A DNA stretch of 64,000 bases from Ornithinibacillus caprae (GTDB taxonomy: Bacteria; Bacillota; Bacilli; Bacillales; Amphibacillaceae), in contig NZ_WOCA01000007.1 of assembly GCF_009728145.1 (NCBI RefSeq), positions 1-64,000 on the forward strand. Reading direction: 5' to 3'. Below the pieces are notes generated by a model. That model worked only from the letters and a program-made list of their open reading frames with translations, was not told the DNA's origin and made no database searches. The position numbers and the translations under genes were made by a program. This document shows, one piece after another, positions 1 to 64,000 of the stretch (positions are counted from its first letter, which is position 1; the number at the start of each line of letters is the position of its first letter).

Positions 1-169
1 ATCCATGATCCCCAAATATTTGTCTTGGAAATTTACCCTGTTCGTTCTCAGTGATAAATATCCTTTTAAACTCATCGGTATAAGTGATTCCTTTTTCACT
101 AACAGATTTTACATAGAGATTTTTAGATAATATCTTAATTTCCTTTTCCGTAAACAATCTCTTACTCAT
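1..169 (-). CDS. IS3-like transposase OrfA / HTH protein, 5' part only
   Basis: The first 56 codons are present; the gene runs off the left edge of the window. It starts with ATG (167-169) after a GGGGAAAG ribosome binding site. The peptide begins MSKRLFTEKEIKILSK and continues with a GITYTDEFKR motif and then a PRQIFGDHG motif. This is the usual N-terminus of the helix-turn-helix protein carried by IS3-family (IS150-like) elements of Bacillaceae, which binds the element ends; the integrase half would lie outside the window. The family call is from recognition of the motif order. It could instead be a solitary relict, because the rest cannot be seen. Confidence 0.7.
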   Translation of the reverse strand, partial: MSKRLFTEKEIKILSKNLYVKSVSEKGITYTDEFKRIFITENEQGKFPRQIFGDHG

Positions 170-212
170 ATTCTTTCCCCATTTACTATTTTTTCTTTAT
201 TATTACACAAAA

Positions 213-259
213 GTACCCTATAGGTAGACTTTTTTTAAAGTGTCTACTCTATAGGGTAC
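213..259. repeat. Inverted repeat in the IS end
   Basis: GTACCCTATAG-GTAGAC (213-229) is complementary to GTCTAC-T-CTATAGGGTAC (242-259), giving a 17-bp stem with one bulged base and a T-rich loop. It sits between the putative IS end and the transposase start. It could be a terminator-like hairpin that shields the transposase from outside transcription, or part of the transposase binding site. Confidence 0.75.
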
Positions 260-292
260 ATTTTATCTAGAAATGTGCTTTTTTTTGATCCT

Positions 293-442
293 TTACTTAT
301 TACACTTAATATCCTCCAAAAGAGATATTATTTTTTCATTCTGTTTAATCATTGTGTAATTTTGCCTTCTAATCTTTGCAAAATCATATAAATAAACTAG
401 TAAAATTACTAATAAAAATGAAACCACGATTGCTTCTCCCAT
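293..442 (-). CDS. Small single-span membrane protein, 49 aa
   Basis: This is a 49-codon gene starting at ATG (440-442), 5 bases after a good ribosome binding site (GGAGG). Residues about 4-20 (AIVVSFLLVILLVYLYDF) form one hydrophobic span. A charged tail follows, RRQNYTMIKQNEKIISLLED, which looks helical and could form a short coiled coil. This layout is typical of small Bacillaceae membrane proteins with the tail in the cytoplasm. I do not recognise a family and cannot assign a function. It lies between the IS end and the terminator of the MFS transcription unit, so it needs its own promoter, and none is obvious. Confidence 0.6.
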   Translation of the reverse strand: MGEAIVVSFLLVILLVYLYDFAKIRRQNYTMIKQNEKIISLLEDIKCNK

Positions 443-497
443 TGGTATAACCTCCGATCCTTTTAACTTGAAAATGGTTTGATTAACTCATTAGACT

Positions 498-535
498 CAA
501 AAAACACACGTGAGTATCTCGTGAACTCACGTGTG
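498..535 (-). terminator. Terminator of the MFS transcription unit
   Basis: The 11-bp perfect stem CACACGTGAGT / ACTCACGTGTG (505-515 with 525-535) is followed on the minus strand by a T-run (499-504). It lies 53 bp after the small basic protein gene. Confidence 0.8.
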
Positions 536-588
536 GAAAATATATGATTTGATCCATTTAAGCTATAGGATAAATTCTTATTTACTTC

Positions 589-747
589 CTATTTAAATAG
601 CTTTCGAAGCATTTTTCCAGTAGCCCTACCCGCTACTCTTTTTCCTACTCTTTTTCCTACTCTGCCTTTTTTAACCGCATTTATATCTCCAAGTATCCGT
701 GCAAAACAATATAATGTTCTTCTAATTTTGTTTATTTTCACCGCCAT
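589..747 (-). CDS. Small basic protein, 52 aa, with a repeated VGKR motif
   Basis: This 52-codon gene starts at ATG (745-747) behind an AAGGAGG site. The protein (MAVKINKIRRTLYCFARI...) is strongly basic. It contains INAVKKGRVGKRVGKRVAGR, a duplicated VGKR unit, and ends in GKMLRKLFK, with almost no acidic residues. Small proteins with the pattern 'GDINAVKKGRVGKR...GRATGK' recur in Firmicutes as conserved hypotheticals; I know of no function. The gene begins 15 bp after the MFS stop codon and precedes the terminator, so it is probably co-transcribed with that transporter. An amphipathic or nucleic-acid-binding helix is possible from composition alone. Confidence 0.7.
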   Translation of the reverse strand: MAVKINKIRRTLYCFARILGDINAVKKGRVGKRVGKRVAGRATGKMLRKLFK

Positions 748-762
748 AATCCTCCTTAACGA

Positions 763-2049
763 TCAATTTGGATGAATAGGCGACATTTTTTTGGCATCCT
801 TTATACCCTTGTCTACATTAACAAAGCTTAGTAAAAGAATACCCACGATAAAGAAGAATACCAAAGATAAGATCCCTAATCGGCTATTTCCTGTTAATTG
901 ACCAACTAATCCAAAGAAAAATGGTCCAAATATAGCTGCGAACTTGGACGATATACCGTAAAACCCGAAGAATTCTCCTTGCTTTCCAGCTGGAATCATT
1001 TTTCCAAAGATTGATCTACTTAACGATTGGGCTCCACCTTGAACAAGTCCTACGCAAATTGCTAGTAAATAAAAATGGAGTGCTGATGACATGAAGTACC
1101 CTAAAACAACAATTCCTAAATATACAAATAAAGATAACGTCAATGCTCTTTTGGCAGTTATTTTTGTAGCTAACCAACCAAAGAAAAACGTACATGGTAT
1201 ACCGACAAATTGCGTAATCAATAAAGCCACAATTAATGAATTCTGATCAATGCCAATTTCACTACCATAAATGGTTGCCATTCGTATAATAGTGGAAATA
1301 CCATCATTGTACATCCAAAAAGCAAATAAAAAGATTAAAAGTTGCTTATACTGTTTAATTTCTTTAAAGGTTGATCCTACCCTAGAAAAACCAATCCGTA
1401 TATACGATTTATCTCGTTTTACAGGAGCTCTTTTTTCATCCTTGATATTTTTTAATAATGGAATTGAGAAGATCAACCACCAAATTCCTACAGTTGCAAA
1501 TGATACTTGACTAGCTACAGTTGTATTTGGCAATCCAAACCAACTTGGATTTAGTATCATTAATACGTTAATAAGTAATAATAGTCCACCACCAACATAT
1601 CCCCATGCAAACCCAGCTGAAGAAACCTTGTCCATATCCTTTTCATCAGCTACTTCAGGAAGAAATGCATCATAAAATACATTAGCACCAGAAAATCCAA
1701 TTGAACCAATAATAAAGAGGAGTGAAGCAAATATGTATTGTCCTTCCCCTACAAATGCTAATAAAATACTCGCTATGATTCCCATAAAAGCAAAAAAGCG
1801 TAAAAATTTCTTTTTAGCAGCAGAATAATCTCCAATTGCGCCTAAAATCGGTGCTAAAATAGCTACTATAAACACTGCGATTGAGTTCGAATATCCCCAA
1901 TAGCTTGTAGCTAAACCTTCGTCTAACCCTTTAGCCGCAACACTTGAGTAATATACAGGCAGTACTGCTGCCATAATTGTTGTTGCAAATGCAGAATTAC
2001 CAAAATCATAAAGTGCCCAGCTCAGTTGTGATTTCTTATTTTTATTCAA
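763..2049 (-). CDS. MFS transporter, UMF1/Atg22-like family (YxiO-like)
   Basis: The 428-aa protein has about 12 predicted membrane spans. It opens with SQLSWALYDFGNSAFATTI, the signature N-terminus of UMF1-family permeases related to yeast vacuolar Atg22 and B. subtilis YxiO. The substrate is unknown; the Atg22 relatives export amino acids. The start is a TTG (2047-2049): an in-frame TGA lies two codons upstream, and the next ATG would remove the conserved first span. The gene is followed after 15 bp by a small basic protein gene in the same transcription unit. The family assignment is firm and the function only generic. Confidence 0.85.
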   Translation of the reverse strand: MNKNKKSQLSWALYDFGNSAFATTIMAAVLPVYYSSVAAKGLDEGLATSYWGYSNSIAVFIVAILAPILGAIGDYSAAKKKFLRFFAFMGIIASILLAFVGEGQYIFASLLFIIGSIGFSGANVFYDAFLPEVADEKDMDKVSSAGFAWGYVGGGLLLLINVLMILNPSWFGLPNTTVASQVSFATVGIWWLIFSIPLLKNIKDEKRAPVKRDKSYIRIGFSRVGSTFKEIKQYKQLLIFLFAFWMYNDGISTIIRMATIYGSEIGIDQNSLIVALLITQFVGIPCTFFFGWLATKITAKRALTLSLFVYLGIVVLGYFMSSALHFYLLAICVGLVQGGAQSLSRSIFGKMIPAGKQGEFFGFYGISSKFAAIFGPFFFGLVGQLTGNSRLGILSLVFFFIVGILLLSFVNVDKGIKDAKKMSPIHPN

Positions 2050-2153
2050 CCCTCACAAACACCCCTTTCCCTTTCATCTTATCAAACAAGCTTCAAACTT
2101 TTATATAATTTACGTAAACTTTTCATTACAAAAGTTAGGAAACGTTTACAAAG

Positions 2154-3614
2154 TTAAACCTTTTCAAGAGTTGCCGCGGTTTGACTTGTTTCTTCAATCG
2201 CCTTTGCTAAATTTTCTATACGATGGGCTTGTTCATCTACCATCGCTTCAAGCTCTTCTATTGTTGCTGTAGTTTCCTCAATAACAGATGCTAAATCATC
2301 AACTGACTGATCGATCGTTTTGGAAGAATGTTGGATCTCTGTAGCTTGCTTTCTTAAATATTGTAGATATTTTATAAAGTTCATTAATTGATCTGTTATT
2401 TTTTCAAAGTTTAATTTCGCTTCTTTAGAACTCTCTGCACTTGCCTGAAGTTGTGATTTATTATTATGAACTTCCTGCTGAGCCGTTTTTGCATCTCGTT
2501 CTACCATTGCTAAATTTTCACTTATTTGTTTTGCCGTTTGTTGTGATACCTCAGCTAATTTCCGAACCTCACCAGCAACTACCGCAAAACCTTTCCCTGA
2601 TTCACCAGCCCTTGCTGCTTCAATACTTGCATTTAGTGCTAACAGATTTGTTTGTTCAGCTATATCTTGTATCTTTGCAGCAAACGTATTATTTTCTTGT
2701 ATCTTCTTTACCAAGTTCTCCATATTAATCATCAATTTTTCGAAGGACGATTGAAACCCTTGAATTGTTTTAGATAGATCTTCCATAGACTGTTTACCAT
2801 GTGACGAAAGCTCAATTAACTCTTCCCCATCTTTTGTACTCCTTGTAAATGAACCCATCATTTTTTCCAGTAATTCGGTTGTGGAATTTGTTGTAGATGA
2901 TATGGTGGCGGCTGTTTCCGACTGTGTTTGACTTGCTTTAGCTATTTCAAGAAAACCTTCTCTCATTTCCTGCATTGTTTGAGCATTAAAGCTACTATCC
3001 TTTTCAATTATATTCATTTGAGTAAGGACATTTTTAGCTCCAGATTGAACAAGCTGCGTTTGGTTCATTTGTTCCTTGGATACAGCTTCACTCTCTGATA
3101 GCGTAACTTCCATTTCACTTAAGAAATTACGTGCTACTTTCACCTGAATGAATAATACAATAAAAACTAAGATAAAAAATACAATCGTAATAGCTGTAGC
3201 CCTACTATCAAATCCAATCAAAGAACCTTTTGTCATAACAAAAAAGGTTAATAAGGATAGGCCCAGGCTGCCCCCGGTAACTAAAACAGCACGAGATAAT
3301 GATACTGCGGCAACTGCTAAAATATAAAATGTAAATAACATATTAGTTACATAATCGGAACTTAAAATAATAACAAGTGCTACTCCTGTTAAGCCGACAA
3401 TAGCAATATAAGGCACGATTCCACTATAGATTTGCTTGTACCGAAAAAGACCAATTAAAAGGACACAAAAACCTCCACCTATGCCAAGCGTTAACATATT
3501 TTCCATTGGTGCACCAACGATGATTTCTGCACCTAATCCTAGAAATAAGGAAAATACAAGGATATAAAATAATATTCCGTTTTGTCGATGTTTAATTGCT
3601 GCATCTAGTTTCAT
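2154..3614 (-). CDS. Methyl-accepting chemotaxis protein with multi-span membrane domain
   Basis: This is a chemoreceptor that would relay a signal to CheA/CheW. The N-terminal ~160 residues form about six hydrophobic segments without a large extracellular sensor loop. The C-terminal half is the coiled-coil signalling domain, with the hairpin-tip sequence [18 protein letters not shown] followed by [17 protein letters not shown] see no clear HAMP domain. The reading frame is open 35 codons further upstream, but the ATG at 3614 ([11 protein letters not shown]) follows AAAGGAGG at proper spacing and the extra residues are not conserved-looking, so I chose 486 aa. The upstream extension overlaps a dispersed repeat element. 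The ligand is unknown; sensing through membrane helices is an inference. Confidence 0.9.
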
Positions 3615-3665
3615 AGCTTCCTCCTTTAATACATTCTTTTTATTAAGTTTCATTTGCGTCGCTAT

Positions 3666-3997
3666 TGATATAGATTGCGCAGTAAATGATGGGTGTAGAA
3701 TACACTTAGTATTGGTCAAGTAACAGCAACGTGCTTTCCGCGGGCACGGCCTCAGCCAGGGAGTATCTTGAATATGCTTCTTTGCCTTTGCGCCGATGAA
3801 CTATGCTTCGAAGCGATCCTAGAAGACGCAGGCGCATCAATGCGGAGTCTTCGGACATGTGCTGTTCCCTCATGAGTATTTATTGTTATGAAATTAAATA
3901 GCAGAAAACAAGCGAAGTGTATTTTCTGAGCGGTATTATACCACTAACCATCATTTCCAAATTACTTCGCATTTTACATCAATTACGTGTTAAGAGT
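3666..3997 (+). repeat. Dispersed intergenic element, copy A
   Basis: A 94-bp core (3776-3869) matches copy B (30095-30188) at about 82 positions by eye. The right end contains AGCGAAGTGTATTTTC (3911-3926), also seen in copies B and C. The left part holds GCTTTCCGCGGGC (3733-3745), the reverse complement of the right end of copy B. No credible gene lies in it. The outer boundaries are approximate. Confidence 0.75.
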
Positions 3998-4024
3998 GAC
4001 TGCTTGAAACAGCCTGCATTAAAA

Positions 4025-4050
4025 TAGCCTCACCAAACTAGGCAAGGCTA
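4025..4050 (-). terminator. Probable terminator of the IDEAL-domain gene
   Basis: TAGCCT (4025-4030) pairs with AGGCTA (4045-4050), followed on the minus strand by TTTTAA. The stem is short, so confidence is moderate. Confidence 0.5.
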
Positions 4051-4057
4051 AGATGTA

Positions 4058-4303
4058 TTAAGGTGTATTTGATTCCCAAATATAATCCAAATATACTTTA
4101 CGTAATTGTTCAAACTCTTCTTTATTTCCTTTTTCAATGGAGCTATTTAATTGTGCTTCTAAGTGTTCTTTATTCCAATTAAAGCATAATTCATCCAATA
4201 ATAATCTTGCAGTTAATTTTATTTCATAAGGAATTTCTCTTCTTGCTTGCAATACTTTTCCATTATACGGATGATATCGGAAAATAACCTTTTCCTTTTT
4301 CAT
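4058..4303 (-). CDS. IDEAL-domain small protein
   Basis: This 81-aa protein begins MKKEKVIFRYHPYNGKVLQ. Its second half carries an IDEAL-like motif, LLLDELCFNWNKEHLEAQL, followed by IEKGNKEEFEQLRKVYLDYI. IDEAL domains are short helical modules of Bacillales proteins, named for a conserved Ile-Asp-Glu-Ala-Leu stretch; in several proteins they mediate contacts with partners, but no activity is known for this one. The ATG follows AAAGGGGCG in a good position. The gene stands alone between a dispersed repeat element and an ABC exporter operon. Domain recognition is from motif pattern only. Confidence 0.7.
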   Translation of the reverse strand: MKKEKVIFRYHPYNGKVLQARREIPYEIKLTARLLLDELCFNWNKEHLEAQLNSSIEKGNKEEFEQLRKVYLDYIWESNTP

Positions 4304-4412
4304 GGGAACACGCCCCTTTGCTCCTTTACTCTATTATCCTAAATTTTATGAATAATTGCAATGGAAATTTTATAAAAATTTTAACATGTATGTACGGTTA
4401 TGGAGGTATATG

Positions 4413-4446
4413 AAAACAAGCTCTCCACATGTAGAGAGCTTGTTTT
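4413..4446 (-). terminator. Terminator of the NEW3/ABC operon
   Basis: AAAACAAGCTCTC (4413-4425) pairs with GAGAGCTTGTTTT (4434-4446), a 13-bp stem with an 8-base loop, directly after the permease stop codon. It can act on both strands. Confidence 0.9.
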
Positions 4447-4447
4447 C

Positions 4448-5470
4448 TTAATTTGTTCGAATTTCTTGTCGCATAAATAATACATAGGAAACTGCAAAGC
4501 AGATTAATGTAGCTGCAATCAGCCCGGTTAACCGTGGCCAAATTAATAATAAACTCTGCCCGAATGGTAACGGACCTGCAATTGCTCCTACTGTTTGTTC
4601 CATGGTAAGTGGACCCAACGTTCGGACAGATGGAGATAACAGGGTTGATGTTGATTCTGAGAATAAGTAGTTCGGTGATAAGCGAAGTAGGTTTAAAATC
4701 GTTTCTTGTTTATTAATCATTTCTTCTGTACTACTTATTGACTCTGGATTTACATAGCTCTTTCCTATAAAATCAATAATCATATTGTAAAAGAGGCTGA
4801 AGAATATCCAAACAGCAATACTGGACAATGCTGAGGTTGCTGCTTGTTTAAAGCGAACTGAAAATAATATTCCTAGGTTCAACCAAAATGCAATATAGGC
4901 AATACATAAAACAAGGAAGCAAAGTACCCTTAAGAATTCCTCCAGTGTAGGCGGAATCCCAATTAGTAAGATACCTAATGACATCACTAGTAATCCTAAT
5001 GAGAAAAAAAGAATCGTACTTACTAATAAAGCAGCTACAAATTTTGCATTGATTACATAATCTCTTGGAACAGGCTGTGCCATTAACCGTGTTAACGTAC
5101 CTTTGTTTCGTTCTGAATTTATTGCATCAAAACCAAGAGCAATTCCTAGTAATGGACCTAAAAAAGAAACAAAAGTGATAAATGGTGGTAACGTACCATC
5201 TGATGTTGTAAATAGTTTTAAAAACAAGTAAGAGTCTTTAGCAATCCCTGTTGCATCTTCGGATTGGGAAATAGCATCTTTAATGGTTGTAAATGCCGTA
5301 TATAATGACCCTAAACAGGTAAGGGCAATAATTACTAATAAAATGATGATCCGCCAGCTTTTTATAAAATCCGTAAATTCTTTCCTAACAATAACTGAAA
5401 AGACCCCATTATTAGATCTTACCTGTTCTTCTAGTTCCTCTTTCTTTTTAAGGAATGGTAGTTGTCTCAT
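4448..5470 (-). CDS. ABC-2 type exporter permease
   Basis: The 340-aa integral membrane protein has about six spans. The first (WRIIILLVIIALTCLGSLY) is followed by a large outside loop and then a block of five C-terminal spans. The sequence NSERNKGTLTRLMAQPVPRD after the second span is the usual cytoplasmic coupling motif of ABC-2 permeases. The ATG at 5470 follows GAAGGG; the longer reading frame would need a TTG with no ribosome site. It overlaps the 3' end of the ATPase gene by 23 bp, which suggests translational coupling. It works with the ATPase and the NEW3 surface protein. The exported substrate is unknown. Confidence 0.85.
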   Translation of the reverse strand: MRQLPFLKKKEELEEQVRSNNGVFSVIVRKEFTDFIKSWRIIILLVIIALTCLGSLYTAFTTIKDAISQSEDATGIAKDSYLFLKLFTTSDGTLPPFITFVSFLGPLLGIALGFDAINSERNKGTLTRLMAQPVPRDYVINAKFVAALLVSTILFFSLGLLVMSLGILLIGIPPTLEEFLRVLCFLVLCIAYIAFWLNLGILFSVRFKQAATSALSSIAVWIFFSLFYNMIIDFIGKSYVNPESISSTEEMINKQETILNLLRLSPNYLFSESTSTLLSPSVRTLGPLTMEQTVGAIAGPLPFGQSLLLIWPRLTGLIAATLICFAVSYVLFMRQEIRTN

Positions 5471-6413
5471 CAATTTCACGCCCTTCAAAGTAGAGGTGAT
5501 ATATTTCGTCTAAACCGTAGCTTTTATTATTAATGCTATATAGACTGGCATGCTGTTCTACAATTGTTTCTGAAATTTCCGGTGTAATCTCCTTGTTGCA
5601 ATAAATATCAATACTAGAATCGTTTACTCGTTTTATGCTTTTCACTCCGAAAATATTTTGCAGCTCATGTAATAACCCTTCATGTAATGGCTTCACTTCT
5701 ACACTAATTACATAGGATTGTTCTCCAAATAGTTGATGCGCTAAATCTTCTACATTCCCCTGAGCAAGTAATTGTCCATCAACGAATATACCTACACGAT
5801 CACATATCTGCTGTACTTGATGTAAATGATGGGATGATAATAGAACGGTAATATTATTTTCCTTGTTTAACTTCTTGATAAGTTTGAGTAATTCTTGCAC
5901 TCCTTTAGGATCTATTCCAAGGGTAGGTTCATCTAGGATAATAATTTCTGGTTCTTTAATTAACACATCTGCAAGGCCAAGTCGCTGTTTCATCCCCCGA
6001 GAATATTTTCCTACTTTTTTATCCATAGCATTCTCTAGGCCAACCTGCTCTAATAATCTACGGGCTCTTGTTTCTGCTTCTTTTCTTGGAATCGAATTCA
6101 ATGATGCCGTATAGATGAGATTTTCTAAACCAGACATATTCTGATAGAAACCTAAATCATCTGGTAAATAGCCCACTAGTTTTTTAACTTCAATAGGATT
6201 ATTCGTAGAATTTATCCCACAAACCTGTAGACTACCACTCGTCGGTTCAATTAGGCCAAGTAGCATAAAAATCGTTGTAGATTTACCAGCACCATTAGGA
6301 CCTAACAGCCCGAAAACTTCACCTTTATTTATAGAGAGTGACAGCCGATCAACAGCGGGCTTGTCATCGTATATTTTGGTTAATTCCTCTATCGTAATAA
6401 TTGTCTCGCTCAC
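5448..6413 (-). CDS. ABC exporter ATP-binding protein
   Basis: This 321-aa nucleotide-binding subunit has Walker A GPNGAGKST (about residue 39), the signature YSRGMKQRLGLA, Walker B IIILDEPTLGIDP, and the H-loop LLSSHH. The C-terminal ~100 residues form an accessory domain, as in BcrA-like exporters. It starts 3 bp after the NEW3 protein stop codon and overlaps the permease start, so the three proteins are made together. The gene set suggests export or membrane maintenance linked to a surface-anchored immunoglobulin-like protein. The substrate cannot be read from sequence. Confidence 0.9.
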   Translation of the reverse strand: MSETIITIEELTKIYDDKPAVDRLSLSINKGEVFGLLGPNGAGKSTTIFMLLGLIEPTSGSLQVCGINSTNNPIEVKKLVGYLPDDLGFYQNMSGLENLIYTASLNSIPRKEAETRARRLLEQVGLENAMDKKVGKYSRGMKQRLGLADVLIKEPEIIILDEPTLGIDPKGVQELLKLIKKLNKENNITVLLSSHHLHQVQQICDRVGIFVDGQLLAQGNVEDLAHQLFGEQSYVISVEVKPLHEGLLHELQNIFGVKSIKRVNDSSIDIYCNKEITPEISETIVEQHASLYSINNKSYGLDEIYHLYFEGREIDETTTIP

Positions 6414-6416
6414 GAC

Positions 6417-7559
6417 TTATCTCCTCCCATATTTTCTATAGATCAAATACAATCCAGCGATTACTGCAATAATAATTCCTACCCCAACTAATCCCCAAAG
6501 TGTAGAGGTTTTAACTGACATCCGAAACGTAGCATCGGATGAAGCTTCTGCAGTTTGAGCAGTAAATGTCGTAACATAATCACCGGCTATTGCATTGTCA
6601 GGAGCAGTTAACGAAGCCTTTACATTTGATTTTTCACCAGCCTTCAATGTAGGGATAGTATCTTCATTAAATTCTACCTCCCAATTTGGTGGTGTATTTG
6701 CTCTTAAATTGATTTCCGTTAAATCTGTTGTACCAGTATTTTCTACTACTAGTTCAATGGTTCTTCTTCCACCAGCTGTAACATCTGCACTTAAATTACC
6801 ATCAGGTGTTGATAAAGTTATACCATATGTTCCAGTTATTACTGCTTCAAGCTCTATTTCACTAGAAGTTGCACCTGCTGAAGCTACTATAGGTATGGTG
6901 TACGTATCTGCTTTGGCGTTTTCTGCTGGTGTAACAAGTACTTCGATACTTTTTTCTTCACTAGGCTCTAATGTAATGGAAGTAACCCCATTACCTTCTG
7001 CTTTAAATTGGACAGTCCATCCTTGTGGAGCTTGAGCGGTTAAAGAATAGTGCTGTTGCTCAGCTGTTTGGTTCTTCAAGGTTGCATTATAAGTGAATTC
7101 TGACTCTGCATGTCCTTGCATATTTCGTTGATCCATCGTAAAATTTGTTTCAAAGGTTCCCTCTTCTGTTACATTTACTATAAAAGGAAGCATATCTTCG
7201 CTCGTTCCATTGGCAACTAAATTAAATTGATATTCTCCCTTTTCCACTTGTAGCGGAACTGTTACTACTAATCGAATGTCTTCTTCACTGTTTGGTCGAA
7301 CAGACAATTGTTGAATACTCGTTCCATTTGCGGAAATAGAGTACTCCCAATCCTCTGGCAATCCCTCTACATCAAAGGTTACATTTTCAATCGAACTGCC
7401 ATTATTTATAATATCAACACTGTACTCAACGTCTTCCCCTGGTGTAACTGAAAGACCTGTATAAGGAGTATACACTGTTACATCTGCATGTGATGTATCT
7501 GTACTTATCATGATACCCCCAAACAAAAACATAACTAGTAAAAAGATAGTTTTTTTCAT
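6417..7559 (-). CDS. Membrane-anchored NEW3-domain surface protein
   Basis: The protein has a signal peptide (MKKTIFLLVMFLFGGIMIS to about the SHA/D site), then three beta-sandwich repeats of about 100 residues. Each carries Asn-Gly/Pro-x-x-Trp patterns (GLPEDWEYSI, APQGWTVQF, TPPNWEVEF) typical of NEW3 domains. One C-terminal span (LVGVGIIIAVIAGLYLIY) and a basic tail follow. It should be displayed outside the membrane. The ATG at 7559 lies 11 bases after AAGGAGG; the longer frame would use a TTG abutting that site. It is the first gene of an operon with an ABC exporter, so it may present or receive the exported substrate. That role is inference. Confidence 0.85.
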   Translation of the reverse strand: MKKTIFLLVMFLFGGIMISTDTSHADVTVYTPYTGLSVTPGEDVEYSVDIINNGSSIENVTFDVEGLPEDWEYSISANGTSIQQLSVRPNSEEDIRLVVTVPLQVEKGEYQFNLVANGTSEDMLPFIVNVTEEGTFETNFTMDQRNMQGHAESEFTYNATLKNQTAEQQHYSLTAQAPQGWTVQFKAEGNGVTSITLEPSEEKSIEVLVTPAENAKADTYTIPIVASAGATSSEIELEAVITGTYGITLSTPDGNLSADVTAGGRRTIELVVENTGTTDLTEINLRANTPPNWEVEFNEDTIPTLKAGEKSNVKASLTAPDNAIAGDYVTTFTAQTAEASSDATFRMSVKTSTLWGLVGVGIIIAVIAGLYLIYRKYGRR

Positions 7560-7584
7560 CGTATACAAATCCTCCTTAAAATTA

Positions 7585-7612
7585 TTTCAACCATGGTACG
7601 TAAAAGTTGAAA
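7585..7612. promoter_or_regulatory. 7-bp inverted repeat in divergent promoter region
   Basis: TTTCAAC (7585-7591) and GTTGAAA (7606-7612) are exact inverted copies 14 bp apart, between the NEW3 operon and the ECF sigma operon. The placement would suit a shared operator or the recognition element of the ECF sigma factor on both strands. Confidence 0.45.
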
Positions 7613-7711
7613 AAATGGATTTGTTTTTTTAAAATTTTTTTAGAAATTTTTTTGGTTTAAATAAAGATACACTTGATGCGCAATAGAATCCTTATAAGAG
7701 GGGGAAAGAAA

Positions 7712-8281
7712 ATGGATAGGCAACAAGAAGAAGATATCAGGCTTTTAAAATTAATTGCAAAAGGGTCACAATCTGCCTTCAATCAATTTTATGAATCTCA
7801 TATCTCTTTTGTCCTGCATGTTGCTATAAAGGTTTTACAAGATCGAAATGAGGCAGAAGACGTTTGTCATGACATTTTTTTGGAAGTCTATCAAAAACCA
7901 TTACAGTACCAAGTCCAGCGTGGCAGCATACAGGCATGGCTCGCTGTAAAAACAAGAAATCGATGTATTGATCGACTTCGAAAACGTAAACCTGTATTGT
8001 TACATAAATTGGAGCAACTACATACGATTGAGGCGGTTAAAACAGAGGTTGACGTATTGTCTAAAATAGAAAACAAGATTTTGTTAGATGCGTTAAAACA
8101 ATTGCCACAAAAACAGCAGGAAGTAATCTATGGTGCCTACTTTGAAGGAAAAACACAGGTAGAATTATCTCAGACATTAAACAAACCGCTTGGTTCCATC
8201 AAATCTTCTATTCGATATGGATTACAGAATTTACGGAAACAAAAATCCTTATTACAATGGGCAAAGACCGATAGGGAGTGA
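7712..8281 (+). CDS. ECF-type sigma factor (sigma-70 region 2 and 4)
   Basis: This 189-aa protein has region 2 (FNQFYESHISFVLHVAIKVL, then DRNEAEDVCHDIFLEVY) and region 4 (LPQKQQEVIYGAYFEGKTQ, then a helix-turn-helix in LNKPLGSIKSSIRYGLQNLR). It would direct RNA polymerase to a small regulon. The ATG at 7712 is preceded by AGAGGGGGAAAG; the frame is open back to a TTG at 7673 but that has no ribosome site. It lies 5 bp before its presumed anti-sigma factor and is divergent from the NEW3/ABC operon, a likely target. The arrangement resembles SigK/RskA-type pairs. Confidence 0.9.
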   Translation: MDRQQEEDIRLLKLIAKGSQSAFNQFYESHISFVLHVAIKVLQDRNEAEDVCHDIFLEVYQKPLQYQVQRGSIQAWLAVKTRNRCIDRLRKRKPVLLHKLEQLHTIEAVKTEVDVLSKIENKILLDALKQLPQKQQEVIYGAYFEGKTQVELSQTLNKPLGSIKSSIRYGLQNLRKQKSLLQWAKTDRE

Positions 8282-8286
8282 GATTT

Positions 8287-9003
8287 ATGAAGCATATAAA
8301 TGAAGAACTGATTATCGATTATGCTTTGGGAAAGGTATCCCAAGACCAAGCAAAAGCCATTCAAAAACATTTAATGACCTGTGATAAGTGCCAACATGAA
8401 TTGAATTATTGGCAACAGATATTATCAACTGATAACCAAACTAGCCCATCACTAGAGCTTCAAAACCGAATAAATCACACCATCTCTGAAATAGAACAGA
8501 AACGTAAATGGAGATGGCCAAAGAAACATGGGATCATCGTTGCAGGTATTGCGATCATCTTATTACTGATTGTAAGTGTCCACCAATTAAATCAACCTGA
8601 AATGTTCGTTGAATCAGATCCATACTTTGTGACGGCACAACATGAACAAATCCCCGAAAAAAGCTTTATGGAAAATCCGGATACTAATCGTTTAGATATA
8701 TTACCTGCTACGATCAATGAAAATGTAAAAGGTGATGTTTGGTTAAATGAAGTAACAAATGAAATGGTTTTACGAGTAGATGGATTGGATCCATTGCCAA
8801 CCCAGGATTACCAATTATGGTTCGTTGATCAGGATGACCATTGGAATGGTGAGTTATTACATTTACGTGATGGCACCGCCCATATCTATTACCGTAATTC
8901 GGATATAAATCAATTAAAGCTTATTAAAGTAAGTATTGAACCACTTGGAGGCAGCCACACACCAACTGGTCCGGAGACATTTTACTTGAATTTCAACTAT
9001 TAA
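8287..9003 (+). CDS. Zinc-type anti-sigma factor, RskA-like
   Basis: The 238-aa protein holds the partner sigma factor inactive. It has an N-terminal anti-sigma domain with the zinc motif H28-x3-C32-x2-C35 (KHLMTCDKCQHE). One membrane span follows (about residues 78-98, GIIVAGIAIILLLIVSVHQL), then an extracellular RskA-like domain with QDYQLWFVDQDDHW and a C-terminal PTGPETFYLNF. Signals outside the cell would trigger its proteolysis, as in this family. The ATG at 8287 follows GGGAG; a GTG at 8278 is possible but lacks spacing. The gene ends at a strong terminator. Confidence 0.88.
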   Translation: MKHINEELIIDYALGKVSQDQAKAIQKHLMTCDKCQHELNYWQQILSTDNQTSPSLELQNRINHTISEIEQKRKWRWPKKHGIIVAGIAIILLLIVSVHQLNQPEMFVESDPYFVTAQHEQIPEKSFMENPDTNRLDILPATINENVKGDVWLNEVTNEMVLRVDGLDPLPTQDYQLWFVDQDDHWNGELLHLRDGTAHIYYRNSDINQLKLIKVSIEPLGGSHTPTGPETFYLNFNY

Positions 9004-9031
9004 AAGGCAGATGAATGTGTATCTGCCTTTT
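9002..9031. terminator. Terminator after the anti-sigma gene
   Basis: AGGCAGAT (9005-9012) pairs with ATCTGCCT (9021-9028) followed by TTT. It separates convergent genes and may work in both directions. Confidence 0.85.
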
Positions 9032-9568
9032 CTAATCTATTAATTTTAATAGATCATCAATATTTCCCCAGCCATAAGCTGTTTCTTGATAGGTTCCTTG
9101 GCCGATTGTTACTTTTTCTGTTCCAATTGGTTTTGCTTGATATCGTTCATAAAATCTACTAGAAGGATTTTGTGTAAGAACCCAAACTAGAATCGACCGG
9201 TACCCTAACACCTTCATTCGCTCAGCAAAAACTTTCAGCAAACGAGCACCTAATCCTTTCTTTTGATATTCATCTAGTAGGTAGATCGAATAGATTTCAC
9301 CATCGTAATTAAAGTTCTTTGTCCGTTCTGGACCTCCAGAAATAAAACCAATGATTTTATCATCTTCATTCTGTTTAATGATATATACACACTGATCTTG
9401 TTTTTGTATTTTTAAAATGGTTTCCCATAAAGTTTTTCGATTTTCATATGTAATATTAGATAAATCCTTTTCATCTAATAATTCCTGATAAGTACTTTTC
9501 CAACTACTTACATGTACATCAGCAATCTGTTCTGCATCCTCAAAATTTCCCTTTCGGATTGTAAACAA
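9032..9568 (-). CDS. GNAT-family N-acetyltransferase
   Basis: The ~179-aa GNAT enzyme would transfer an acetyl group from acetyl-CoA to an amine. The CoA-binding motif A is IYSIYLLDEYQKKGLGARLL (with the Q/RxxGxG/A loop), followed by a beta-bulge region VLGYRSILVWVLTQNPSSRFYERY typical of motif B. The best start is a TTG (9566-9568) placed 6 bases after GGAGGGG; a frame extension of five codons would use another TTG overlapping the ribosome site. It lies 42 bp after azlD and may be the last gene of that operon. The acceptor substrate is unknown. Confidence 0.8.
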   Translation of the reverse strand: MFTIRKGNFEDAEQIADVHVSSWKSTYQELLDEKDLSNITYENRKTLWETILKIQKQDQCVYIIKQNEDDKIIGFISGGPERTKNFNYDGEIYSIYLLDEYQKKGLGARLLKVFAERMKVLGYRSILVWVLTQNPSSRFYERYQAKPIGTEKVTIGQGTYQETAYGWGNIDDLLKLID

Positions 9569-9610
9569 TCTGTTCCCCTCCAAATTCCCGTAACTTTACA
9601 TCCCACTCTA

Positions 9611-9910
9611 CTATATCACGGCAGTTAAAAGGAAAACAGTAACAATTGCTCCAATAACAACTAGTATTACATTTAGTCCAATATAAGCTAAGCCAATTGC
9701 AACCAGTCCACCAATCAGACCAATATGTGGTGCGTCTTCCTTCACTGATAATATTCCAGGGAAAATAAGAGCTCCTAAAGCAGCATAAGGAATTGCATTT
9801 AACCATCGATTAACCCAATCACGGAATTGGAGTTTATCCACGATAAAGGCAGGAAGTATTCTTGGTATCATCGTAACAAGTGACATTCCTAAAATGATGA
9901 GTAGAATCAT
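9611..9910 (-). CDS. azlD: AzlD-family branched-chain amino acid exporter small subunit
   Basis: This 99-aa protein has four hydrophobic segments (MILLIILGMSLVTMIPRILP, then NAIPYAALGALIFPGIL). It matches the AzlD/YgaH family, the small partner of AzlC in branched-chain amino acid export. Its ATG overlaps the azlC stop codon, which is the usual coupled arrangement. The Pro-Arg in the first span and the Y-A-A-L-G-A-L-x-F-P motif in the third are family hallmarks. The transported amino acid cannot be decided from sequence; other AzlCD pairs handle isoleucine, leucine, valine or analogues. Confidence 0.85.
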   Translation of the reverse strand: MILLIILGMSLVTMIPRILPAFIVDKLQFRDWVNRWLNAIPYAALGALIFPGILSVKEDAPHIGLIGGLVAIGLAYIGLNVILVVIGAIVTVFLLTAVI

Positions 9911-10635
9911 TGCTCTTCCCCCTTCAATAAAAAGATTCCACTAAAGCCACCAACTACCGTCCCAATAACGATAGCCCATCCCGTACTCATAAACTGAACA
10001 CAGATTACATTAACTAGCATTGCTATGAGAGCAATTAACCCAACCCGTAATTCTTTTTTAACAGAAGGAACTAATAGACCAATAAACATAGCATACAACG
10101 CAATTCCCATGCTTTGACTTAATTGCTCAGGAATCACATCACCGAGCACACCACCTAACAAAGAACCAAGCACCCATGAAATATAAGCAGTTAAAAATAA
10201 AGACGTATAAAATAGCGGTCCTTTTTCCATTTTTGCTTCTTTTGTATGTAATGCGGATACAGCAAAGGTTTCATCTGTTAGCCCTAACGATAATGGTGCT
10301 TTCCAATTTAAACTGATCCCTCTAAGCCGATTCATGAAGGATAAACTCATTACAAAATGCCGGAAATTAAGGACGAAAGTTGCGATGATAATTTCTAAAG
10401 CACCAGCACCAACAGCAATCATATTTGCCCCCATGAATTGACTTGCTCCGGCAAAAACCATAATACTCATTAACGTCAGTTCTGTTAATGTCATACCTGC
10501 TTGCTTCGCAAGTACACCATATGTAACCGCAATTGGTAAATAGCCAAGCATAATCGGAAACCCAACAGTTATTCCCCTCTTGATCATATGTAATGATGGT
10601 GATGCGTGCTGTTTTTCAGTATCTAATGTCTCCAT
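9907..10635 (-). CDS. azlC: AzlC-family branched-chain amino acid exporter large subunit
   Basis: The 242-aa membrane protein contains the AzlC/YgaZ hallmarks GFPIMLGYLPIAVTYGVLA near the N-terminus, VFAGASQFMGANM, and NFRHFVMSLSF. AzlC with AzlD forms an exporter for branched-chain amino acids and toxic analogues in the cytoplasmic membrane. The ATG follows AAAGGGGAAC. The gene overlaps azlD by 4 bp. No Lrp-like regulator gene (azlB) is adjacent here, unlike in B. subtilis. Confidence 0.87.
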   Translation of the reverse strand: METLDTEKQHASPSLHMIKRGITVGFPIMLGYLPIAVTYGVLAKQAGMTLTELTLMSIMVFAGASQFMGANMIAVGAGALEIIIATFVLNFRHFVMSLSFMNRLRGISLNWKAPLSLGLTDETFAVSALHTKEAKMEKGPLFYTSLFLTAYISWVLGSLLGGVLGDVIPEQLSQSMGIALYAMFIGLLVPSVKKELRVGLIALIAMLVNVICVQFMSTGWAIVIGTVVGGFSGIFLLKGEEQ

Positions 10636-10718
10636 CCCGTGTTCCCCTTTTACTTAGAAAATTTCCATTTATTATAACTGATTTTTCAAAAATGAAAAAG
10701 AATTTGAACTTAGTGTAT

Positions 10719-10758
10719 GAAAAAAAGAGCACTCTATCTAGTAAAGGAGAACTCTCTT
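10719..10758 (-). terminator. Probable terminator of the map/BtuF-like unit
   Basis: AAAAGAGCACTC (10723-10734) pairs, with wobble and one mismatch, with GAGAACTCTCTT (10747-10758). On the minus strand a T-run follows. It lies about 110 bp after the stop codon of the BtuF-like gene. It is read on the minus strand just before the azlC promoter. Confidence 0.6.
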
Positions 10759-10870
10759 TCTTTGTACTGGAAATTATTATTATTTAGTGATGGCTTTGAT
10801 GGTGGGATGAGCTAACAGCTCCAGTTACCAATCTTTACCTCAAAGTATCGGCTTTCTTCTCAATCCCAAT

Positions 10871-11647
10871 TTATATTCCTTCAGATTCCAACACATCTAC
10901 AAGTTTTTTCAAGCCTTCTAGCAATCGAGGGGATGGTCTACAATATAAAGACTCCTCTAGCATATGAATTTTTCCTGTTTGGATTGCCTGCATTTCATTC
11001 CATCCGGGTCTTTTCTTAAGCAATTCAGGATTCATTTTCTCTTCCTTTACACCAACCCAAACCATACAGATATGCTCTGGATTCCTGTTTTTCACATCAT
11101 CCCAGTCTGTTTGGAAACTAGCCACAGGTTGATCTTCAAAAATATTTTTTGCTCCAGCAAGTTGACTTATTTCCGTTAGCCAGTTCAAGCGGCCAGGAGT
11201 GAAAATCGGTTTTGGCCACCACTCCCAATATAACGATGGAGTCCTATCATTATTAGAAGTTCTATGCTTAACGTTTTCTATTTCTTGTAAGAACTCATGA
11301 GCTTTCTCTTCTCCTAGGTCGGCGTAGCCTAAGGCAATTCCAACCATCCTAATATCCTCTGCAATTTCGGATAATGAATTAGGGTTAAGAACAAGAAATG
11401 GGAGTTTTTTTTCTTCTAGCGCTTCAATATTTTTTTCCATTCCTGGAACACTGAGGGATGCTAGAACTAGATCGGGTTGTAATTGAGCAACTTTATCCAT
11501 ATCAATGGAAAGATCAGGACCTACTCTAGGAAGATTACGTACAGCATCTGGCCAATCCGAATAATTATCAACTCCAACTAAACAGTCTGTTTTTCCTAAA
11601 TAAGCTACAATCTCTGTATTACTTGGACAAAGTGAAACCACCCGCAT
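10871..11647 (-). CDS. BtuF/FecB-like substrate-binding-fold protein without signal peptide
   Basis: The 258-aa protein has the helical-backbone metal/cobalamin receptor fold. The start MRVVSLCPSNTEIVAYLG and the VGVDNYSDWP, VGPDLSIDMDKVAQLQPDLVL motifs are those of BtuF/FecB-type binding proteins. It has neither a signal peptide nor a lipobox, so it is probably cytoplasmic, unlike a true transporter receptor. No permease or ATPase is next to it. It starts 20 bp after map behind GGGGGAG and is likely co-transcribed with it. 'Cobalamin-binding protein' is the customary label, but the ligand is not shown by the sequence. Confidence 0.75.
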   Translation of the reverse strand: MRVVSLCPSNTEIVAYLGKTDCLVGVDNYSDWPDAVRNLPRVGPDLSIDMDKVAQLQPDLVLASLSVPGMEKNIEALEEKKLPFLVLNPNSLSEIAEDIRMVGIALGYADLGEEKAHEFLQEIENVKHRTSNNDRTPSLYWEWWPKPIFTPGRLNWLTEISQLAGAKNIFEDQPVASFQTDWDDVKNRNPEHICMVWVGVKEEKMNPELLKKRPGWNEMQAIQTGKIHMLEESLYCRPSPRLLEGLKKLVDVLESEGI

Positions 11648-11667
11648 CTCATACTCCCCCTATTACG

Positions 11668-12420
11668 TTACTTGTCTTGGTCTGTAAGAATGATTGGTTC
11701 ATCTTTCGTTATAACAATCGTGTGCTCATATTGAGCCGAACGTCCTTTATCGATTGTTCTTGCGGTCCAATTATTACTATCCATCTGGCTTTTCCAGCTT
11801 CCTTCGTTAATCATCGGTTCAATCGTTATAACCATACCTTCTTTTAAGCGAAGTCCTTTATTTGGTAACCCAAAGTGTGGGATATGAGGATCTTCATGAA
11901 TAGTTGGTCCAATTCCGTGACCAGTGAAATCGCGGACAACGGAAAAACCTTCTCCCTCAGCATATGATTGAATGGCATGACCTATGTCACCAATACGATT
12001 CCCTGCTTTTGCCTGCTCTAATCCTTTGTAAAGAGAGGTTTTTGTTACTTCCATAAGGCGTTTAACTTTCTCATCTACATTACCTACTGCGTATGTCCAT
12101 GCAGAATCTGCTAAACCACCGTTTAAATTGACAACCATATCAATCGTAACAATATCACCATCTTTTAATTCTTCATCACGAGGAAAACCATGACAAATTT
12201 CATCATTTATAGAAGCACATGTTACGTATGGGTACCCATTGTATCCCTTTTGTTCTCCAGTTGCACCATGCTCTTCTAAATACTTTTCTACAAAGGTATC
12301 AATTTCAAGTGTCGTAATACCTGGCTTGATCATTTTGCCAATTTCTTTGTGAATTTCTACAAGCAAATCACCAGCTTTTTGCATTTGTTCAATTTCTCGT
12401 TTACTTTTTCTTGTAATCAT
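11668..12420 (-). CDS. map: Type I methionine aminopeptidase
   Basis: The 250-aa enzyme removes the initiator methionine from nascent proteins. The five metal ligands are all present: D94 (TIDM), D105 (LADSAWT), H168 (GHGIG), E201 (TIEPM) and E232 (YEHTIVI), with the catalytic-pocket H77 (EICHGFP). The protein is not in a ribosomal-protein cluster, so it is probably the second, stand-alone copy like B. subtilis YflG rather than the copy next to adk/infA. The start ATG follows AGGAAG. The BtuF-like gene follows it in the same direction. Confidence 0.93.
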   Translation of the reverse strand: MITRKSKREIEQMQKAGDLLVEIHKEIGKMIKPGITTLEIDTFVEKYLEEHGATGEQKGYNGYPYVTCASINDEICHGFPRDEELKDGDIVTIDMVVNLNGGLADSAWTYAVGNVDEKVKRLMEVTKTSLYKGLEQAKAGNRIGDIGHAIQSYAEGEGFSVVRDFTGHGIGPTIHEDPHIPHFGLPNKGLRLKEGMVITIEPMINEGSWKSQMDSNNWTARTIDKGRSAQYEHTIVITKDEPIILTDQDK

Positions 12421-12572
12421 AAAAAAACTTCCTTTCTATCACTAACAGACATATTCTCTATGTTAAACTAATACTATATATATTTTACATTCAATAAGTT
12501 TATCATATAATTAAACTTCTTTCAGTAGCAACCACCTGAATAAAAATAATTACGTAAGGACGGAGGATCTAA

Positions 12573-13298
12573 ATGATTGAAATTAAAGACGTCTCCAAAG
12601 ACTTTGCAGGAAAAAAACGTGCAATTGATTCATTAAATTTAACGATACCTGATGGAAAGATTGTGGGATTTCTCGGACCAAACGGAGCTGGGAAATCAAC
12701 AACCATCAAGATGATGACAGGAATTTTGCCTATTGATGATGGTTCCATTACATTAAATGGACATGACATTGAAAAACAACCATTACAGGCTAAAAAAATA
12801 TTTGGTTACGTACCAGACCAACCTGATATGTTTTTACGCCTAAGAGGGATCGAATATTTAAATTTTATTGGAGATATTTTCGATATCCCAGTCGATATTC
12901 GTAAGGAACAGATTGAAACCTTAACAGAAACATTTAATATTCATGATGCGTTAGGAGATTATATTCAAACGTATTCACATGGTATGAGACAAAAAATAAT
13001 TGTAACAGGCGTTTTACTACATGACCCCGACATTTGGATTCTAGACGAACCATTAACAGGGTTAGATCCAAAGTCAGCTTATATGTTGAAGGAAATGATG
13101 CGCGAACACGCTAATAAAGGTAATACAGTATTTTTCTCTAGCCATGGGTTAGAAGTAGTCGAACAATTATGTGATGAGGTTGCGATTATTCATAATGGAA
13201 AATTGTTGTTTTATGGAACATTAGATGAAATGCGTAAAACATACCAATCCGACCAATCCTTAGAACATGTATTTTTGGAGTTGACTAACGATGAGTAA
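12573..13298 (+). CDS. ABC exporter ATP-binding protein
   Basis: The 241-aa ATPase subunit has Walker A GPNGAGKST, Q-loop region VPDQPDMF, signature YSHGMRQK, Walker B IWILDEPLTGLDP and the switch histidine in FFSSHG. The signature has H in place of the usual second G, which is common in this exporter subgroup. The ATG lies behind GGACGGAGG. Its stop codon overlaps the permease start by 8 bp. With the large permease it should form an exporter; the substrate is unknown. Confidence 0.9.
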   Translation: MIEIKDVSKDFAGKKRAIDSLNLTIPDGKIVGFLGPNGAGKSTTIKMMTGILPIDDGSITLNGHDIEKQPLQAKKIFGYVPDQPDMFLRLRGIEYLNFIGDIFDIPVDIRKEQIETLTETFNIHDALGDYIQTYSHGMRQKIIVTGVLLHDPDIWILDEPLTGLDPKSAYMLKEMMREHANKGNTVFFSSHGLEVVEQLCDEVAIIHNGKLLFYGTLDEMRKTYQSDQSLEHVFLELTNDE

Positions 13299-14934
13299 AA
13301 CATGGATCGTTATGAAAAACATGTTAAAAATACACTACTCAAGAGCGGGAAATAATAATTCACAAATCATTTTACTTAGTATTGCAGGAATATTTTTGTT
13401 TCCTTTTTTATTTTTTTATTTGGGATTGATTAACAATGCAGTAAGTGGATTGTACGAATTACTAGAACCTTTTGGACAAAGCTCCGTTATTATAGGTCTA
13501 TTATTCTTACTGTTAACTGCCCTATTGTTTATTATAAGCTTTGTGTTGGTTATTAGTTCCTTTTACTTTGCGGAGGATATAAATTCGTTTATACCGCTTC
13601 CGATCCAACCCTATCAAATACTTTTAGGAAAGGCTACTGTTCCGCTTTTATATTTATACGTAACTACTTTTGCTATTTACTTTCCGGTTCTATTTTACTT
13701 TGGTAGTAACAGCAATGCTTCTATTGTTTACTATTTACTTGGGATCATCCTTTTTGTGTTTTTGCCATTTATTCCGTTCGTACTTGCTGCGATCTTCGTC
13801 ATGTTTATCATGCGCTTTGTTAATATAGCTAAAAACAAAGATCGCTCGAAGGTACTTGGTGGTATATTTGTACTACTCATGATCATTCTACTTAATGTGG
13901 TAGTTCGTTTAAATGCCAACCCGGATGAGATGATGGAGAATTTTGCACAATTCATCCAAGAAAAAGATGGCTTATTGCAAATGATCACAGCTGCATATCC
14001 ACCAGCTTTAATCGGATCTAAGGCGTTAACTGTTGCAGGTTGGGAATCATTATTATATTTCTTGCTAATGATTAGTATCAGCATTGGATTCATCTTCTTA
14101 TTTATTATAGTTGGACAGAAGCTGTACTTAGGTGGAGTACTTGGTATTAACGTTGGTAATAAGAAAAATATATCAAGCGAAAGACTTCATAAGAAACTTA
14201 GAAAGCATCCAGTTTGGTTATCGTATTTACAAAAGGAGTTACGGATCATTTTTCGTACACCAACATTTTTCATGCAATGTGTTGTACAAAGCTTATTTGG
14301 TCCAATATTTTTAGTGATCATATTGATGATGGATTCAAATTTCAACTCGCTTTCTGGTACACTTGATCAATTTAGTTATAAGCAACAAATTTTAATATTA
14401 TTTGCTGCAACTCTATTTATTTTATCTGCTAATGCAACAGGAATTTCTTCCATTTCTAGAGAAGGAAAAAGTTGGCATACTAATTTATTTTTACCTTTAG
14501 ATTTAAAGCAAGTATTTTTAAGTAAGATTGCAGCGGGTTGGACCATTAATTTAGTTTCAATTCTTTTGATTGCTATAGGATTAATAGTTGTACTAGATAT
14601 TTCATGGCTACTTTTTTCCCTATGGTTAGCACTTTCTTTTGTAGCAAGTTGGTTTACGAGTCTAATGGGGACCTATCTAGACTTTTCTCATCCGAAGTTA
14701 CATTGGACGGATGAACAAGAGGTTTTTAAAGCAAGATTAATTGGCTTCTTAGCTTTGCTTTTTGAATTTGTCCCCTTAGGTATTATAGTAGTCATCATAT
14801 GGAATACTCCATTTGTTCAAGGGGGAATCGTTACGTTTGTTCTTTTGTTACTTTTAATGTTCATTGCAACTGCACTTGTTCATTACTTGCTACAGAAGAA
14901 AATTTCTAATAAAGATTATCAAAAAATTATATAG
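13291..14934 (+). CDS. Large ABC exporter permease (about 12 spans)
   Basis: The 547-aa very hydrophobic protein has two blocks of six predicted spans separated by a soluble segment around residues 290-310 (KKNISSERLHKKLRKHPVW). Its size and layout match the putative ABC exporter permease family of about 540 residues, in which one chain holds both membrane halves. It overlaps the ATPase gene and is translated with it. A strong terminator follows. I recognise the family but not a characterised orthologue or substrate. Confidence 0.82.
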   Translation: MSKTWIVMKNMLKIHYSRAGNNNSQIILLSIAGIFLFPFLFFYLGLINNAVSGLYELLEPFGQSSVIIGLLFLLLTALLFIISFVLVISSFYFAEDINSFIPLPIQPYQILLGKATVPLLYLYVTTFAIYFPVLFYFGSNSNASIVYYLLGIILFVFLPFIPFVLAAIFVMFIMRFVNIAKNKDRSKVLGGIFVLLMIILLNVVVRLNANPDEMMENFAQFIQEKDGLLQMITAAYPPALIGSKALTVAGWESLLYFLLMISISIGFIFLFIIVGQKLYLGGVLGINVGNKKNISSERLHKKLRKHPVWLSYLQKELRIIFRTPTFFMQCVVQSLFGPIFLVIILMMDSNFNSLSGTLDQFSYKQQILILFAATLFILSANATGISSISREGKSWHTNLFLPLDLKQVFLSKIAAGWTINLVSILLIAIGLIVVLDISWLLFSLWLALSFVASWFTSLMGTYLDFSHPKLHWTDEQEVFKARLIGFLALLFEFVPLGIIVVIIWNTPFVQGGIVTFVLLLLLMFIATALVHYLLQKKISNKDYQKII

Positions 14935-14946
14935 AGCAATAGTCTA

Positions 14947-14979
14947 AGACATGTATTCATTCGTGGATACATGTCTTTT
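14947..14979 (+). terminator. Terminator of the ABC exporter operon
   Basis: AGACATGTAT (14947-14956) pairs perfectly with ATACATGTCT (14967-14976), followed by TTTG and another T-run. Confidence 0.9.
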
Positions 14980-15050
14980 GTTTTAACAGGTACATTCGCC
15001 CTGTCAATACCCATAACAGAACATATCTTATAATGAGGAGGTGGGAAGTG

Positions 15051-15146
15051 ATGAGTAAAGGAGTAGCAGCTGGTGGTGCTTTTGCGTTTATTGTTGTTTT
15101 GTTTATCTTATTAATTATTGTTGGAGCTAGTGGGTATGTATGGTAA
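15051..15146 (+). CDS. YjcZ-family tiny sporulation protein, 31 aa
   Basis: The 31-codon gene starts at ATG behind GAGGAGGTG. The peptide MSKGVAAGGAFAFIVVLFIL continues with LIIVGASGYVW: a short Gly-rich head and a single hydrophobic helix with the FxxIVVLFILLIIVGA core that defines this Bacillaceae family. Family members are made late in sporulation and are associated with spores. The upstream sequence CATATCTTA (15022-15030) resembles a sigma-K -10 element, but I cannot find a matching -35. A paralogue follows 45 bp downstream. Confidence 0.88.
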   Translation: MSKGVAAGGAFAFIVVLFILLIIVGASGYVW

Positions 15147-15191
15147 AACTAACCCTACTTCAAATATACATCTTTAGTTGGAGGTGAGATC

Positions 15192-15296
15192 ATGGGCTAC
15201 GCTGGTGGTTATGGCGGCGGTTTTGCATTAATTGTCGTCTTATTTATTCTTTTGATTATCGTTGGTGCAGGTGGATTTGGAAGAGGAGTCTACTAA
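15192..15296 (+). CDS. YjcZ-family tiny sporulation protein, 34 aa
   Basis: The second tandem paralogue encodes MGYAGGYGGGFALIVVLFIL followed by LIIVGAGGFGRGVY, with a Gly/Tyr-rich head and the same FALIVVLFILLIIVGA core as its neighbour. The ribosome binding site is TTGGAGGTG. The pair probably arose by local duplication and is co-transcribed. The function is unknown apart from the family's link with spores. It is followed by a structured dispersed repeat and a terminator. Confidence 0.9.
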   Translation: MGYAGGYGGGFALIVVLFILLIIVGAGGFGRGVY

Positions 15297-15320
15297 GATT
15301 AAACAATAATCCTCCATTTG

Positions 15321-15411
15321 ATTAGAAAACTTGGCATTCGCAGGGCCTTTATAGTGAATGCCTTAGTTACACTTATGCAAGATGGAAAAGCTTTATACTT
15401 TTCTATCCGCT
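15321..15411 (+). repeat. Structured dispersed repeat, copy 1
   Basis: This 91-bp sequence matches 54103-54191 over its whole length. It folds into two hairpins: GGCATTCGC/GTGAATGCC (15333-15341 with 15354-15362) and GATGGAAAAG/CTTTTCTATC (15381-15390 with 15398-15407), joined by the conserved linker TAGTTACACTT. Base changes between the copies preserve pairing in the second hairpin. Confidence 0.85.
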
Positions 15412-15415
15412 AAAC

Positions 15416-15443
15416 AAAAATCTGCCTATAACAGGCAGATTTT
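15416..15443 (-). terminator. Terminator of the SDR gene
   Basis: ATCTGCC (15420-15426) pairs with GGCAGAT (15434-15440), flanked by T-runs on both strands, so it probably serves the yjcZ genes as well. Confidence 0.85.
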
Positions 15444-15458
15444 CGTTTAGGACTATCT

Positions 15459-16217
15459 TTAAAAATAATCCTTTACATTATAAATTTTTCCACTTTTTAA
15501 ATTTACTTCATCTCTCATAATATCAAATAATACATTTCCAACAGAATTGGCATCCCGTAATAAATTACTTTCTTTATAATTTTTAAATGTATCTACTTCT
15601 ACAAATGCTTCCCGTGAACTTGAACGGATTTTTTCTTGCATATTGGTGTCCATCACACCTGGACTAAAAGCGATGACTTTATGTCCTGTTTTTCGTTCTG
15701 CTTGCTCTAGCGCAACTGTCTGTGTATACATATTGATGCTAGCTTTTGTACTACAATAAGCACTCCAACCGTAAATCGGTCTTTCGGCTGCTCCTGAAGA
15801 TACATTAACGCCAATTAAAGTTGATTTTACTTCCGTAGCAAGTTTTAATAACGAATTCATAATAACCATTGGTGCAACTGTGTTGACTTGAACATGAGTT
15901 ACCAATGCTTTACTGTCTATGTTCATTGACTGATCAATTGGATCAATCACCGCTGCATTATTAACAAGATATAATATTGATGGTTCATTATTAATCACAT
16001 ATTGTTTTACGCTTTCTAACGTATTCTCTAAGGCTTGCTGATTACCTAAATTACAAGCAAGATGCTTATACGTTGAATTGTTCTCTTTAGCAACTTCATC
16101 TAAATGACTATTGGCATTACGTGAAATACCAATCACGTACACACCTGATTCCAAAAATAACTCTGCTACAGCTTCTCCCAGTCCCCTTGATACTCCTGTA
16201 ATTACCGCCGTTTTCAT
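15459..16217 (-). CDS. Short-chain dehydrogenase, YueD/benzil reductase-like
   Basis: The ~252-aa NAD(P)-dependent oxidoreductase has the cofactor motif TGVSRGLGEA, the VNNAA motif, catalytic Ser in VNVSSGAAE and the YCSTKAS Tyr/Lys pair. It resembles B. subtilis YueD, a benzil/sepiapterin reductase-type enzyme, in length and in the SPGVMDTNMQ segment. The ATG at 16217 is preceded by AAGGAG with 8-base spacing; the ATG two codons upstream is too close. The gene stands alone. The natural substrate is unknown. Confidence 0.82.
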   Translation of the reverse strand: MKTAVITGVSRGLGEAVAELFLESGVYVIGISRNANSHLDEVAKENNSTYKHLACNLGNQQALENTLESVKQYVINNEPSILYLVNNAAVIDPIDQSMNIDSKALVTHVQVNTVAPMVIMNSLLKLATEVKSTLIGVNVSSGAAERPIYGWSAYCSTKASINMYTQTVALEQAERKTGHKVIAFSPGVMDTNMQEKIRSSSREAFVEVDTFKNYKESNLLRDANSVGNVLFDIMRDEVNLKSGKIYNVKDYF

Positions 16218-16334
16218 TAACATTACTCCTTGTAGCTCTTTTTTTCATACATAGTAATACCCCTAATGCTGATTTTTAACATAAAGTAAATCTTTAATTA
16301 GTGGGGAAACTTCCCCATTGATTGTAAAATGGTA

Positions 16335-16375
16335 AGGGCTTCTCTAATGTTGAAACATGAGAAGCCCTATTTTTT
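16335..16375. terminator. Terminator after the dipeptidase gene
   Basis: AGGGCTTCTC (16335-16344) pairs perfectly with GAGAAGCCCT (16359-16368). The better T-run is on the plus strand (ATTTTTT), but the position right after the dipeptidase stop codon suggests use on the minus strand too. Confidence 0.7.
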
Positions 16376-17741
16376 ATTTGTTAATAGAATCCCAATAGTA
16401 AACTAAGGTTTCCATTCCTTTATCATAGCTATCTAATGGAAAGCTTTCATTTGGTGAGTGTAAGCGATCGTCAGGCGTCCCAAACCCTAAAAGTACAATC
16501 GGAATGTTATAGATGTCTTCAATCCACTCCACTACTGGAATAGAGCCACCCATGCGAACAAATACTGTTTCCTTTTCGAAAGCTTTCGTATAGCTTTCAG
16601 CAGCTTTTTGAATCAATGGATGATCTGGTTCTACCTTATAGGCCTTCGCAGAAAGTTTTTCTTTTTTCACTTCTACTGTAACACCTGTTGGCGCAACTTT
16701 GTTAACATGGTCTTCTAGTAATCCTTGAATTTTTTCAGGATCCTGTCCTGGGACTAATCTACATGTGATTTTTGCAGTAGCTGAAGATGGAATAATTGTC
16801 TTTGTTCCTTCTCCTTGATAACCCCCATAAATTCCATTAATTTCAAATGTCGGACGAGCCATCGTATGCTCTTTGGGAGTATACCCTTTTTCAGAAGCTG
16901 TTTCTGTTATACCTGTTGCCTCTTTATAATCCTCCCCTGGAACCTCTTTAATTAATTTTCGTTCTTCATCTGTTAGAGGTTCTACTCCATCATAGAAACC
17001 ATCGACTGTAACTACTTCATCCGTATTTTTCATTGAAGCTAGAATTTGTGTTAATGCCATAACTGGATTTTTTACTGCTCCACCATACATACCTGAATGA
17101 AGATCATGATCAGGCCCATTTACTGTAATTTCAATACCTGTAAATCCTTTAAGTCCATACAAAATAGTTGGTTGATTTTTTGCAACCATACCTGAATCAG
17201 AAATTACTGCAAAATCTGCATCGAATAATTCTTTCTTTTCATGAAGCATATCATACAAGTTTTCACTGCCGATTTCTTCTTCCCCTTCAATACAAACCTT
17301 TACATTTAAAGGTAGCTTTCCTTCAGTTTTCATGATTGCTTCAAATACTGCTAAATGCATGAAGACTTGTCCTTTATCATCGCTCGACCCACGCGCATAT
17401 AAACGCCCATCACGTATTTCAGGTTTAAAAGGATCACTTTGCCATAATTCAATTGGATCCACCGGCTGAACATCATAGTGCCCATAAAATAATACAGTTG
17501 GTGCTTCTGGTCCTGCTCCATTATACTCCGCATACACTAACGGATGCTTATCTGTTTCTAGCTGCTGTACGTTTTCAAAACCAATATCCTGTAAATATGT
17601 TTGCAGGAAAGTTGCAGCTTCTTTTATATCATTGTTATGTACGCTATCTGTGCTCACACTAGGGATAGCTAAAAAATCATTTAACTTGTTTAATAATCGA
17701 TCACGATGATCTGATAAATACTGTAAAGCTTGTTCACTCAT
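16374..17741 (-). CDS. M20-family dipeptidase
   Basis: The 455-aa zinc metallopeptidase would cleave dipeptides in the cytoplasm. Metal-site motifs are present in order: YGHYDVQPVD, GSSDDKGQ, EGEEEIGS with the catalytic Glu pair, SDSG and the C-terminal LHSPNE. The lid domain lies in the middle third (GLKGFTGIEITVNGPDHDLHS). The length and HYDVQP motif match the M20 dipeptidase group that includes carnosinase-like enzymes, rather than the PepV group. The ATG follows AAGGGGTGCC. Upstream lies the 21-bp tandem repeat array, so promoter sequences must sit within about 100 bp or inside the array. Confidence 0.9.
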   Translation of the reverse strand: MSEQALQYLSDHRDRLLNKLNDFLAIPSVSTDSVHNNDIKEAATFLQTYLQDIGFENVQQLETDKHPLVYAEYNGAGPEAPTVLFYGHYDVQPVDPIELWQSDPFKPEIRDGRLYARGSSDDKGQVFMHLAVFEAIMKTEGKLPLNVKVCIEGEEEIGSENLYDMLHEKKELFDADFAVISDSGMVAKNQPTILYGLKGFTGIEITVNGPDHDLHSGMYGGAVKNPVMALTQILASMKNTDEVVTVDGFYDGVEPLTDEERKLIKEVPGEDYKEATGITETASEKGYTPKEHTMARPTFEINGIYGGYQGEGTKTIIPSSATAKITCRLVPGQDPEKIQGLLEDHVNKVAPTGVTVEVKKEKLSAKAYKVEPDHPLIQKAAESYTKAFEKETVFVRMGGSIPVVEWIEDIYNIPIVLLGFGTPDDRLHSPNESFPLDSYDKGMETLVYYWDSINK

Positions 17742-17837
17742 TCATGGCACCCCTTTGTAATGTTTATTTACTTAATTTTAGCATACTATGTAAAGAGACG
17801 TTAATGTTTGAGGCTTGTAGAAGGTAATTTGGTTCTT

Positions 17838-18173
17838 ATGTCTGATGGTTTCTTTTTTGTGTCCGATGTTCTCCTTCCTGTGTCCGATGTTCTCGCTCCT
17901 GTGTCCGATGTTCTCGCTCCTGTGTCCGATGTTCTCCCTCCTGTGTCCGATGTTCCCGCTCCTGTGTCCGATGTTCTCGCTCCTGTGTCCGACGTTCCCG
18001 CTCCTGTGTCCGATGTTCTCCCTCCTGTGTCCGATGTTCTCCCTCCTGTGTCCGATGTTCTCCCTCCTGTGTTCGATGTTCTTCCTCCTGTGTTCGATGT
18101 TCTTCCTCCTGTGTCCGATGTTCTCTCTACTGTGTCCGATGTTCTCACTGCTGTGTCCAATGTTTTTCCTCCT
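17838..18173 (+). repeat. 21-bp tandem repeat array 1 (16 units)
   Basis: Sixteen head-to-tail units keep exact 21-bp phase. The unit is GTGTCCGATGTT followed by a variable CTCGCTCCT or CTCCCTCCT. The first unit (17838-17858) and the last (18153-18173) are degenerate and the centre is most uniform, a pattern expected when repeats are homogenised internally. The array lies between the mccB terminator and the dipeptidase promoter. All frames without stops arise from the 21-bp period; no reading frame has a ribosome binding site. Confidence 0.95.
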
Positions 18174-18226
18174 GTGTACTACCAATCCCACAAAAAAAGG
18201 AACCCGTTTATAAATTCTAATATTGC

Positions 18227-18255
18227 AAAAAAGAACAGCCCATAACAGACTGTCC
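18227..18255 (-). terminator. Terminator of the yrrT-luxS-mccAB operon
   Basis: On the minus strand GGACAG (18250-18255) pairs with CTGTTC (18233-18238), followed by a T-run at 18227-18232. Confidence 0.7.
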
Positions 18256-18261
18256 TCTCTT

Positions 18262-19395
18262 TTATTCTAATGCTTGTTTTAAATCTTCAATTAAATCTTC
18301 ATGATCTTCTATTCCAACCGAAACACGAATAAGCCCATCTGTAATACCGAGATCTGCTCTTCTATCAGCAGGTATAGAGGCATGAGTCATTTTAGCTGGT
18401 AAAGATATTAAGCTCTCTACTGCGCCTAAGCTCTCAGCCAGTGTAAAGTATTTAACACGTTGTAATACCTTTTCTGCTAATTCACCACTACCGACATCAA
18501 AGGATATCATGCCACCATGTCCGGAAGCTTGCTTCGCTGCAATCTCATGCCCTCGATGCTCTTCTAATCCTGGGTAATAAATATTGGACACTTTTTCATG
18601 ACTTTGTAAAAATGCAACTAATTTTTGTGTATTTGCTTCAATTGCCTCCATACGAATGGCTAAAGTTTTAATTCCACGCATTAATAACCAAGAATCTTGT
18701 GGTCCTAATACAGCACCTACTGAATTTTGGATAAAATGGAGTTGTTCAGCTAATTCATCCGAATTCACTACCACTAATCCTGCTACAACATCGCTGTGTC
18801 CACCGATATATTTTGTTGCACTATGCAATACGATATCTGCACCAAAATCTAAAGGTTGTTGCCAGTATGGTGTTGCAAATGTATTATCCACGATTAACAA
18901 TAAATCGTGTTTCTTAGCAATCTCAGCCATTTTTTCTAAATCAGTAATTTTTAGTAATGGATTTGTCGGTGTTTCAATATATAACGCTTTTGTCTTTTCT
19001 GTTATCGAAGCTTCTACTTTTTCAGGATAGCTCGTATCTACAAACGAGTGATCCAGGTTATATCGATTTAATACTTTTGTCATTAAACGATAGGATCCAC
19101 CATAAACATCATCGGTCATAACAACATGATCACCAGCATCAAATAGCATCATGACAGATGTTATTGCTGCCATTCCCGAGCCAAAAGCAAAGCCTACTTC
19201 TCCATTTTCTAATTCGGCAATGACTGTCTCTAAAGCATGTCTTGTTGGGTTTCCAGTTCTAGAATATTCGAATCCTCGATGGTTTCCAACACCATCCTGT
19301 TTGTACGTACTTACTTGATACACAGGTACGGATACTGCTCCTGTCTGTTCATCTCCAGTGATCCCACCATGAATCATTTTCGTTTTTGCACGCAT
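18262..19395 (-). CDS. mccB: Cystathionine gamma-lyase / homocysteine gamma-lyase
   Basis: The 377-aa PLP enzyme would cleave cystathionine to cysteine, the last step of reverse transsulfuration. Family signatures include YSRTGNPTR, FGSGMAA, ETPTNPLL, DNTFATPYWQ and the PLP-lysine motif SATKYIGGHSDV. The final SLGAVESLISLPAKMTHA is also typical. Sequence alone does not separate lyases from cystathionine gamma-synthases. The place behind mccA and luxS in one operon argues for MccB, as in B. subtilis. It starts 21 bp after mccA. Confidence 0.88.
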   Translation of the reverse strand: MRAKTKMIHGGITGDEQTGAVSVPVYQVSTYKQDGVGNHRGFEYSRTGNPTRHALETVIAELENGEVGFAFGSGMAAITSVMMLFDAGDHVVMTDDVYGGSYRLMTKVLNRYNLDHSFVDTSYPEKVEASITEKTKALYIETPTNPLLKITDLEKMAEIAKKHDLLLIVDNTFATPYWQQPLDFGADIVLHSATKYIGGHSDVVAGLVVVNSDELAEQLHFIQNSVGAVLGPQDSWLLMRGIKTLAIRMEAIEANTQKLVAFLQSHEKVSNIYYPGLEEHRGHEIAAKQASGHGGMISFDVGSGELAEKVLQRVKYFTLAESLGAVESLISLPAKMTHASIPADRRADLGITDGLIRVSVGIEDHEDLIEDLKQALE

Positions 19396-19416
19396 TTTTT
19401 CACCTCTGTCTATCCT

Positions 19417-20337
19417 CTATACTTCAGGATATATTTTTTTACTTAAATAGCGATCACTACCATCTGGAAAAACGGTAACGATATTAGTTCCTGCTGATGC
19501 TTTTTTTGCCTCCGATAAGGCAGCAAACATAGCTGAACCAGAAGAACTACCGATAAGGAGTCCTTCCTTTTCTGCAAGTTCTTCAACCATTTGAAACGCA
19601 TTACCATCTGAGACAGTATGAACTTGGTCAATATATTCTTTTTTCATATAGCTTGGAAAAAATTCCATTCCAATTCCTTCTGTTCGATGAGGGCCAGGTT
19701 CTCCCCCTGCTATAATTGATCCTTCTGGTTCTACAATAACCGTTCGTATGCTCGGATTCTTTTCCTTGAAATAAGTAGAGCATCCCATAAATGTTCCAGC
19801 AGAACCTGCACCTGCAACAAAAATATCAATGTGCCCACCTAAATCATCCCATATTTCGGGTGCTAGTGTTTTATAATATGTCCTTGGGTTAGCTGGATTA
19901 GCAAATTGCTGTGGCGAGAAGCTATTCGGAATTTCATTCACTAATTCTTCCGTTTTTTGAATAGCACCTACCATTCCAGCTTCTTGAGGCGTATGGACAA
20001 TCTTGGCACCCAATGCTTGCATGATGATTTGCTTTTCTTTACTAAAATGTTCTGGGACACAAAAGATTACGTTTACATCCTTTTCTTTTGCTGCAAGTGC
20101 TAATCCAATTCCAGTGTTCCCAGCAGTAGGTTCAATAATTGTTCCACCCGGTTTAAGCTTGCCTCTTTTAAAGGCATCCTCGATTAATTCAACTCCAAGC
20201 CTATCTTTCACACTTCCTCCTGGGTTGAAAAACTCCAGCTTTGCAAATAAACGAACTCCTTCTGGTAATGGAAATTGTTTGATTTCCAACAAAGGAGTTT
20301 GACCAATCAACTCTCGAATTGACTGATATATAGCCAT
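19417..20337 (-). CDS. mccA: Cystathionine beta-synthase (O-acetylserine-dependent)
   Basis: The 306-aa PLP enzyme of the cysteine synthase fold has the PLP lysine K44 in NPGGSVKDR, substrate loop EPTAGNTGIG and phosphate loop AGAGSAGTFMG. It lacks the C-terminal CBS regulatory domains of eukaryotic enzymes, as does B. subtilis MccA (YrhA). It would condense homocysteine with O-acetylserine to cystathionine. The gene lies 19 bp after luxS, which supplies homocysteine, and 21 bp before mccB, which uses cystathionine. An ordinary cysteine synthase is possible by fold but less likely here. Confidence 0.88.
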   Translation of the reverse strand: MAIYQSIRELIGQTPLLEIKQFPLPEGVRLFAKLEFFNPGGSVKDRLGVELIEDAFKRGKLKPGGTIIEPTAGNTGIGLALAAKEKDVNVIFCVPEHFSKEKQIIMQALGAKIVHTPQEAGMVGAIQKTEELVNEIPNSFSPQQFANPANPRTYYKTLAPEIWDDLGGHIDIFVAGAGSAGTFMGCSTYFKEKNPSIRTVIVEPEGSIIAGGEPGPHRTEGIGMEFFPSYMKKEYIDQVHTVSDGNAFQMVEELAEKEGLLIGSSSGSAMFAALSEAKKASAGTNIVTVFPDGSDRYLSKKIYPEV

Positions 20338-20356
20338 TTATATTCTCCTCACAATA

Positions 20357-20818
20357 TTAGAACACTTCTTTCCATCCTTCTTTTTTAGACAACATCTCCC
20401 GTGCAATTTCTTTTGCACCTTCTAAACTGTGATTAGCTGCCCAACCACACTGCACTTCGTTGCATGCTGGGACTTCATCCGCCTCTAACACATCTTTTAG
20501 TGTTTTCTCTAGAGCTACTAATACTTCATCATAATTATCATTGTTCAATATAGCTAGGTAAAATCCAGTTTGACATCCCATTGGACTAATATCTAATACG
20601 TTTTCCATATGGTTACGTATATTTTCAGCCATTAAATGTTCAATGGAATGTAACCCTGCCATTTCCATATGCTCTTTGTTTGGTTGCTTAAAACGTATAT
20701 CGTATTTATACACTTTATCCCCATTTGCACCTTCTGTAACACCAACTAAACGCACGTATGGTGCTTTTACTTTTGTATGATCAAGATTAAAGCTTTCTAC
20801 ATTCATTTTTTTAACCAT
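20357..20818 (-). CDS. luxS: S-ribosylhomocysteine lyase
   Basis: The 153-aa enzyme splits S-ribosylhomocysteine into homocysteine and DPD, the precursor of autoinducer-2. The metal ligands H57 and H61 in GLHSIEHL and C124 in [11 protein letters not shown] are present, as is the catalytic C82 in MGCQTGFY. The ATG follows GGAGAGG. It sits between yrrT and mccA, where B. subtilis has mtnN, so here the other half of the two-enzyme S-adenosylhomocysteine recycling route is in the operon. Confidence 0.97.
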
Positions 20819-20838
20819 TAGAACCTCTCCTTTTTCTC

Positions 20839-21477
20839 TTATTTCTTATTAGCTATGATTAACCAAACAAAATCATTCATTTGTTTAAACGAAATATCGA
20901 AATGACTTCGTTCAAATATATTTCTTATATCATCAATTATAGGATAATATTCTCTGTTTAAATCGTCTACTAAATCGGTATACCCTTTTTGCATAGAATC
21001 ATGAATAATATTTTCTTTTACTACATTGGACTCAAACATGGTATCAGCAAAAACAATTTTCCCACCAACAGGAAGCATTTCTGCAAATTGCCTTACTGCC
21101 TGTTCTTTTTCCACATCATTTAAGTGGTGAAAAGCGTACGAACTGACAATCGTATCAATTTCGATTGTAGGATTTGGAAACGTTATAAAATCTCCATCTA
21201 CTACCTCGATTTCTGGAAGTTTTTCACGAACAATTTCACGCATAGCAGGTGATGGTTCAATTCCCGTTACTTGTAAACCAGCTTGAAGTAATTTGTCGGT
21301 TAAGTTTCCAGTTCCTACTCCAAATTCAAGTACATTGCCATAAGATGCTTTAGCAACCTCATGTAAAATATTTTCATAATCCGCAAAAACAGCTTTATAT
21401 TGTGGATCGTGTCCGGATACCGCATGGTCGTAATCCTCAGCCCAATCCTCAAATATATCGATAAATTCTCTCCCCAT
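20839..21477 (-). CDS. yrrT: Class I SAM-dependent methyltransferase YrrT
   Basis: The 212-aa protein has the Rossmann SAM-binding motif [16 protein letters not shown], acidic strand end VTGIEPS, motif VDGDFITFP and post-motif SSYAFHHL. It starts with [17 protein letters not shown], as in B. subtilis YrrT, the first gene of the yrrT-mtnN-mccAB operon. The methyl acceptor is unknown. A good sigma-A promoter lies about 65 bp upstream, immediately after the terminator of the yhcN-like gene. B. subtilis regulates this operon with CymR; I cannot confirm a site here. Confidence 0.87.
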
Positions 21478-21539
21478 TTTTTCAACTCCATTTTTTAATT
21501 CTTAGTATTCAACTCTGTTTAATACGAATTATATGTATA

Positions 21540-21568
21540 ACTATACCAAATGTTATCGATTTAAGCAA
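21540..21568 (-). promoter_or_regulatory. Sigma-A promoter of the yrrT operon
   Basis: TTGCTT (21563-21568) and TATAGT (21540-21545) are 17 bp apart. The -35 element abuts the T-run of the preceding terminator. Confidence 0.65.
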
Positions 21569-21600
21569 AAAACGAGTGCCTAAATTACGAGCACTCGTTT
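21566..21600 (-). terminator. Terminator of the YhcN-like lipoprotein gene
   Basis: On the minus strand AAACGAGTGC pairs with GCACTCGTTT around an 11-base loop and is followed by TTT. Confidence 0.9.
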
Positions 21601-21606
21601 ATTACT

Positions 21607-22281
21607 TTATCTATTTTGTGGGAATAAACGTTCAATCATATTCCCCATCTGATCGAAAAAACCTTCAATTGGTTCCCCATTATTCATGTCATTAACATAG
21701 TTGTTCGTTAAATCCACGAAATCAGGGTTAGTTGACACATATACATTATCGATGTCGTTATCAACAGATTTAACAATGTCACCAATTTGATCTTTTACTT
21801 CATCTGTTAATTCATCGCCACGGTTATTATTATTTTTCGTAAGATTGTTGTATTGTGAATTTCTACGGTCACCGTTATCTAATCCCGCAGCAACATATGC
21901 GTTGTTGTCAGTTGTTAGGACATACGCACGTTCAATTTCATCAATCTGACTAGTGATTTGGTCAGAAGCTTCATCTGCAACATCGTAACGAGTATTTTGT
22001 TGATTTCCTTGATTATTTTGGTTTCGTGTATTCGTGATATTATTACGGTTGTTCCGTTCTTCAATATCACGATCCATTGTATAGTTACGGTCACGGTTGA
22101 AATTATCACCAGTATTGTTGTTCGTTGTATTACCGGTATTATAACCATTACCGAATCTGGTTTGTTCAATATTATTGTTTGCATCATTATTATCGTAGCG
22201 TTGTCCCTGTTCATCTGCTGCTTGACATGCTGCAAGCGAAATAAAAGACGCAGTGACTAAACTGAGAATTTTCCACTTCAT
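21607..22281 (-). CDS. YhcN/YlaJ-family spore lipoprotein
   Basis: The 224-aa secreted lipoprotein has a signal peptide ending in the lipobox LAAC (Cys19). A low-complexity segment very rich in Asn, Arg and Thr follows (residues ~25-100), then the YhcN/YlaJ domain with SQIDEIERAYVLTTDNNAYV and DIDNVYVSTNPDFVD. Family members are made in the forespore and sit in the inner spore membrane, where they influence germination. A sigma-G/F-type promoter (GAATA, 17 bp, CATACTA) precedes the gene, which supports that. The Asn-rich linker is longer than usual. Confidence 0.88.
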   Translation of the reverse strand: MKWKILSLVTASFISLAACQAADEQGQRYDNNDANNNIEQTRFGNGYNTGNTTNNNTGDNFNRDRNYTMDRDIEERNNRNNITNTRNQNNQGNQQNTRYDVADEASDQITSQIDEIERAYVLTTDNNAYVAAGLDNGDRRNSQYNNLTKNNNNRGDELTDEVKDQIGDIVKSVDNDIDNVYVSTNPDFVDLTNNYVNDMNNGEPIEGFFDQMGNMIERLFPQNR

Positions 22282-22312
22282 TAATTATAAACCTCCCTTT
22301 CCCGTTTGATGT

Positions 22313-22341
22313 TAGTATGTAACATGGAATATCGTTTATTC
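22313..22341 (-). promoter_or_regulatory. Forespore (sigma-G/F-type) promoter of the YhcN-like gene
   Basis: On the minus strand GAATA (22337-22341) and CATACTA (22313-22319) are 17 bp apart, close to the sigma-F/G consensus, about 35 bp before the start codon. Confidence 0.6.
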
Positions 22342-22451
22342 TTTTATCATTTGTAATCCTTAAATTGGTAACTACACCATTTTTGTTTAAGTAAATATAT
22401 ATATAATACGGGGAAACTATAATTACCCTTGGATGTTAAGGAGGGGAATTT

Positions 22452-22688
22452 ATGGATATACCAGATTATGACAAAGCATTGTATTACACGTTATGGGGAC
22501 AATGGGATGATTTACTTGTATTAATGGTAAGGACCAATGATGATTTATTGTCAAAGAAGATCCAACAATTTTTACATGCCTACCACTACTCACTGGATGA
22601 GCAAAAAATTTTACAATCACATGACAACCTTCTGTATTATATAGACCACGCTATGAAATACACACCAACAGCGATTATGGAAGTATAA
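22452..22688 (+). CDS. YhdB-like small protein
   Basis: The 78-aa soluble protein starts MDIPDYDKALYYTLWGQWDD and continues LLVLMVRTNDDLLSKKIQQF. This resembles the YhdB family of Bacillaceae, whose function is unknown. It is predicted largely helical with no signal peptide. The ATG lies behind AGGAGGGG. It is a single-gene unit between two sporulation or stress-related genes and ends at a strong bidirectional terminator shared with rsgI. The family call rests on remembered pattern and length only. Confidence 0.65.
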   Translation: MDIPDYDKALYYTLWGQWDDLLVLMVRTNDDLLSKKIQQFLHAYHYSLDEQKILQSHDNLLYYIDHAMKYTPTAIMEV

Positions 22689-22693
22689 AAAAA

Positions 22694-22722
22694 GAAAGAG
22701 GAATGCGATGCATTCCTCTTTC
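22694..22722. terminator. Bidirectional terminator between the yhdB-like gene and rsgI
   Basis: GAAAGAGGAATGC (22694-22706) pairs perfectly with GCATTCCTCTTTC (22710-22722) around a 3-base loop. Confidence 0.9.
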
Positions 22723-22723
22723 C

Positions 22724-23875
22724 TTATTTCCAATAGTTTTTTTCGCTTGGATGATTTTTACTCTTGTTGCCGTTGTTCTTATTTTTATTGTTTTTATGGT
22801 CGTTTTTTTTATTATTTTTTTTGTCATTCTTCTTATTATTTTTTTGTTTATTATCTTTTTGTTTACCTGGTTCTTTACCCTTATCTTTTTGCTTTTTCTT
22901 AGCTTTATCGGCTTGGCTATTACTAGGCTTAGCATTATCATCTTTTTTGTTTACACTATTTTTGACTTTAGAATTATTCTCAATATTTTTGCCGCTAGAG
23001 TTAACCTTGCCATTCTCACCTTTTAACTCACTAGGGTGTTCCTCATCATCCTTAGAGATGTCGCTCTTACCGTTATTCTCTTTAGCATTTTGATCATCTT
23101 CAGCTTCATCAGATTTTTCTTCGATAACAAGGCTTTCATCCGTATCATTATAAAAAGATTGAATAATTTCTCTTTCATCATTTGTTACCAGTTCAACAAT
23201 CTCTTCTGAAGATTCTTCCTCTATTGTTTCTGCTAAAACTTGGTTCATGGAGCGCTTCATTTCTTTGGCTGCATCTCTTATTTCAGTTGGAATTTGCATA
23301 GTAACAATATTCCATTCAAAATTAGGATCCTCAGAGAAATAACCATCTAGGAGTTCATCGAGGGTTGTATCCCCGTCCTTCACATAATTGATTCCGACTA
23401 AAACATTTCTATCAAGATTGTATAGCCCTGTTGTCTCCGCCTCTTGAATGACTAGTTCAATTGCTGTTTCTACTTTTTTTCCTATCACATGATCAAGTTC
23501 CTGTACAATCATCGAAGCATCTTCATTTATAGGATTAATCGAAGAGACACGATATTCTTTATCAATTTCTAATTCAACACTAGGATTGATATCGATATCC
23601 ACATAAGCATATGCTTTATCTTGATTCATAATTGTAAGTACTGGAATCATTATTAGTGTAATTACACATGCCATTGCTATAACGCGAAAAGATAAAGCAT
23701 TTTCTTTCATTGCTAATAAACCATCTAGAAACCAATTTTTAGAAGTAAATGGCTCATATAGCACTTCTTCACCTATTTCACTACTGACGGGATGTGCTTT
23801 TTCAAATAAGCCGTCCTTTGTCATTACAATCGTATAATTCCGCTGATGTTCCATTACTATTCCCTTATTCAACAT
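22724..23875 (-). CDS. rsgI: RsgI anti-sigma-I factor
   Basis: The 383-aa membrane protein inhibits SigI. It has an N-terminal RsgI domain (residues ~8-55, NYTIVMTKDGLFEKAHPV), one span (about 64-84, FRVIAMACVITLIMIPVLTIM), and the conserved extracellular AYAYVDIDINPSVELEID block with a juxtamembrane domain. The last ~120 residues are low-complexity and extremely rich in Lys, Asn and Asp (KKNDKKNNKKNDHKNNK). The start overlaps the sigI stop codon (ATGTTGA). The polybasic tail could bind wall or teichoic acid polymers; that is inference. No carbohydrate-binding domain is visible, unlike clostridial RsgI proteins. Confidence 0.92.
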   Translation of the reverse strand: MLNKGIVMEHQRNYTIVMTKDGLFEKAHPVSSEIGEEVLYEPFTSKNWFLDGLLAMKENALSFRVIAMACVITLIMIPVLTIMNQDKAYAYVDIDINPSVELEIDKEYRVSSINPINEDASMIVQELDHVIGKKVETAIELVIQEAETTGLYNLDRNVLVGINYVKDGDTTLDELLDGYFSEDPNFEWNIVTMQIPTEIRDAAKEMKRSMNQVLAETIEEESSEEIVELVTNDEREIIQSFYNDTDESLVIEEKSDEAEDDQNAKENNGKSDISKDDEEHPSELKGENGKVNSSGKNIENNSKVKNSVNKKDDNAKPSNSQADKAKKKQKDKGKEPGKQKDNKQKNNKKNDKKNNKKNDHKNNKNKNNGNKSKNHPSEKNYWK

Positions 23876-24603
23876 CCCACCCCCTTAAGGTAGTCTTGGA
23901 GATATACATAATCCTCATCAAGAACAATAAATATCGCAAGAATAAATTTTCTATTTCGTTCCAACGTTTTTTTGCTTACCTCCACTTGTTTGGATAGCTC
24001 TTTAATCGGAAGTTTTTTCTTTTCTTTCACGAACTCACGCAATTGTACATCATCATATATCATTCTGGCAATACGTACAGCTGTATCTCTAGAATCTTTA
24101 TGTTTAGGGGAAACCTTTGTCAATTCTTTTAGTGATAATTTATACGAAGAGAGCTTCTTACTAAAATCTAAGATCTCTTGCCTACGATACCAAGAATCTT
24201 GTTCCCTTTCGTATTGATCCTTCACTACGCTATATTCCATCGGGTTTTCCATTTGTTCCTCGTCATACGTTTCGTCTAACGAAACAGAAGATGGTCCCTT
24301 TTTCATGTATCTAATATAATCGATAACCTTGCGTTTAATTACTAATGTTGCAAAGGTTAAAAATGAAGTACCACGATCTTCGGAGTATGTTTTTATTGAT
24401 TCATTAAACGCAGAAAGTCCAATACTAAACTCATCATCCCTTTTTGGATCAATATAACGTTTGCAAACTTCTGAGACACATTTAGCAATAAACGGCTGAT
24501 ATTGCTGTAATAGGTAATTTTGTACAGACTCGTCTCCTTGTTGGGCTAGTGCAACCATTTCTTCTAACGGGATGTCTTCAATTGTATTTCTTACAGTGGC
24601 CAT
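23869..24603 (-). CDS. sigI: RNA polymerase sigma factor SigI
   Basis: The 244-aa alternative sigma factor of the SigI family is linked to heat and cell-wall stress in Bacillus. Region 2 contains YLLQQYQPFIAKCVSEVCKR, DEFSIGLSAFNESIKTY and SFLTFATLVIKRKVIDYIR. The C-terminal domain has the SigI-specific IKELSKQVEVSKKTLERNRK helix-turn-helix. The ATG lies downstream of an AGGGGTG site. A sequence matching the SigI promoter pattern sits directly upstream, so the operon is probably autoregulated. rsgI overlaps its end. Confidence 0.94.
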   Translation of the reverse strand: MATVRNTIEDIPLEEMVALAQQGDESVQNYLLQQYQPFIAKCVSEVCKRYIDPKRDDEFSIGLSAFNESIKTYSEDRGTSFLTFATLVIKRKVIDYIRYMKKGPSSVSLDETYDEEQMENPMEYSVVKDQYEREQDSWYRRQEILDFSKKLSSYKLSLKELTKVSPKHKDSRDTAVRIARMIYDDVQLREFVKEKKKLPIKELSKQVEVSKKTLERNRKFILAIFIVLDEDYVYLQDYLKGVGC

Positions 24604-24633
24604 AGATTATGAACACCCCTGACTTTTATAAAT

Positions 24634-24663
24634 TTCGTATCCCAAAGTGAATATTTGGGTGTC
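24634..24663 (-). promoter_or_regulatory. SigI-type autoregulatory promoter
   Basis: On the minus strand GACACCC (24657-24663) lies upstream of CGAA (24634-24637), 19 bp between them. This agrees with the known SigI pattern of a C-rich -35 and a CGAA -10. It is 30 bp before the sigI start codon. Confidence 0.6.
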
Positions 24664-24762
24664 GTTATTAAAAATATCCATATACATATAAATATACATG
24701 AAAGCTTGTCAACTCGCTATCTCAAATTATTTACATTTTCATTAAGAAAAGATTAAATTCGA

Positions 24763-24792
24763 CAAAAAAATAGAAGAGAAAGATCTCTTCTA
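24763..24792 (-). terminator. Terminator of the bmrCD-protease unit
   Basis: TAGAAGAG (24771-24778) pairs with CTCTTCTA (24785-24792), followed on the minus strand by a T-run (24764-24770). Confidence 0.85.
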
Positions 24793-24802
24793 AAAATTAT
24801 AC

Positions 24803-25627
24803 TTAATCGTCATATCTTTTATGAAAATAATCAATTGGGATAAAGAGTCCAACCTTACCATGGTCATCGTCATTCAAAGTCGCAAACACAACTCCAATAA
24901 CCTTTCCTTTTTGGTTAATAATTGGACTACCACTATTCCCTCTGTAAACGGGAGCTTCAAGCATTAATACTGGTTCATCCCAGCTTGATAATTGTGTATA
25001 GCCAATAATAGTGCCTTCATTAGCAATTCCGTTGAATGCTAATGGATTACCAATAAAGGAAATTTCCTCATCTACATCAAATGTTGTCTCTGAAGCCAAC
25101 TCTAAAAAAGGTAAGTTTTCGGCGTCATTTATTTGCAGGACTGCCAAATCCACCTCAGGATATGTTTCTGTTACGGAGGCGGAAAATAATCCGTTTTCAG
25201 GAAAGGCAATCGTTACTGTATCTTCTCCGTCCACTACATGATAATTGGTAACAATCAACCCATCATCAGAAATCGAAAAACCCGTCCCTTTACTCTCGCC
25301 TGTTTCTACAACAACTACTGACTGTTTATACGCTTGAATGTCCTCCTGTGCAGAAAGTCTTGCCGAAGTCATTAAAAAGTCAATTGCTGGTATTGAAAAT
25401 GTCTGTGGTAATATAGCAACTACATTCATAAACATAGCAATAGCTATGAGCCAAAACACCCACTTTGGAAATGGGCGTTTTGATTTCATACCATCATCTT
25501 TCTCTAATGCAGCTTTTTGTAAAGCTTTTCTCTTTTCTTCTTGTACAAGCTCGTAAAGCTCTTCGTCTTCAATTTCTTCATATAGGTCTTCATCAATAAT
25601 ATCGTGCTTGTGATCCTCTTTATCCAT
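24803..25627 (-). CDS. Membrane-anchored trypsin-like serine protease (no PDZ domain)
   Basis: The ~274-aa protein has an acidic N-terminal cytoplasmic segment (about 55 residues, IIDEDLYEEIEDEELYEL), one span (KWVFWLIAIAMFMNVVAIL) and an outside S1-type protease domain. The catalytic triad is visible: His in VTNYHVVDG, Asp in VDLAVLQI and Ser in YRGNSGSP. There is no C-terminal PDZ domain, so it is shorter than HtrA. The ATG at 25627 is used; the longer frame needs a GTG without a ribosome site. It lies 27 bp after bmrD and is probably co-transcribed, which would place a surface protease under drug-responsive control. Confidence 0.83.
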   Translation of the reverse strand: MDKEDHKHDIIDEDLYEEIEDEELYELVQEEKRKALQKAALEKDDGMKSKRPFPKWVFWLIAIAMFMNVVAILPQTFSIPAIDFLMTSARLSAQEDIQAYKQSVVVVETGESKGTGFSISDDGLIVTNYHVVDGEDTVTIAFPENGLFSASVTETYPEVDLAVLQINDAENLPFLELASETTFDVDEEISFIGNPLAFNGIANEGTIIGYTQLSSWDEPVLMLEAPVYRGNSGSPIINQKGKVIGVVFATLNDDDHGKVGLFIPIDYFHKRYDD

Positions 25628-25654
25628 AAGCCACCCCACATTGGTAGAATGTCA

Positions 25655-27688
25655 CTAGACTGCTTTTTGCTGTGAACTTCCTTGCTGCATTTGATACATT
25701 TGATAATACGTACCTTTTTCTGCAATCAGTTTTTCATGATTTCCTTGTTCTATTATTTTACCATGTTCTAGAACAAAAATCGTATCTGCTTGCTGGATCG
25801 TTGATAATCTGTGGGCAATAACCAATGTTGTCCTTCCTTGCTTTAATACTTCTAATGCATGCTGAATAATACTTTCTGTTTCTGTATCAATATTCGCTGT
25901 AGCTTCGTCTAAAATTAGAATCGCTGGATCAAATGCTAATGCACGAGCAAATGAAATTAATTGACGTTCCCCTAACGAGAAAGTACTTCCTCCTTCTGTT
26001 ACCTTTTCATCATACTTTTTAGGCAATCTTTCGATAAAACGATCTGCACCAACCGTTTTCAGCGCCTTTATTGCAGTTTCTCTAGAAATACTAGGATCAT
26101 TCATTGTTACGTTTGTTACGATTGTTCCAGAAAATAAAAATGGATCTTGTAACACGATTCCCATATGACTTCTAACCTGTTGTCTCGACCATTCTTCTGT
26201 ATCAAAACCATCAATGGTTATTTTCCCTTTTTGTGGGTCATAGAAACGAAATAGTAAATTCATGATCGAGCTTTTTCCAGAACCCGTATGACCAACAAAT
26301 GCTGCTGTCTCCCCTGCCTTCACCTCTAATGAAAGATCCTTCAGTACATATTCATCTTCCTTATAAGCAAATGAAACATGGTCAAATTTAATATTCCCTT
26401 GATATCTATTAACAGGTTTATTCTCTACAACCTCTCCATCAAGGTCCATCAGCTCAAATACTCTTCCTCCTGCAACTCTAGCCTGTTCAATTAATGGAAG
26501 TTGATTGACAATATCATTAACAGGCTCAAAAAGTCTTGTTAAATAATCAACAAACGCATAAAGCATACCAATAGAAATAATACTTCCAGGATCTAATGAA
26601 AACGAACCAAAATACCAGATGAACCCAACAAAAGCAAGGTTACGAAATACAGTAACTAAATTAAAAGAAGTTAACGCACTTAATTTTACAAGCTTTCGTT
26701 GGTAGGTAAAATGTCGTTCATTTAGTACTTCAAAATCTTCTTTCGTTTTCTTCTCTTTTCGAAATGCTTGAATAATTGGCATCCCTTGGATCGCTTCATT
26801 GATATTTCCATTAATTTCACTGATGGTAGAGCGAATTACTTTGTTATATTTTGACCCGAAATATTTATAAACTCTCATCCAAACCAGGATTAATGGAATA
26901 AGCAATAAACACCATGCAGCAAGCTTGGCATCTAATATAAATAAAGCAACAAAAATACCTGTCATATAAATCATGCTTGTTACTACAATAGAAAGCACTC
27001 GTTCATATAAATCTCGAATTGCTTCCGTATCGTTTGTAATACGTGCGACTATTTTTCCTGCCGGTTGATCGACATAATAATCAATTGGTATTCGTTGTGT
27101 ATGCGCAAATATATCATTACGCATTTTTTTAACAATTTGATTTGATGCTTTTTGTAAAATAAACGTCTGATAAAATTGGAAAAAACCAGCTATTACGAGT
27201 AATACCATATATAGACCTAGTAACAAAAGAATTGGTCTTTGCTCCGGTTTAAAGAAACCATAAACCTCAGAGAGTGATATTCGTTCTGCTTCAAATGTTA
27301 CATTACCATCAGCAGTTTCTATCGTAAGTAAACCATCATCCACCGTTCGTTTTCCATTTAATGGAACATCATCTTGAATAAAATAATAGTCCCTTCCAAT
27401 TTGTAATAAAGTGTTAACATCTAGTGATTGATCATTGTCCGTTAAACGATCCTCACGTTTATAATAGGTATCCCTAAAAGATACTGTATTTTTATCATGG
27501 ATCTCCTCAACTTCATGCCAATTTCCTTCAATACCAAGAATATGGTCATCGATAACTGTTTTTGCAATTAACGGACCTGCTAGTTCAAGTGTGGTCGCAA
27601 TGATTAAACACATGATTCCTAGCAAAATTCCACGTTTAAATTGCCATGCATAATGTAAAAGCCGTCTTTCTGTTGATCTCTTCTTCAT
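25655..27688 (-). CDS. bmrD: Heterodimeric multidrug ABC exporter subunit BmrD-like
   Basis: The 677-aa half-transporter has six spans followed by an ATPase domain with Walker A GHTGSGKSS, signature FSLGERQLISFARA, Walker B ILILDEATANID and switch His in IAHRLS. A ~100-residue insertion in the first outside loop (residues ~50-150) is characteristic of the BmrD/YheH subunit (673 aa in B. subtilis). The signature has L-G-E instead of SGGQ, as expected for the degenerate site of heterodimers. It overlaps the bmrC stop codon by one base. The pair would export drugs. Confidence 0.9.
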   Translation of the reverse strand: MKKRSTERRLLHYAWQFKRGILLGIMCLIIATTLELAGPLIAKTVIDDHILGIEGNWHEVEEIHDKNTVSFRDTYYKREDRLTDNDQSLDVNTLLQIGRDYYFIQDDVPLNGKRTVDDGLLTIETADGNVTFEAERISLSEVYGFFKPEQRPILLLLGLYMVLLVIAGFFQFYQTFILQKASNQIVKKMRNDIFAHTQRIPIDYYVDQPAGKIVARITNDTEAIRDLYERVLSIVVTSMIYMTGIFVALFILDAKLAAWCLLLIPLILVWMRVYKYFGSKYNKVIRSTISEINGNINEAIQGMPIIQAFRKEKKTKEDFEVLNERHFTYQRKLVKLSALTSFNLVTVFRNLAFVGFIWYFGSFSLDPGSIISIGMLYAFVDYLTRLFEPVNDIVNQLPLIEQARVAGGRVFELMDLDGEVVENKPVNRYQGNIKFDHVSFAYKEDEYVLKDLSLEVKAGETAAFVGHTGSGKSSIMNLLFRFYDPQKGKITIDGFDTEEWSRQQVRSHMGIVLQDPFLFSGTIVTNVTMNDPSISRETAIKALKTVGADRFIERLPKKYDEKVTEGGSTFSLGERQLISFARALAFDPAILILDEATANIDTETESIIQHALEVLKQGRTTLVIAHRLSTIQQADTIFVLEHGKIIEQGNHEKLIAEKGTYYQMYQMQQGSSQQKAV

Positions 27689-29439
27689 TAGGAGATCACC
27701 TCCTCGTCATTTCCCATTTGTTGCTGTTCGTATTGTTCTTTATACCACCCACCTATTTTCATTAGCTGATCATGTGTACCCTCTTCCACGATTTTTCCAT
27801 TTTCTAATACGATAATATGGTCCGCATGCGTAACAGCTGACATTCGATGAGCGGCAATAAATGTTGTTTTGTTTTTACGTTCTTGTCGCAAATGCTCAAT
27901 GATTTTTGCCTCTGTTTTCCCATCAACAGCAGACATCGAATCATCAAGAATCAATACCTCTGGTTTTTTAATAAAAGCCCTAGCCAATGCAACACGTTGT
28001 TTTTGTCCTCCAGATAAAGTAACCCCACTTTCTCCTACCTGGGTATCTAATCCATTTGGCAGTTGTTTGATATCGTCTAAGAAATGAGCTAATTCCATTA
28101 CCCGGTATATTTCTTGATCTGTTGCATCTTCTTTACCAAATTGAATATTTTCTCGAATCGTCTTTGAAAACATCATCTGATCCTGTGGAACATATCCAAT
28201 CCAATTACGTATCTGTTCTAAACTAATATCTTCAATTTTTTGACCAGAGTATTTAATTTTGCCGTTAATTCCTGGATACTGACGCAGCATTAATTTAAAT
28301 AAAGTTGTTTTACCTGCACCTGTTTTTCCGACAATACCAATTGTCTGCCCTTTCTTCACTTGTAGAGAAATATTGCTTAATTGATTTGTCTCTGTTTCTG
28401 GGTATGAAAATGATAAATCATCAAAATCAATCGTATCGACCGAAGCTACTGTTTTTGGATTTTCCGGGTTTTGTACATCCGCTACATAATTCATTGTCTC
28501 ATTTACACGGTCTAAAGAAGCATTCCCTCGCTGTAATACATTAATTAATTCCCCAACAGCAAACATTGGCCAAATTAACATCCCAAGATAAACATTAAAG
28601 GTAACTAAATCTCCTAATGTTATTTGGTTTTCAAAAACCAATAATGCACCATACCCTAATCCAATGGTATAAGAGAGCCCCACAAGTATTTTCATCGTAG
28701 GCTCAAATAAAGCATCTATTTTAGCAACAGCAATATTTTTATCGTATACGTCCTCTGTCATCTCTTTAAATCTTTTGGCATCTTGTTTTTCTTGTACGAA
28801 TGCACGAATAACGCGTACACCTCGGATAGATTCCAATACTTCATTGTTCATATTTCCAAAAGCTGCTTGTGCCTTTGTAAAGCGTGCGTGTATCGCAGCA
28901 CCATATTTATTCATTACTATTGCCATAATTGGTAGTGGAATTAATGCAGCTAAGGTCAACTTCCAGCTAATCGTAAATCCCATCACCGCGATTAACATAA
29001 ACATAAACGTTGTAGAATCTACTAATGTCAATATTCCAAATCCGGCTGTCTGAGCAATCGCCTTTAGATCATTTGTACTTCTTGCCATTAAGTCACCTGT
29101 TTTATTTCTTCCATAGAACGTCGGTGTCATTTTTAAGAAATGGTCCATTAAACGGCTGCGAATCCATCGTTCTAAGATAACTGCTCCACCAAATAATGTG
29201 TAATCCCATAAAAATGAAATAGCGTAATGAACAACGATTAGGCACAGATACCCAACTATTAATGTGACTAATAATTGCATTGTTAAGGTTTCAAACTGAA
29301 TGTGATCGATTGCATACCCCACTAGCTTAGGAGGAATCAATCCGATAGCACTAGCAATAATCAATGAAATAATTGCGAACGTATATCTCTTCCAATAATG
29401 TTTAAAAAACCAATCTAACTTTTTAAATACTTCAAACAC
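27688..29439 (-). CDS. bmrC: Heterodimeric multidrug ABC exporter subunit BmrC-like
   Basis: The ~583-aa half-transporter has six spans, then an ATPase domain with Walker A GKTGAGKTT, signature LSGGQKQRVALARA, and Walker B VLILDDSMSAVD. The Asp in place of catalytic Glu after the Walker B Asp is the mark of the non-catalytic site, matching BmrC of B. subtilis (585 aa). I chose the GTG at 29439 because AAGGTG lies 6 bases before it; the frame is open for three more codons. The 300-bp leader contains a short ORF and two terminators, indicating induced expression by attenuation. Confidence 0.9.
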   Translation of the reverse strand: MFEVFKKLDWFFKHYWKRYTFAIISLIIASAIGLIPPKLVGYAIDHIQFETLTMQLLVTLIVGYLCLIVVHYAISFLWDYTLFGGAVILERWIRSRLMDHFLKMTPTFYGRNKTGDLMARSTNDLKAIAQTAGFGILTLVDSTTFMFMLIAVMGFTISWKLTLAALIPLPIMAIVMNKYGAAIHARFTKAQAAFGNMNNEVLESIRGVRVIRAFVQEKQDAKRFKEMTEDVYDKNIAVAKIDALFEPTMKILVGLSYTIGLGYGALLVFENQITLGDLVTFNVYLGMLIWPMFAVGELINVLQRGNASLDRVNETMNYVADVQNPENPKTVASVDTIDFDDLSFSYPETETNQLSNISLQVKKGQTIGIVGKTGAGKTTLFKLMLRQYPGINGKIKYSGQKIEDISLEQIRNWIGYVPQDQMMFSKTIRENIQFGKEDATDQEIYRVMELAHFLDDIKQLPNGLDTQVGESGVTLSGGQKQRVALARAFIKKPEVLILDDSMSAVDGKTEAKIIEHLRQERKNKTTFIAAHRMSAVTHADHIIVLENGKIVEEGTHDQLMKIGGWYKEQYEQQQMGNDEEVIS

Positions 29440-29530
29440 AAAAATCACCTTCTTCTCTCTTTCTAAGTTTTTCTACGTAAAATAATATTTAAATCTTACA
29501 TTTCCCGTAATCCCCTTTTGTTTTTTGCAT

Positions 29531-29563
29531 AAAAAAATGCATACGTCGTCCTGCGACGTATGC
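29531..29563 (-). terminator. Second leader terminator before bmrC
   Basis: On the minus strand GCATACGTCG (29554-29563) pairs perfectly with CGACGTATGC (29539-29548) around 5 bases, followed by ATTTTTTT. It lies about 90 bp before the bmrC start. Confidence 0.9.
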
Positions 29564-29614
29564 AAGGTTAGAGTTATAGAGAGAACACAGCTATACCTAC
29601 TTCACTTATATACA

Positions 29615-29642
29615 CAAAAAGGCCACAGAACGATGTGACCTT
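29615..29642 (-). terminator. Attenuator terminator in the bmrCD leader
   Basis: On the minus strand AAGGTCACA (29634-29642) pairs with TGTGGCCTT (29619-29627), nine pairs with one G-U, followed by TTTTT. The first arm can instead pair exactly with TGTGACCTT inside the leader ORF (29686-29694), which would prevent the terminator. Confidence 0.88.
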
Positions 29643-29669
29643 TAAAAGACAATAAATTATGTATAAAAA

Positions 29670-29738
29670 TTATACAGTTTCTCCGAAGGTCACAATACAT
29701 ATTAAGTTCATTTTTTCTTGCAATACTCTATTTTCCAT
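29670..29738 (-). CDS. BmrB-like attenuation leader peptide, 22 aa
   Basis: The 22-codon ORF encodes MENRVLQEKMNLICIVTFGE followed by TV, starting at ATG (29736-29738) after AAAAGGAGG with 8-base spacing. It follows an excellent sigma-A promoter by about 35 bp. Its codons for CIVTF overlap the antiterminator arm (29686-29694). In B. subtilis the short bmrB ORF has the same place upstream of bmrCD and controls it through ribosome-mediated attenuation; this peptide is shorter than BmrB (54 aa). By analogy, a ribosome that completes translation would cover the arm and allow termination, while one stalled early by an antibiotic would free it. Confidence 0.85.
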   Translation of the reverse strand: MENRVLQEKMNLICIVTFGETV

Positions 29739-29774
29739 TGTTGTAACCTCCTTTTCATTTTTTGATTCCCAACA

Positions 29775-29803
29775 ATTATATTATTTAGAATATTTTTAGT
29801 CAA
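29775..29803 (-). promoter_or_regulatory. Sigma-A promoter of the bmrCD leader
   Basis: TTGACT (29798-29803) and TATAAT (29775-29780) are 17 bp apart, nearly consensus. A perfect 11-bp inverted repeat (29807-29817 with 29821-29831) lies just upstream. Confidence 0.85.
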
Positions 29804-29806
29804 CTA

Positions 29807-29831
29807 TTTTTTAGAAAAAATTTCTAAAAAA
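29807..29831. repeat. 11-bp inverted repeat upstream of the bmrCD leader promoter
   Basis: TTTTTTAGAAA and TTTCTAAAAAA are exact inverted copies with a 3-base spacer, 3 bp upstream of the -35 element. It could be an operator, an A-tract bend, or a terminator insulating the promoter. Confidence 0.6.
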
Positions 29832-29892
29832 TTATTTTTTGGTGTTTTACTAAAAGATCGTTGCATTTTCCTGGCAATAAATCTTAACGAAA

Positions 29893-30600
29893 AATTGATG
29901 TAGAATTGCGCGGTTACTTTGTTGAGCATTTGCTGTAACACCCTGATTTTAACAAGCCCTATAATATCGCTCCGTCAGAATACTTCGCTTTCACTTCCAG
30001 TACAAGGGCGACATCTGTTCAAGCTCCTTCCAGTTACTTTCACAGTGTCTACTTTGCCGTGGGCATGGTCTCATCCAGGGATCATCTTTAATCCGCTTCT
30101 TTGCCTTTGCGCCGAGGAACTATGCTACGAAGCGATACTAGAGGACGCAGGAGCAACACTGCAAGGTCTTCAGGCATGTGCTGTTCCCACAGGACAAAGG
30201 GTTTCGGTGGGCCAAGTAATCGCAGGCCCAAGGAATACTTCGAAAGTATTAAATCCCACGAAGAAAATTGATTTTTATTTTCGAGGGTTCGACTGCCCTC
30301 AGATTCAATTACCAGACATAAAAGGACCTACTTTATTAAAAGAAGATTTTCACTATAATTAAAAACTGCAAAAATAGCGGAGAAAATACACGAAGACTCC
30401 TTGAAAAAGAAAAGCACTTTTTCTGCGTGCGATGAAACGCTGACGTAGCTTTCCTTGTCCTGCGGGAGCACAGGCATCGGTGAGATCCCGCAGTGCGACA
30501 GCACGAGGAAGCTCACCAGCCGCCCGCGGAAAGCGAAGTGTATTTTCGGAGCGGCATATACGCATTAATCACCATTTTAAGTTACTTCAAATTTTACATT
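29893..30600 (+). repeat. Dispersed intergenic element, copy B, with inverted ends
   Basis: The longest copy is bounded by imperfect inverted arms: CGCTCCG...AATAC-ACTTCGCTTTC (29968-29992) and GAAAGCGAAGT-G-TATTTTCGGAGCG (30529-30553). Inside are a GC-rich core shared with copies A and C (including ATGTGCTGTTCCC at 30176-30188) and a second hairpin-forming module (about 30395-30530). Open frames inside lack ribosome sites and are not believed. It fills the gap between the bmrCD leader and the ger operon. Confidence 0.75.
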
Positions 30601-30679
30601 CAGCGACAAACTAATCAAAATAAATACTTCTTCTTTCATTTGACACTTTGTGCTTTTTCTCACCATTTATTCCAACTAT

Positions 30680-30710
30680 TTCATAATTTATTTCATAATT
30701 ACACATACTA
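30680..30710 (+). promoter_or_regulatory. Forespore (sigma-G-type) promoter of the ger operon
   Basis: TTCATA (30680-30685) and CATACTA (30704-30710) are 18 bp apart. The -10 is the full sigma-G/F consensus and the -35 is one base off. It is 33 bp before the gerA start codon. Confidence 0.6.
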
Positions 30711-30742
30711 CAAACTACTAGTTATTCGTTTTGGAGGTTCTA

Positions 30743-32251
30743 ATGCGAAGAAGACATGGTTCTAAAAACAAGAAAGATTCCATTTTCCCAATCACAATCG
30801 ATGAATTGGAAAAAACTTTATCCAGTAAATTTGAAAACAATCCTGATTTAAAGTTTTCTAAATATGATCAACAAGGACAAAAGATTGCAGTATTTTTCAT
30901 TGACTATCAAGTTTCTTCAGATAAATTACAGCAGGCTCTATTAGTTCCTTTGTTAGGCATGAAAAAAGAATGGACGAATGACTCCATTCTAAATGAAATA
31001 CCAATAAATTCTGGTACTAAAATTTCTTCATTCGAAGATATATTGAAAAAACTTGTTATAGGGGAAGTATTCATCTACGCGGAAGGCGAAGAGGAAGCTA
31101 TATCCTACTTACTACTTCACAAAGAGAGCAGATCACTCGAGAAAGCAGAGACTGAATCTCTTGTTCTCGGCCCTAAGATTTCATTTACGGAATCATTAGC
31201 TACCAATTTGAATATTGTAAGGTGGCGCATTAAATCTACTGATTTGGTCCTAGAAGAATTCAAAATAGGAAAAACAATGCCACATGATATCCGATTAGTA
31301 TATATGAAATCCATTGCTAATGAAGAAGATGTGAACACGGTGCGACAGCGCCTTCAAGAGTTAGATGTGGATGAGATTGAAGACAGTGTCGTCTTAAAAC
31401 AATATCTAGAAGATTCACAAACCAATTTATTTCCTCAATTTGACCATACGGAGTTACCTGATAGATTTACCTATGCAGTTAAAAAAGGAAAGATTGGCAT
31501 ACTAGTGGAAAATAGCCCGTCTGGGTTCATTGCTCCAGCAACTCTATATAGTTTTTTGGAAACGACCGAAGACTTATATATGAGATGGCAAGCAGGAACC
31601 TTTTTACGGATATTAAGATTTATTGCCGTTATTTTCTCGATTTTGGTAACACCAATGTATATAGCAGCTGCTACGTATCAATATACAATCATACCTACAC
31701 AAATTTTATTAACGATTGGACAATCAAGAGCTGCTGTACCATTTCCACCAATAATTGAAGCCTTAATTTTAGAGTTTTTACTTGAACTCTTACGGGAAGC
31801 TGGTGCAAGACTACCAACTAAAGTTGGCCAAACCATGGGTATTGTAGGAGGTATCGTAGTAGGAACTGCAGCTGTAGAAGCTGGTATTACAAGTAATATT
31901 CTAATTATCGTCGTAGCAATGAGTGCACTATCATCCTTTACGATTCCTAGTTATTTATTTGGTACAACTATTCGATTAATCCGCTTTCCAATGATGATTC
32001 TTGCAGGATTTTTAGGATTTCTTGGAATCATATTTGGTATATGCTGGTTAATTATTCATTTATTACGTCTAACATCATTAGGAAGACCTTACCTTGTGCC
32101 ATTATATCCATTAAAATTACACGATTTTAATAAGGTTTTTTTCCGTACTCCATTTAACTATACGTATAACCGAGCTCAGTCCTATCGACCAAAGGATCTA
32201 ATCCGTTTCAGCAAAAAAGATGCGACAAAAAAACGTGACATTGATGAGTAG
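30743..32251 (+). CDS. GerA-family spore germination protein (A subunit)
   Basis: The 502-aa subunit of a nutrient germinant receptor in the inner spore membrane has a soluble N-terminal ~240 residues. The conserved RLVYMKSIANEEDVNTVRQR and the PDRFTYAVKKGKIGILVENSP, PATLYSFLETTEDLYMRW regions follow, then about five C-terminal spans with PFPPIIEALILEFLLELLRE and GARLPTKVGQTMGIVGG. All are typical of GerAA/GerKA. ATG 30743 follows TTGGAGG. It is first in a gerA-gerB-gerC operon. The germinant recognised cannot be told. Confidence 0.93.
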   Translation: MRRRHGSKNKKDSIFPITIDELEKTLSSKFENNPDLKFSKYDQQGQKIAVFFIDYQVSSDKLQQALLVPLLGMKKEWTNDSILNEIPINSGTKISSFEDILKKLVIGEVFIYAEGEEEAISYLLLHKESRSLEKAETESLVLGPKISFTESLATNLNIVRWRIKSTDLVLEEFKIGKTMPHDIRLVYMKSIANEEDVNTVRQRLQELDVDEIEDSVVLKQYLEDSQTNLFPQFDHTELPDRFTYAVKKGKIGILVENSPSGFIAPATLYSFLETTEDLYMRWQAGTFLRILRFIAVIFSILVTPMYIAAATYQYTIIPTQILLTIGQSRAAVPFPPIIEALILEFLLELLREAGARLPTKVGQTMGIVGGIVVGTAAVEAGITSNILIIVVAMSALSSFTIPSYLFGTTIRLIRFPMMILAGFLGFLGIIFGICWLIIHLLRLTSLGRPYLVPLYPLKLHDFNKVFFRTPFNYTYNRAQSYRPKDLIRFSKKDATKKRDIDE

Positions 32252-32259
32252 GTGCCTAT

Positions 32260-33375
32260 ATGGATATAAATGTTAATGTTAAATCAAATGTACAAATTAA
32301 AGCATTTTATTTATTCTATGTTATTGTAGGTACCCAGATAGGAGTAGGGATAATGGGTGCTCCAAGATTCATATTTACAGAAGCCAGACAAGACTCTTGG
32401 GTCTCCATACTGATCGCTTTTGTATTTATGTCCATAGTTGTTTTAGTGATGATAACAATACTAAAACAGTACGAAAATGCTGATATTTTTGGCATTCAGA
32501 CCGATGTGTTCGGAAAATGGATTGGGACTATACTAGGTACATTATATGTTTTATATCTTGCTTCCAGTTTGTTATCGATTCTACTTACCTACAGTCAAGT
32601 TGTTAAAATATTCCTTTACCACACATTCCCTAATTTTACACTTGGAGCGATGTTATTATTTTTAACCATCTATGCTGTTTTTGGTGGAATTAGGGTTGTT
32701 GTAGGTGTGACTTTTATATTTTTCTTCTTAACCTTTTGGTTAATACTCCTATTTTATGACCCAATAACGAGGATGGAATGGACAAACCTATTACCAATGT
32801 TTCAGGCCACTGTACCCGAATTATTAAAAGGAGCTCGTGCGACTACCTATACTTTAGCAGGGTTTGAGATTCTATTTCTCATATACCCATTTATCCAAAA
32901 TAAAGAAAAAATAAAACTACCAGCCTTACTTGGTCTCGCATTTACGACATTTATTTTGATGGTAACAACCGTTATTTCAATTGGCTACTTTTCTCACAAA
33001 GGATTAGAACATGTAGATTGGTCTGTATTAATATTATTTAAAAGTGTTTCTCTAACCTTTTTTGAACGATTAGATTATATTGTAATCGTCGAGTGGGTCA
33101 TGGTTATTCTACCTAACATAGTAGTTTTAATGTGGGCAATAACCTATGGTGTAAAACGTTTATACAAAGTCCCACAACGAATATCAGTGTATGTATTTTC
33201 CGTCATTTTTCTAGTAATCGTAAGTTTCATGGAATATGAACATCATATCTCAATTATTACTGATTATGTTTCCCAAGTTAGCTTTTGGATCATATTTGTC
33301 TATCCATTAATACTTTTTCCCTTAGTAATCATCAAAAAAAAGTGGAGAAAGAATAAAGGAAGTGCTGCAAAATGA
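32260..33375 (+). CDS. GerB-family spore germination permease (B subunit)
   Basis: The 371-aa protein has about ten spans and belongs to the amino acid/polyamine transporter superfamily branch found in germinant receptors. The N-terminal FYLFYVIVGTQIGVGIMGAP motif resembles the substrate-site unwound helix of APC transporters, and in germinant receptors this subunit binds the nutrient. It starts 8 bp after the A subunit with a weak AGGTG site, which suggests coupling, and overlaps the C subunit by 4 bp. Specificity is unknown. Confidence 0.92.
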   Translation: MDINVNVKSNVQIKAFYLFYVIVGTQIGVGIMGAPRFIFTEARQDSWVSILIAFVFMSIVVLVMITILKQYENADIFGIQTDVFGKWIGTILGTLYVLYLASSLLSILLTYSQVVKIFLYHTFPNFTLGAMLLFLTIYAVFGGIRVVVGVTFIFFFLTFWLILLFYDPITRMEWTNLLPMFQATVPELLKGARATTYTLAGFEILFLIYPFIQNKEKIKLPALLGLAFTTFILMVTTVISIGYFSHKGLEHVDWSVLILFKSVSLTFFERLDYIVIVEWVMVILPNIVVLMWAITYGVKRLYKVPQRISVYVFSVIFLVIVSFMEYEHHISIITDYVSQVSFWIIFVYPLILFPLVIIKKKWRKNKGSAAK

Positions 33376-34505
33376 TTAAAAAAATCAGTATTATATTAAT
33401 CTTCCTTATGGGTCTACTAACAAGTTGTATTGAGTCTAATCAACTCGAAAAATTGGCAATTATTCATTCTAGAGGAATTGATGTTAGCGATGATGGACAA
33501 ATCGATGCCACGATGGCTATTTTTCAATTTCAAGCACAATCAGAAGAATTCACGAAGATTGTTACGGGTAGAGGTAGTACTATAAAGGGTACGATCAATC
33601 ATGCTAGTAATGAATCAGACTATAAATTAGTTCCCGGAAAATTACAGGTTGAAGTTTACGGAGCAGAGGTTGCCAAGGATGGTCTTACTCCATTTCTTGA
33701 CACATTGAAACGTGATGCTAGGGTACCTGACAGAGTGTATTTGACAGTAAGTGATACAACTGCAAAAGAAATCCTTATGACACCACCCAAAAAAATAACC
33801 ACCAATATTGGTCAATACTTACAAGGAGTTATAGAAGAAAGTGCTGCGAATAACTATTTTCCTAAAGTAACTTTACAGGAATTCGGAACTACTGCTAATA
33901 TGGCTGGTAAAGATCCTATTTTACCTGTGTTTTCCATTGGGGATTTAGATGTTCCAGAGATTAATTCCATTGCTATATTCAGTGAAGATAAACAAGTAGG
34001 TACGCTTCCGATTGAAGAATTAGAATTGTTTAATCTGATGACAAGACGAGTAGAGGCAAGAACTCTAGAAATAACTCTCCCTACAGAGCCTCTTCGTGAT
34101 TTTTTTGTTAAAGAGCCTAAGGAAGATAGTATTCATACAGCCTACACCATTGAAAAGGGAAAAAGTAAAATTAAACAAGATAAAAAGGATGAGTTATCTT
34201 TTATAACAGAGATAAATATGGATCTTTCTCTAGTAGAACTCTCAGACCAAATAGATTTAGACAACCCTGAATCAATTAAGGCAATCGAAAAAGAGATAGA
34301 GAAGAAGATCTCATCCCGTTATGAGGATATTATGCAGCAGTTACAAGAAATGAAAGCAGATCCCTTCGGTTATGGCATTATCTACCGAATTAATACGGAT
34401 GACGGAAAACTTGAACCAAAAGAATGGAAGGAAATATATCCCGACATTAACGTTGAATTTAAAGTAAACACAAGAATAACAAGACACGGTACGATTAATA
34501 TATAG
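33372..34505 (+). CDS. Ger(x)C-family germination lipoprotein (C subunit)
   Basis: The 377-aa lipoprotein has a signal peptide ending in the lipobox LLTSC (Cys19). It belongs to the GerAC/GerKC family, with the N-terminal LAIIHSRGIDV region, the VEVYGAEVAKDGLTPFLDTL segment and a C-terminal domain ending with NVEFKVNTRITRHGTI. It completes the three-subunit receptor on the outer face of the inner spore membrane. ATG overlaps the gerB stop codon (ATGA). A strong terminator follows, so no D subunit is part of this operon. Confidence 0.92.
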   Translation: MIKKISIILIFLMGLLTSCIESNQLEKLAIIHSRGIDVSDDGQIDATMAIFQFQAQSEEFTKIVTGRGSTIKGTINHASNESDYKLVPGKLQVEVYGAEVAKDGLTPFLDTLKRDARVPDRVYLTVSDTTAKEILMTPPKKITTNIGQYLQGVIEESAANNYFPKVTLQEFGTTANMAGKDPILPVFSIGDLDVPEINSIAIFSEDKQVGTLPIEELELFNLMTRRVEARTLEITLPTEPLRDFFVKEPKEDSIHTAYTIEKGKSKIKQDKKDELSFITEINMDLSLVELSDQIDLDNPESIKAIEKEIEKKISSRYEDIMQQLQEMKADPFGYGIIYRINTDDGKLEPKEWKEIYPDINVEFKVNTRITRHGTINI

Positions 34506-34538
34506 CAAAAAACTGGCCGATCAATCAGCCAGTTTTTT
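34506..34538. terminator. Bidirectional terminator between ger and betaine transporter operons
   Basis: AAAACTGGC (34509-34517) pairs with GCCAGTTTT (34528-34536), followed by T-runs on both strands. Confidence 0.9.
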
Positions 34539-34540
34539 TG

Positions 34541-35749
34541 TTAATTAAAATATTGATCACTTTCTTCTACATCTTCTGAAACTAAACCTGATAGCACATG
34601 CACACGTAGAATAAAACCAACTAATTTATCTTCATCATTAACAACCGCAAGTGGATACTTCGATTCAAGTGCTTTAGGAATAAGATCATTAATATATTCG
34701 TCTTTGTTCACAACAGAATAATCATCACGTAATATATCTTCTAAAGTCTTTTTCTCTTTAACCGCTGCAATTGCATCATCAATCGTGACTATTCCTTTTA
34801 CTTGTCGACTACGATCAACAACAAACACCGAAGATATTCCGTTTTCTTTCATTTCTTTTATGGCAACCTTTACTCCATCTTTTGTAGAAACTAATGCATT
34901 TGGTTTAATCATTATATGCTCTGCTTGGAACACTTTTGAACGATCAATATCTTTTATAAACTCTGTAATATAATCATTTGCTGGACTTTCTATAATTTCT
35001 TCAGGAGTCCCAACCTGAACAACATGTCCATCCTTCATAACCGCAACACGATCCCCTAGCTTAAAAGCCTCATTGACATCGTGCGTAATAAAGATAATCG
35101 TTTTTTGTAATCTTTCTTGAATATCTAAAAGCTCTAATTGCATTTCACGCCGGATTAATGGATCAAGTGCACTAAATGGTTCATCCATTAACAACACATC
35201 GGGATCATTCGCAAGTGCACGTGCAAGTCCAACACGTTGCTGCATTCCACCTGATAATTCATCCGGATATTTATCTTCATACCCTTTTAATCCTACTATT
35301 TCAATGTTCTTCATAGCTATGTCTCGACGTTCTTCCTTTGGTACATTGCGAACTTCAAGTCCATACTCCACATTGGAAAGAATGGTACGATGGCTAAACA
35401 AACCAAAATGCTGAAAAACCATAGCAATTTTTTCTTGGCGAATTTGTTTAAGAAGAGTCTTATCTGCAGAAACAATATCTACATCATCAATAAAAATAGA
35501 ACCTGTTGTTGGCTTGTTTAGTAGATTAAAGCAACGAATTAGTGTCGATTTTCCACTACCAGAAAGCCCCATAATAACAAATACTTCCCCTTTTTTAATA
35601 TCTAATGAAGCATCATAAACACCAACCGTATGATTCGTTTCAGCTAAGATTTCTTCTTTTGACTTACCATCTTTGATCATAGGGATCACAGATTTTGGTT
35701 TAGGTCCAAATATTTTAGAAACATTTTCTAGTTTTATCTTGGTAGTCAT
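34541..35749 (-). CDS. Quaternary-amine ABC transporter ATPase with CBS domains (OpuAA/ProV-like)
   Basis: The 402-aa ATPase of a compatible-solute importer has Walker A GLSGSGKST, signature LSGGMQQRVGLARA and Walker B VLLMDEPFSALDP. After residue ~265 come two CBS domains (IMIKPNALVSTKDGVKVAI and SVFVVDRSRQVKGIVTIDDA), which in OpuA sense ionic strength. The N-terminal KIFGPKPKSVIPMIKDGKSK insertion is typical. The ATG overlaps the permease stop codon. It would power uptake of glycine betaine or proline betaine during salt stress. Confidence 0.92.
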   Translation of the reverse strand: MTTKIKLENVSKIFGPKPKSVIPMIKDGKSKEEILAETNHTVGVYDASLDIKKGEVFVIMGLSGSGKSTLIRCFNLLNKPTTGSIFIDDVDIVSADKTLLKQIRQEKIAMVFQHFGLFSHRTILSNVEYGLEVRNVPKEERRDIAMKNIEIVGLKGYEDKYPDELSGGMQQRVGLARALANDPDVLLMDEPFSALDPLIRREMQLELLDIQERLQKTIIFITHDVNEAFKLGDRVAVMKDGHVVQVGTPEEIIESPANDYITEFIKDIDRSKVFQAEHIMIKPNALVSTKDGVKVAIKEMKENGISSVFVVDRSRQVKGIVTIDDAIAAVKEKKTLEDILRDDYSVVNKDEYINDLIPKALESKYPLAVVNDEDKLVGFILRVHVLSGLVSEDVEESDQYFN

Positions 35750-36606
35750 TAGCTTACCCCCCTATGCTTTTGAAACTTACCAGCTACCCCATTTGTAATA
35801 CGATCAATAATAATAGCTAAGAATACGATACTAATACCCGCTTCAAATCCTAAAGAAATGTCAATTCGGTTAATAGCCACAAGAACTTGCTCACCTAGAC
35901 CTTGTGCACCAACCATAGATGCGATAACAACCATAGCTAACGCCATCATAGTTGTTTGGTTCACGCCGGCCATAATGGTAGGTAGTGCTTGAGGTAGTTG
36001 AACTTTCTTCAGCATTTGCCATCTAGATGATCCGAATGACTGTGCTGACTCAATTACTTCCTTATCAACTCCACGAATTGCAAGTTCAGTCAAGCGAATT
36101 ACTGGAGGTAATGCGTAGATTAAAGTCGCAAAAATTGCAGATACATTTCCTAGTCCGAAGAAAAATATTGCAGGAATAAGATATACGAAACTTGGCATCG
36201 TCTGCATCGCATCAAGCAATGGTCGCATTACATTGGAGAACCCTTTATTAAATGCCATCCAAACACCTAATGGAATCCCTAAAATTAAGCAAATAATCAC
36301 TGACGTCAGTATAATTGCAATCGTCGTCATCATATCTTCCCATAAACCAAACGTTCCAATTAAAAAGATAAAGAAGCCGTAAAGTATACCGGAGAAGAAC
36401 GATTTAAAATACCAGCCTAATAAGAAAATAATTAAAATAAAGCTCCACCACGGCATCCAAACAAGTACTTCCTCAATCCCATTAATTGTGCGTGAAGAAA
36501 TAAAAAAGATAAAATCAAAAAACAGTTCTAGTTTATCATCTAAAAAATCTACTAAGTTTTTTACGAAACCACCAATATTGGTGGTTATATCCGGAAAATT
36601 CCCCAT
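35749..36606 (-). CDS. Quaternary-amine ABC transporter permease (OpuAB/ProW-like)
   Basis: The 285-aa permease has about seven spans. The BPD_transp_1 coupling motif is ESAQSFGSSRWQMLKKVQLP, followed by ALPTIMAGVNQTTMMALAMVVIASMVGA, the signature of ProW/OpuAB. The N-terminus has the amphipathic segment before the first span as usual. The ATG has no good ribosome binding site; a four-codon ORF with a good site (36617-36631) ends 10 bases before it, which suggests reinitiation. It overlaps the ATPase gene by one base. Confidence 0.9.
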   Translation of the reverse strand: MGNFPDITTNIGGFVKNLVDFLDDKLELFFDFIFFISSRTINGIEEVLVWMPWWSFILIIFLLGWYFKSFFSGILYGFFIFLIGTFGLWEDMMTTIAIILTSVIICLILGIPLGVWMAFNKGFSNVMRPLLDAMQTMPSFVYLIPAIFFFGLGNVSAIFATLIYALPPVIRLTELAIRGVDKEVIESAQSFGSSRWQMLKKVQLPQALPTIMAGVNQTTMMALAMVVIASMVGAQGLGEQVLVAINRIDISLGFEAGISIVFLAIIIDRITNGVAGKFQKHRGVS

Positions 36607-36662
36607 TGGCAGACTGCTACTTGGCAGCCATTACACCTCTCTTTACTATATTTTATTAATTT

Positions 36663-36694
36663 AGAAAAGCAGCTAACCAAATGGCCAGCTGCTC
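36663..36694 (-). terminator. Attenuating hairpin between the binding protein and permease genes
   Basis: On the minus strand AGCAGCT (36687-36693) pairs with AGCTGCT (36668-36674), then TTTTC. The short T-run suggests partial termination or 3'-end protection, giving more binding protein than permease. Confidence 0.6.
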
Positions 36695-36700
36695 ATATAA

Positions 36701-37693
36701 TTAATTTAGAGCATCTTTTACTTTTTCAGCGATATCTTCTGATACCCAGCTAGTCCAAATATCTTCATGTTCTTCCATCCACCATTTTGCAGCTTCTTCA
36801 GGTTCTGCATCATTTTCATCCATATAAACTAATGCTTCCTCTGTTAACTCACTACTAGTTTCATAGTTTTGTAGAAACTCATAAACATCAGGTGCTTGTT
36901 CTGGAAAGTCTTTATGAACCGTTACAACTACATCATTTGGTGGAAACTCTGTTCCTCTTGTTTCATTCCAAATTTCTTCATCATACTCTGGTTCTTCTAA
37001 CAATGTTAGATCATATTTTGCTGTTACTAATGTTGGTGACCAATAATAACCAACCCACGCTCGTCCTGCTTCATATGCATCTACTAAATCAGCAACTGCA
37101 GCCGAATCAGAACCTGGCATAAAGTTATTCATTGTTTCATCTAAACCATATACTTCAAATTTTTCATCAATAGTTTCTGCAACTGCCCAACCACTTGGAG
37201 CGTTAATAATACGTCCTCGACCAGGGTCCTCTGGATCTTCAAATACTTCTGGATATTTCTTTAAATCTTCTACTGTTCTTAATTCTGGCGCCATTGGCTC
37301 AATTCCACGCTCTGGATCTCCTTCAATAACATACGTTGGAACATATAATCCTTGATTATTATCATCAAAGTTCACAGAAACAGTTTCGAAATCACCAGCT
37401 TCTGTTGCTTCTTCATAAACCTCTTTAATGTTATCTGTCCAAATTTCCATGTAAACATTAATATCTCCATCACGATGTCCCTGTACAGTAGCCGCGGTTG
37501 ACCCCGAAGTTACTTCTGTATCATATCCAAACCCTTCTTCCATTATGGTTTGGGCAATACTATTATGTACACGAATGCTATCCCAACCAGCATCACCTAG
37601 AACGATTGTATCTATTTCTCCCTCAGTGTCTGAACCACATGCTGCTAGTATTGTAAGTAATAGTACACCTAAAAGAGCTACTAATTTTTTCAT
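36701..37693 (-). CDS. Glycine betaine/quaternary-amine-binding lipoprotein (OpuAC/ProX-like)
   Basis: The 330-aa substrate-binding lipoprotein has signal peptide MKKLVALLGVLLLTILAAC with lipobox LAAC (Cys19) and a very acidic mature part. It is a type II binding protein of the OpuAC/ProX family: LGDAGWDSIRVHNSIAQTIM, SGSTAATVQGHRDGDINVYM and the aromatic-rich WTDN, GWAVAE and YYWSP segments that would form a Trp/Tyr cage for a quaternary ammonium group. It is the first gene, so the order is C-B-A, reversed relative to B. subtilis opuA. Acidity fits a halotolerant host. The exact ligand is uncertain. Confidence 0.9.
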   Translation of the reverse strand: MKKLVALLGVLLLTILAACGSDTEGEIDTIVLGDAGWDSIRVHNSIAQTIMEEGFGYDTEVTSGSTAATVQGHRDGDINVYMEIWTDNIKEVYEEATEAGDFETVSVNFDDNNQGLYVPTYVIEGDPERGIEPMAPELRTVEDLKKYPEVFEDPEDPGRGRIINAPSGWAVAETIDEKFEVYGLDETMNNFMPGSDSAAVADLVDAYEAGRAWVGYYWSPTLVTAKYDLTLLEEPEYDEEIWNETRGTEFPPNDVVVTVHKDFPEQAPDVYEFLQNYETSSELTEEALVYMDENDAEPEEAAKWWMEEHEDIWTSWVSEDIAEKVKDALN

Positions 37694-38131
37694 CTTATAT
37701 CCCCTTCTCTAAAAGTTTTTAATCTCAGCAAATCCATGATGATTTCCCTAATCTCTCATCACACTATGAAGTTATAAAAAATGTAAAAATGATAATGTAT
37801 TTTTGATAATAATAAGGCGTGCTTATAGGTGATGAAGAAAATAGTGGAAGTGAAGATTATGTGATCATGATTGCAACATCATTAAGGTTATCGAATTTGT
37901 CGATATTTATCAAACGCACTAATTGCGGATATTATGGGATTATTATGGATTTCTTATTGTTTAGATAACATATCAACAACATTATGGCATTATTGCGATA
38001 ATTCCTCTCTATAACTCTATTATTCTCTTGATTTGCTTAGAAATACAATTATTGGAAATAAAAAAACATAACATTATGGAGATTAAACTTAAATATAAAT
38101 CTGCATATGCTATGCTTTTCCCTTTTACAAA
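37694..38131. other. Long gene-free upstream region of the betaine operon
   Basis: About 440 bp are without a credible gene. It is AT-rich and contains four ATTATGG heptamers (37931, 37942, 37981, 38073). The promoter of the betaine operon must lie near its left end, but I see no clear -35/-10 pair. No riboswitch fold is recognised. Confidence 0.5.
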
Positions 38132-38188
38132 GAAAAATCCCCCTTAGATAAACAAGATTTATTTATAACCTGTCTACCTTAAGGAGGA
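38132..38188 (-). terminator. Terminator of the murG-like gene
   Basis: TCCCCCTTA (38138-38146) pairs with TAAGGAGGA (38180-38188), nine pairs with one wobble and a 33-base loop, then TTTTTC on the minus strand. Confidence 0.7.
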
Positions 38189-38196
38189 GCATATCA

Positions 38197-39273
38197 TTAT
38201 TTTTTACTATATTCCTTTATAATTTCAATTACGCGGTCACGGGATTTTTCACTTTGGTACTTTTTCATGTAATCTAACATAACCGGAGCTTGCCTTTTCA
38301 ACATCTCTAGTTCCTTTATTAACGTATCCTTTGTAAGCTCCTCTTCTTGTAAAACACGTGCATATTTTTTCTCTTCGAAAGAATTTGCGTTAATTATTTG
38401 ATCTCCTCTACTTGCTTCTTTGGATAATGGTATTAATAACATCGGTAGGCACAGTGCTAAGAATTCAAAAATCGCATTTGAACCTGCGCGAGAAAGCACA
38501 AAATCGGTTGCAGCAAAAATATCCTTTAAATCCTCATTCACATATTCAAATTGAGCGTACCCATCACGTTTAACTGTAGGGTCCAATTTACCTTGACCAC
38601 AGATGTGAATAATTTGAAATTGTGGTAATAACGTATCTAGGCTTTCTCTTACAGTTTCATTGATTTTTACTGCTCCACCGCTTCCCCCCATGATTAGTAG
38701 CACAGGCTTTCCACGGTTAAAATTACATAACGCCAATCCTTTTTCCTGATCTCCATCAAATAGTTCTTCACGAATTACGGCTCCAACATATTCGGCCTTT
38801 TTATCAGGTAAATATTCCATTGTTTCAGGGAAGGTAGCTAATACTTTTTTTGCAAAAGGAATTGCTATCTTATTTGCCAAACCTGGAGTATAATCAGATT
38901 CGTGGATAACAGCAGGTACACCGCGCATTTTTGAGGCTAAGACGACTGGAACCGATACAAACCCACCTTTTGAGAAAATAATCTTGGGCTTTCTCTTTCC
39001 GATAATCCTGGCAGCCTCTAGTGTACCCTTTAATACTTTGAAAGGATCTTTAAAGTTTTCCTTAGACATATAACGTCTTAGTTTTCCAGTCGAGATTGGA
39101 TAATATGTAACATCATTCAATTGCTCAACCAGCGTCCGTTCAATACCATCTTTTGAACCAATATAATCAATTTCCCATCCTTCTCGTTGAAAGACAGGTA
39201 TCAATGCTAAATTAACAATTACATGGCCGGCAGTTCCTCCACCGGTAAAGAGAATTCGTTTTCTTTTCATCAT
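38197..39273 (-). CDS. MurG-like UDP-GlcNAc:lipid I N-acetylglucosaminyltransferase
   Basis: The ~358-aa GT28 glycosyltransferase has the N-terminal loop [18 protein letters not shown], the [15 protein letters not shown] segment, [12 protein letters not shown], and the sugar-nucleotide motif [11 protein letters not shown] with [14 protein letters not shown]. All are MurG hallmarks. MurG makes lipid II at the inner face of the membrane. It is alone, not in a dcw cluster, so it may be a second murG as some Bacillus species have. ATG 39273 follows GAGAGG at 6 bases; the longer frame starts with GTG. Confidence 0.85.
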
Positions 39274-39462
39274 AAGATGCCTCTCTTTCACATTGCTTCA
39301 TAAAGTCGTATAATATCATTTATATGAATTTAAATAATCACTCCTCTATCCTATTAGAAAATATTAGAAAAATTGACTTTCGTCAAGTTTTATGATGAAA
39401 ATCTTAGTCACACGTATGTAAGATGAGAAAGTTTTCTTATCAGATAAAAAAGGAAGTTTTAT

Positions 39463-40836
39463 ATGTATGAAACAAAAACACTGAAAGAAAAATTTAAACT
39501 ATTTACCATTATTAGCTTACCTATCCTGATTACTCAGTTGAGCATGTATTTAATGAACTTTTTTGATACGGTAATGTCGGGGCGTGCCGGTGCTGAAGAT
39601 TTAGCTGGTGTAGCCATTGGTTCAAGTCTTTGGGTACCAATTTTTACTGGAATAAATGGAATTCTTTTAGCAATTACTCCTATTATCGCCCAGTTGATCG
39701 GAGCAAATGCAACTAAAGATGTGCCAAAAAAAATACAACAAGGAATGTACTTAGCAACAGCACTTGCACTAACTGTTATCATCATTGGCGCATTCATCCT
39801 TAATCCTATATTAAACGCGATGGACTTAGAACCTAGTGTACGACATATTGCAAAATTCTATCTGATTACGTTAAGTACAGGTATTATTCCATTATTTATA
39901 TTTAATACGCTACGTTGTTTCATTGACGCGTTAGGGCAAACACGTATATCTATGATAATTATTTTAATTTCATTACCAATCAATTTATTTTTCAACTATG
40001 TTTTCATCTTTGGAAAACTTGGCTTTCCTGCTTTTGGAGGTATTGGTTCTGGAATCGCTACAGCAATTTCGTACTGGCTCGTTAGTGTGATTGCTATAAT
40101 TATTCTAAAAAGAATACGACCATTTCAAAGGTATAATATATTTTCGAATTGGGTTAAACCTGCCTTTGTTGAATGGTGGGAACAATTAAAAATTGGAATT
40201 CCGATTGGATTTGCTATTTTCTTTGAAACAAGCATATTTTCAGCTGTGACATTACTTATGAGTGTCTATAGTACCAATACAATTGCAGCTCATCAAGCAG
40301 CAATGAACTTCGCATCACTCTTATATATGATTCCATTAAGTGTAGGAATGGCATTAACAATCGCAATAGGATTTGAGGTTGGTGCCAATCGTTTAAAGGA
40401 TGCTCGAACATACGGATTAATCGGCATCAGCGGTGGTGTATTTATTGCAATATTTAACGGTATAATTTTATTATTATTTGATGACTTTGTTGCCCGTTTG
40501 TATAATACAAACCCAGATGTAATTGAGTTAACGAAGCAATTTATTTACTTTGCTATTTTCTATCAATTGGCAGATGCATTCGGCGCACCTATCCAAGGGG
40601 CGTTACGTGGGTATAAGGATGTAAACACGACACTAGTAATTGCGTTTGTATCATTTTGGATCATCGGTCTTCCTAGCGGGTGGTTCCTTGCGAATTACAC
40701 TGCACTTGAGCCTTTCGGATATTGGGTCGGTATTATTATTGGATTAAGTAGTGGAGCAGTCGCATTATTGTTTAGATTGTTCCAACTTCAAAAAAGGTAC
40801 CAGGTTGAAAAACCAAAAAACTCATCTCCAGCATAA
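39463..40836 (+). CDS. MATE-family multidrug/cation efflux transporter
   Basis: The 457-aa protein has 12 predicted spans in two pseudo-repeats, each with the MatE pattern (ILITQLSMYLMNFFDTVMSG and IPIGFAIFFETSIFSAVTLL). It belongs to the NorM/YojI-like group that exports drugs by Na+ or H+ exchange. ATG follows AAAAGGAAG. About 90 bp upstream an inverted repeat TTGAC-TTTC-GTCAA (39373-39386) could be an operator or the -35 region. It is a single-gene unit; its stop codon is inside the terminator stem. The substrate is unknown. Confidence 0.9.
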   Translation: MYETKTLKEKFKLFTIISLPILITQLSMYLMNFFDTVMSGRAGAEDLAGVAIGSSLWVPIFTGINGILLAITPIIAQLIGANATKDVPKKIQQGMYLATALALTVIIIGAFILNPILNAMDLEPSVRHIAKFYLITLSTGIIPLFIFNTLRCFIDALGQTRISMIIILISLPINLFFNYVFIFGKLGFPAFGGIGSGIATAISYWLVSVIAIIILKRIRPFQRYNIFSNWVKPAFVEWWEQLKIGIPIGFAIFFETSIFSAVTLLMSVYSTNTIAAHQAAMNFASLLYMIPLSVGMALTIAIGFEVGANRLKDARTYGLIGISGGVFIAIFNGIILLLFDDFVARLYNTNPDVIELTKQFIYFAIFYQLADAFGAPIQGALRGYKDVNTTLVIAFVSFWIIGLPSGWFLANYTALEPFGYWVGIIIGLSSGAVALLFRLFQLQKRYQVEKPKNSSPA

Positions 40837-40856
40837 GACTGGAGATGAGTTTTTTA
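40815..40856. terminator. Bidirectional terminator shared by MATE and nucleoside transporter genes
   Basis: CTCATCTCCAG (40821-40831) pairs with CTGGAGATGAG (40839-40849), with A and T runs outside. The loop contains the MATE stop codon. Confidence 0.92.
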
Positions 40857-42044
40857 TTATAGGAATAATCCTACCATTGTTGCTGATAAGATAGATGCAA
40901 GTGTCGCACCGATCAACAATTTCATACCGAAGCCTGAAACTTTTCCAGCTTTCTTACTATCAATACCCTGAACAGTACCAGCTATAATACCAATCGAAGA
41001 GAAGTTTGCAAAGCTTGTTAAGAATACAGAAACAATACCAACTGTTTTCTCTGAAAGATCTCCAATCATGGTTTCAAATTGAAGCATAGCCACAAATTCG
41101 TTGGTAACAATCTTAGTCCCCATAACAGCTCCTGCCTCAATAACTTCCCCTGGTGCAATCCCCATTAGAATACCGATAGGTGCAATAATATAACCTAAAA
41201 TTTCTTGTAATGTTGTTCCTACAAATACTAATTGAATAATCCAGTTTACCAATTCTAAAGAAGCAATAAATGCTACAAGCATAGCAGCAACAATTAATGC
41301 TATTTTTCCACCTTCAAGTGCACCATTAGCCATCGCCTCAAAAATACTTTTATCATTTGATACATCTTTAATATCAACGTGATCTTCTTCTTTTGGAACA
41401 TTTACTGGTGCGATCACGGATGCAAGAATTAAAGCACTAAACATATTTAGTGGTAATGCTACCAATACGTATTGTGGTGGAAGCATTTGCAAATATGCAC
41501 CTACAATAGATGCAGATACCGATCCCATTGCAGAAGCACTTACTATATATAGTCGATTATTATTTAAATGATGGAACTGTGATCGAATAGCAATTAATGC
41601 TTCTGATTGCCCAAAAAAGATACTATTCACTGCATTGAAGGATTCCACTTTTGGAAGCCCTGTAATTTTAGAAATAATACCACCAAGATATTTAATAATC
41701 GTTGGTAAAATTCTTAGATAAGTTAACACCGAAAGAATAGTAGCAAAGAAGATGATAAGTAATAATACATCAAAGAAGAATACGCCACCTTCTCCACTTA
41801 ATACTCCTCCAAGAATAAAACTTACTCCCTCTGAACCAAATTCAATCAATTTATTGAAACCAGCAGAAATACCATTAATAATTGCTTGTCCAATTTTAGT
41901 CGTGAACATGAACCAAGTCGTTAATAATTGTGCAACCAACATAATCCCGATGCCTTTATAATTGATTCTTTTCTTATCATTTGACATCAAGAATGCTAGT
42001 CCGAGGACGACAATGATTGCTAATAAACCTAGAAGTTTATCCAC
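40857..42044 (-). CDS. nupC: Concentrative nucleoside transporter, NupC family
   Basis: The 395-aa CNT-family symporter has the conserved SFNAVNSIFFGQSEALIAIR and SASAMGSVSASIVGAYLQML regions that form the substrate and sodium/proton site. The C-terminal TIGDLSEKTVGI...LTSFANFSSIGIIAGTVQ block is also typical. It imports nucleosides, probably pyrimidine nucleosides if orthologous to NupC of B. subtilis (393 aa). The start is GTG (42042-42044) behind AAGGAGG. A palindrome lies over its promoter. It is followed downstream by the shared MATE terminator. Specificity within the CNT family is uncertain. Confidence 0.87.
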   Translation of the reverse strand: MDKLLGLLAIIVVLGLAFLMSNDKKRINYKGIGIMLVAQLLTTWFMFTTKIGQAIINGISAGFNKLIEFGSEGVSFILGGVLSGEGGVFFFDVLLLIIFFATILSVLTYLRILPTIIKYLGGIISKITGLPKVESFNAVNSIFFGQSEALIAIRSQFHHLNNNRLYIVSASAMGSVSASIVGAYLQMLPPQYVLVALPLNMFSALILASVIAPVNVPKEEDHVDIKDVSNDKSIFEAMANGALEGGKIALIVAAMLVAFIASLELVNWIIQLVFVGTTLQEILGYIIAPIGILMGIAPGEVIEAGAVMGTKIVTNEFVAMLQFETMIGDLSEKTVGIVSVFLTSFANFSSIGIIAGTVQGIDSKKAGKVSGFGMKLLIGATLASILSATMVGLFL

Positions 42045-42107
42045 GGATGTAGCCTCCTTAAAATATTATAATTGAAAATGCTTACATAAAAAATAACTCA
42101 CTTTTGC

Positions 42108-42138
42108 ATTTTAACAGGTTGTCAGACGTCTTTCAACC
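42108..42138 (-). promoter_or_regulatory. Promoter with overlapping palindrome before nupC
   Basis: TTGAAA (42131-42136) and TAAAAT (42108-42113) are 17 bp apart on the minus strand. The palindrome GGTTG-tc-AGACGTCT-tt-CAACC (42117-42138) covers the -35 and most of the spacer, an ideal place for a repressor such as a GntR-type protein. Confidence 0.65.
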
Positions 42139-42201
42139 ATAAAAATAATCTTTTTTTATTTCTAAGTTAGTTATTTCCTATATCAGTTGTTTTTACCACA
42201 G

Positions 42202-42238
42202 AAAAAACAGAAGCCTAGACCACAAAAGGTCTAGGCTT
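42202..42238 (-). terminator. Terminator of the NCS2 permease gene
   Basis: AAGCCTAGACC (42211-42221) pairs perfectly with GGTCTAGGCTT (42228-42238), followed on the minus strand by CTGTTTTTTC. Confidence 0.9.
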
Positions 42239-42252
42239 AAGCCATTATCATA

Positions 42253-43545
42253 TTAATGTGCTGGGAAATAAATCATTTGAATCAAGAAAATAATACCAAA
42301 TACATAGAGTAACCAATGTACTTCTTTACCTTTACCTCTAGCAAGCTTTAGGACAGGGTACGTAATAAATCCGATTGCTATCCCTGTTGCAATACTTGAC
42401 GTAAATGGCATTGTCAGTATAATCGCAAACGCTGGAAATGCCTCATCAAATGACTTCCAGGCAATTCTTGATAATCCTTCCATCATAAAAGTTCCTACAA
42501 TAATAAGGACTGGTGCAGTAATTGCAGGGATACTCGATATGACACTAATAACTGGAGTAAAGAAGATCGAAAGGAAAAATAATACTGCAACAACTACTGA
42601 AGTTAATCCAGTTCTTCCACCAGCTGCTACACCTGATGTAGACTCTATATAAGCTGTAGAAGGACTGGTACCAAACGTAGATCCAACTGTTGTTGCTGTA
42701 GCATCCGCTAGTAAAGCTTGTTTAGCCCGTGGCATCTTTCCATTTTTCATAAAACCAGCTTGTTCAGCTACTCCAATCATTGTTCCAGTTGTATCAAATA
42801 TTGTGACTAATAAAAACGCGAAAACTACTGTGTAAAGTCCGTGTGTAAACACACCCGCAATATCGATATCGAAGAAAACAGGTGATGGTGGCACAGAAAC
42901 AAATCCCTCAGTAAAATTTAACTGCCCTGACATATAGGCAATTATACCAGTTACAATCATTCCTAAGAATAAAGCGCCTTTTACATTCAATACGTACAAA
43001 ATGATTGTTACAAATAGACCTACTATAGTAAGAATGATCATTGGATCATGTAAATCGCCCATTCCAACAATAGTCTCTTCGTTTGGAACAACAATTCCTG
43101 AGTTTCTTAATCCAACAAAAGCGATAAATAACCCTATACCAGAGGTTATTCCATATTTCAGTGAAGCTGGTATTGCTTCAATTAATGTTTCTCTAAGTTT
43201 TGTAAGACTTAAAAGGATAAATATAAGACCTGCTAAAAATACAGCACCAAACACAATTTGATAGGATAACCCTTGTGCACCTACAACACTTGCAAAATAA
43301 GCATTTAACCCCATTCCTGGTGCAATTGCAATAGGATAGTTCGCAAACAAAGCCATAAAAAGTGTACCAACAACGGCAGCAATCACCGTTGCCATAAATA
43401 CTTGATCAAACGGAACTCCGGCAGAAGAAAGAATTGCAGGATTTACAACGACAATATAAACCATAGTCAAAAAGGTCGTCACTCCAGCAGTAATTTCTGT
43501 TCGGATATCTGTATTATTTTGTTTTAGTTTAAAGAAATTACTCAT
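42253..43545 (-). CDS. NCS2/AzgA-type purine permease (PbuG-like)
   Basis: The ~430-aa transporter for hypoxanthine/guanine or adenine has about 13 spans. It has the AzgA-type opening FKLKQNNTDIRTEITAGVTT and then FLTMVYIVVVNPAIL, IAPGMGLNAYFA, FDTTGTMIGVAEQAG and GTSPSTAYIESTSGVAAGGR. The length matches PbuG/PbuO. The ATG at 43545 (MSNFFKLK) aligns with family starts; the frame is open 27 codons upstream but that part would be promoter. Two PurBox-like sites and a sigma-A promoter lie upstream, supporting PurR control and a purine substrate. Confidence 0.9.
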   Translation of the reverse strand: MSNFFKLKQNNTDIRTEITAGVTTFLTMVYIVVVNPAILSSAGVPFDQVFMATVIAAVVGTLFMALFANYPIAIAPGMGLNAYFASVVGAQGLSYQIVFGAVFLAGLIFILLSLTKLRETLIEAIPASLKYGITSGIGLFIAFVGLRNSGIVVPNEETIVGMGDLHDPMIILTIVGLFVTIILYVLNVKGALFLGMIVTGIIAYMSGQLNFTEGFVSVPPSPVFFDIDIAGVFTHGLYTVVFAFLLVTIFDTTGTMIGVAEQAGFMKNGKMPRAKQALLADATATTVGSTFGTSPSTAYIESTSGVAAGGRTGLTSVVVAVLFFLSIFFTPVISVISSIPAITAPVLIIVGTFMMEGLSRIAWKSFDEAFPAFAIILTMPFTSSIATGIAIGFITYPVLKLARGKGKEVHWLLYVFGIIFLIQMIYFPAH

Positions 43546-43558
43546 TAAAAACACCATT

Positions 43559-43602
43559 CTTTCCGAATAATAATTACAACAAATACTATAATATTCGTTT
43601 TT
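43559..43602 (-). promoter_or_regulatory. Paired PurR box-like sites
   Basis: Box 1, AAAAACGAATATT on the minus strand (43590-43602), and box 2 in opposite orientation, CTTTCCGAATAAT on the plus strand (43559-43571), each match 11 of 13 positions of the Bacillus PurBox AWWWCCGAACWWT. They are 18 bp apart, and box 1 overlaps the -10 element. Confidence 0.6.
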
Positions 43603-43616
43603 AACTCCTTTTTCAA
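43588..43616 (-). promoter_or_regulatory. Sigma-A promoter of the purine permease gene
   Basis: TTGAAA (43611-43616) and TATTAT (43588-43593) are 17 bp apart. The leader would be only about 35-40 nt, leaving no room for a purine riboswitch. Confidence 0.65.
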
Positions 43617-43639
43617 TGATTTTCACTTATTTTTATGAT

Positions 43640-44070
43640 TTCTCCTGGCAATAACCGAGTAATATCTACATAATTTCTAGCTATATGTAGGTGGTTTCCA
43701 CTGTCACGGCTCCCTCCTGGACAAAACGAAACTGCACATGTGTCTTATAGTAACGCTTCGCAAGAGTTTCCTCAGCACAAGGGAGCAAGGAAGGTTAATC
43801 TCCCTCATGGACGTTTTCTCACATTTTGCATTCAATTTGTCCGTGACTACCTTTCATCATATAGCTCCAGCCTCACTACGGTACTTCAGACACATGCTGT
43901 TCCCGCTGGACTAGGAAGGCATCGGGGGAGACCCACATAGATACACTTGTGTCTACTAACTTAGCCTACGAAGTATTAACCCAAGCAACTGTAAAATCGA
44001 ATAGAAGCTGATTAAACGGGATGTCTCCATTGTACTGGATGTGAAAGCGAAATGTATTTTCGGAGTGTTT
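43640..44070 (+). repeat. Dispersed intergenic element, copy C
   Basis: It shares with copy B the left flank CCTGGCAATAA (near 43645; copy B near 29869), the core CATGCTGTTCCC (43893-43904) and the right arm GAAAGCGAAATGTATTTTCG (from 44043). Much of the inside has diverged. It fills the gap between the purine permease promoter and the odhB terminator. Boundaries are approximate. Confidence 0.65.
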
Positions 44071-44139
44071 GAGCTATATGTTGCCGTTTATTCTATGTAA
44101 ATATTCATTATTACTGAGTAAAAACATCTGTCCAAACAT

Positions 44140-44178
44140 CAAAAAAACCTCGCAATGACATATCATCATTACGAGGTT
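44140..44178 (-). terminator. Terminator of the odhAB operon
   Basis: AACCTCGCAATGA (44146-44158) pairs with TCATTACGAGGTT (44166-44178), 13 pairs with one wobble, then a T-run on the minus strand. Confidence 0.9.
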
Positions 44179-44196
44179 TCTAAAATAAATTTCGTA

Positions 44197-45465
44197 TTAA
44201 CCTTCTAACAATAGATCATAAGGATCTTCTAGTAGTTGTTTTACACGTACTAGGAATTGTACTGCTTCTTTTCCATCAACAATACGGTGGTCATAAGATA
44301 GTGCTAGGTACATCATTGGACGAACTTCAATCGAATCATCCGGCATTACTACCGCACGTTTTTGAATGTTATGCATCCCTAAAATACCTACCTGTGGTGC
44401 ATTTAAGATTGGAGTAGATAGCATAGAACCGAATGTTCCACCATTCGTAATAGTAAATGTTCCACCTTGAAGATCATTTAATCCTAATGCTTTATCCCGA
44501 GCTTTTTTACCAAGGTTTGCAATCTCGCGTTCAACACCAGCAAAGTCTAGACGATCAGCATCACGTACTACTGGTACAACTAATCCATCATCAGTAGAAA
44601 CGGCAATACCAATATCATAAAATTTCTTAATGACTATTTCATTACCTTGGATTTCCGCATTTAATAGTGGGAAGTCTTTCAAAGCACCAACAACTGCCTT
44701 CGTAAAGAATGACATGAAACCAAGTTTTACCCCATGTTTATCCACGAATTTTTCTTTACGCTCACTACGAAGCTTCATTACATTAGTTAAGTCTACTTCA
44801 TTAAATGTAGTTAACATTGCAGCTGTTTGCTGTGCTTCTACTAAGCGATTAGCAATTGTTTGACGACGACGAGTCATTTTCACTCGTTCAACTGGTTTAT
44901 CAAACTCTGTTTTTTCCACAGACTTTGGTTCTTCTTTTTTAGCTGGTTTTGCTTCTGCTTTTGGCTCATTAGCTGCTTTAGCTGCAGCATCCACATCTTC
45001 TGGACGAACTCTTCCTAAAGGATCACGTGGAGTAATAGCGCTAAGATCAATGTTTAATTCACGAGCTCTCTTTCTTGCTGCAGGGGATGCAATCACATCA
45101 TGCTTAGATGACTCTTCTTGCACCTCTTCTTTTGGTGGAGCTGCTTCTGTTTTTTCTTCTACTTTTGGTTCTTCTTTTACTTCTTCTTTTGGCGTTGCCT
45201 CAGGAGCAGGTGAATCTGCTGTTGCTTCCCCTTCTTCACTTACTTTTCCGATCACGTCTCCAACTTCGACGTCATCTCCCTCTTCGCGAACAACTTCAGT
45301 CAGAACTCCAGAAACCTCTGCATTTACTTCTACATTAACTTTATCTGTTTCAAGTTCAACAACAGGGTCTCCTTTTTCAACTTTATCCCCTACTTTTACT
45401 AACCATTCGGCAATTGTTCCTTCTGTTATGGACTCAGCTAGTTCTGGTACTTTAATTTCTTTCAC
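44197..45465 (-). CDS. odhB: Dihydrolipoyl succinyltransferase, E2 of 2-oxoglutarate dehydrogenase
   Basis: The 422-aa E2 core of the TCA-cycle 2-oxoglutarate dehydrogenase complex has, in order, a lipoyl domain with K42 in [11 protein letters not shown], a Pro/Glu/Lys-rich linker (about 75-120), and the peripheral subunit-binding domain [21 protein letters not shown] second linker and the catalytic domain follow, with the active-site motif [12 protein letters not shown]. The start is GTG after TTAGGAGG, inside the 3' end of odhA, so translation is coupled. E3 is not in the operon, as in B. subtilis. Confidence 0.96.
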
Positions 45466-48319
45466 TAGAATCTCCTCCTAAGCTCAAGTTAATTGCTTGT
45501 TGTATAATTTGTTGTTGCTCGTGTTTATGAACATTTGGTTCCCCAACAGCTGGTGCTGATCGCTTTGGACGACCAATGTAGCGTAATGTTTGACCTTCTT
45601 GTAATAAATCTCTCAAGTAGTCATCTACAAAATCCCAAGCTCCCATATTTTTAGGCTCTTCTTGTACCCAGACAATTTCCTCTAAATTCGGAAGTTCTTT
45701 TACTACTTTTTCCAATTCCTTTTTCGGGAATGGATAAATTTGCTCTACTCTTACAGCACGTAGCCAGTCAAATTTTTCTTCTGAATTTAATATAGCTTCT
45801 TCAATATCAACCATTATTTTTCCACTACCAACTAATAATCGCTTCGCATTTTTCTTGCTTACTTTAAGGTTTGGTTGATTACGTAATGATTGAAATTTTC
45901 CTTCCGTAAATTCCTTCGCTTCCGAAGCAATCATTTGGTTACGTAACAAACTACTCTTAGGTGTCATGATTACTAGCGGGCGTGCTTCTTCACGTCCGCG
46001 TAACGCTGCCTGTCTTCGAAGAACATGGAAAAACTGTGCAGATGATGTAACATAAGCTACAATCCAGTTATTTTCAGCTGCCATTTGTAAGAATCGCTCA
46101 AGTCTAGCACTAGAATGCTCCGGACCTTGCCCTTCATAACCATGTGGTAACAACATAACCATATTTGATTTATCGCCCCACTTCGCACGAGCTGCGGAGA
46201 TGAACTGATCAAACACTACTTGAGCTGCGTTTGCGAAATCACCAAATTGAGCTTCCCAAAGTACGAGCGTGTTTGGTGAGTGAACACTATATCCATACTC
46301 AAACCCAAGTACTCCTGCTTCAGACAATGGGCTATTACGAATATCAAAGGAGGCATTCACATCATCTAAGCCATGCATAATACAATATTTTTCATTCGTC
46401 TCCGTATCATTTAATACTGCATGACGATGAGCAAACGTACCACGTTCTGAATCCTGCCCTGTTAAACGAATTGGAATTCCGTCCTGTAAAATCGATGCAT
46501 AAGCTAACGCCTCACCTGCACCCCAGTCAGCTTTATTGCCGTCTTTAAGAGCATCTTTACGTCGCTTTAATATTCTACTTAACTTCTTATTTTCGTTAAA
46601 ACCTTCCGGACGTTTTAACATTCCCTCATTTAAAGCTTCAAGTTTTTCTAGTGAAACTGCTGTATCAAATTGATTTAAATCTGCATTCAATGCTTCAGGA
46701 ATCGGTTGACACTCAACTTTACGAGCATTATTTTCTTTCATGCTGTTATAAACTTCTTTCAGTTTACTTTCAACTTGATCCTTCATTTGATTAAATTCAG
46801 CTTCAGAAACGATACCCTTTTCCGCTAATACGTTCGCAAATACATTTGCTGCTGTAGGGTGTCTATCGATTTCCTTATATAATTTAGGCTGAGTCATTCT
46901 TGGCTCATCCATTTCGTTATGTCCATAACGACGGTAACCAACTAAGTCAATAAGAAAATCTTTATTGAATTTTTTACGGTATTCATATGCAACTTTAATA
47001 GCCGACACACAAGCAACTGGATCGTCAGCATTTACATGAATAATTGGTATTTCAAATCCCTTCGCTAAATCACTTGCATAGCGAGTTGAACGGCCATCCT
47101 CTTGATCTGTTGTGTACCCTACTAAGTTATTTGCAATGATATGTAGTGTACCACCTGTTGAATATCCAGGTAGATTAGCTAAATTCAAGGTTTCAGCTAC
47201 TACCCCTTCACCAATAAATGCTGCATCCCCGTGAATTAATACAGGAATCGCCTTATTGACATCTTGTTTTGGATATCCAGATGTTGATCGATCATCTTGT
47301 GCTGCACGAGCAAACCCTTCTACCACTGGATTTACAAACTCAAGATGCGACGGGTTATGCGCCAAGGCAATTCGTGTAGTTGTTTCCTCCCCGTCTACCA
47401 CTTCTTTTACAGCACCAAAGTGATATTTAACATCACCAGTCCAACCATAATTGATTCCCCTTGAACCTTCAGAAGGAATTAACTCTTTATTCGGTGAATG
47501 ATGGAACTCAGAAAAAATCTTATCCATAGGTTTACCGAGTACATGTGCTAACACACTTAATCTTCCTCGGTGAGCCATTCCCATCATAATATTTTCTACT
47601 CTATCTTGGATTGCATATTTTACAATTCCATCAAGCATCGGCACCATGGATTCTAATCCTTCAATGGAGAAACGTTTTTGTCCGACAAATGTTTTAGATA
47701 AGAATCCTTCAAATCCTTCAACCTGTGCTAGACGGTCTAATAATTGTTTTTTCTCTTCATTTGATAAATCTAGGCGCGCTTCACCTGATTCAATTACATT
47801 TAATAACCAATCACGTTCATCCTCATTATTAACATGATCATATTCGAACGTAATCGTACCTGTATAATACTTTTTCAATTCCTTAACAACATCTAAACCA
47901 TTTGTGACATTGTTAGGTGCTTTTTCCCATAACCAAGTTGCTGGGATAGATCTTAAATCTTCATCATTTAAACCATATGTTTTTGGATCTACCAAGTCAG
48001 ATGTGCGTTCCTTTTGCAGTCCAACTGCATAAATATCCGCCTCCAAATGACCAAAACGACGAATAGCCTCAACAAGTTTCATTGCTGAGGTAAGTTTCTT
48101 CACATCTTTTATAGAAGTAGATTGAGAATTTTCTTGTATCACACCTTTTGTTTGATACAACCAATCCGGAGCCCCGTACTGATCGAATAATTCTTTAATC
48201 GATGGATCAACTGCTTGAGGGTCCTCTTTATATAACTCATATTGTTCCTCTACATACCCCATGTTTGGACCATAAAATTCTCCCCAGAATCTTTCTGCAG
48301 ATTCTTCATTCTGTGCCAC
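45452..48319 (-). CDS. odhA: 2-oxoglutarate dehydrogenase E1 component
   Basis: The 955-aa thiamine diphosphate enzyme decarboxylates 2-oxoglutarate and passes the succinyl group to OdhB. Characteristic motifs include [58 protein letters not shown] and [20 protein letters not shown]. The start is GTG (48317-48319) after GGGGG. It overlaps odhB by 14 bp. A cre-like site about 36 bp upstream suggests carbon catabolite repression, as known for odhAB in B. subtilis. Confidence 0.97.
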
Positions 48320-48354
48320 GTCTTATACCCCCATTTGAAGTTAACTTTCTCCGT

Positions 48355-48368
48355 TGTAAACGGTTTTA
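48355..48368. promoter_or_regulatory. Catabolite-responsive element-like site before odhA
   Basis: TGTAAACGGTTTTA matches the cre consensus TGWNANCGNTNWCA at all but one defined position (T for C near the end). It is centred about 42 bp upstream of the odhA start codon. Confidence 0.5.
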
Positions 48369-48591
48369 AATTCATTATTTCCCATTATAGAACTCAGGAA
48401 TCACTTCATCAACTAATATACCTTATTTTACGTAAGAGAACAATATATCTTGGTTGGATTATGCAAATTATTTTCATTTCTTTAAAATATGTATGTTTTT
48501 TTGACTAATCTTGACGAAAAGTGATTAAATATTCAAAAGAATGTATAAAGTAAAATGCTAAAGTTGTTCACTAAATTTCCATTTCTTCTAG

Positions 48592-48620
48592 TTCACATTA
48601 TAGACATTATTCGGTATAAT
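48592..48620 (+). promoter_or_regulatory. Sigma-A promoter of the 33-codon gene
   Basis: TTCACA (48592-48597) and TATAAT (48615-48620) are 17 bp apart, about 65 bp before the small gene. Confidence 0.65.
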
Positions 48621-48685
48621 AAGGGCAGAATATATTGTAATAATTATTTTACATATGGAATCTGTACTTTTGAGGAGGGCATAAA

Positions 48686-48787
48686 ATGAAATTAGCATTG
48701 ATCCTTGGTGTAATTGTCGTATTCATTACTTCTATGTTTACTTCTGGGTATGAAGCAAAACCAGGAGTACCAAAGAATAATCAATAA
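48686..48787 (+). CDS. Small membrane protein, 33 aa
   Basis: A 33-codon gene reads MKLALILGVIVVFITSMFTS then GYEAKPGVPKNNQ. It has one hydrophobic segment with no charged residue after Lys2, then a short polar tail, so it may be a tiny membrane protein or a cleaved peptide. Support for a real gene is strong: a TTGAGGAGGGC ribosome site, a TATAAT promoter and a 13-bp terminator hairpin right after the stop codon. It stands alone between the divergent odhA and convergent trmL genes. I do not recognise a named family. Confidence 0.8.
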   Translation: MKLALILGVIVVFITSMFTSGYEAKPGVPKNNQ

Positions 48788-48796
48788 TGAACAACC

Positions 48797-48829
48797 AAAA
48801 TCCGTCATGTTTATTCATGACGGATTTTC
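48797..48829. terminator. Bidirectional terminator after the 33-codon gene
   Basis: AAAATCCGTCATG (48797-48809) pairs perfectly with CATGACGGATTTT (48816-48828). It also ends the trmL transcript. Confidence 0.92.
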
Positions 48830-48830
48830 T

Positions 48831-49304
48831 TTATGTCATATGTGGAAATCCTTGTTGCCTTAATGCCTCATAAATGATGATCGCTGCTGTGTTCGATAAA
48901 TTTAACGAACGGACTTTATCATTCATATGGATCCGTAAGCACTGATCTTCTTTACCAACTAACAAACTCTTCGGTATCCCATCTGTCTCTCGCCCGAAGA
49001 CAAATAATATATCCTCTTCAGTATTGCTAAAATCAAAATCTGTATAATGCTTTGTTCCAAAGTTTTCAATATAATAAAATGATCCATTCGGATAACGATC
49101 ATACAACTCCTCAATCGAATTATACTCTTGGATATCTACATTTTTCCAATAGTCCAGGCCAGCACGACGTACCATTTTATCATCGGTCGAAAATCCTAAT
49201 GGATGAATTAAATGAAGTGTAACATCCGTTGCCAAACAAGTTCTAGCTATATTTCCTGTATTTGCAGGTATTTCTGGTTGATATAGTACTACGTGTAAAC
49301 TCAC
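48831..49304 (-). CDS. trmL: tRNA (cytidine/uridine-34 2'-O)-methyltransferase
   Basis: The 157-aa SPOUT-class enzyme methylates the ribose of the wobble base in certain leucine tRNAs. It has the family start HVVLYQPEIPANTGNIARTC, LIHPLGF, the knot motifs LFVFGRETDGIP and IHMNDKVRSLNLSNTAAIIIYEAL. The length equals that of B. subtilis CspR/TrmL. The start is GTG behind AAGGAGA. It is the last gene of a unit with yhbB and queG, the same neighbours as in B. subtilis. Confidence 0.94.
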   Translation of the reverse strand: MSLHVVLYQPEIPANTGNIARTCLATDVTLHLIHPLGFSTDDKMVRRAGLDYWKNVDIQEYNSIEELYDRYPNGSFYYIENFGTKHYTDFDFSNTEEDILFVFGRETDGIPKSLLVGKEDQCLRIHMNDKVRSLNLSNTAAIIIYEALRQQGFPHMT

Positions 49305-49347
49305 TGCTCATTCTCCTTGCTATTATGTTAACTTTTATATTATAACA

Positions 49348-50196
49348 CTACTCACCAATTCGGAAAAACTTGTATTTTATGTTTGGTGTATAAGCAGTAG
49401 AATCCTCATAAGACCAGTAGCGATGGCGACTATTATCTGTATGTGCATTCACTAATGGCATCCGATGATTGTCTTTAGATACAACAATTGTGTTATGATC
49501 CCATCTACCATCGCCTTCAAAATCATAACAAATAATGTCACCTGGAGAAAGTTCACTAGCAGATGCAACTTCTGTCCCCTTTAACCCTTGAGTAGAACCA
49601 CTTAGGTACCAACGCAACGAATGGGCGACAGACCAGCTATAGCTCCAGTTATTATTTTGGTACCACCACCCCTGATTTCTATTCGGTGCACCACGCATCG
49701 GTGCTCCCCCTGCTCTTAAACATTGTGATACATAGTTGGTACAATCTACATCAAATTTTCTGTATTCAGGATTATAGCTATTCCACCAGCGCTCCGCATA
49801 TTGTACTGCCGCCATTCGATCATATGAAAAACGTTCTATATGCCCATTTCTAATTGATTCTGGGTCGACTTTTCCTTTCTCCACATCATCGTATGGCGTG
49901 GATATCTCTTGATGATCTAATAGTTGACCATCAACAAGTCTAAATTGATAAGCCTTCACATTTTCTTCCATATAAAAATGTTCTTCTTGCTTCATTAAAA
50001 ATGTTAAATGTAATAAATAGTTTACCGTTTCTCCATTTCTTAGATTCATACGTTGATAAATTCGACCATTCCCACTTATCCGGACAATATCAACTCCTCG
50101 TTTTTCACATAATTCTTTCTTTCGATTCCACCAACTACTATCATTGCGATCCGATTCTAAGTAATCCAGCCAAAGCGATTTTAATTTATCCATCAT
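49348..50196 (-). CDS. yhbB: YhbB-like amidase-domain protein
   Basis: The ~282-aa protein has a C-terminal putative amidase domain (about residues 125-280): FSYDRMAAVQYAERWW, catalytic-type Cys in DVDCTNYVSQCLRAGGAPM, and later His in RWDHNTIVV. This is an NlpC/P60-like papain fold (amidase_6). The N-terminal part resembles YhbB of B. subtilis, which also lies between queG (yhbA) and trmL. There is no signal peptide. The ATG at 50196 follows GGAGGGG; this site is within a hairpin. A cell-wall hydrolase role is suggested by the fold, but the lack of an export signal is odd. Confidence 0.82.
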   Translation of the reverse strand: MMDKLKSLWLDYLESDRNDSSWWNRKKELCEKRGVDIVRISGNGRIYQRMNLRNGETVNYLLHLTFLMKQEEHFYMEENVKAYQFRLVDGQLLDHQEISTPYDDVEKGKVDPESIRNGHIERFSYDRMAAVQYAERWWNSYNPEYRKFDVDCTNYVSQCLRAGGAPMRGAPNRNQGWWYQNNNWSYSWSVAHSLRWYLSGSTQGLKGTEVASASELSPGDIICYDFEGDGRWDHNTIVVSKDNHRMPLVNAHTDNSRHRYWSYEDSTAYTPNIKYKFFRIGE

Positions 50197-50202
50197 AAAA
50201 AT

Positions 50203-50229
50203 CCCCTCCACTATATGTATATGGAGGGG
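50203..50229 (-). promoter_or_regulatory. Hairpin sequestering the yhbB ribosome binding site
   Basis: On the minus strand CCCCTCCA (50222-50229) pairs perfectly with TGGAGGGG (50203-50210), which contains the yhbB ribosome site. The following ATTTTTATG also makes it look like a weak terminator. Confidence 0.6.
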
Positions 50230-50236
50230 AAGCTTG

Positions 50237-50533
50237 TCAAAGTTGTATTTGATACAGATAAAGTAAAAATCCAATTACTAAGTTAGGTATTGCAAATGTT
50301 GAAGTAATTAGGAAGAAATTCCTTCTCTTCCTCCGATCCTCTTCTGGTTCGGAATAATTAGCTTGCTGATGTCCTGATGTTGTAAATATTCCACCTATAA
50401 GCCCACTAATTAACACAAATACAATTCCAATCCCTAAAATAATTGAACGATATAGTTCAATGTTATTAGTAAAAAATCCTATTATCAATATAACAGTAGC
50501 CAGCGACAAACCAATGAAAAATGATTTTTTCAC
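50237..50533 (-). CDS. DUF5316-like small membrane protein
   Basis: The ~98-aa protein has three predicted spans: FFIGLSLATVILIIGFF, LGIGIVFVLISGLIGGIF and the C-terminal FAIPNLVIGFLLYLY. A polar loop, SEPEEDRRKRRNFF, lies between spans 2 and 3. The pattern resembles DUF5316 proteins of Bacillaceae, whose function is unknown. The GTG at 50533 follows AAAGGAT and is preferred to the TTG three codons upstream. It separates ogt from yhbB and would be an insertion in the otherwise Bacillus-like queG-yhbB-trmL order. The SD-masking hairpin follows it. Confidence 0.68.
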   Translation of the reverse strand: MKKSFFIGLSLATVILIIGFFTNNIELYRSIILGIGIVFVLISGLIGGIFTTSGHQQANYSEPEEDRRKRRNFFLITSTFAIPNLVIGFLLYLYQIQL

Positions 50534-50594
50534 AAATAACAATCCTTTCTATAAGCTAGCTACTAATCTATACGAAAAGGATTGATTAAATGTT

Positions 50595-51113
50595 TCATAA
50601 GTTAATGGATTCATGTGATAACAAGTATTCTTTCTTATCTAGACCTCCATTATATCCAACAAGTTTTCCATTTGCTCCAATAACCCGATGGCATGGAACG
50701 ATAATCGATAACGGATTTTTGTTTACCGCTCCACCAACTGCTCGAACTGCTTTTACATTGCCGATTGTTTGCGCAATATCTTTATATGATTTTGTTTCTC
50801 CAAATGGGATCGTATCATATAAAGCCTGCCATACTTTTAATTGAAAAGGAGTTCCATAGAATTTAAAGTTAATAGAAAAATTCTGATGATCATCACTAAA
50901 ATAGCCATTCAATTGTTCTACGACATGATTGACTTTTTTAGGCATATAAACGAATGTAACTTCCCCAATAAACTTGTTCGCCCAACCCATTAATTTATCT
51001 TCCAATGCAGTCATTGATCCATAATCGATCCGCACGATATTTTCCCCATTACTAATAATGACTATCGTACCGATTGGTGTATCTAGTTCTCCATAGTACA
51101 GAATGGTTTGCAT
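50595..51113 (-). CDS. ogt: Methylated-DNA-protein cysteine methyltransferase
   Basis: The ~172-aa DNA repair protein moves an alkyl group from O6-alkylguanine to its own cysteine. The active site IIVPCHRVIGANGKLVGYNGG is complete, preceded by the DNA-binding helix-turn-helix SYKDIAQTIGNVKAVRAVGGA. The N-terminal domain is of the Ogt type, without an Ada domain. The ATG at 51113 follows AGAGGG at 6 bases; the longer frame overlaps the queG stop codon and has no site. It lies 10 bp after queG. Confidence 0.92.
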   Translation of the reverse strand: MQTILYYGELDTPIGTIVIISNGENIVRIDYGSMTALEDKLMGWANKFIGEVTFVYMPKKVNHVVEQLNGYFSDDHQNFSINFKFYGTPFQLKVWQALYDTIPFGETKSYKDIAQTIGNVKAVRAVGGAVNKNPLSIIVPCHRVIGANGKLVGYNGGLDKKEYLLSHESINL

Positions 51114-51123
51114 GATTATCCCT

Positions 51124-52266
51124 CTATCCATTTGTTACTGTTTGAAACTCTAGGCCTTTGTTCATTTCAAACAATACTTGTTCATCGTTTTCTTTTTCCA
51201 TTGCTTCACGGATTGCAGCATACGCTTCATCTGTTCCAATTTTCCCTAATGACCAAGCAGCAGTTCCACGAATTACTGGACGTGGATCATTATTCATGAC
51301 AGCAATCAGTTCTTCTACCGCCGTAGTATCCTTGTAATGTCCTAATCCAATGATCGCATTACGTTGTAACGGTTTCTTTCCTCGCCAAGAACCAGCTATA
51401 TGGCCAAAAGTTTCTTTGAACTCCCGATTAGAGATTCGTAACATTGGTTTAAGTTTCGGTTTGGTAATCTCAGGTTCTGGTTCAAACTCGGGATGAATAT
51501 GAAAATCAACTTTTTTATTTTTGGGACAAACGATCTGACAGGTATCACAGCCATATACACGGTTCCCAATTTTAGAACGGAACTCATCTGGTAAAAAGTC
51601 CTTCGTTTGTGTTAAAAATGCAATACAACGTTGTGCATTTAATTGGCCGCCTTCAACTAGCGCACCAGTTGGACATGCATCCATGCACTTGGTACAGTCA
51701 CCACAGCTATCCTCAACTGGTGAATCAGGAGTAAATGGGATATTGGTTATCATCTCTCCTAAATAAACGAACGAGCCAAACTCTGGAGTAATAATGGATG
51801 TGTTTTTACCACTAAAACCAATTCCAGCTCTTTCTGCAACAGCACGATCAGAAAGTTCCCCCGTATCAACCATTACCTTCGTATTAGCATCAGAAACCTT
51901 TTCTTTTATAAAAGCTTCTAATTTCTCTAACCGATCTCGTAATACATGATGATAGTCAATTCCCCAAGATGCACGAGCAAAAATACCTCTTCGTTCTTCC
52001 TTGGTACTTTTGGGGGCATCCTTCATTCGAGAAGGGTATGCAATAGCAATAGAAATAATTGACTGTGCTTCTGGTAATAAACGTCTTGGTTCTGTTCGTT
52101 CTTCAATCGTTCCTTTTTCAAAGCCTGATTGATATTTAAGCTCTTGTTGTCTCCTAAGTCGTTCTTTCAATTCCCCAAAGACATCAGCTGTCGTAAACCC
52201 GATTTTATCAATCCCTATTTCTTTACTGTATTTAATTATTTCTTGTTTTAATTGTTCTGTATTCAA
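51124..52266 (-). CDS. queG: Epoxyqueuosine reductase
   Basis: The 380-aa enzyme performs the last step of queuosine synthesis in tRNA, using cobalamin and two 4Fe-4S clusters. The ferredoxin-like cysteine motifs CGDCTKCMDACPTGA and CDTCQIVCPKN are intact. The N-terminal domain has VDTGELSDRAVAERAGIGF. C-terminal HEAT-like repeats (about 300-375) are present, as in the crystallised QueG enzymes. The gene is 14 bp after the ABC-class ATPase and 10 bp before ogt. A cobalamin dependence is notable because the only B12-type protein nearby is the BtuF-like one. Confidence 0.96.
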   Translation of the reverse strand: MNTEQLKQEIIKYSKEIGIDKIGFTTADVFGELKERLRRQQELKYQSGFEKGTIEERTEPRRLLPEAQSIISIAIAYPSRMKDAPKSTKEERRGIFARASWGIDYHHVLRDRLEKLEAFIKEKVSDANTKVMVDTGELSDRAVAERAGIGFSGKNTSIITPEFGSFVYLGEMITNIPFTPDSPVEDSCGDCTKCMDACPTGALVEGGQLNAQRCIAFLTQTKDFLPDEFRSKIGNRVYGCDTCQIVCPKNKKVDFHIHPEFEPEPEITKPKLKPMLRISNREFKETFGHIAGSWRGKKPLQRNAIIGLGHYKDTTAVEELIAVMNNDPRPVIRGTAAWSLGKIGTDEAYAAIREAMEKENDEQVLFEMNKGLEFQTVTNG

Positions 52267-52280
52267 GGGGGATCCCCTCC

Positions 52281-53987
52281 TTATTGTTGCGTAATACTTG
52301 CTGTTCGCATGCGGTTCAATACTGCAGCAATCTCGAATCGACGTGGCCGAGCCAGATCACCCGGATGCTGATTTCCAAATATGGTGAACGATGCTAGTCC
52401 TTTTTGCTCCATTTGCATTTCAATATCATCCAATAACTTAGATAGGGTTCTTTGTTTAAGCCCATTGGTACGATCCAAATGTTGAATGATTTCGGCAATC
52501 ATTCTTGTTTGGGATGCGTCAATCAATTGTTCTGTGTTTTCAAAGCTAATCTCTGTTTGCCCCATTACTATTTTATATAATCCTTTTGCCTGTGTTTTGG
52601 ATCGTTTTCCTTTTCTAGTTTGTAACGAACTTTGATGAAACTGCCGATTAGATACAGTCCAAAATTCAGCTTCAGATGGTGTTTCTCGTTTAATTGGAAG
52701 TTGATTCATAATTTCCTTTGCTTGACTCGTAACATCATGTGGCACGTATTCGTCCATCATAATTACTGTATCTGCAACATCAAAATAATCTCCAGATCCA
52801 CCCATAACAAGTATCGTTGATATACCTAACTGATTTCGCATTTGCTTAACTTTATCAATAAACGGGGTAATTGGTTCTTTATCTTTACGAACTAACTGTT
52901 GCATTCGTTCATCGCGAATCATAAAATTAGTTGCACTCGTATCTTCATCAATAAGTAGGGTAGAAGCACCAACCTCTAATGCTTCCATTACATTAGTAGC
53001 TTGTGAAGTACTTCCACTTGCATTTTCCGTAGAAAATTCATTGGTGTTTTGTCCATGTGGTAAATTTTTAATAAATGGCGAAATATTTACCCCGGTTATT
53101 TGACGTCCATCTTCTGCACGAATCTTCATGGCATTTGGATCAGTCAACACAAACTCACGCCCATCACCAAAAGTATGGGAGTACACACCTCTCTCTATCG
53201 CTTCTAGAAATGTACTCTTCCCATGATAACCTCCACCAACAACTAAGGTTATCCCTTTTTTGATAGCCATTCCCTTGATTGGTTCTGATTGATGTGGAAT
53301 GGCAATGCTAACTTCATTTTCAATAGGACTTTGAAAAGGAATAGCTTGTTTTAAAGGACGATTGCTGATCCCACTTTCCCTAGGTAATATAGATCCATTA
53401 GCAATAAATGCAATCCAGTTATTTTTATACATTTCCGTACGAATTTTAGCCTGTTGGTCAACAAGCTGAATAGCTTGTGTGAGCGTATCATCCTTGATTT
53501 TAAAAACAGAGTTATTAACTATCCCAGGGATAACTTTTGTAAAAAGTTTCTCTGCTTCACGCCCATTTATTCTTCGCCCGTTTGCAGGAAGGCCAATAGA
53601 CAAACAGATTGTAATACTAGATGGATCAATGGAGACAGCAGTACGTTCTAAAATTTCTTGACCTGGTTTATCGAAAAATATTGCACCGCTCTTTCCTGAA
53701 CCTTTAATAAAAGTATTATTCTGATCAACAGCTTTTCCGATCACTCTTGCAAATGCATCTTCTACAGCGATTCTTCGATACACTTCTGTAAACCATTCGG
53801 AATGGATTAATTTCTTCGAGTTAGAAACAACTACACGAATTTTGGATGGAGATGCAAACGGATCACCCTGTACATAATCTATATATAAATCAAAATTGGG
53901 ATAAACGTAGTGACCTTGCACACTTTTGTAAGCCTTATATCCCTTTCCATCTAATTGTTTTAATTGTTGAATTATGTTTTTCATCAT
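52281..53987 (-). CDS. Predicted ATPase of the ABC class
   Basis: The 568-aa soluble protein belongs to the conserved 'predicted ATPase of the ABC class' family. A ~240-residue N-terminal domain with PFASPSKIRVVV and ICLSIGLPANGRRINGREAE precedes the nucleotide-binding part: Walker A VVGGGYHGKST, Walker B TLLIDEDTSATNFM and SGDYFDVADTVIMM. There are no membrane spans, so it is not a transporter. Family function is unknown. It is first in the queG-ogt operon; the ATG follows GAGGG. A link to tRNA or DNA repair is only suggested by position. Confidence 0.85.
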   Translation of the reverse strand: MMKNIIQQLKQLDGKGYKAYKSVQGHYVYPNFDLYIDYVQGDPFASPSKIRVVVSNSKKLIHSEWFTEVYRRIAVEDAFARVIGKAVDQNNTFIKGSGKSGAIFFDKPGQEILERTAVSIDPSSITICLSIGLPANGRRINGREAEKLFTKVIPGIVNNSVFKIKDDTLTQAIQLVDQQAKIRTEMYKNNWIAFIANGSILPRESGISNRPLKQAIPFQSPIENEVSIAIPHQSEPIKGMAIKKGITLVVGGGYHGKSTFLEAIERGVYSHTFGDGREFVLTDPNAMKIRAEDGRQITGVNISPFIKNLPHGQNTNEFSTENASGSTSQATNVMEALEVGASTLLIDEDTSATNFMIRDERMQQLVRKDKEPITPFIDKVKQMRNQLGISTILVMGGSGDYFDVADTVIMMDEYVPHDVTSQAKEIMNQLPIKRETPSEAEFWTVSNRQFHQSSLQTRKGKRSKTQAKGLYKIVMGQTEISFENTEQLIDASQTRMIAEIIQHLDRTNGLKQRTLSKLLDDIEMQMEQKGLASFTIFGNQHPGDLARPRRFEIAAVLNRMRTASITQQ

Positions 53988-54102
53988 AAATCCCTCATAT
54001 TAAAGTAATAGTTATGTTAAGAATACGTATGGATAAGTAAATGTTCAAGTGATGTGATGAATAGGTTATGTAAAAGAGGAATGATCATGTGGAACAACAG
54101 AC

Positions 54103-54191
54103 ATTAGAAAACTTGGCATTCACCTAGCACTTATGGTGATTGCATAGTTACACTTTTGCAGGATAGGAAAGTTTATGCTTTCCTATCCGCT
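54103..54191 (+). repeat. Structured dispersed repeat, copy 2
   Basis: This is the second copy of the 15321-15411 repeat. Hairpin 1 is GGCATTCACC/GGTGATTGCA (54115-54124 with 54135-54144, two mismatches). Hairpin 2 is GATAGGAAAG/CTTTCCTATC (54162-54171 with 54178-54187, perfect). It lies between the ABC-class ATPase promoter and the tRNA terminator. Confidence 0.85.
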
Positions 54192-54197
54192 TAAAAA

Positions 54198-54243
54198 GGA
54201 AAAAACGCAACACCTCGTAAGTTATGTTACGAAACACTGCGTT
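54198..54243 (-). terminator. Terminator after tRNA-Gly
   Basis: AACGCAACACCTCGTAA (54204-54220) pairs along all 17 bases, five of them wobble in RNA, with TTACGAAACACTGCGTT (54227-54243), then a T-run on the minus strand. Confidence 0.9.
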
Positions 54244-54255
54244 ATGACATATGTA

Positions 54256-54329
54256 TGGAGCGGGTGAAGGGAATTGAACCCTCGACATCAGCTTGGAAGG
54301 CTGAGGTTTTACCACTAAACTACACCCGC
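54256..54329 (-). tRNA. tRNA-Gly (anticodon UCC)
   Basis: The 74-nt gene includes an encoded CCA. The acceptor stem GCGGGTG/CACCCGC, D-arm TAGTTTAGTGGTAAAA, anticodon stem-loop CAGCCTTCCAAGCTG with anticodon TCC, and T-arm GAGGGTTCAATTCCCTT are all present. It reads GGA and other GGN glycine codons. It is a solitary tRNA with its own terminator, not part of an rRNA operon. Confidence 0.97.
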
Positions 54330-54434
54330 ATTTAAAGTAATATTTATTTATAATAATTATATAACCTATTTCGAATGTAAAATTAATTATAACAACTTAT
54401 CTTACTCTTTGCAATAGAAAATATTACATTTTTC

Positions 54435-54476
54435 TACAAAAAAATTAACAGGGCTAAAATAGTACATTTCAGCCCT
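54435..54476 (-). terminator. Terminator of fnr
   Basis: AGGGCTAAAAT (54450-54460) pairs with ATTTCAGCCCT (54466-54476) with one wobble, then TGTTAATTTTTTT on the minus strand. Confidence 0.85.
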
Positions 54477-54486
54477 AACATAATCC

Positions 54487-55176
54487 CTATAATGTACAAT
54501 TCTCAATGGAACACGTTTCACAAGACAGCAACCTTTGAAAATATGAAAGATCATTGATAAGGAAATATTTATTCTCACTGGAAAGAACACCTTGAGATTT
54601 CCACATATTCACAACACGGCTAACTGTTTCTCTTGAAATCCCGATATGTTTGCTGACATCACGTAACATAATTGGTTCAGTAATACGAATTCCTTCTTTT
54701 GTAACTATTCCATACATATTTGAATAACGAATGAACACAGCTGCAATTGCTCCTTCTGAACCAAAAGCAATATAGTCTCGAATTTTAGCATTGCTAGCTT
54801 CTAAGGATTCAGCAACCCATCTAGTAAACTTTAAGCCCATCCTTCCATTATCTGTTACTAATTTTTCAACCCATTCTTTTTCAAGGACATATAGACTACT
54901 TTTCTCCATAGCTACCGCAGTATTCGTATACGTTAATCCGCTAAAAAGACCAATTTCTCCAAAACAATCTTGTTCCTTGCGAGTAAACAGAATTAATTCT
55001 TTCCCTTTCCCTATTCGCTTTATGTTTTTTATTTTTCCCTTTTTAATAAAATACAGTTTATTTGCAGGGTCACCCTCTGAATAGACATTATCACCTTTTT
55101 TAACATCTACTTGCTGAGAACTATTTATAATTAATTCACATTCATGTGGCTCTAATCTATGTAATAAAGGAATCAT
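54487..55176 (-). CDS. fnr: Oxygen-sensing regulator Fnr (Bacillus type)
   Basis: The 229-aa Crp/Fnr-family activator has a cyclic-nucleotide-binding-type beta barrel (residues ~20-110), a dimer helix, and a helix-turn-helix with DVSKHIGISRETVSRVVNMW. The C-terminus carries C219-x2-C222-x4-C227, the same spacing as the cysteines that hold the 4Fe-4S cluster in B. subtilis Fnr; D134 could be the fourth ligand. It would activate anaerobic genes when oxygen is absent. The ATG follows AAGGAGG. A perfect FNR box lies upstream, so it is probably autoactivated. Confidence 0.9.
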   Translation of the reverse strand: MIPLLHRLEPHECELIINSSQQVDVKKGDNVYSEGDPANKLYFIKKGKIKNIKRIGKGKELILFTRKEQDCFGEIGLFSGLTYTNTAVAMEKSSLYVLEKEWVEKLVTDNGRMGLKFTRWVAESLEASNAKIRDYIAFGSEGAIAAVFIRYSNMYGIVTKEGIRITEPIMLRDVSKHIGISRETVSRVVNMWKSQGVLSSENKYFLINDLSYFQRLLSCETCSIENCTL

Positions 55177-55202
55177 TTAATTTCCCTCCTTCGTACATCA
55201 TC

Positions 55203-55246
55203 ATTATACAACCACATCACCTCCATTCTTTGTGATATCCATCACT
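55203..55246 (-). promoter_or_regulatory. FNR-dependent promoter of fnr
   Basis: TGTGA-N6-TCACT (55231-55246, plus-strand sense) is the B. subtilis FNR box. A TATAAT -10 (55203-55208, minus strand) follows, which puts the box centre about 42 bp upstream of the expected start point, the classical activator position. Confidence 0.8.
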
Positions 55247-55320
55247 CTTTTAAAAATAACATTAAAAAAATGAAAGAATAGCATATAGAAAGTAATGTAA
55301 TGTTTAATGCTAAATATTGA

Positions 55321-55349
55321 TTTACAATGATACGTATACGTTATAAAAT
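55321..55349 (+). promoter_or_regulatory. Sigma-A promoter of dat, with a palindromic spacer
   Basis: TTTACA (55321-55326) and TAAAAT (55344-55349) are 17 bp apart. The spacer contains the perfect 10-bp palindrome ACGTATACGT (55332-55341). Confidence 0.6.
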
Positions 55350-55377
55350 ATTCGTAACTACGAAGGGGGCGAAATAA

Positions 55378-56247
55378 TTGTCTGTTTTTCCAATCATCCT
55401 TTCTCAAACGAAGTTTACTCATCGAGATGGTGTTAAGTACCCAATCGAAGAACGAGCACTTCAGTTTGGGGATGGCGTATATGAAGTAATTCGAATCTAC
55501 AATGGACAGTACTATTTACTAAAAGAACATGTGGATCGTTTGTTTCGTTCTGCTGAAGCAATTAAAATACAACTCTCATCCTCAAAGGAAGAGATTACAG
55601 ACCAGCTTTTAGAATTATTAAAACGAAATAATATTGATGGAGATGCTAAGGTATACCTACAGGTTTCTAGGGGATCTGCACCACGTGATCATATCTTCCC
55701 TCAAGATGTCTCACCAAATATATACGCATACGCCCAGGAATTACCTCGTAACCTCTCAAAGCTAGAAAATGGTGTTCATGTTATTACACAGCGAGATGTT
55801 CGATGGGAAAATTGCTATATTAAAAGTTTGAACCTACTACCGAATGTACTTGCCAAACAAGAAGCAAGTGAAAAAGGATGCTTTGAAGCAATCCTACACA
55901 AGGATGGACTTGTCACTGAATGCAGTTCTTCCAATGTTTATCTCGTTAAAGACGGGAAAATTTATACGCATCCAGCTACTAGAAATATCTTGCATGGTTG
56001 TGTACGTCTTCGTGTTGAACAATTTGCGGAAGACCTAAATATTCCATTTATCGAGGAAGCATTTACATTGGATGACATTGCTGAGGCAGATGAATTATTT
56101 TTATCAAGTAGCACATCGGAAATCATGCCAATCATTAACGTGAACGGAAAACAAGTAAGTAATGGAAAACCACAAATAATTACTAGAAAACTTCAAGATG
56201 CATATGAAAAAGATGCAAATATTACAGAGAATAAAATAACTGTTTAA
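55378..56247 (+). CDS. dat: D-amino-acid aminotransferase
   Basis: The 289-aa class IV PLP aminotransferase interconverts D-alanine and D-glutamate via keto acids, feeding peptidoglycan precursors. Visible features are RALQFGDGVYEVIR, the catalytic Lys149 in YIKSLNLLPNV, the phosphate-binding ECSSSNVYLV and the C-terminal LFLSSSTSEIMPI. The pattern is that of Bacillus D-amino-acid aminotransferase rather than branched-chain enzymes. The start codon is TTG (55378), after AAGGGGG. It is divergent from fnr. Confidence 0.9.
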   Translation: MSVFPIILSQTKFTHRDGVKYPIEERALQFGDGVYEVIRIYNGQYYLLKEHVDRLFRSAEAIKIQLSSSKEEITDQLLELLKRNNIDGDAKVYLQVSRGSAPRDHIFPQDVSPNIYAYAQELPRNLSKLENGVHVITQRDVRWENCYIKSLNLLPNVLAKQEASEKGCFEAILHKDGLVTECSSSNVYLVKDGKIYTHPATRNILHGCVRLRVEQFAEDLNIPFIEEAFTLDDIAEADELFLSSSTSEIMPIINVNGKQVSNGKPQIITRKLQDAYEKDANITENKITV

Positions 56248-56258
56248 TCTTTAGATTG

Positions 56259-56284
56259 GCCGACTCTTTATGGGTTGGCTCTTT
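56259..56284 (+). terminator. Terminator of dat
   Basis: GCCGACTC (56259-56266) pairs with GGGTTGGC (56272-56279), two wobbles, then TCTTTT. Confidence 0.75.
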
Positions 56285-56469
56285 TATCTTAGTGTTTTTC
56301 AGAAAATTAAGTTATAATCTAATTAAGATCTCTCTGGATTGATTATTTCATACAGAAAACAGCATAGACCAACTCCAAAAAATATATCAATCTAATTGAT
56401 TCGTTACTCGAAATAGTTTAGACTGAAACAAAGATTAGAAAATTTCATACATATACTGGAGGTTATTTC

Positions 56470-58473
56470 ATGGCCAATTCAAAACGACCAATCACAGCTA
56501 ACGATTTCAAAAAATTAGCGGTTTACAGTGATCCACAATTCACACCAGATGGAAGCGGATATGCATTTGTTTCTACTACTGTAACGGATAATAATGATTA
56601 TGCATCTCAAATTTTTGTACAAGAATTATCTACTAATAAGTTAAAACAATGGACATATGGAGATGACAAAAATAGTAATCCTCGCTTTTCTCCTGATGGT
56701 AAAAAAGTAGTTTTCCAATCAAATAGAAGTGGTGTACCTCAACTATGGCTATTACATACAGATGGTGGCGAGGCAAAACAAATAACCACGTTTAAAAATG
56801 GTGCTATAAATCCAGAGTGGTCTAAGAATGGACGAACCATTATCTTCACTGCATCACTAGATAGTGATGATGATGTAAAATCCCAAAAAGAACAATCAAA
56901 AGAAGAACGTAAAAAGGAACGAGAAGAAAAAAACAAGCAACCGTTAATAGTAACAAGTTTAAGATATAAATCTGATGCAAAAGGCTTTCATGATGATAAA
57001 AAGAGTCAAATTATTTTATATGATGTAGAAGGTGAAACATTTACCCAACTAACTACTGAGGATTCTCACCATGGATATCAGGATATTTCTCCAGATGGAA
57101 CAAATGTATTATTTGCCGGAAACTTAAATGAGGATGCAGAATATGAACTTACCAATGACCTCTATACAGTAAATGTTACAACGAAAGAAGTTACGAAACT
57201 AACAAATGGTAATGGTTCCTATCATAGTGCTAGTTATTCTCCAAGTGGAGATAAGATTGCTTTCTTTGGTCACGAACAAACACATGCTGGAGCTACATTA
57301 AACGAATTATATATTTTAGATGTAGAATCTAGAGAACGAACTTGTCTTAGTGGAGAGTGGGATTTTCAACTTGGTGATTTAATGATTGGAGATACTCGAC
57401 TAGGTTCATCGACAACTGGTCCAGTATGGTCAAAGAACGAGGATAAACTATTTTTTATCGGTACTGACCATGGAGCAACTGGTCTGTACCAAGTCAATTT
57501 ACAAGGAGAATTGAAGGTTCTTTATAAGAATGATAATCATGTATTTGGTTTCACTTATGACGAAAATACAGAATCCTTTGTTATTGGTGTGAGTACACCA
57601 ACTAATCCTTGTAACTATTACTTATTAGATCATGAGTCGAATTTATCTCGATTAACAAACGCCAATACCAAATTTCTAGAAGAAGTTGAATTAAGTGAGC
57701 CAGAAACGATAACATATCAAGCTAATGATGGATGGGATATTCAAGGTTGGTTATTACGTCCATATGGATTTGAAGAAGGGAAAAAATACCCATTTGTACT
57801 CGAAATTCATGGTGGTCCACATGCAATGTATGGACAAACCTTCTTCCATGAGATGCAATTATTAGCTGCAAAAGGTTATGTTGTACTATATACGAATCCA
57901 CGCGGAAGCCACGGTTATGGGCAGGAATTTGTTGATGCCTGCCGAGCTGATTACGGTGGAAATGACTATACTGACTTGATGAGTGCGGTCGATTATGCAC
58001 TAGAAAACTATAGCTTTATTGATGAAGACCGACTTGGTGTAACTGGTGGAAGCTATGGTGGCTTTATGACAAACTGGATTGTTGGTCATACAAACCGCTT
58101 CAAAGCAGCTGTTACCCAGCGTTCAATCAGTAACTGGTTAAGCTTCTATGGGGTAAGTGATATTGGTTACTTCTTTACAAAATGGGAGCTTGGTCATAAC
58201 TTACTTGATGATACAACAAAACTTTGGGAATTCTCCCCATTAAAATATGCAGAGAAGGTAGAAACACCTTTACTAATTTTACACGGGGAACAAGATTACC
58301 GCTGTCCAATTGAACAGGGTGAGCAATTATTTGTAGCCTTAAAGCATCTCCGCAAGGAAGTAGAATTCGTTCGCTTCCCAGGCGCAAGCCACGAATTAAG
58401 TAGAAGTGGTAAACCAGAAATGAGAATTGAACGATTAAACCACATCTGCAGATGGTTTGAAAAGTATTTGTAA
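56470..58473 (+). CDS. S9-family peptidase, acylaminoacyl-peptidase-like (YuxL-like)
   Basis: The 667-aa serine peptidase would act on short or N-acylated peptides in the cytoplasm. The N-terminal ~390 residues contain TolB/WD-like beta-propeller repeats (NPRFSPDGKKVVFQSNRSG, PVWSKNEDKLFFIG). The C-terminal alpha/beta hydrolase has catalytic Ser in GGSYGGFMTNW, Asp in HGEQDYRCP and His in PGASHELSRSG. A Lys/Glu-rich insert lies in the propeller (about 140-155). The length is close to B. subtilis YuxL. ATG follows CTGGAGG. A strong terminator follows, then the second tandem repeat array. Confidence 0.9.
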   Translation: MANSKRPITANDFKKLAVYSDPQFTPDGSGYAFVSTTVTDNNDYASQIFVQELSTNKLKQWTYGDDKNSNPRFSPDGKKVVFQSNRSGVPQLWLLHTDGGEAKQITTFKNGAINPEWSKNGRTIIFTASLDSDDDVKSQKEQSKEERKKEREEKNKQPLIVTSLRYKSDAKGFHDDKKSQIILYDVEGETFTQLTTEDSHHGYQDISPDGTNVLFAGNLNEDAEYELTNDLYTVNVTTKEVTKLTNGNGSYHSASYSPSGDKIAFFGHEQTHAGATLNELYILDVESRERTCLSGEWDFQLGDLMIGDTRLGSSTTGPVWSKNEDKLFFIGTDHGATGLYQVNLQGELKVLYKNDNHVFGFTYDENTESFVIGVSTPTNPCNYYLLDHESNLSRLTNANTKFLEEVELSEPETITYQANDGWDIQGWLLRPYGFEEGKKYPFVLEIHGGPHAMYGQTFFHEMQLLAAKGYVVLYTNPRGSHGYGQEFVDACRADYGGNDYTDLMSAVDYALENYSFIDEDRLGVTGGSYGGFMTNWIVGHTNRFKAAVTQRSISNWLSFYGVSDIGYFFTKWELGHNLLDDTTKLWEFSPLKYAEKVETPLLILHGEQDYRCPIEQGEQLFVALKHLRKEVEFVRFPGASHELSRSGKPEMRIERLNHICRWFEKYL

Positions 58474-58489
58474 GATTTATAGCTAAGGG

Positions 58490-58522
58490 GCTGACGCACT
58501 TTTTGGTGCGTCAGCTTTTTTT
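58490..58522 (+). terminator. Terminator of the S9 peptidase gene
   Basis: GCTGACGCAC (58490-58499) pairs perfectly with GTGCGTCAGC (58506-58515), then TTTTTTTG. Confidence 0.93.
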
Positions 58523-58546
58523 GGGGGTGGTGTGGTTGTTTTAGAA

Positions 58547-58967
58547 GTGTCCGATATTCTTTGCTCCTGTGTCCGATGTTCTCGCTCCTGTGTCCGATGT
58601 TCTCGCTCCTGCGTCCGATGTTCTCGCTCCTGTGTCCGATGTTTCCACTCTTGTGTCCGATGTCCTCGCTCTTGCGTCCGATGTTTCCGCTCTTGTGTCC
58701 GATGTTCTCGCTCGTGTGTCCGATGTTTCCGCTCTTGTGTCCGATGTTCTACCACATCTGTCCGATGTCCTCGCTCTTGTGTCCGATATTCTCGCTCCTG
58801 TGTCCGATATTCTCGCTCCTGTGTCCGATGTTCTCGCTCCTGTGTCCGATGTTCTACCACATCTGTCCGATGTCCTCGCTCCTGCGTCCGATGTTTCAGC
58901 TCTTGTGTCCGATGATCCCTCTCCTGTGTCCGATATTCTCGCTCCCGTGTCCGATGTTTCCATATTA
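58547..58967 (+). repeat. 21-bp tandem repeat array 2 (20 units)
   Basis: Twenty head-to-tail units of the same consensus and orientation as array 1; the first is 22 bp and the rest 21 bp. More unit types are present than in array 1 (endings CTCGCTCCT, TTCCGCTCTT, CTACCACAT, CCTCGCTCTT). The pair of units ending CTACCACAT then beginning CTGTCC occurs twice, 105 bp (five units) apart, showing a block duplication. It lies between two terminators of convergent genes. Confidence 0.95.
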
Positions 58968-58980
58968 CATATCTAATGTC

Positions 58981-59017
58981 AAAAAAAAAAGCTCTCCACC
59001 ATCTCTAGCAGAGAACT
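58981..59017 (-). terminator. Terminator of the alpha/beta hydrolase gene
   Basis: AGCTCTCC (58990-58997) pairs with AGAGAACT (59010-59017), with two wobbles, and a ten-base T-run follows on the minus strand. Confidence 0.8.
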
Positions 59018-59025
59018 CTTTCCTA

Positions 59026-59985
59026 TTAGTCCATATACTTATTTAAAAACTCATTCAATACTTTGATATACTTTTCTTCATGAATTACAAATGCTTCTCC
59101 ATGGTTAGCGTTGTCGAAAGTAACCATTTCTGCTTCACTTTTCGTATTTTCATATAATTCATGAGTCATTTCAGTTGGTACAAACGTATCGGCGTTCCCA
59201 TGGATATACAGAATTGGTCGTTCTGCTTTTTTTACTTGTTCTAATGTTGATGCTTCAGTGAATGAATATCCAGCCTTTGCTTTAGATACTAGACTTGTAG
59301 TATCTAATACAGGAAATGACGGCAGCTTAAACATTCTTGTTATTTGATATGAAAATAAATCTTGTACACTAGTAAAAGGACTATCTGCAATAACAACCTT
59401 TACATTATCAGGTAACTCTTCCCCACTGGTCATTAGAACCGTTGCTGCTCCCATTGAAAGACCATGCAAAACAATCTCCGTATCTTCCCCTAGTTTTTCA
59501 ATTAGAAGATCAATCCATTTCACATAATCTAATCGGTCATGCCAACCAAAGCCATAGTAATCTCCTTCACTATTACCATGTCCTCTTGCATCAGCTGTGA
59601 AAAAGCTATAACCTAATTCCTCATAATAATACTGACCATACAACCCCATTTGTGAGCCGCTCCCAAGGTAACCATGTGCCATAATTACTAATTTATTCGT
59701 GGGCTCTTTTGCTTCAAGGAGATATCCTTTTAAGGTTAGATCATCAAAGGAATTCATTTCTAATTCCTCAAAATCCTGTTCTCTTACCCACTTGCGCCAT
59801 CCCCCCTCGGTAAACGCAGTCATTGCCTCAGCAGATACTTCTAAATCTTGATTTCCTTGTAAAAAATCTTTTTGACCACGGCTAATTGCTAGATTATAAA
59901 AATAAAAGCCTGCAATGATATCTATAATTAATAAAACTGTAATAATCGTAATAACTATTTTAAGAACCTTTTTACGTTTCATCAT
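59026..59985 (-). CDS. Membrane-anchored alpha/beta hydrolase
   Basis: The ~319-aa protein has an N-terminal membrane anchor (KIVITIITVLLIIDIIAGFY) and an alpha/beta hydrolase domain on the outside. Motifs are the oxyanion HGYLGS, ADARGHGNSEGD, nucleophile Ser in LHGLSMGAATV, Asp in HGNADTFVP and His in NANHGEAFV. It resembles the 'serine aminopeptidase/lysophospholipase-like' group of secreted Bacillus hydrolases. The ATG at 59985 follows GGAGGGGG. Single-gene unit. The substrate is unknown. Confidence 0.86.
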   Translation of the reverse strand: MMKRKKVLKIVITIITVLLIIDIIAGFYFYNLAISRGQKDFLQGNQDLEVSAEAMTAFTEGGWRKWVREQDFEELEMNSFDDLTLKGYLLEAKEPTNKLVIMAHGYLGSGSQMGLYGQYYYEELGYSFFTADARGHGNSEGDYYGFGWHDRLDYVKWIDLLIEKLGEDTEIVLHGLSMGAATVLMTSGEELPDNVKVVIADSPFTSVQDLFSYQITRMFKLPSFPVLDTTSLVSKAKAGYSFTEASTLEQVKKAERPILYIHGNADTFVPTEMTHELYENTKSEAEMVTFDNANHGEAFVIHEEKYIKVLNEFLNKYMD

Positions 59986-60104
59986 GCTGCCCCCTCCGAA
60001 AACTATAATTCTATTATACAAAAAATTCGGACCATATAGGGGACTTTTCTACTGGTAAGTATTACAAACAGATTACACAATTTAACATTTAGTCGATCGA
60101 TCAC

Positions 60105-60605
60105 CTAGTTCTTTTCCAACAATCCTAGCTCTTCTTTCACTTCCCTAATCTGATCAATATGCCGTAGTTCATGATAACCAATAAATTCGATGGTCTGTCG
60201 CAAGCTTAATTTCCCAAACGCTGGATGGGGGATAGATTTTCCATCGAGATCTATTTGTTCTGCTCTCTTAACTAGTTTCAATAATGCCTCATGAGATGAA
60301 GTTAACTTCTCCTTCAATTCTTCTAAACTATTATCCTCTTCACTCGGTAGTAAAGTTTCAGGAGCCTGGACCTTATAGCTACGATTAAGGGTTAACTCAA
60401 TAGGTTGGTCATCCGCATAAACAAGTTCCCCACTTTTCAATTGTTTCCCTATCATCCTAGTAAATGCAGTTTCAACTAAAAACAAATGCTCTAATATTTG
60501 TTTAATAGACCATCGATCATTAGAAGTATTCTTGCTCAAGTTTTCTTCGGCTATTCCATTAATCTCATTCCACAACTCATTTCGAGCTTTCTTATTTACT
60601 TCCAT
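60105..60605 (-). CDS. DinB/YfiT-family four-helix protein
   Basis: The 166-aa protein is of the DinB-like superfamily, a four-helix bundle with a metal site. The three metal histidines are visible: one in WSIKQILEHLFLVETAF and two in FIGYHELRHIDQI. Relatives include bacillithiol transferases and damage-induced proteins, so thiol transfer is a possible activity but not proven. The ATG follows TAGGGGG. It is a single gene between the hydrolase and the LnrLMN-like operon. Confidence 0.85.
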   Translation of the reverse strand: MEVNKKARNELWNEINGIAEENLSKNTSNDRWSIKQILEHLFLVETAFTRMIGKQLKSGELVYADDQPIELTLNRSYKVQAPETLLPSEEDNSLEELKEKLTSSHEALLKLVKRAEQIDLDGKSIPHPAFGKLSLRQTIEFIGYHELRHIDQIREVKEELGLLEKN

Positions 60606-60652
60606 GTTCTCCCCCTAGTTTTTAATTATTATAACAATTTTTAGAAAATAAT

Positions 60653-60685
60653 AAAAGTACAGCTATCCCTTATAGCTGTACTTTT
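60653..60685. terminator. Terminator of the LnrLMN-like operon
   Basis: AAAAGTACAGCTAT (60653-60666) pairs perfectly with ATAGCTGTACTTTT (60672-60685), a 14-bp stem. Confidence 0.93.
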
Positions 60686-60689
60686 AAGT

Positions 60690-61781
60690 TTAAACATGTC
60701 TTCTTTCCATCAAGTGAATCCCTAGTCCCATCAAGAGAACTCCCATCATAACTAAAATGCTAATTGGAAATAACAGTTCCTCCACAGAATATCCATATAT
60801 TGCGAATCCATTTAAAACCTCCATACCATAGGTTAATGGATTTACTTTGGATAAGGTTAATATCACTTTTGACTCGACAATCTCTAATGGCCAATATGCC
60901 CCACCGATCATTGCCATGCTCACTGCAACAATAGGAATTACTGCATTAAATTGTTGAACGTTTTTTACAATAGCAGTAATTACTACGGATAAGGATACAA
61001 TTGCAAACACATAAGGAATCAAAAGCCCTAACGTAATAAAGAAATTACCATTAAAATCAACTCCAACCAAATATCGAAAAACAAAAAAGATAATGAGTAT
61101 TTGCAAATATCCCGTAATAAAACTATATATTAAATTCGCCACGTACATCTCCCATTTTCGTACTGGAGATAAAATAACTCGATCCCATACTCCTTCTTTC
61201 TTCTCGATCAAAATCGGCAAAACATTATATGCAATCGTGTAAATGACAAAAAATAAGGTGAATCCAAATAAAGCTTGATAGGAGCTATCATAAACAACAG
61301 CATCTGAACTTCTAAAACTCCCTGTTTGTATAGAAAAAATCGGGGAACGCATTACCTGTTGAATGTCCATCTCCGTATCTTGTAACTGCCCAACTAATTG
61401 TTCCAGTTGATGTTTTTTCTTGTAAATATCACGAATAGATTGTTCAATCATCGTTACATTAGGTGAATCTACTCCAACGATAACTTTAAAGCTATCTTCA
61501 CCTAAAACCACCCCAACTTCAGCCTTACCATTGGCAATCTGTTCCACCATTTCCGCTTCAGACATCCACTGTAGTGATAACGCATTTACTTCCTCCAACT
61601 GTTCCCCAATATAACTATCCCGTATCTTTTCCTCTGTGGCATAGGCTGGAACTTGAAAAGAAGTCATTCCTCCTGCACCACTTAAAAGAAAGGCAAATCC
61701 AATTGACATAGCAGTAAAAATCACAAATGTTCCCGGACTTCGTAAAAACAGCTTAAATTTTGCTAATAAAATTCCAATCAT
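60690..61781 (-). CDS. ABC-2 exporter permease, second subunit (LnrN-like)
   Basis: The 363-aa ABC-2 permease has one N-terminal span, a ~150-residue outside domain and five C-terminal spans ending in a basic tail (HLMERRHV). The coupling motif is ILIEKKEGVWDRVILSPVRK. With its partner permease and the ATPase it matches the layout of LnrLMN, the linearmycin-resistance exporter of B. subtilis, but lipid or other drug export is equally possible. ATG overlaps the upstream stop codon by 4 bp. It is the last gene, followed by a 14-bp terminator. Confidence 0.83.
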   Translation of the reverse strand: MIGILLAKFKLFLRSPGTFVIFTAMSIGFAFLLSGAGGMTSFQVPAYATEEKIRDSYIGEQLEEVNALSLQWMSEAEMVEQIANGKAEVGVVLGEDSFKVIVGVDSPNVTMIEQSIRDIYKKKHQLEQLVGQLQDTEMDIQQVMRSPIFSIQTGSFRSSDAVVYDSSYQALFGFTLFFVIYTIAYNVLPILIEKKEGVWDRVILSPVRKWEMYVANLIYSFITGYLQILIIFFVFRYLVGVDFNGNFFITLGLLIPYVFAIVSLSVVITAIVKNVQQFNAVIPIVAVSMAMIGGAYWPLEIVESKVILTLSKVNPLTYGMEVLNGFAIYGYSVEELLFPISILVMMGVLLMGLGIHLMERRHV

Positions 61782-63043
61782 TTTACTGCCCCCCTCTTCG
61801 GAAAGCTAAATGCTGCAACGATTATAGTAGTGATAGCAAAGATGAGTAAAAACAGAATATGCTCAGAAATCTCGGATAATCCGTCTCCTCTTAAAATCGA
61901 CAAATACGCTGACATCCCAGCACCATTTGGCGTGAAATTACCCATTGTCCGAATAACCACCAATGAATCACCAATTGGATAGAAGCTTCCTCCTAAAAAC
62001 GCCATAATCGTAACAATAATACTGGAGAAAAAATTGGTAATCATTTCAGAATTAATACGATAGCTTAAAGCAGTAAGTAGTACTGTTACTCCTCCAACTG
62101 CTATAGAAAAAAATACTGTTACAACTAAAAATGCTAATAAGTTTGGCCACGTTACACCAAATGCAATCCAAGCAAAAAGATAAATAATCATTAATTGCAT
62201 AAATCCAAATAACGCTCCAGATAGAAATACACCTATAAAGTAAACCCATCTTGATACACCTGCTAAGATTACTCGATCAAATACTAAATTCTTTTTCTCA
62301 TATAACGCCATCGAACCAATGGTTGCAGCAATAAACAATACATTCATCACCGCCATTCCTATACTGTAGTAATCTTTAGATGTAATTGAATTTTTCTGAT
62401 TAATGGTAGTAACTTCACCAATTATTCCATCTTCATCCATTTGAAGAACGGATTGGTCGAGTTCATTTTTGTTTACAAATACACTTAAGGTAAACTGTTC
62501 TTGAAACTGGGTAACAATACTCTCTACAATACTACCCCCTATTTGATGGGTATCATTATATAAAACGGAGAGGGACGGCTCTACATTTTTATCCAATATT
62601 ATTTTTTCTAGCATGTTATACGTGAAGTTTTCAGGTACTTCAATTATTGCGGTAAAGGTATTGTCTTCTTTAAGTTGGTTAAGCATCGAAGGATTAGTTA
62701 TATCAAGTTCAACAAATTCTTGAATCTCTTCATTACCAAAAATGTCGTTTTTCAACGTATCAATAACCATCAAATTCTCTACATTTCCACTTATAGATTC
62801 TAGCTCTCCTGATGGCATCGTCTCTTTTAGTCCGTCTATAAATTGCTCCACTTGTTCTTTTTCATTTGAATGTTCAACAAAAGCAACCTTGGCACGGATA
62901 TCTGGATTTTCACCATTCATCCAGCTGCTTAGTGCTGTTCCTAATATGGTAATTAAGATAATGGGTAACCCAATTAACAACAGTAATTGCTGAGGATTCC
63001 GAAGTAGCTGTAATCCTTGTTTTTTTATAATATTCCAGGTCAT
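61778..63043 (-). CDS. ABC-2 exporter permease, first subunit (LnrM-like)
   Basis: The 421-aa ABC-2 permease has an N-terminal span (LLLLIGLPIILITILGTAL), a ~190-residue extracytoplasmic domain and five C-terminal spans. The coupling sequence is LYEKKNLVFDRVILAGVSRW, close to that of its partner, suggesting the two arose by duplication. It starts 12 bp after the ATPase. Together they should form a heterodimeric exporter; the substrate is not shown by the sequence. Confidence 0.83.
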   Translation of the reverse strand: MTWNIIKKQGLQLLRNPQQLLLLIGLPIILITILGTALSSWMNGENPDIRAKVAFVEHSNEKEQVEQFIDGLKETMPSGELESISGNVENLMVIDTLKNDIFGNEEIQEFVELDITNPSMLNQLKEDNTFTAIIEVPENFTYNMLEKIILDKNVEPSLSVLYNDTHQIGGSIVESIVTQFQEQFTLSVFVNKNELDQSVLQMDEDGIIGEVTTINQKNSITSKDYYSIGMAVMNVLFIAATIGSMALYEKKNLVFDRVILAGVSRWVYFIGVFLSGALFGFMQLMIIYLFAWIAFGVTWPNLLAFLVVTVFFSIAVGGVTVLLTALSYRINSEMITNFFSSIIVTIMAFLGGSFYPIGDSLVVIRTMGNFTPNGAGMSAYLSILRGDGLSEISEHILFLLIFAITTIIVAAFSFPKRGAVK

Positions 63044-63055
63044 ACTACACCCACC

Positions 63056-63988
63056 TCAGTCCCTTAACGCTCTACCAGTTAAGTGAAGAAATACATCTTC
63101 AAGCGTAGGCGTTTTAATATTTACAGAACTCAATTCAAGTCCTGATTCTTCAGCTAGTTTAATTAGCCAAGAAAATATATTTACTTCTTTTGGAACTATG
63201 ATGGTGATTTCCATTTCACCTACAATTATGCGGTTTACTGTAGGGTTAGTCTTAATCGCATTCACAAATTCATCAGTTAGTCGATTTGCCTGAACTAAAA
63301 TAGTTTTTTCTGTGGAAAGAATGCTTTTTATTTGTTCCTGTGTTCCAGAGGCAATTAAATTTCCTTTATCCAAGATATAAATTCGGTCACAGAGATATTC
63401 TACTTCTTCCATATAATGACTTGTATACAATACTGTCATTTGTTTCTCTGAATTCAGCCTCTTTACCGTTTCTAAAATATAATTTCTTGATTGTGGATCA
63501 ATTCCAACAGTCGGTTCATCCATAATTAGTAGTTCTGGATCATGCAACATCGCAACTCCAATATTCAACCTTCTTTTCATTCCACCTGAAAATTTATTAA
63601 CCACTTCCTTCCGTCTATCTGTCAATCCTATTTGTTCTAAAACCTCGTCTATTTTCTTATTTAGCTCTGTTCCTCTCAGCCTGTATAACCTTCCAAAAAA
63701 TCGCAAGTTTTCTTCAGCGGTTAGTTCCGTATACAATGCTATCTCTTGTGGTACCATGCCAGTAACCTTGCGTAAAGGAGCAGGGTTTTTCAACATACTT
63801 TTATTTAAGTAACGTACATCCCCGCCTGTAGGCTCCATTAATGAAGATAACATTGAAATTGCCGTTGATTTTCCTGCTCCATTCGGTCCTAGTAAGCCGA
63901 CGATTTCACCTTTTTCAATGAACATGCTTACATTTTTCACAGCGTGTATTTGTTTAAATTTCTTTGTTAGTTCAACTAATTCAATCAT
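63056..63988 (-). CDS. ABC exporter ATP-binding protein (LnrL-like)
   Basis: The 310-aa ATPase has Walker A GPNGAGKST, Q-loop VPQEIALY, signature FSGGMKRRLNIGVAM, Walker B LLIMDEPTVGIDP and switch His in YTSHYMEE. The C-terminal ~90 residues end with TLEDVFLHLTGRALRD, the usual tail of drug-exporter ATPases. The length equals LnrL of B. subtilis (about 311). ATG 63988 follows GGAGGAAT at the very edge of the window, so the promoter and any two-component regulator (LnrJK) would be outside. Confidence 0.9.
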   Translation of the reverse strand: MIELVELTKKFKQIHAVKNVSMFIEKGEIVGLLGPNGAGKSTAISMLSSLMEPTGGDVRYLNKSMLKNPAPLRKVTGMVPQEIALYTELTAEENLRFFGRLYRLRGTELNKKIDEVLEQIGLTDRRKEVVNKFSGGMKRRLNIGVAMLHDPELLIMDEPTVGIDPQSRNYILETVKRLNSEKQMTVLYTSHYMEEVEYLCDRIYILDKGNLIASGTQEQIKSILSTEKTILVQANRLTDEFVNAIKTNPTVNRIIVGEMEITIIVPKEVNIFSWLIKLAEESGLELSSVNIKTPTLEDVFLHLTGRALRD

Positions 63989-64000
63989 CCGTATTCCTCC

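Follow-up and report, generated by a model that had tools for sequence, protein, structure and literature searches.

How can an exporter operon be held tightly off without its induced level being lowered as well? A formed terminator leaks some polymerase, and an ordinary second terminator would lower the induced level too. The bmrCD leader of Ornithinibacillus caprae raises this question because it carries two terminators in tandem. The window analyzed here is a stretch of 64,000 nucleotides (NCBI RefSeq assembly GCF_009728145.1, contig NZ_WOCA01000007.1, positions 1 to 64,000), and the leader and the two genes that follow it are read from its minus strand.

25655-27688, minus strand: bmrD, best PDB sequence match B. 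subtilis YheH (E 2.8e-232)
27688-29448, minus strand: bmrC, first GTG at 29448, best PDB sequence match B. subtilis YheI (E 4.8e-232)

The matches to YheI (BmrC) and YheH (BmrD) span nearly the whole length of both ORFs, making these genes orthologues of B. subtilis bmrC and bmrD, in keeping with the name bmrCD in the initial annotation. The closest named BmrC is that of Oceanobacillus limi (89% identity), followed by Paucisalibacillus and Ornithinibacillus, and the N-termini of relatives suggest that bmrC may start at the GTG at 29439 rather than at 29448.

The leader upstream of bmrC comprises the following elements, with the segments that can pair with one another numbered as arms 0 to 4 and a helix named by its two arms.

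29775-29803, minus strand: promoter, TTGACT-17-TATAAT, matching 11 of 12 consensus positions; box region kept in a 40-row alignment of near relatives
29741-29751, minus strand: arm 0, the Shine-Dalgarno (SD) region of uORF1; candidate anti-antiterminator, able to form 11 bp with arm 1, two of them G-U
29670-29738, minus strand: uORF1, 22 codons, MENRVLQEKMNLICIVTFGETV, after GGAGG
29685-29695, minus strand: arm 1, within uORF1, with arm 0 or arm 2 as partner
29634-29643, minus strand: arm 2, the 5' arm of T1
29618-29627, minus strand: arm 3, the 3' arm of T1, then TTTTTGTG, partly inside the stem
29643-29618, minus strand: terminator T1, 10 bp
29622-29633, minus strand: T1 loop and top of arm 3 (side 3 of helix 3:4), 12 bp complementary to the T2 apex
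29546-29557, minus strand: arm 4, the T2 apex, partner 29633-29622
29538-29564, minus strand: terminator T2, 11 perfect pairs, loop CAGGA, then T7 (29537-29531)

The near-consensus promoter and the 22-codon leader ORF are thus where they had first been described. Likewise, the nine bases at 29694-29686 (TGTGACCTT) match the T1 3' arm (TGTGGCCTT) but for one A/G difference and are exactly complementary to 29642-29634 in the first arm of T1. A second perfect terminator is present as reported (29564-29538), with 11 perfect pairs rather than the 10 bp originally given. The SD region (29751-29741), able to pair with arm 1 (29695-29685), had been overlooked. T1 lies outside the leader ORF, with 26 bases from the uORF1 stop (29670) to the T1 start (29643). 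Two further features were seen by eye: an imperfect inverted repeat around the -10 box (29768-29803 in the window; examples from near relatives are TTCCTAA..TTAGGAA of L022 and TTCTTAA..TTGAGAA of L002), which is a possible operator, and a GTACATA-like string in the uORF1-T1 interval of near relatives.

Consensus scans by themselves gave no evidence for this arrangement, with 6 promoter-like sites against a shuffle mean of 8.3 and 3 terminator-like sites against 1.8; the case is therefore built on the statistics of pairing and the comparison with relatives. Within the window leader, the pairing of uORF1 with arm 2 was equalled by 7 of 2000 dinucleotide shuffles, that of the SD region with uORF1 by 3 of 2000, and that of the leader with the T2 apex by 7 of 2000. 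No Rfam family was found over the leader at the gathering threshold. The best match was sub-threshold, to RsaOG, an S. aureus sRNA family (29613-29754, full model length; 20.1 bits against a gathering score of 50, E 0.84); this is probably a chance match, and assignment of the leader to a known RNA family was ruled out.

Relatives were drawn from 146 genomes of what we take to be the family Amphibacillaceae, 105 of which had a close BmrC (at least 59% identity); 104 upstream regions were used, G114 being left out at a contig edge. Eighty named loci, from which 46 duplicates and L183 (again a contig-edge case) were removed, brought the total to 137 bmrC upstream regions, some near-identical to one another. 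An SD-led small ORF of 16-45 residues, the range of the finder, preceded bmrC in 126 of the 137, a few of these not being the leader ORF, and 11 regions had no uORF1 candidate; the family uORF1s are about 19-34 residues long. Under strict rules T1 was counted in 93 regions, T2 in 123 and both in 92, and 45 regions were without the full set of uORF1, strict T1 and T2, including 31 with T2 and no strict T1. The second terminator had been put forward as a departure from B. subtilis bmrB; it is one, but with a hairpin terminator at that place in 123 of 137 regions it is not special to one genome.

Several regions depart from the common plan. The search for T1 and T2 came back empty in L004, yet the T2 model matches 617 bases upstream of bmrC, so that other DNA has been inserted between; GC-rich repeat-like DNA, alike by eye, occurs in the gap between leader and bmrC of L004 and at about 29950-30200 of the window. 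Regions L068-L079, several of them named Terribacillus, retain T2 with no strict T1, and the SD of L068 (GGAGGAGCCC) is strongly complementary to a stretch within uORF1; this group likely has a different switch geometry. A small cysteine-containing HTH-like ORF stands immediately upstream of the leader in L009, L050 and L059, of which the L059 copy gave no more than a MarR_2 match below the cutoff and that of L009 none. The record of L130 is titled Roseburia sp. 1XD42-34 and its bmrC is 77% identical; both bmrC and leader match L047, a member of the Bacilli family studied here, and the record name is probably wrong. Within uORF1, the Ile codon of an N-(F/L/Y/S)-I motif just 5' of arm 1 is ATA in 43 of 46 uORF1s, ATA accounting for 39 of 190 at other uORF1 Ile codons, a bias that may reflect rare-codon pacing or an RNA constraint.

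T2 itself is well conserved. Across 55 of the 107 T2 pieces, which formed the alignment, 98.6% of cells in the helix were paired and two-sided changes were found in 8 of 9 pairs, with 0 of 500 shuffles as high. In every one of the 11 genus genomes the T2 model found its best genome-wide match in the bmrC leader, at modest E values (0.004-0.04) and with 4 of the 11 genomes among the training rows, and the view of T2 as a house terminator or generic repeat was rejected on this ground. A strict T2 consensus pattern found no copy in the genome of the window, but this pattern misses the window's own T2 too.

What, then, does T2 do behind T1? The reading in the initial annotation was that T1 is a bmrB-like attenuator and T2 an independent, constitutive back-up that would lower basal and induced expression alike, with no visible antiterminator. 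The folding energy of T2 in the window (-16.5 kcal/mol) agrees with this, as does its place in the minimum free energy (MFE) structure of 75 of 90 leaders once it is complete, even with arm 1 free. An antiterminator for T2 can, however, be proposed from the complementarity of 29633-29622 with 29557-29546: the T1 loop and 3' arm are a conserved, co-varying candidate. Folded in the window, helix 0:1 has -12.7, helix 1:2 -16.2 and T1 (helix 2:3) -12.0 kcal/mol, and the stretch from arm 3 to the T2 apex has -22.8 kcal/mol, intervening structure included.

Pairing was examined across the 92 complete leaders. Duplex energies of helices 0:1, 1:2 and 3:4 in the leaders' own combinations were each matched by 0 of 2000 permutations among leaders. 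Two other pairings of T2 fared differently: direct pairing of uORF1 with the T2 apex gave no sign of co-evolution (1330 of 2000 permuted), and arm 3 with the T2 5' arm was worse than in permuted leaders (1997 of 2000), and both were discarded. Helix 3:4 was also examined in a fixed register of nine positions over 90 leaders, L163 and L180 having been dropped for want of an anchor, and 84.6% of its cells were paired versus 31-45% when the register was slid by 1-3. On 66 distinct rows, 84.5% of cells were paired versus 79.8% in shuffles (0 of 500), and two-sided changes numbered 48 cells versus 17.0 (0 of 500); two further co-variation measures on these rows were weaker (8 of 500 and 45 of 500). 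T1-loop bases, which are unpaired in T1, join helix 3:4 and change together with the T2 arm (columns 4-6 with 24-26). The best partner of the apex between the uORF1 start and T2 was arm 3 in 73 of 90 leaders, uORF1 in 12 and elsewhere in 5; against whole-leader dinucleotide shuffles, its mean z was -1.44 and all 40 shuffles were beaten in 21 of 90. An independent T2 would lack a reason for its apex to track changes in the T1 loop, and this register-specific, conserved and co-varying complementarity to the T1 loop and arm 3 leaves that account unlikely.

Could the complementarity instead be a by-product, with T2 copied from T1, or similar sequence held by other needs, and no pairing in the cell? 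The GUCAC of T2 does resemble the GGUCAC of arm 2, and permuted leaders are already paired at 79.5% in the 3:4 register against 84.6% for the leaders' own, because both segments are conserved. Since relatedness inflates pairing tests, we also simulated along a tree of the 90 BmrC sequences with composition and rate kept, and in 5 of 400 runs this null attained the 740 of 900 paired cells that were observed. At three positions, independent-pairs tests pointed in one direction (1.4:0.0, 1.7:0.0 and 3.3:0.1), none reaching 0.05, so no single position is significant by this measure. Helix 3:4 is in the MFE structure of 88 of 90 leaders, against 213 of 450 with arm 3 shuffled and 354 of 450 with a foreign arm 3, and such counts are a poor discriminator. 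The complementarity nevertheless extends into the T1 loop and the T2 3' arm, beyond what copying of arm 2 would account for, and two-sided changes are found there, so that we regard a by-product as decidedly improbable.

MFE structures computed at successive 3' ends of the 90 leaders show how the alternatives succeed one another. Before arm 3 is made, with arm 1 free, helix 1:2 was formed in 90 of 90. At the T1 end, leaders with arm 1 free divided between helix 1:2 (32) and T1 (58), and T1 was formed in 89 when arm 1 was masked. Eight bases past the T2 apex, free arm 1 gave helix 1:2 in 56, T1 in 34, helix 3:4 in 53 and T2 in 9, and masked arm 1 gave T1 in 85, helix 3:4 in 4 and T2 in 58. Once T2 was complete, leaders with arm 1 free had T1 in 58, T2 in 75 and helix 3:4 in 14. 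The window leader held helices 1:2 and 3:4 with arm 1 free until eight bases past the apex, and T1 and T2 with arm 1 masked; when complete, it went back to T1 and T2 even with arm 1 free. Because complete leaders revert in this way, the ON state must be a kinetic choice, as it generally is in attenuators. Naked RNA of the window ending at T1 folded with helix 1:2 and the SD on arm 3, not with helix 0:1 and T1, so helix 0:1 must act kinetically too; the complete leader folded as 0:1, T1 and T2. The idea of a bmrB-like, ribosome-controlled attenuator at T1, with helices 1:2 and 2:3 mutually exclusive, is supported both by the comparison of leaders and by these foldings.

It is our favored and somewhat probable reading that the leader is a ribosome-controlled relay attenuator, in which a stalled ribosome disarms T1 and, through helix 3:4, T2. 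Anatomy, conservation, co-variation and folding energies support it; that transcription terminates, that the ribosome stalls, which compounds induce and that the T2 apex is captured kinetically are inferred. Segments 0, 1, 2, 3 and 4 would act as a chain of alternately complementary arms. With no ribosome on uORF1, helix 0:1 could form, so that T1 would form and transcription would stop; a ribosome at the uORF1 stop would cover arm 1, with the same outcome at T1. In both OFF states arm 3 would be tied up in T1, and polymerases that had leaked through would meet an intact T2. A ribosome stalled early in uORF1 would cover arm 0 and leave arm 1 free; helix 1:2 would then form before arm 3 is made, no T1 would arise, and the T1 loop and arm 3, now available, would seize the emerging T2 apex (helix 3:4), disarming T2 and allowing bmrCD to be transcribed. 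From the positions of the start, arm 1 and the stop and from usual ribosome footprints, a ribosome in roughly the first nine codons should keep arm 1 accessible, and a ribosome at the stop should cover it. A single ribosome position would thus set both terminators, giving a tight OFF state and an ON state that is not lowered.

A real helix 3:4 serving some other role (polymerase pausing, mRNA protection or a truncated leader acting as a small RNA) is very improbable: terminated leaders should accumulate and the RsaOG match covers 29613-29754, but that match is at chance level, and since helix 3:4 excludes both T1 and T2 its simplest reading is antitermination.

If the relay is real, making T2 conditional on the state of T1 would fix the leak at a cost of fewer than 90 extra bases. 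It would also provide a rule for other leaders with tandem terminators, namely that the first hairpin is the place to seek an antiterminator for the second, and would add to the published account of a widespread drug-inducible exporter, which has a single terminator.

Beyond the family, a class survey of 151 genomes was made and 49 bmrC upstream regions were read, 43 of them with a detectable terminator; many had one or two terminators along with a small ORF. Taking a best apex partner in the loop or 3' arm of the preceding terminator as the criterion, relay geometry was seen by eye in 7 of the 43 (L186, L190, L197, L214, L215, L219 and L221), and the margin over the shuffled-apex mean exceeded 2 kcal/mol only in L186, L219 and L221 (0.4 in L197, 0.7 in L214). 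The same geometry may therefore occur with other sequences in other families, most clearly in these three, but with 7 of 43 hinting at it and 3 clear, a class-wide relay was rejected and the relay is claimed for the family alone. L195 and L199 belong to one genus, which we infer to be Bacillus. By eye, the BmrC N-terminus of L195 is close to that of B. subtilis, and in both loci an additional small ORF precedes bmrC; L199 carries a tandem pair of terminators.

Of 186 regions, 64 had a second SD-led small ORF between T2 and bmrC (54 of the 137 family regions and 10 of the 49 outside; within L052-L103, L143-L184 and L187-L220); the window leader lacks it. Its stop lies 8-70 nt before bmrC, its last residue is Gly or Asp, commonly in -(E/D)(S/G/D)G, and the stop codon is TAG in 61 of 64 versus 23 of 93 for uORF1. 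The codons preceding the stop vary synonymously, so the peptide end and the stop codon seem to be selected. This second uORF looks like a further translated control element; two such ORFs are present in L052, L062, L066, L067 and L085.

We consider evenly balanced the broader proposal of a family-wide bmrCD relay, in which the descending arm and loop of T1 would serve as the T2 antiterminator and leakage would be suppressed multiplicatively with induction uncompromised, with the same geometry perhaps in other families and a stop-coupled second uORF added in many relatives.

How much of this is known from other systems? B. subtilis bmrCD is induced by 50S inhibitors (Reilman 2014, PMC4191407), and the resemblance to its bmrB leader, as far as the available text of that report describes it, is close: the genes are orthologous, a small leader ORF with a ribosome-binding site holds the antiterminator arm, and terminator, antiterminator and anti-antiterminator form an overlapping chain, mutually exclusive here by complementarity and energies. 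The B. subtilis terminator, however, lies inside a 53-residue ORF, whereas here T1 stands beyond an ORF of 22 codons. The shorter peptide had been remarked on at the outset, and the difference from the 53 amino acids of BmrB (PMC4191407) holds, as it does for the uORF1s listed for the family. T2 and helix 3:4 likewise set the present leader apart from the single terminator of B. subtilis, for whose bmrB leader the available text (PMC4191407) mentions neither a second terminator nor a second uORF; among the open-licence papers listed, titles and the beginnings of abstracts report no second terminator or relay in a bmrC leader. The mef(E)/mel attenuator, in the portion of PMC4335068 available, shares a leader peptide, a stalled ribosome and a chain of alternative repeats that frees a terminator, but has one terminator, its last stem-loop having been judged a non-terminator. 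The rimP-leader of several Gammaproteobacteria also carries tandem terminators, with a potential antiterminator clear for the upstream one, although the gene is unrelated and the accessible part of that source names no leader peptide (PMC2965389). By its description in the text available, ermK of B. licheniformis has a leader-peptide transcription attenuator in which two intrinsic terminators lie next to each other ahead of a different gene (PMC4335068), an arrangement paralleled by T1 and T2 together in 92 of our 137 regions. Leader-peptide attenuators with tandem terminators are thus already known from ermK, and the proposed 3:4 link between T1 and T2 appears to be the new part.
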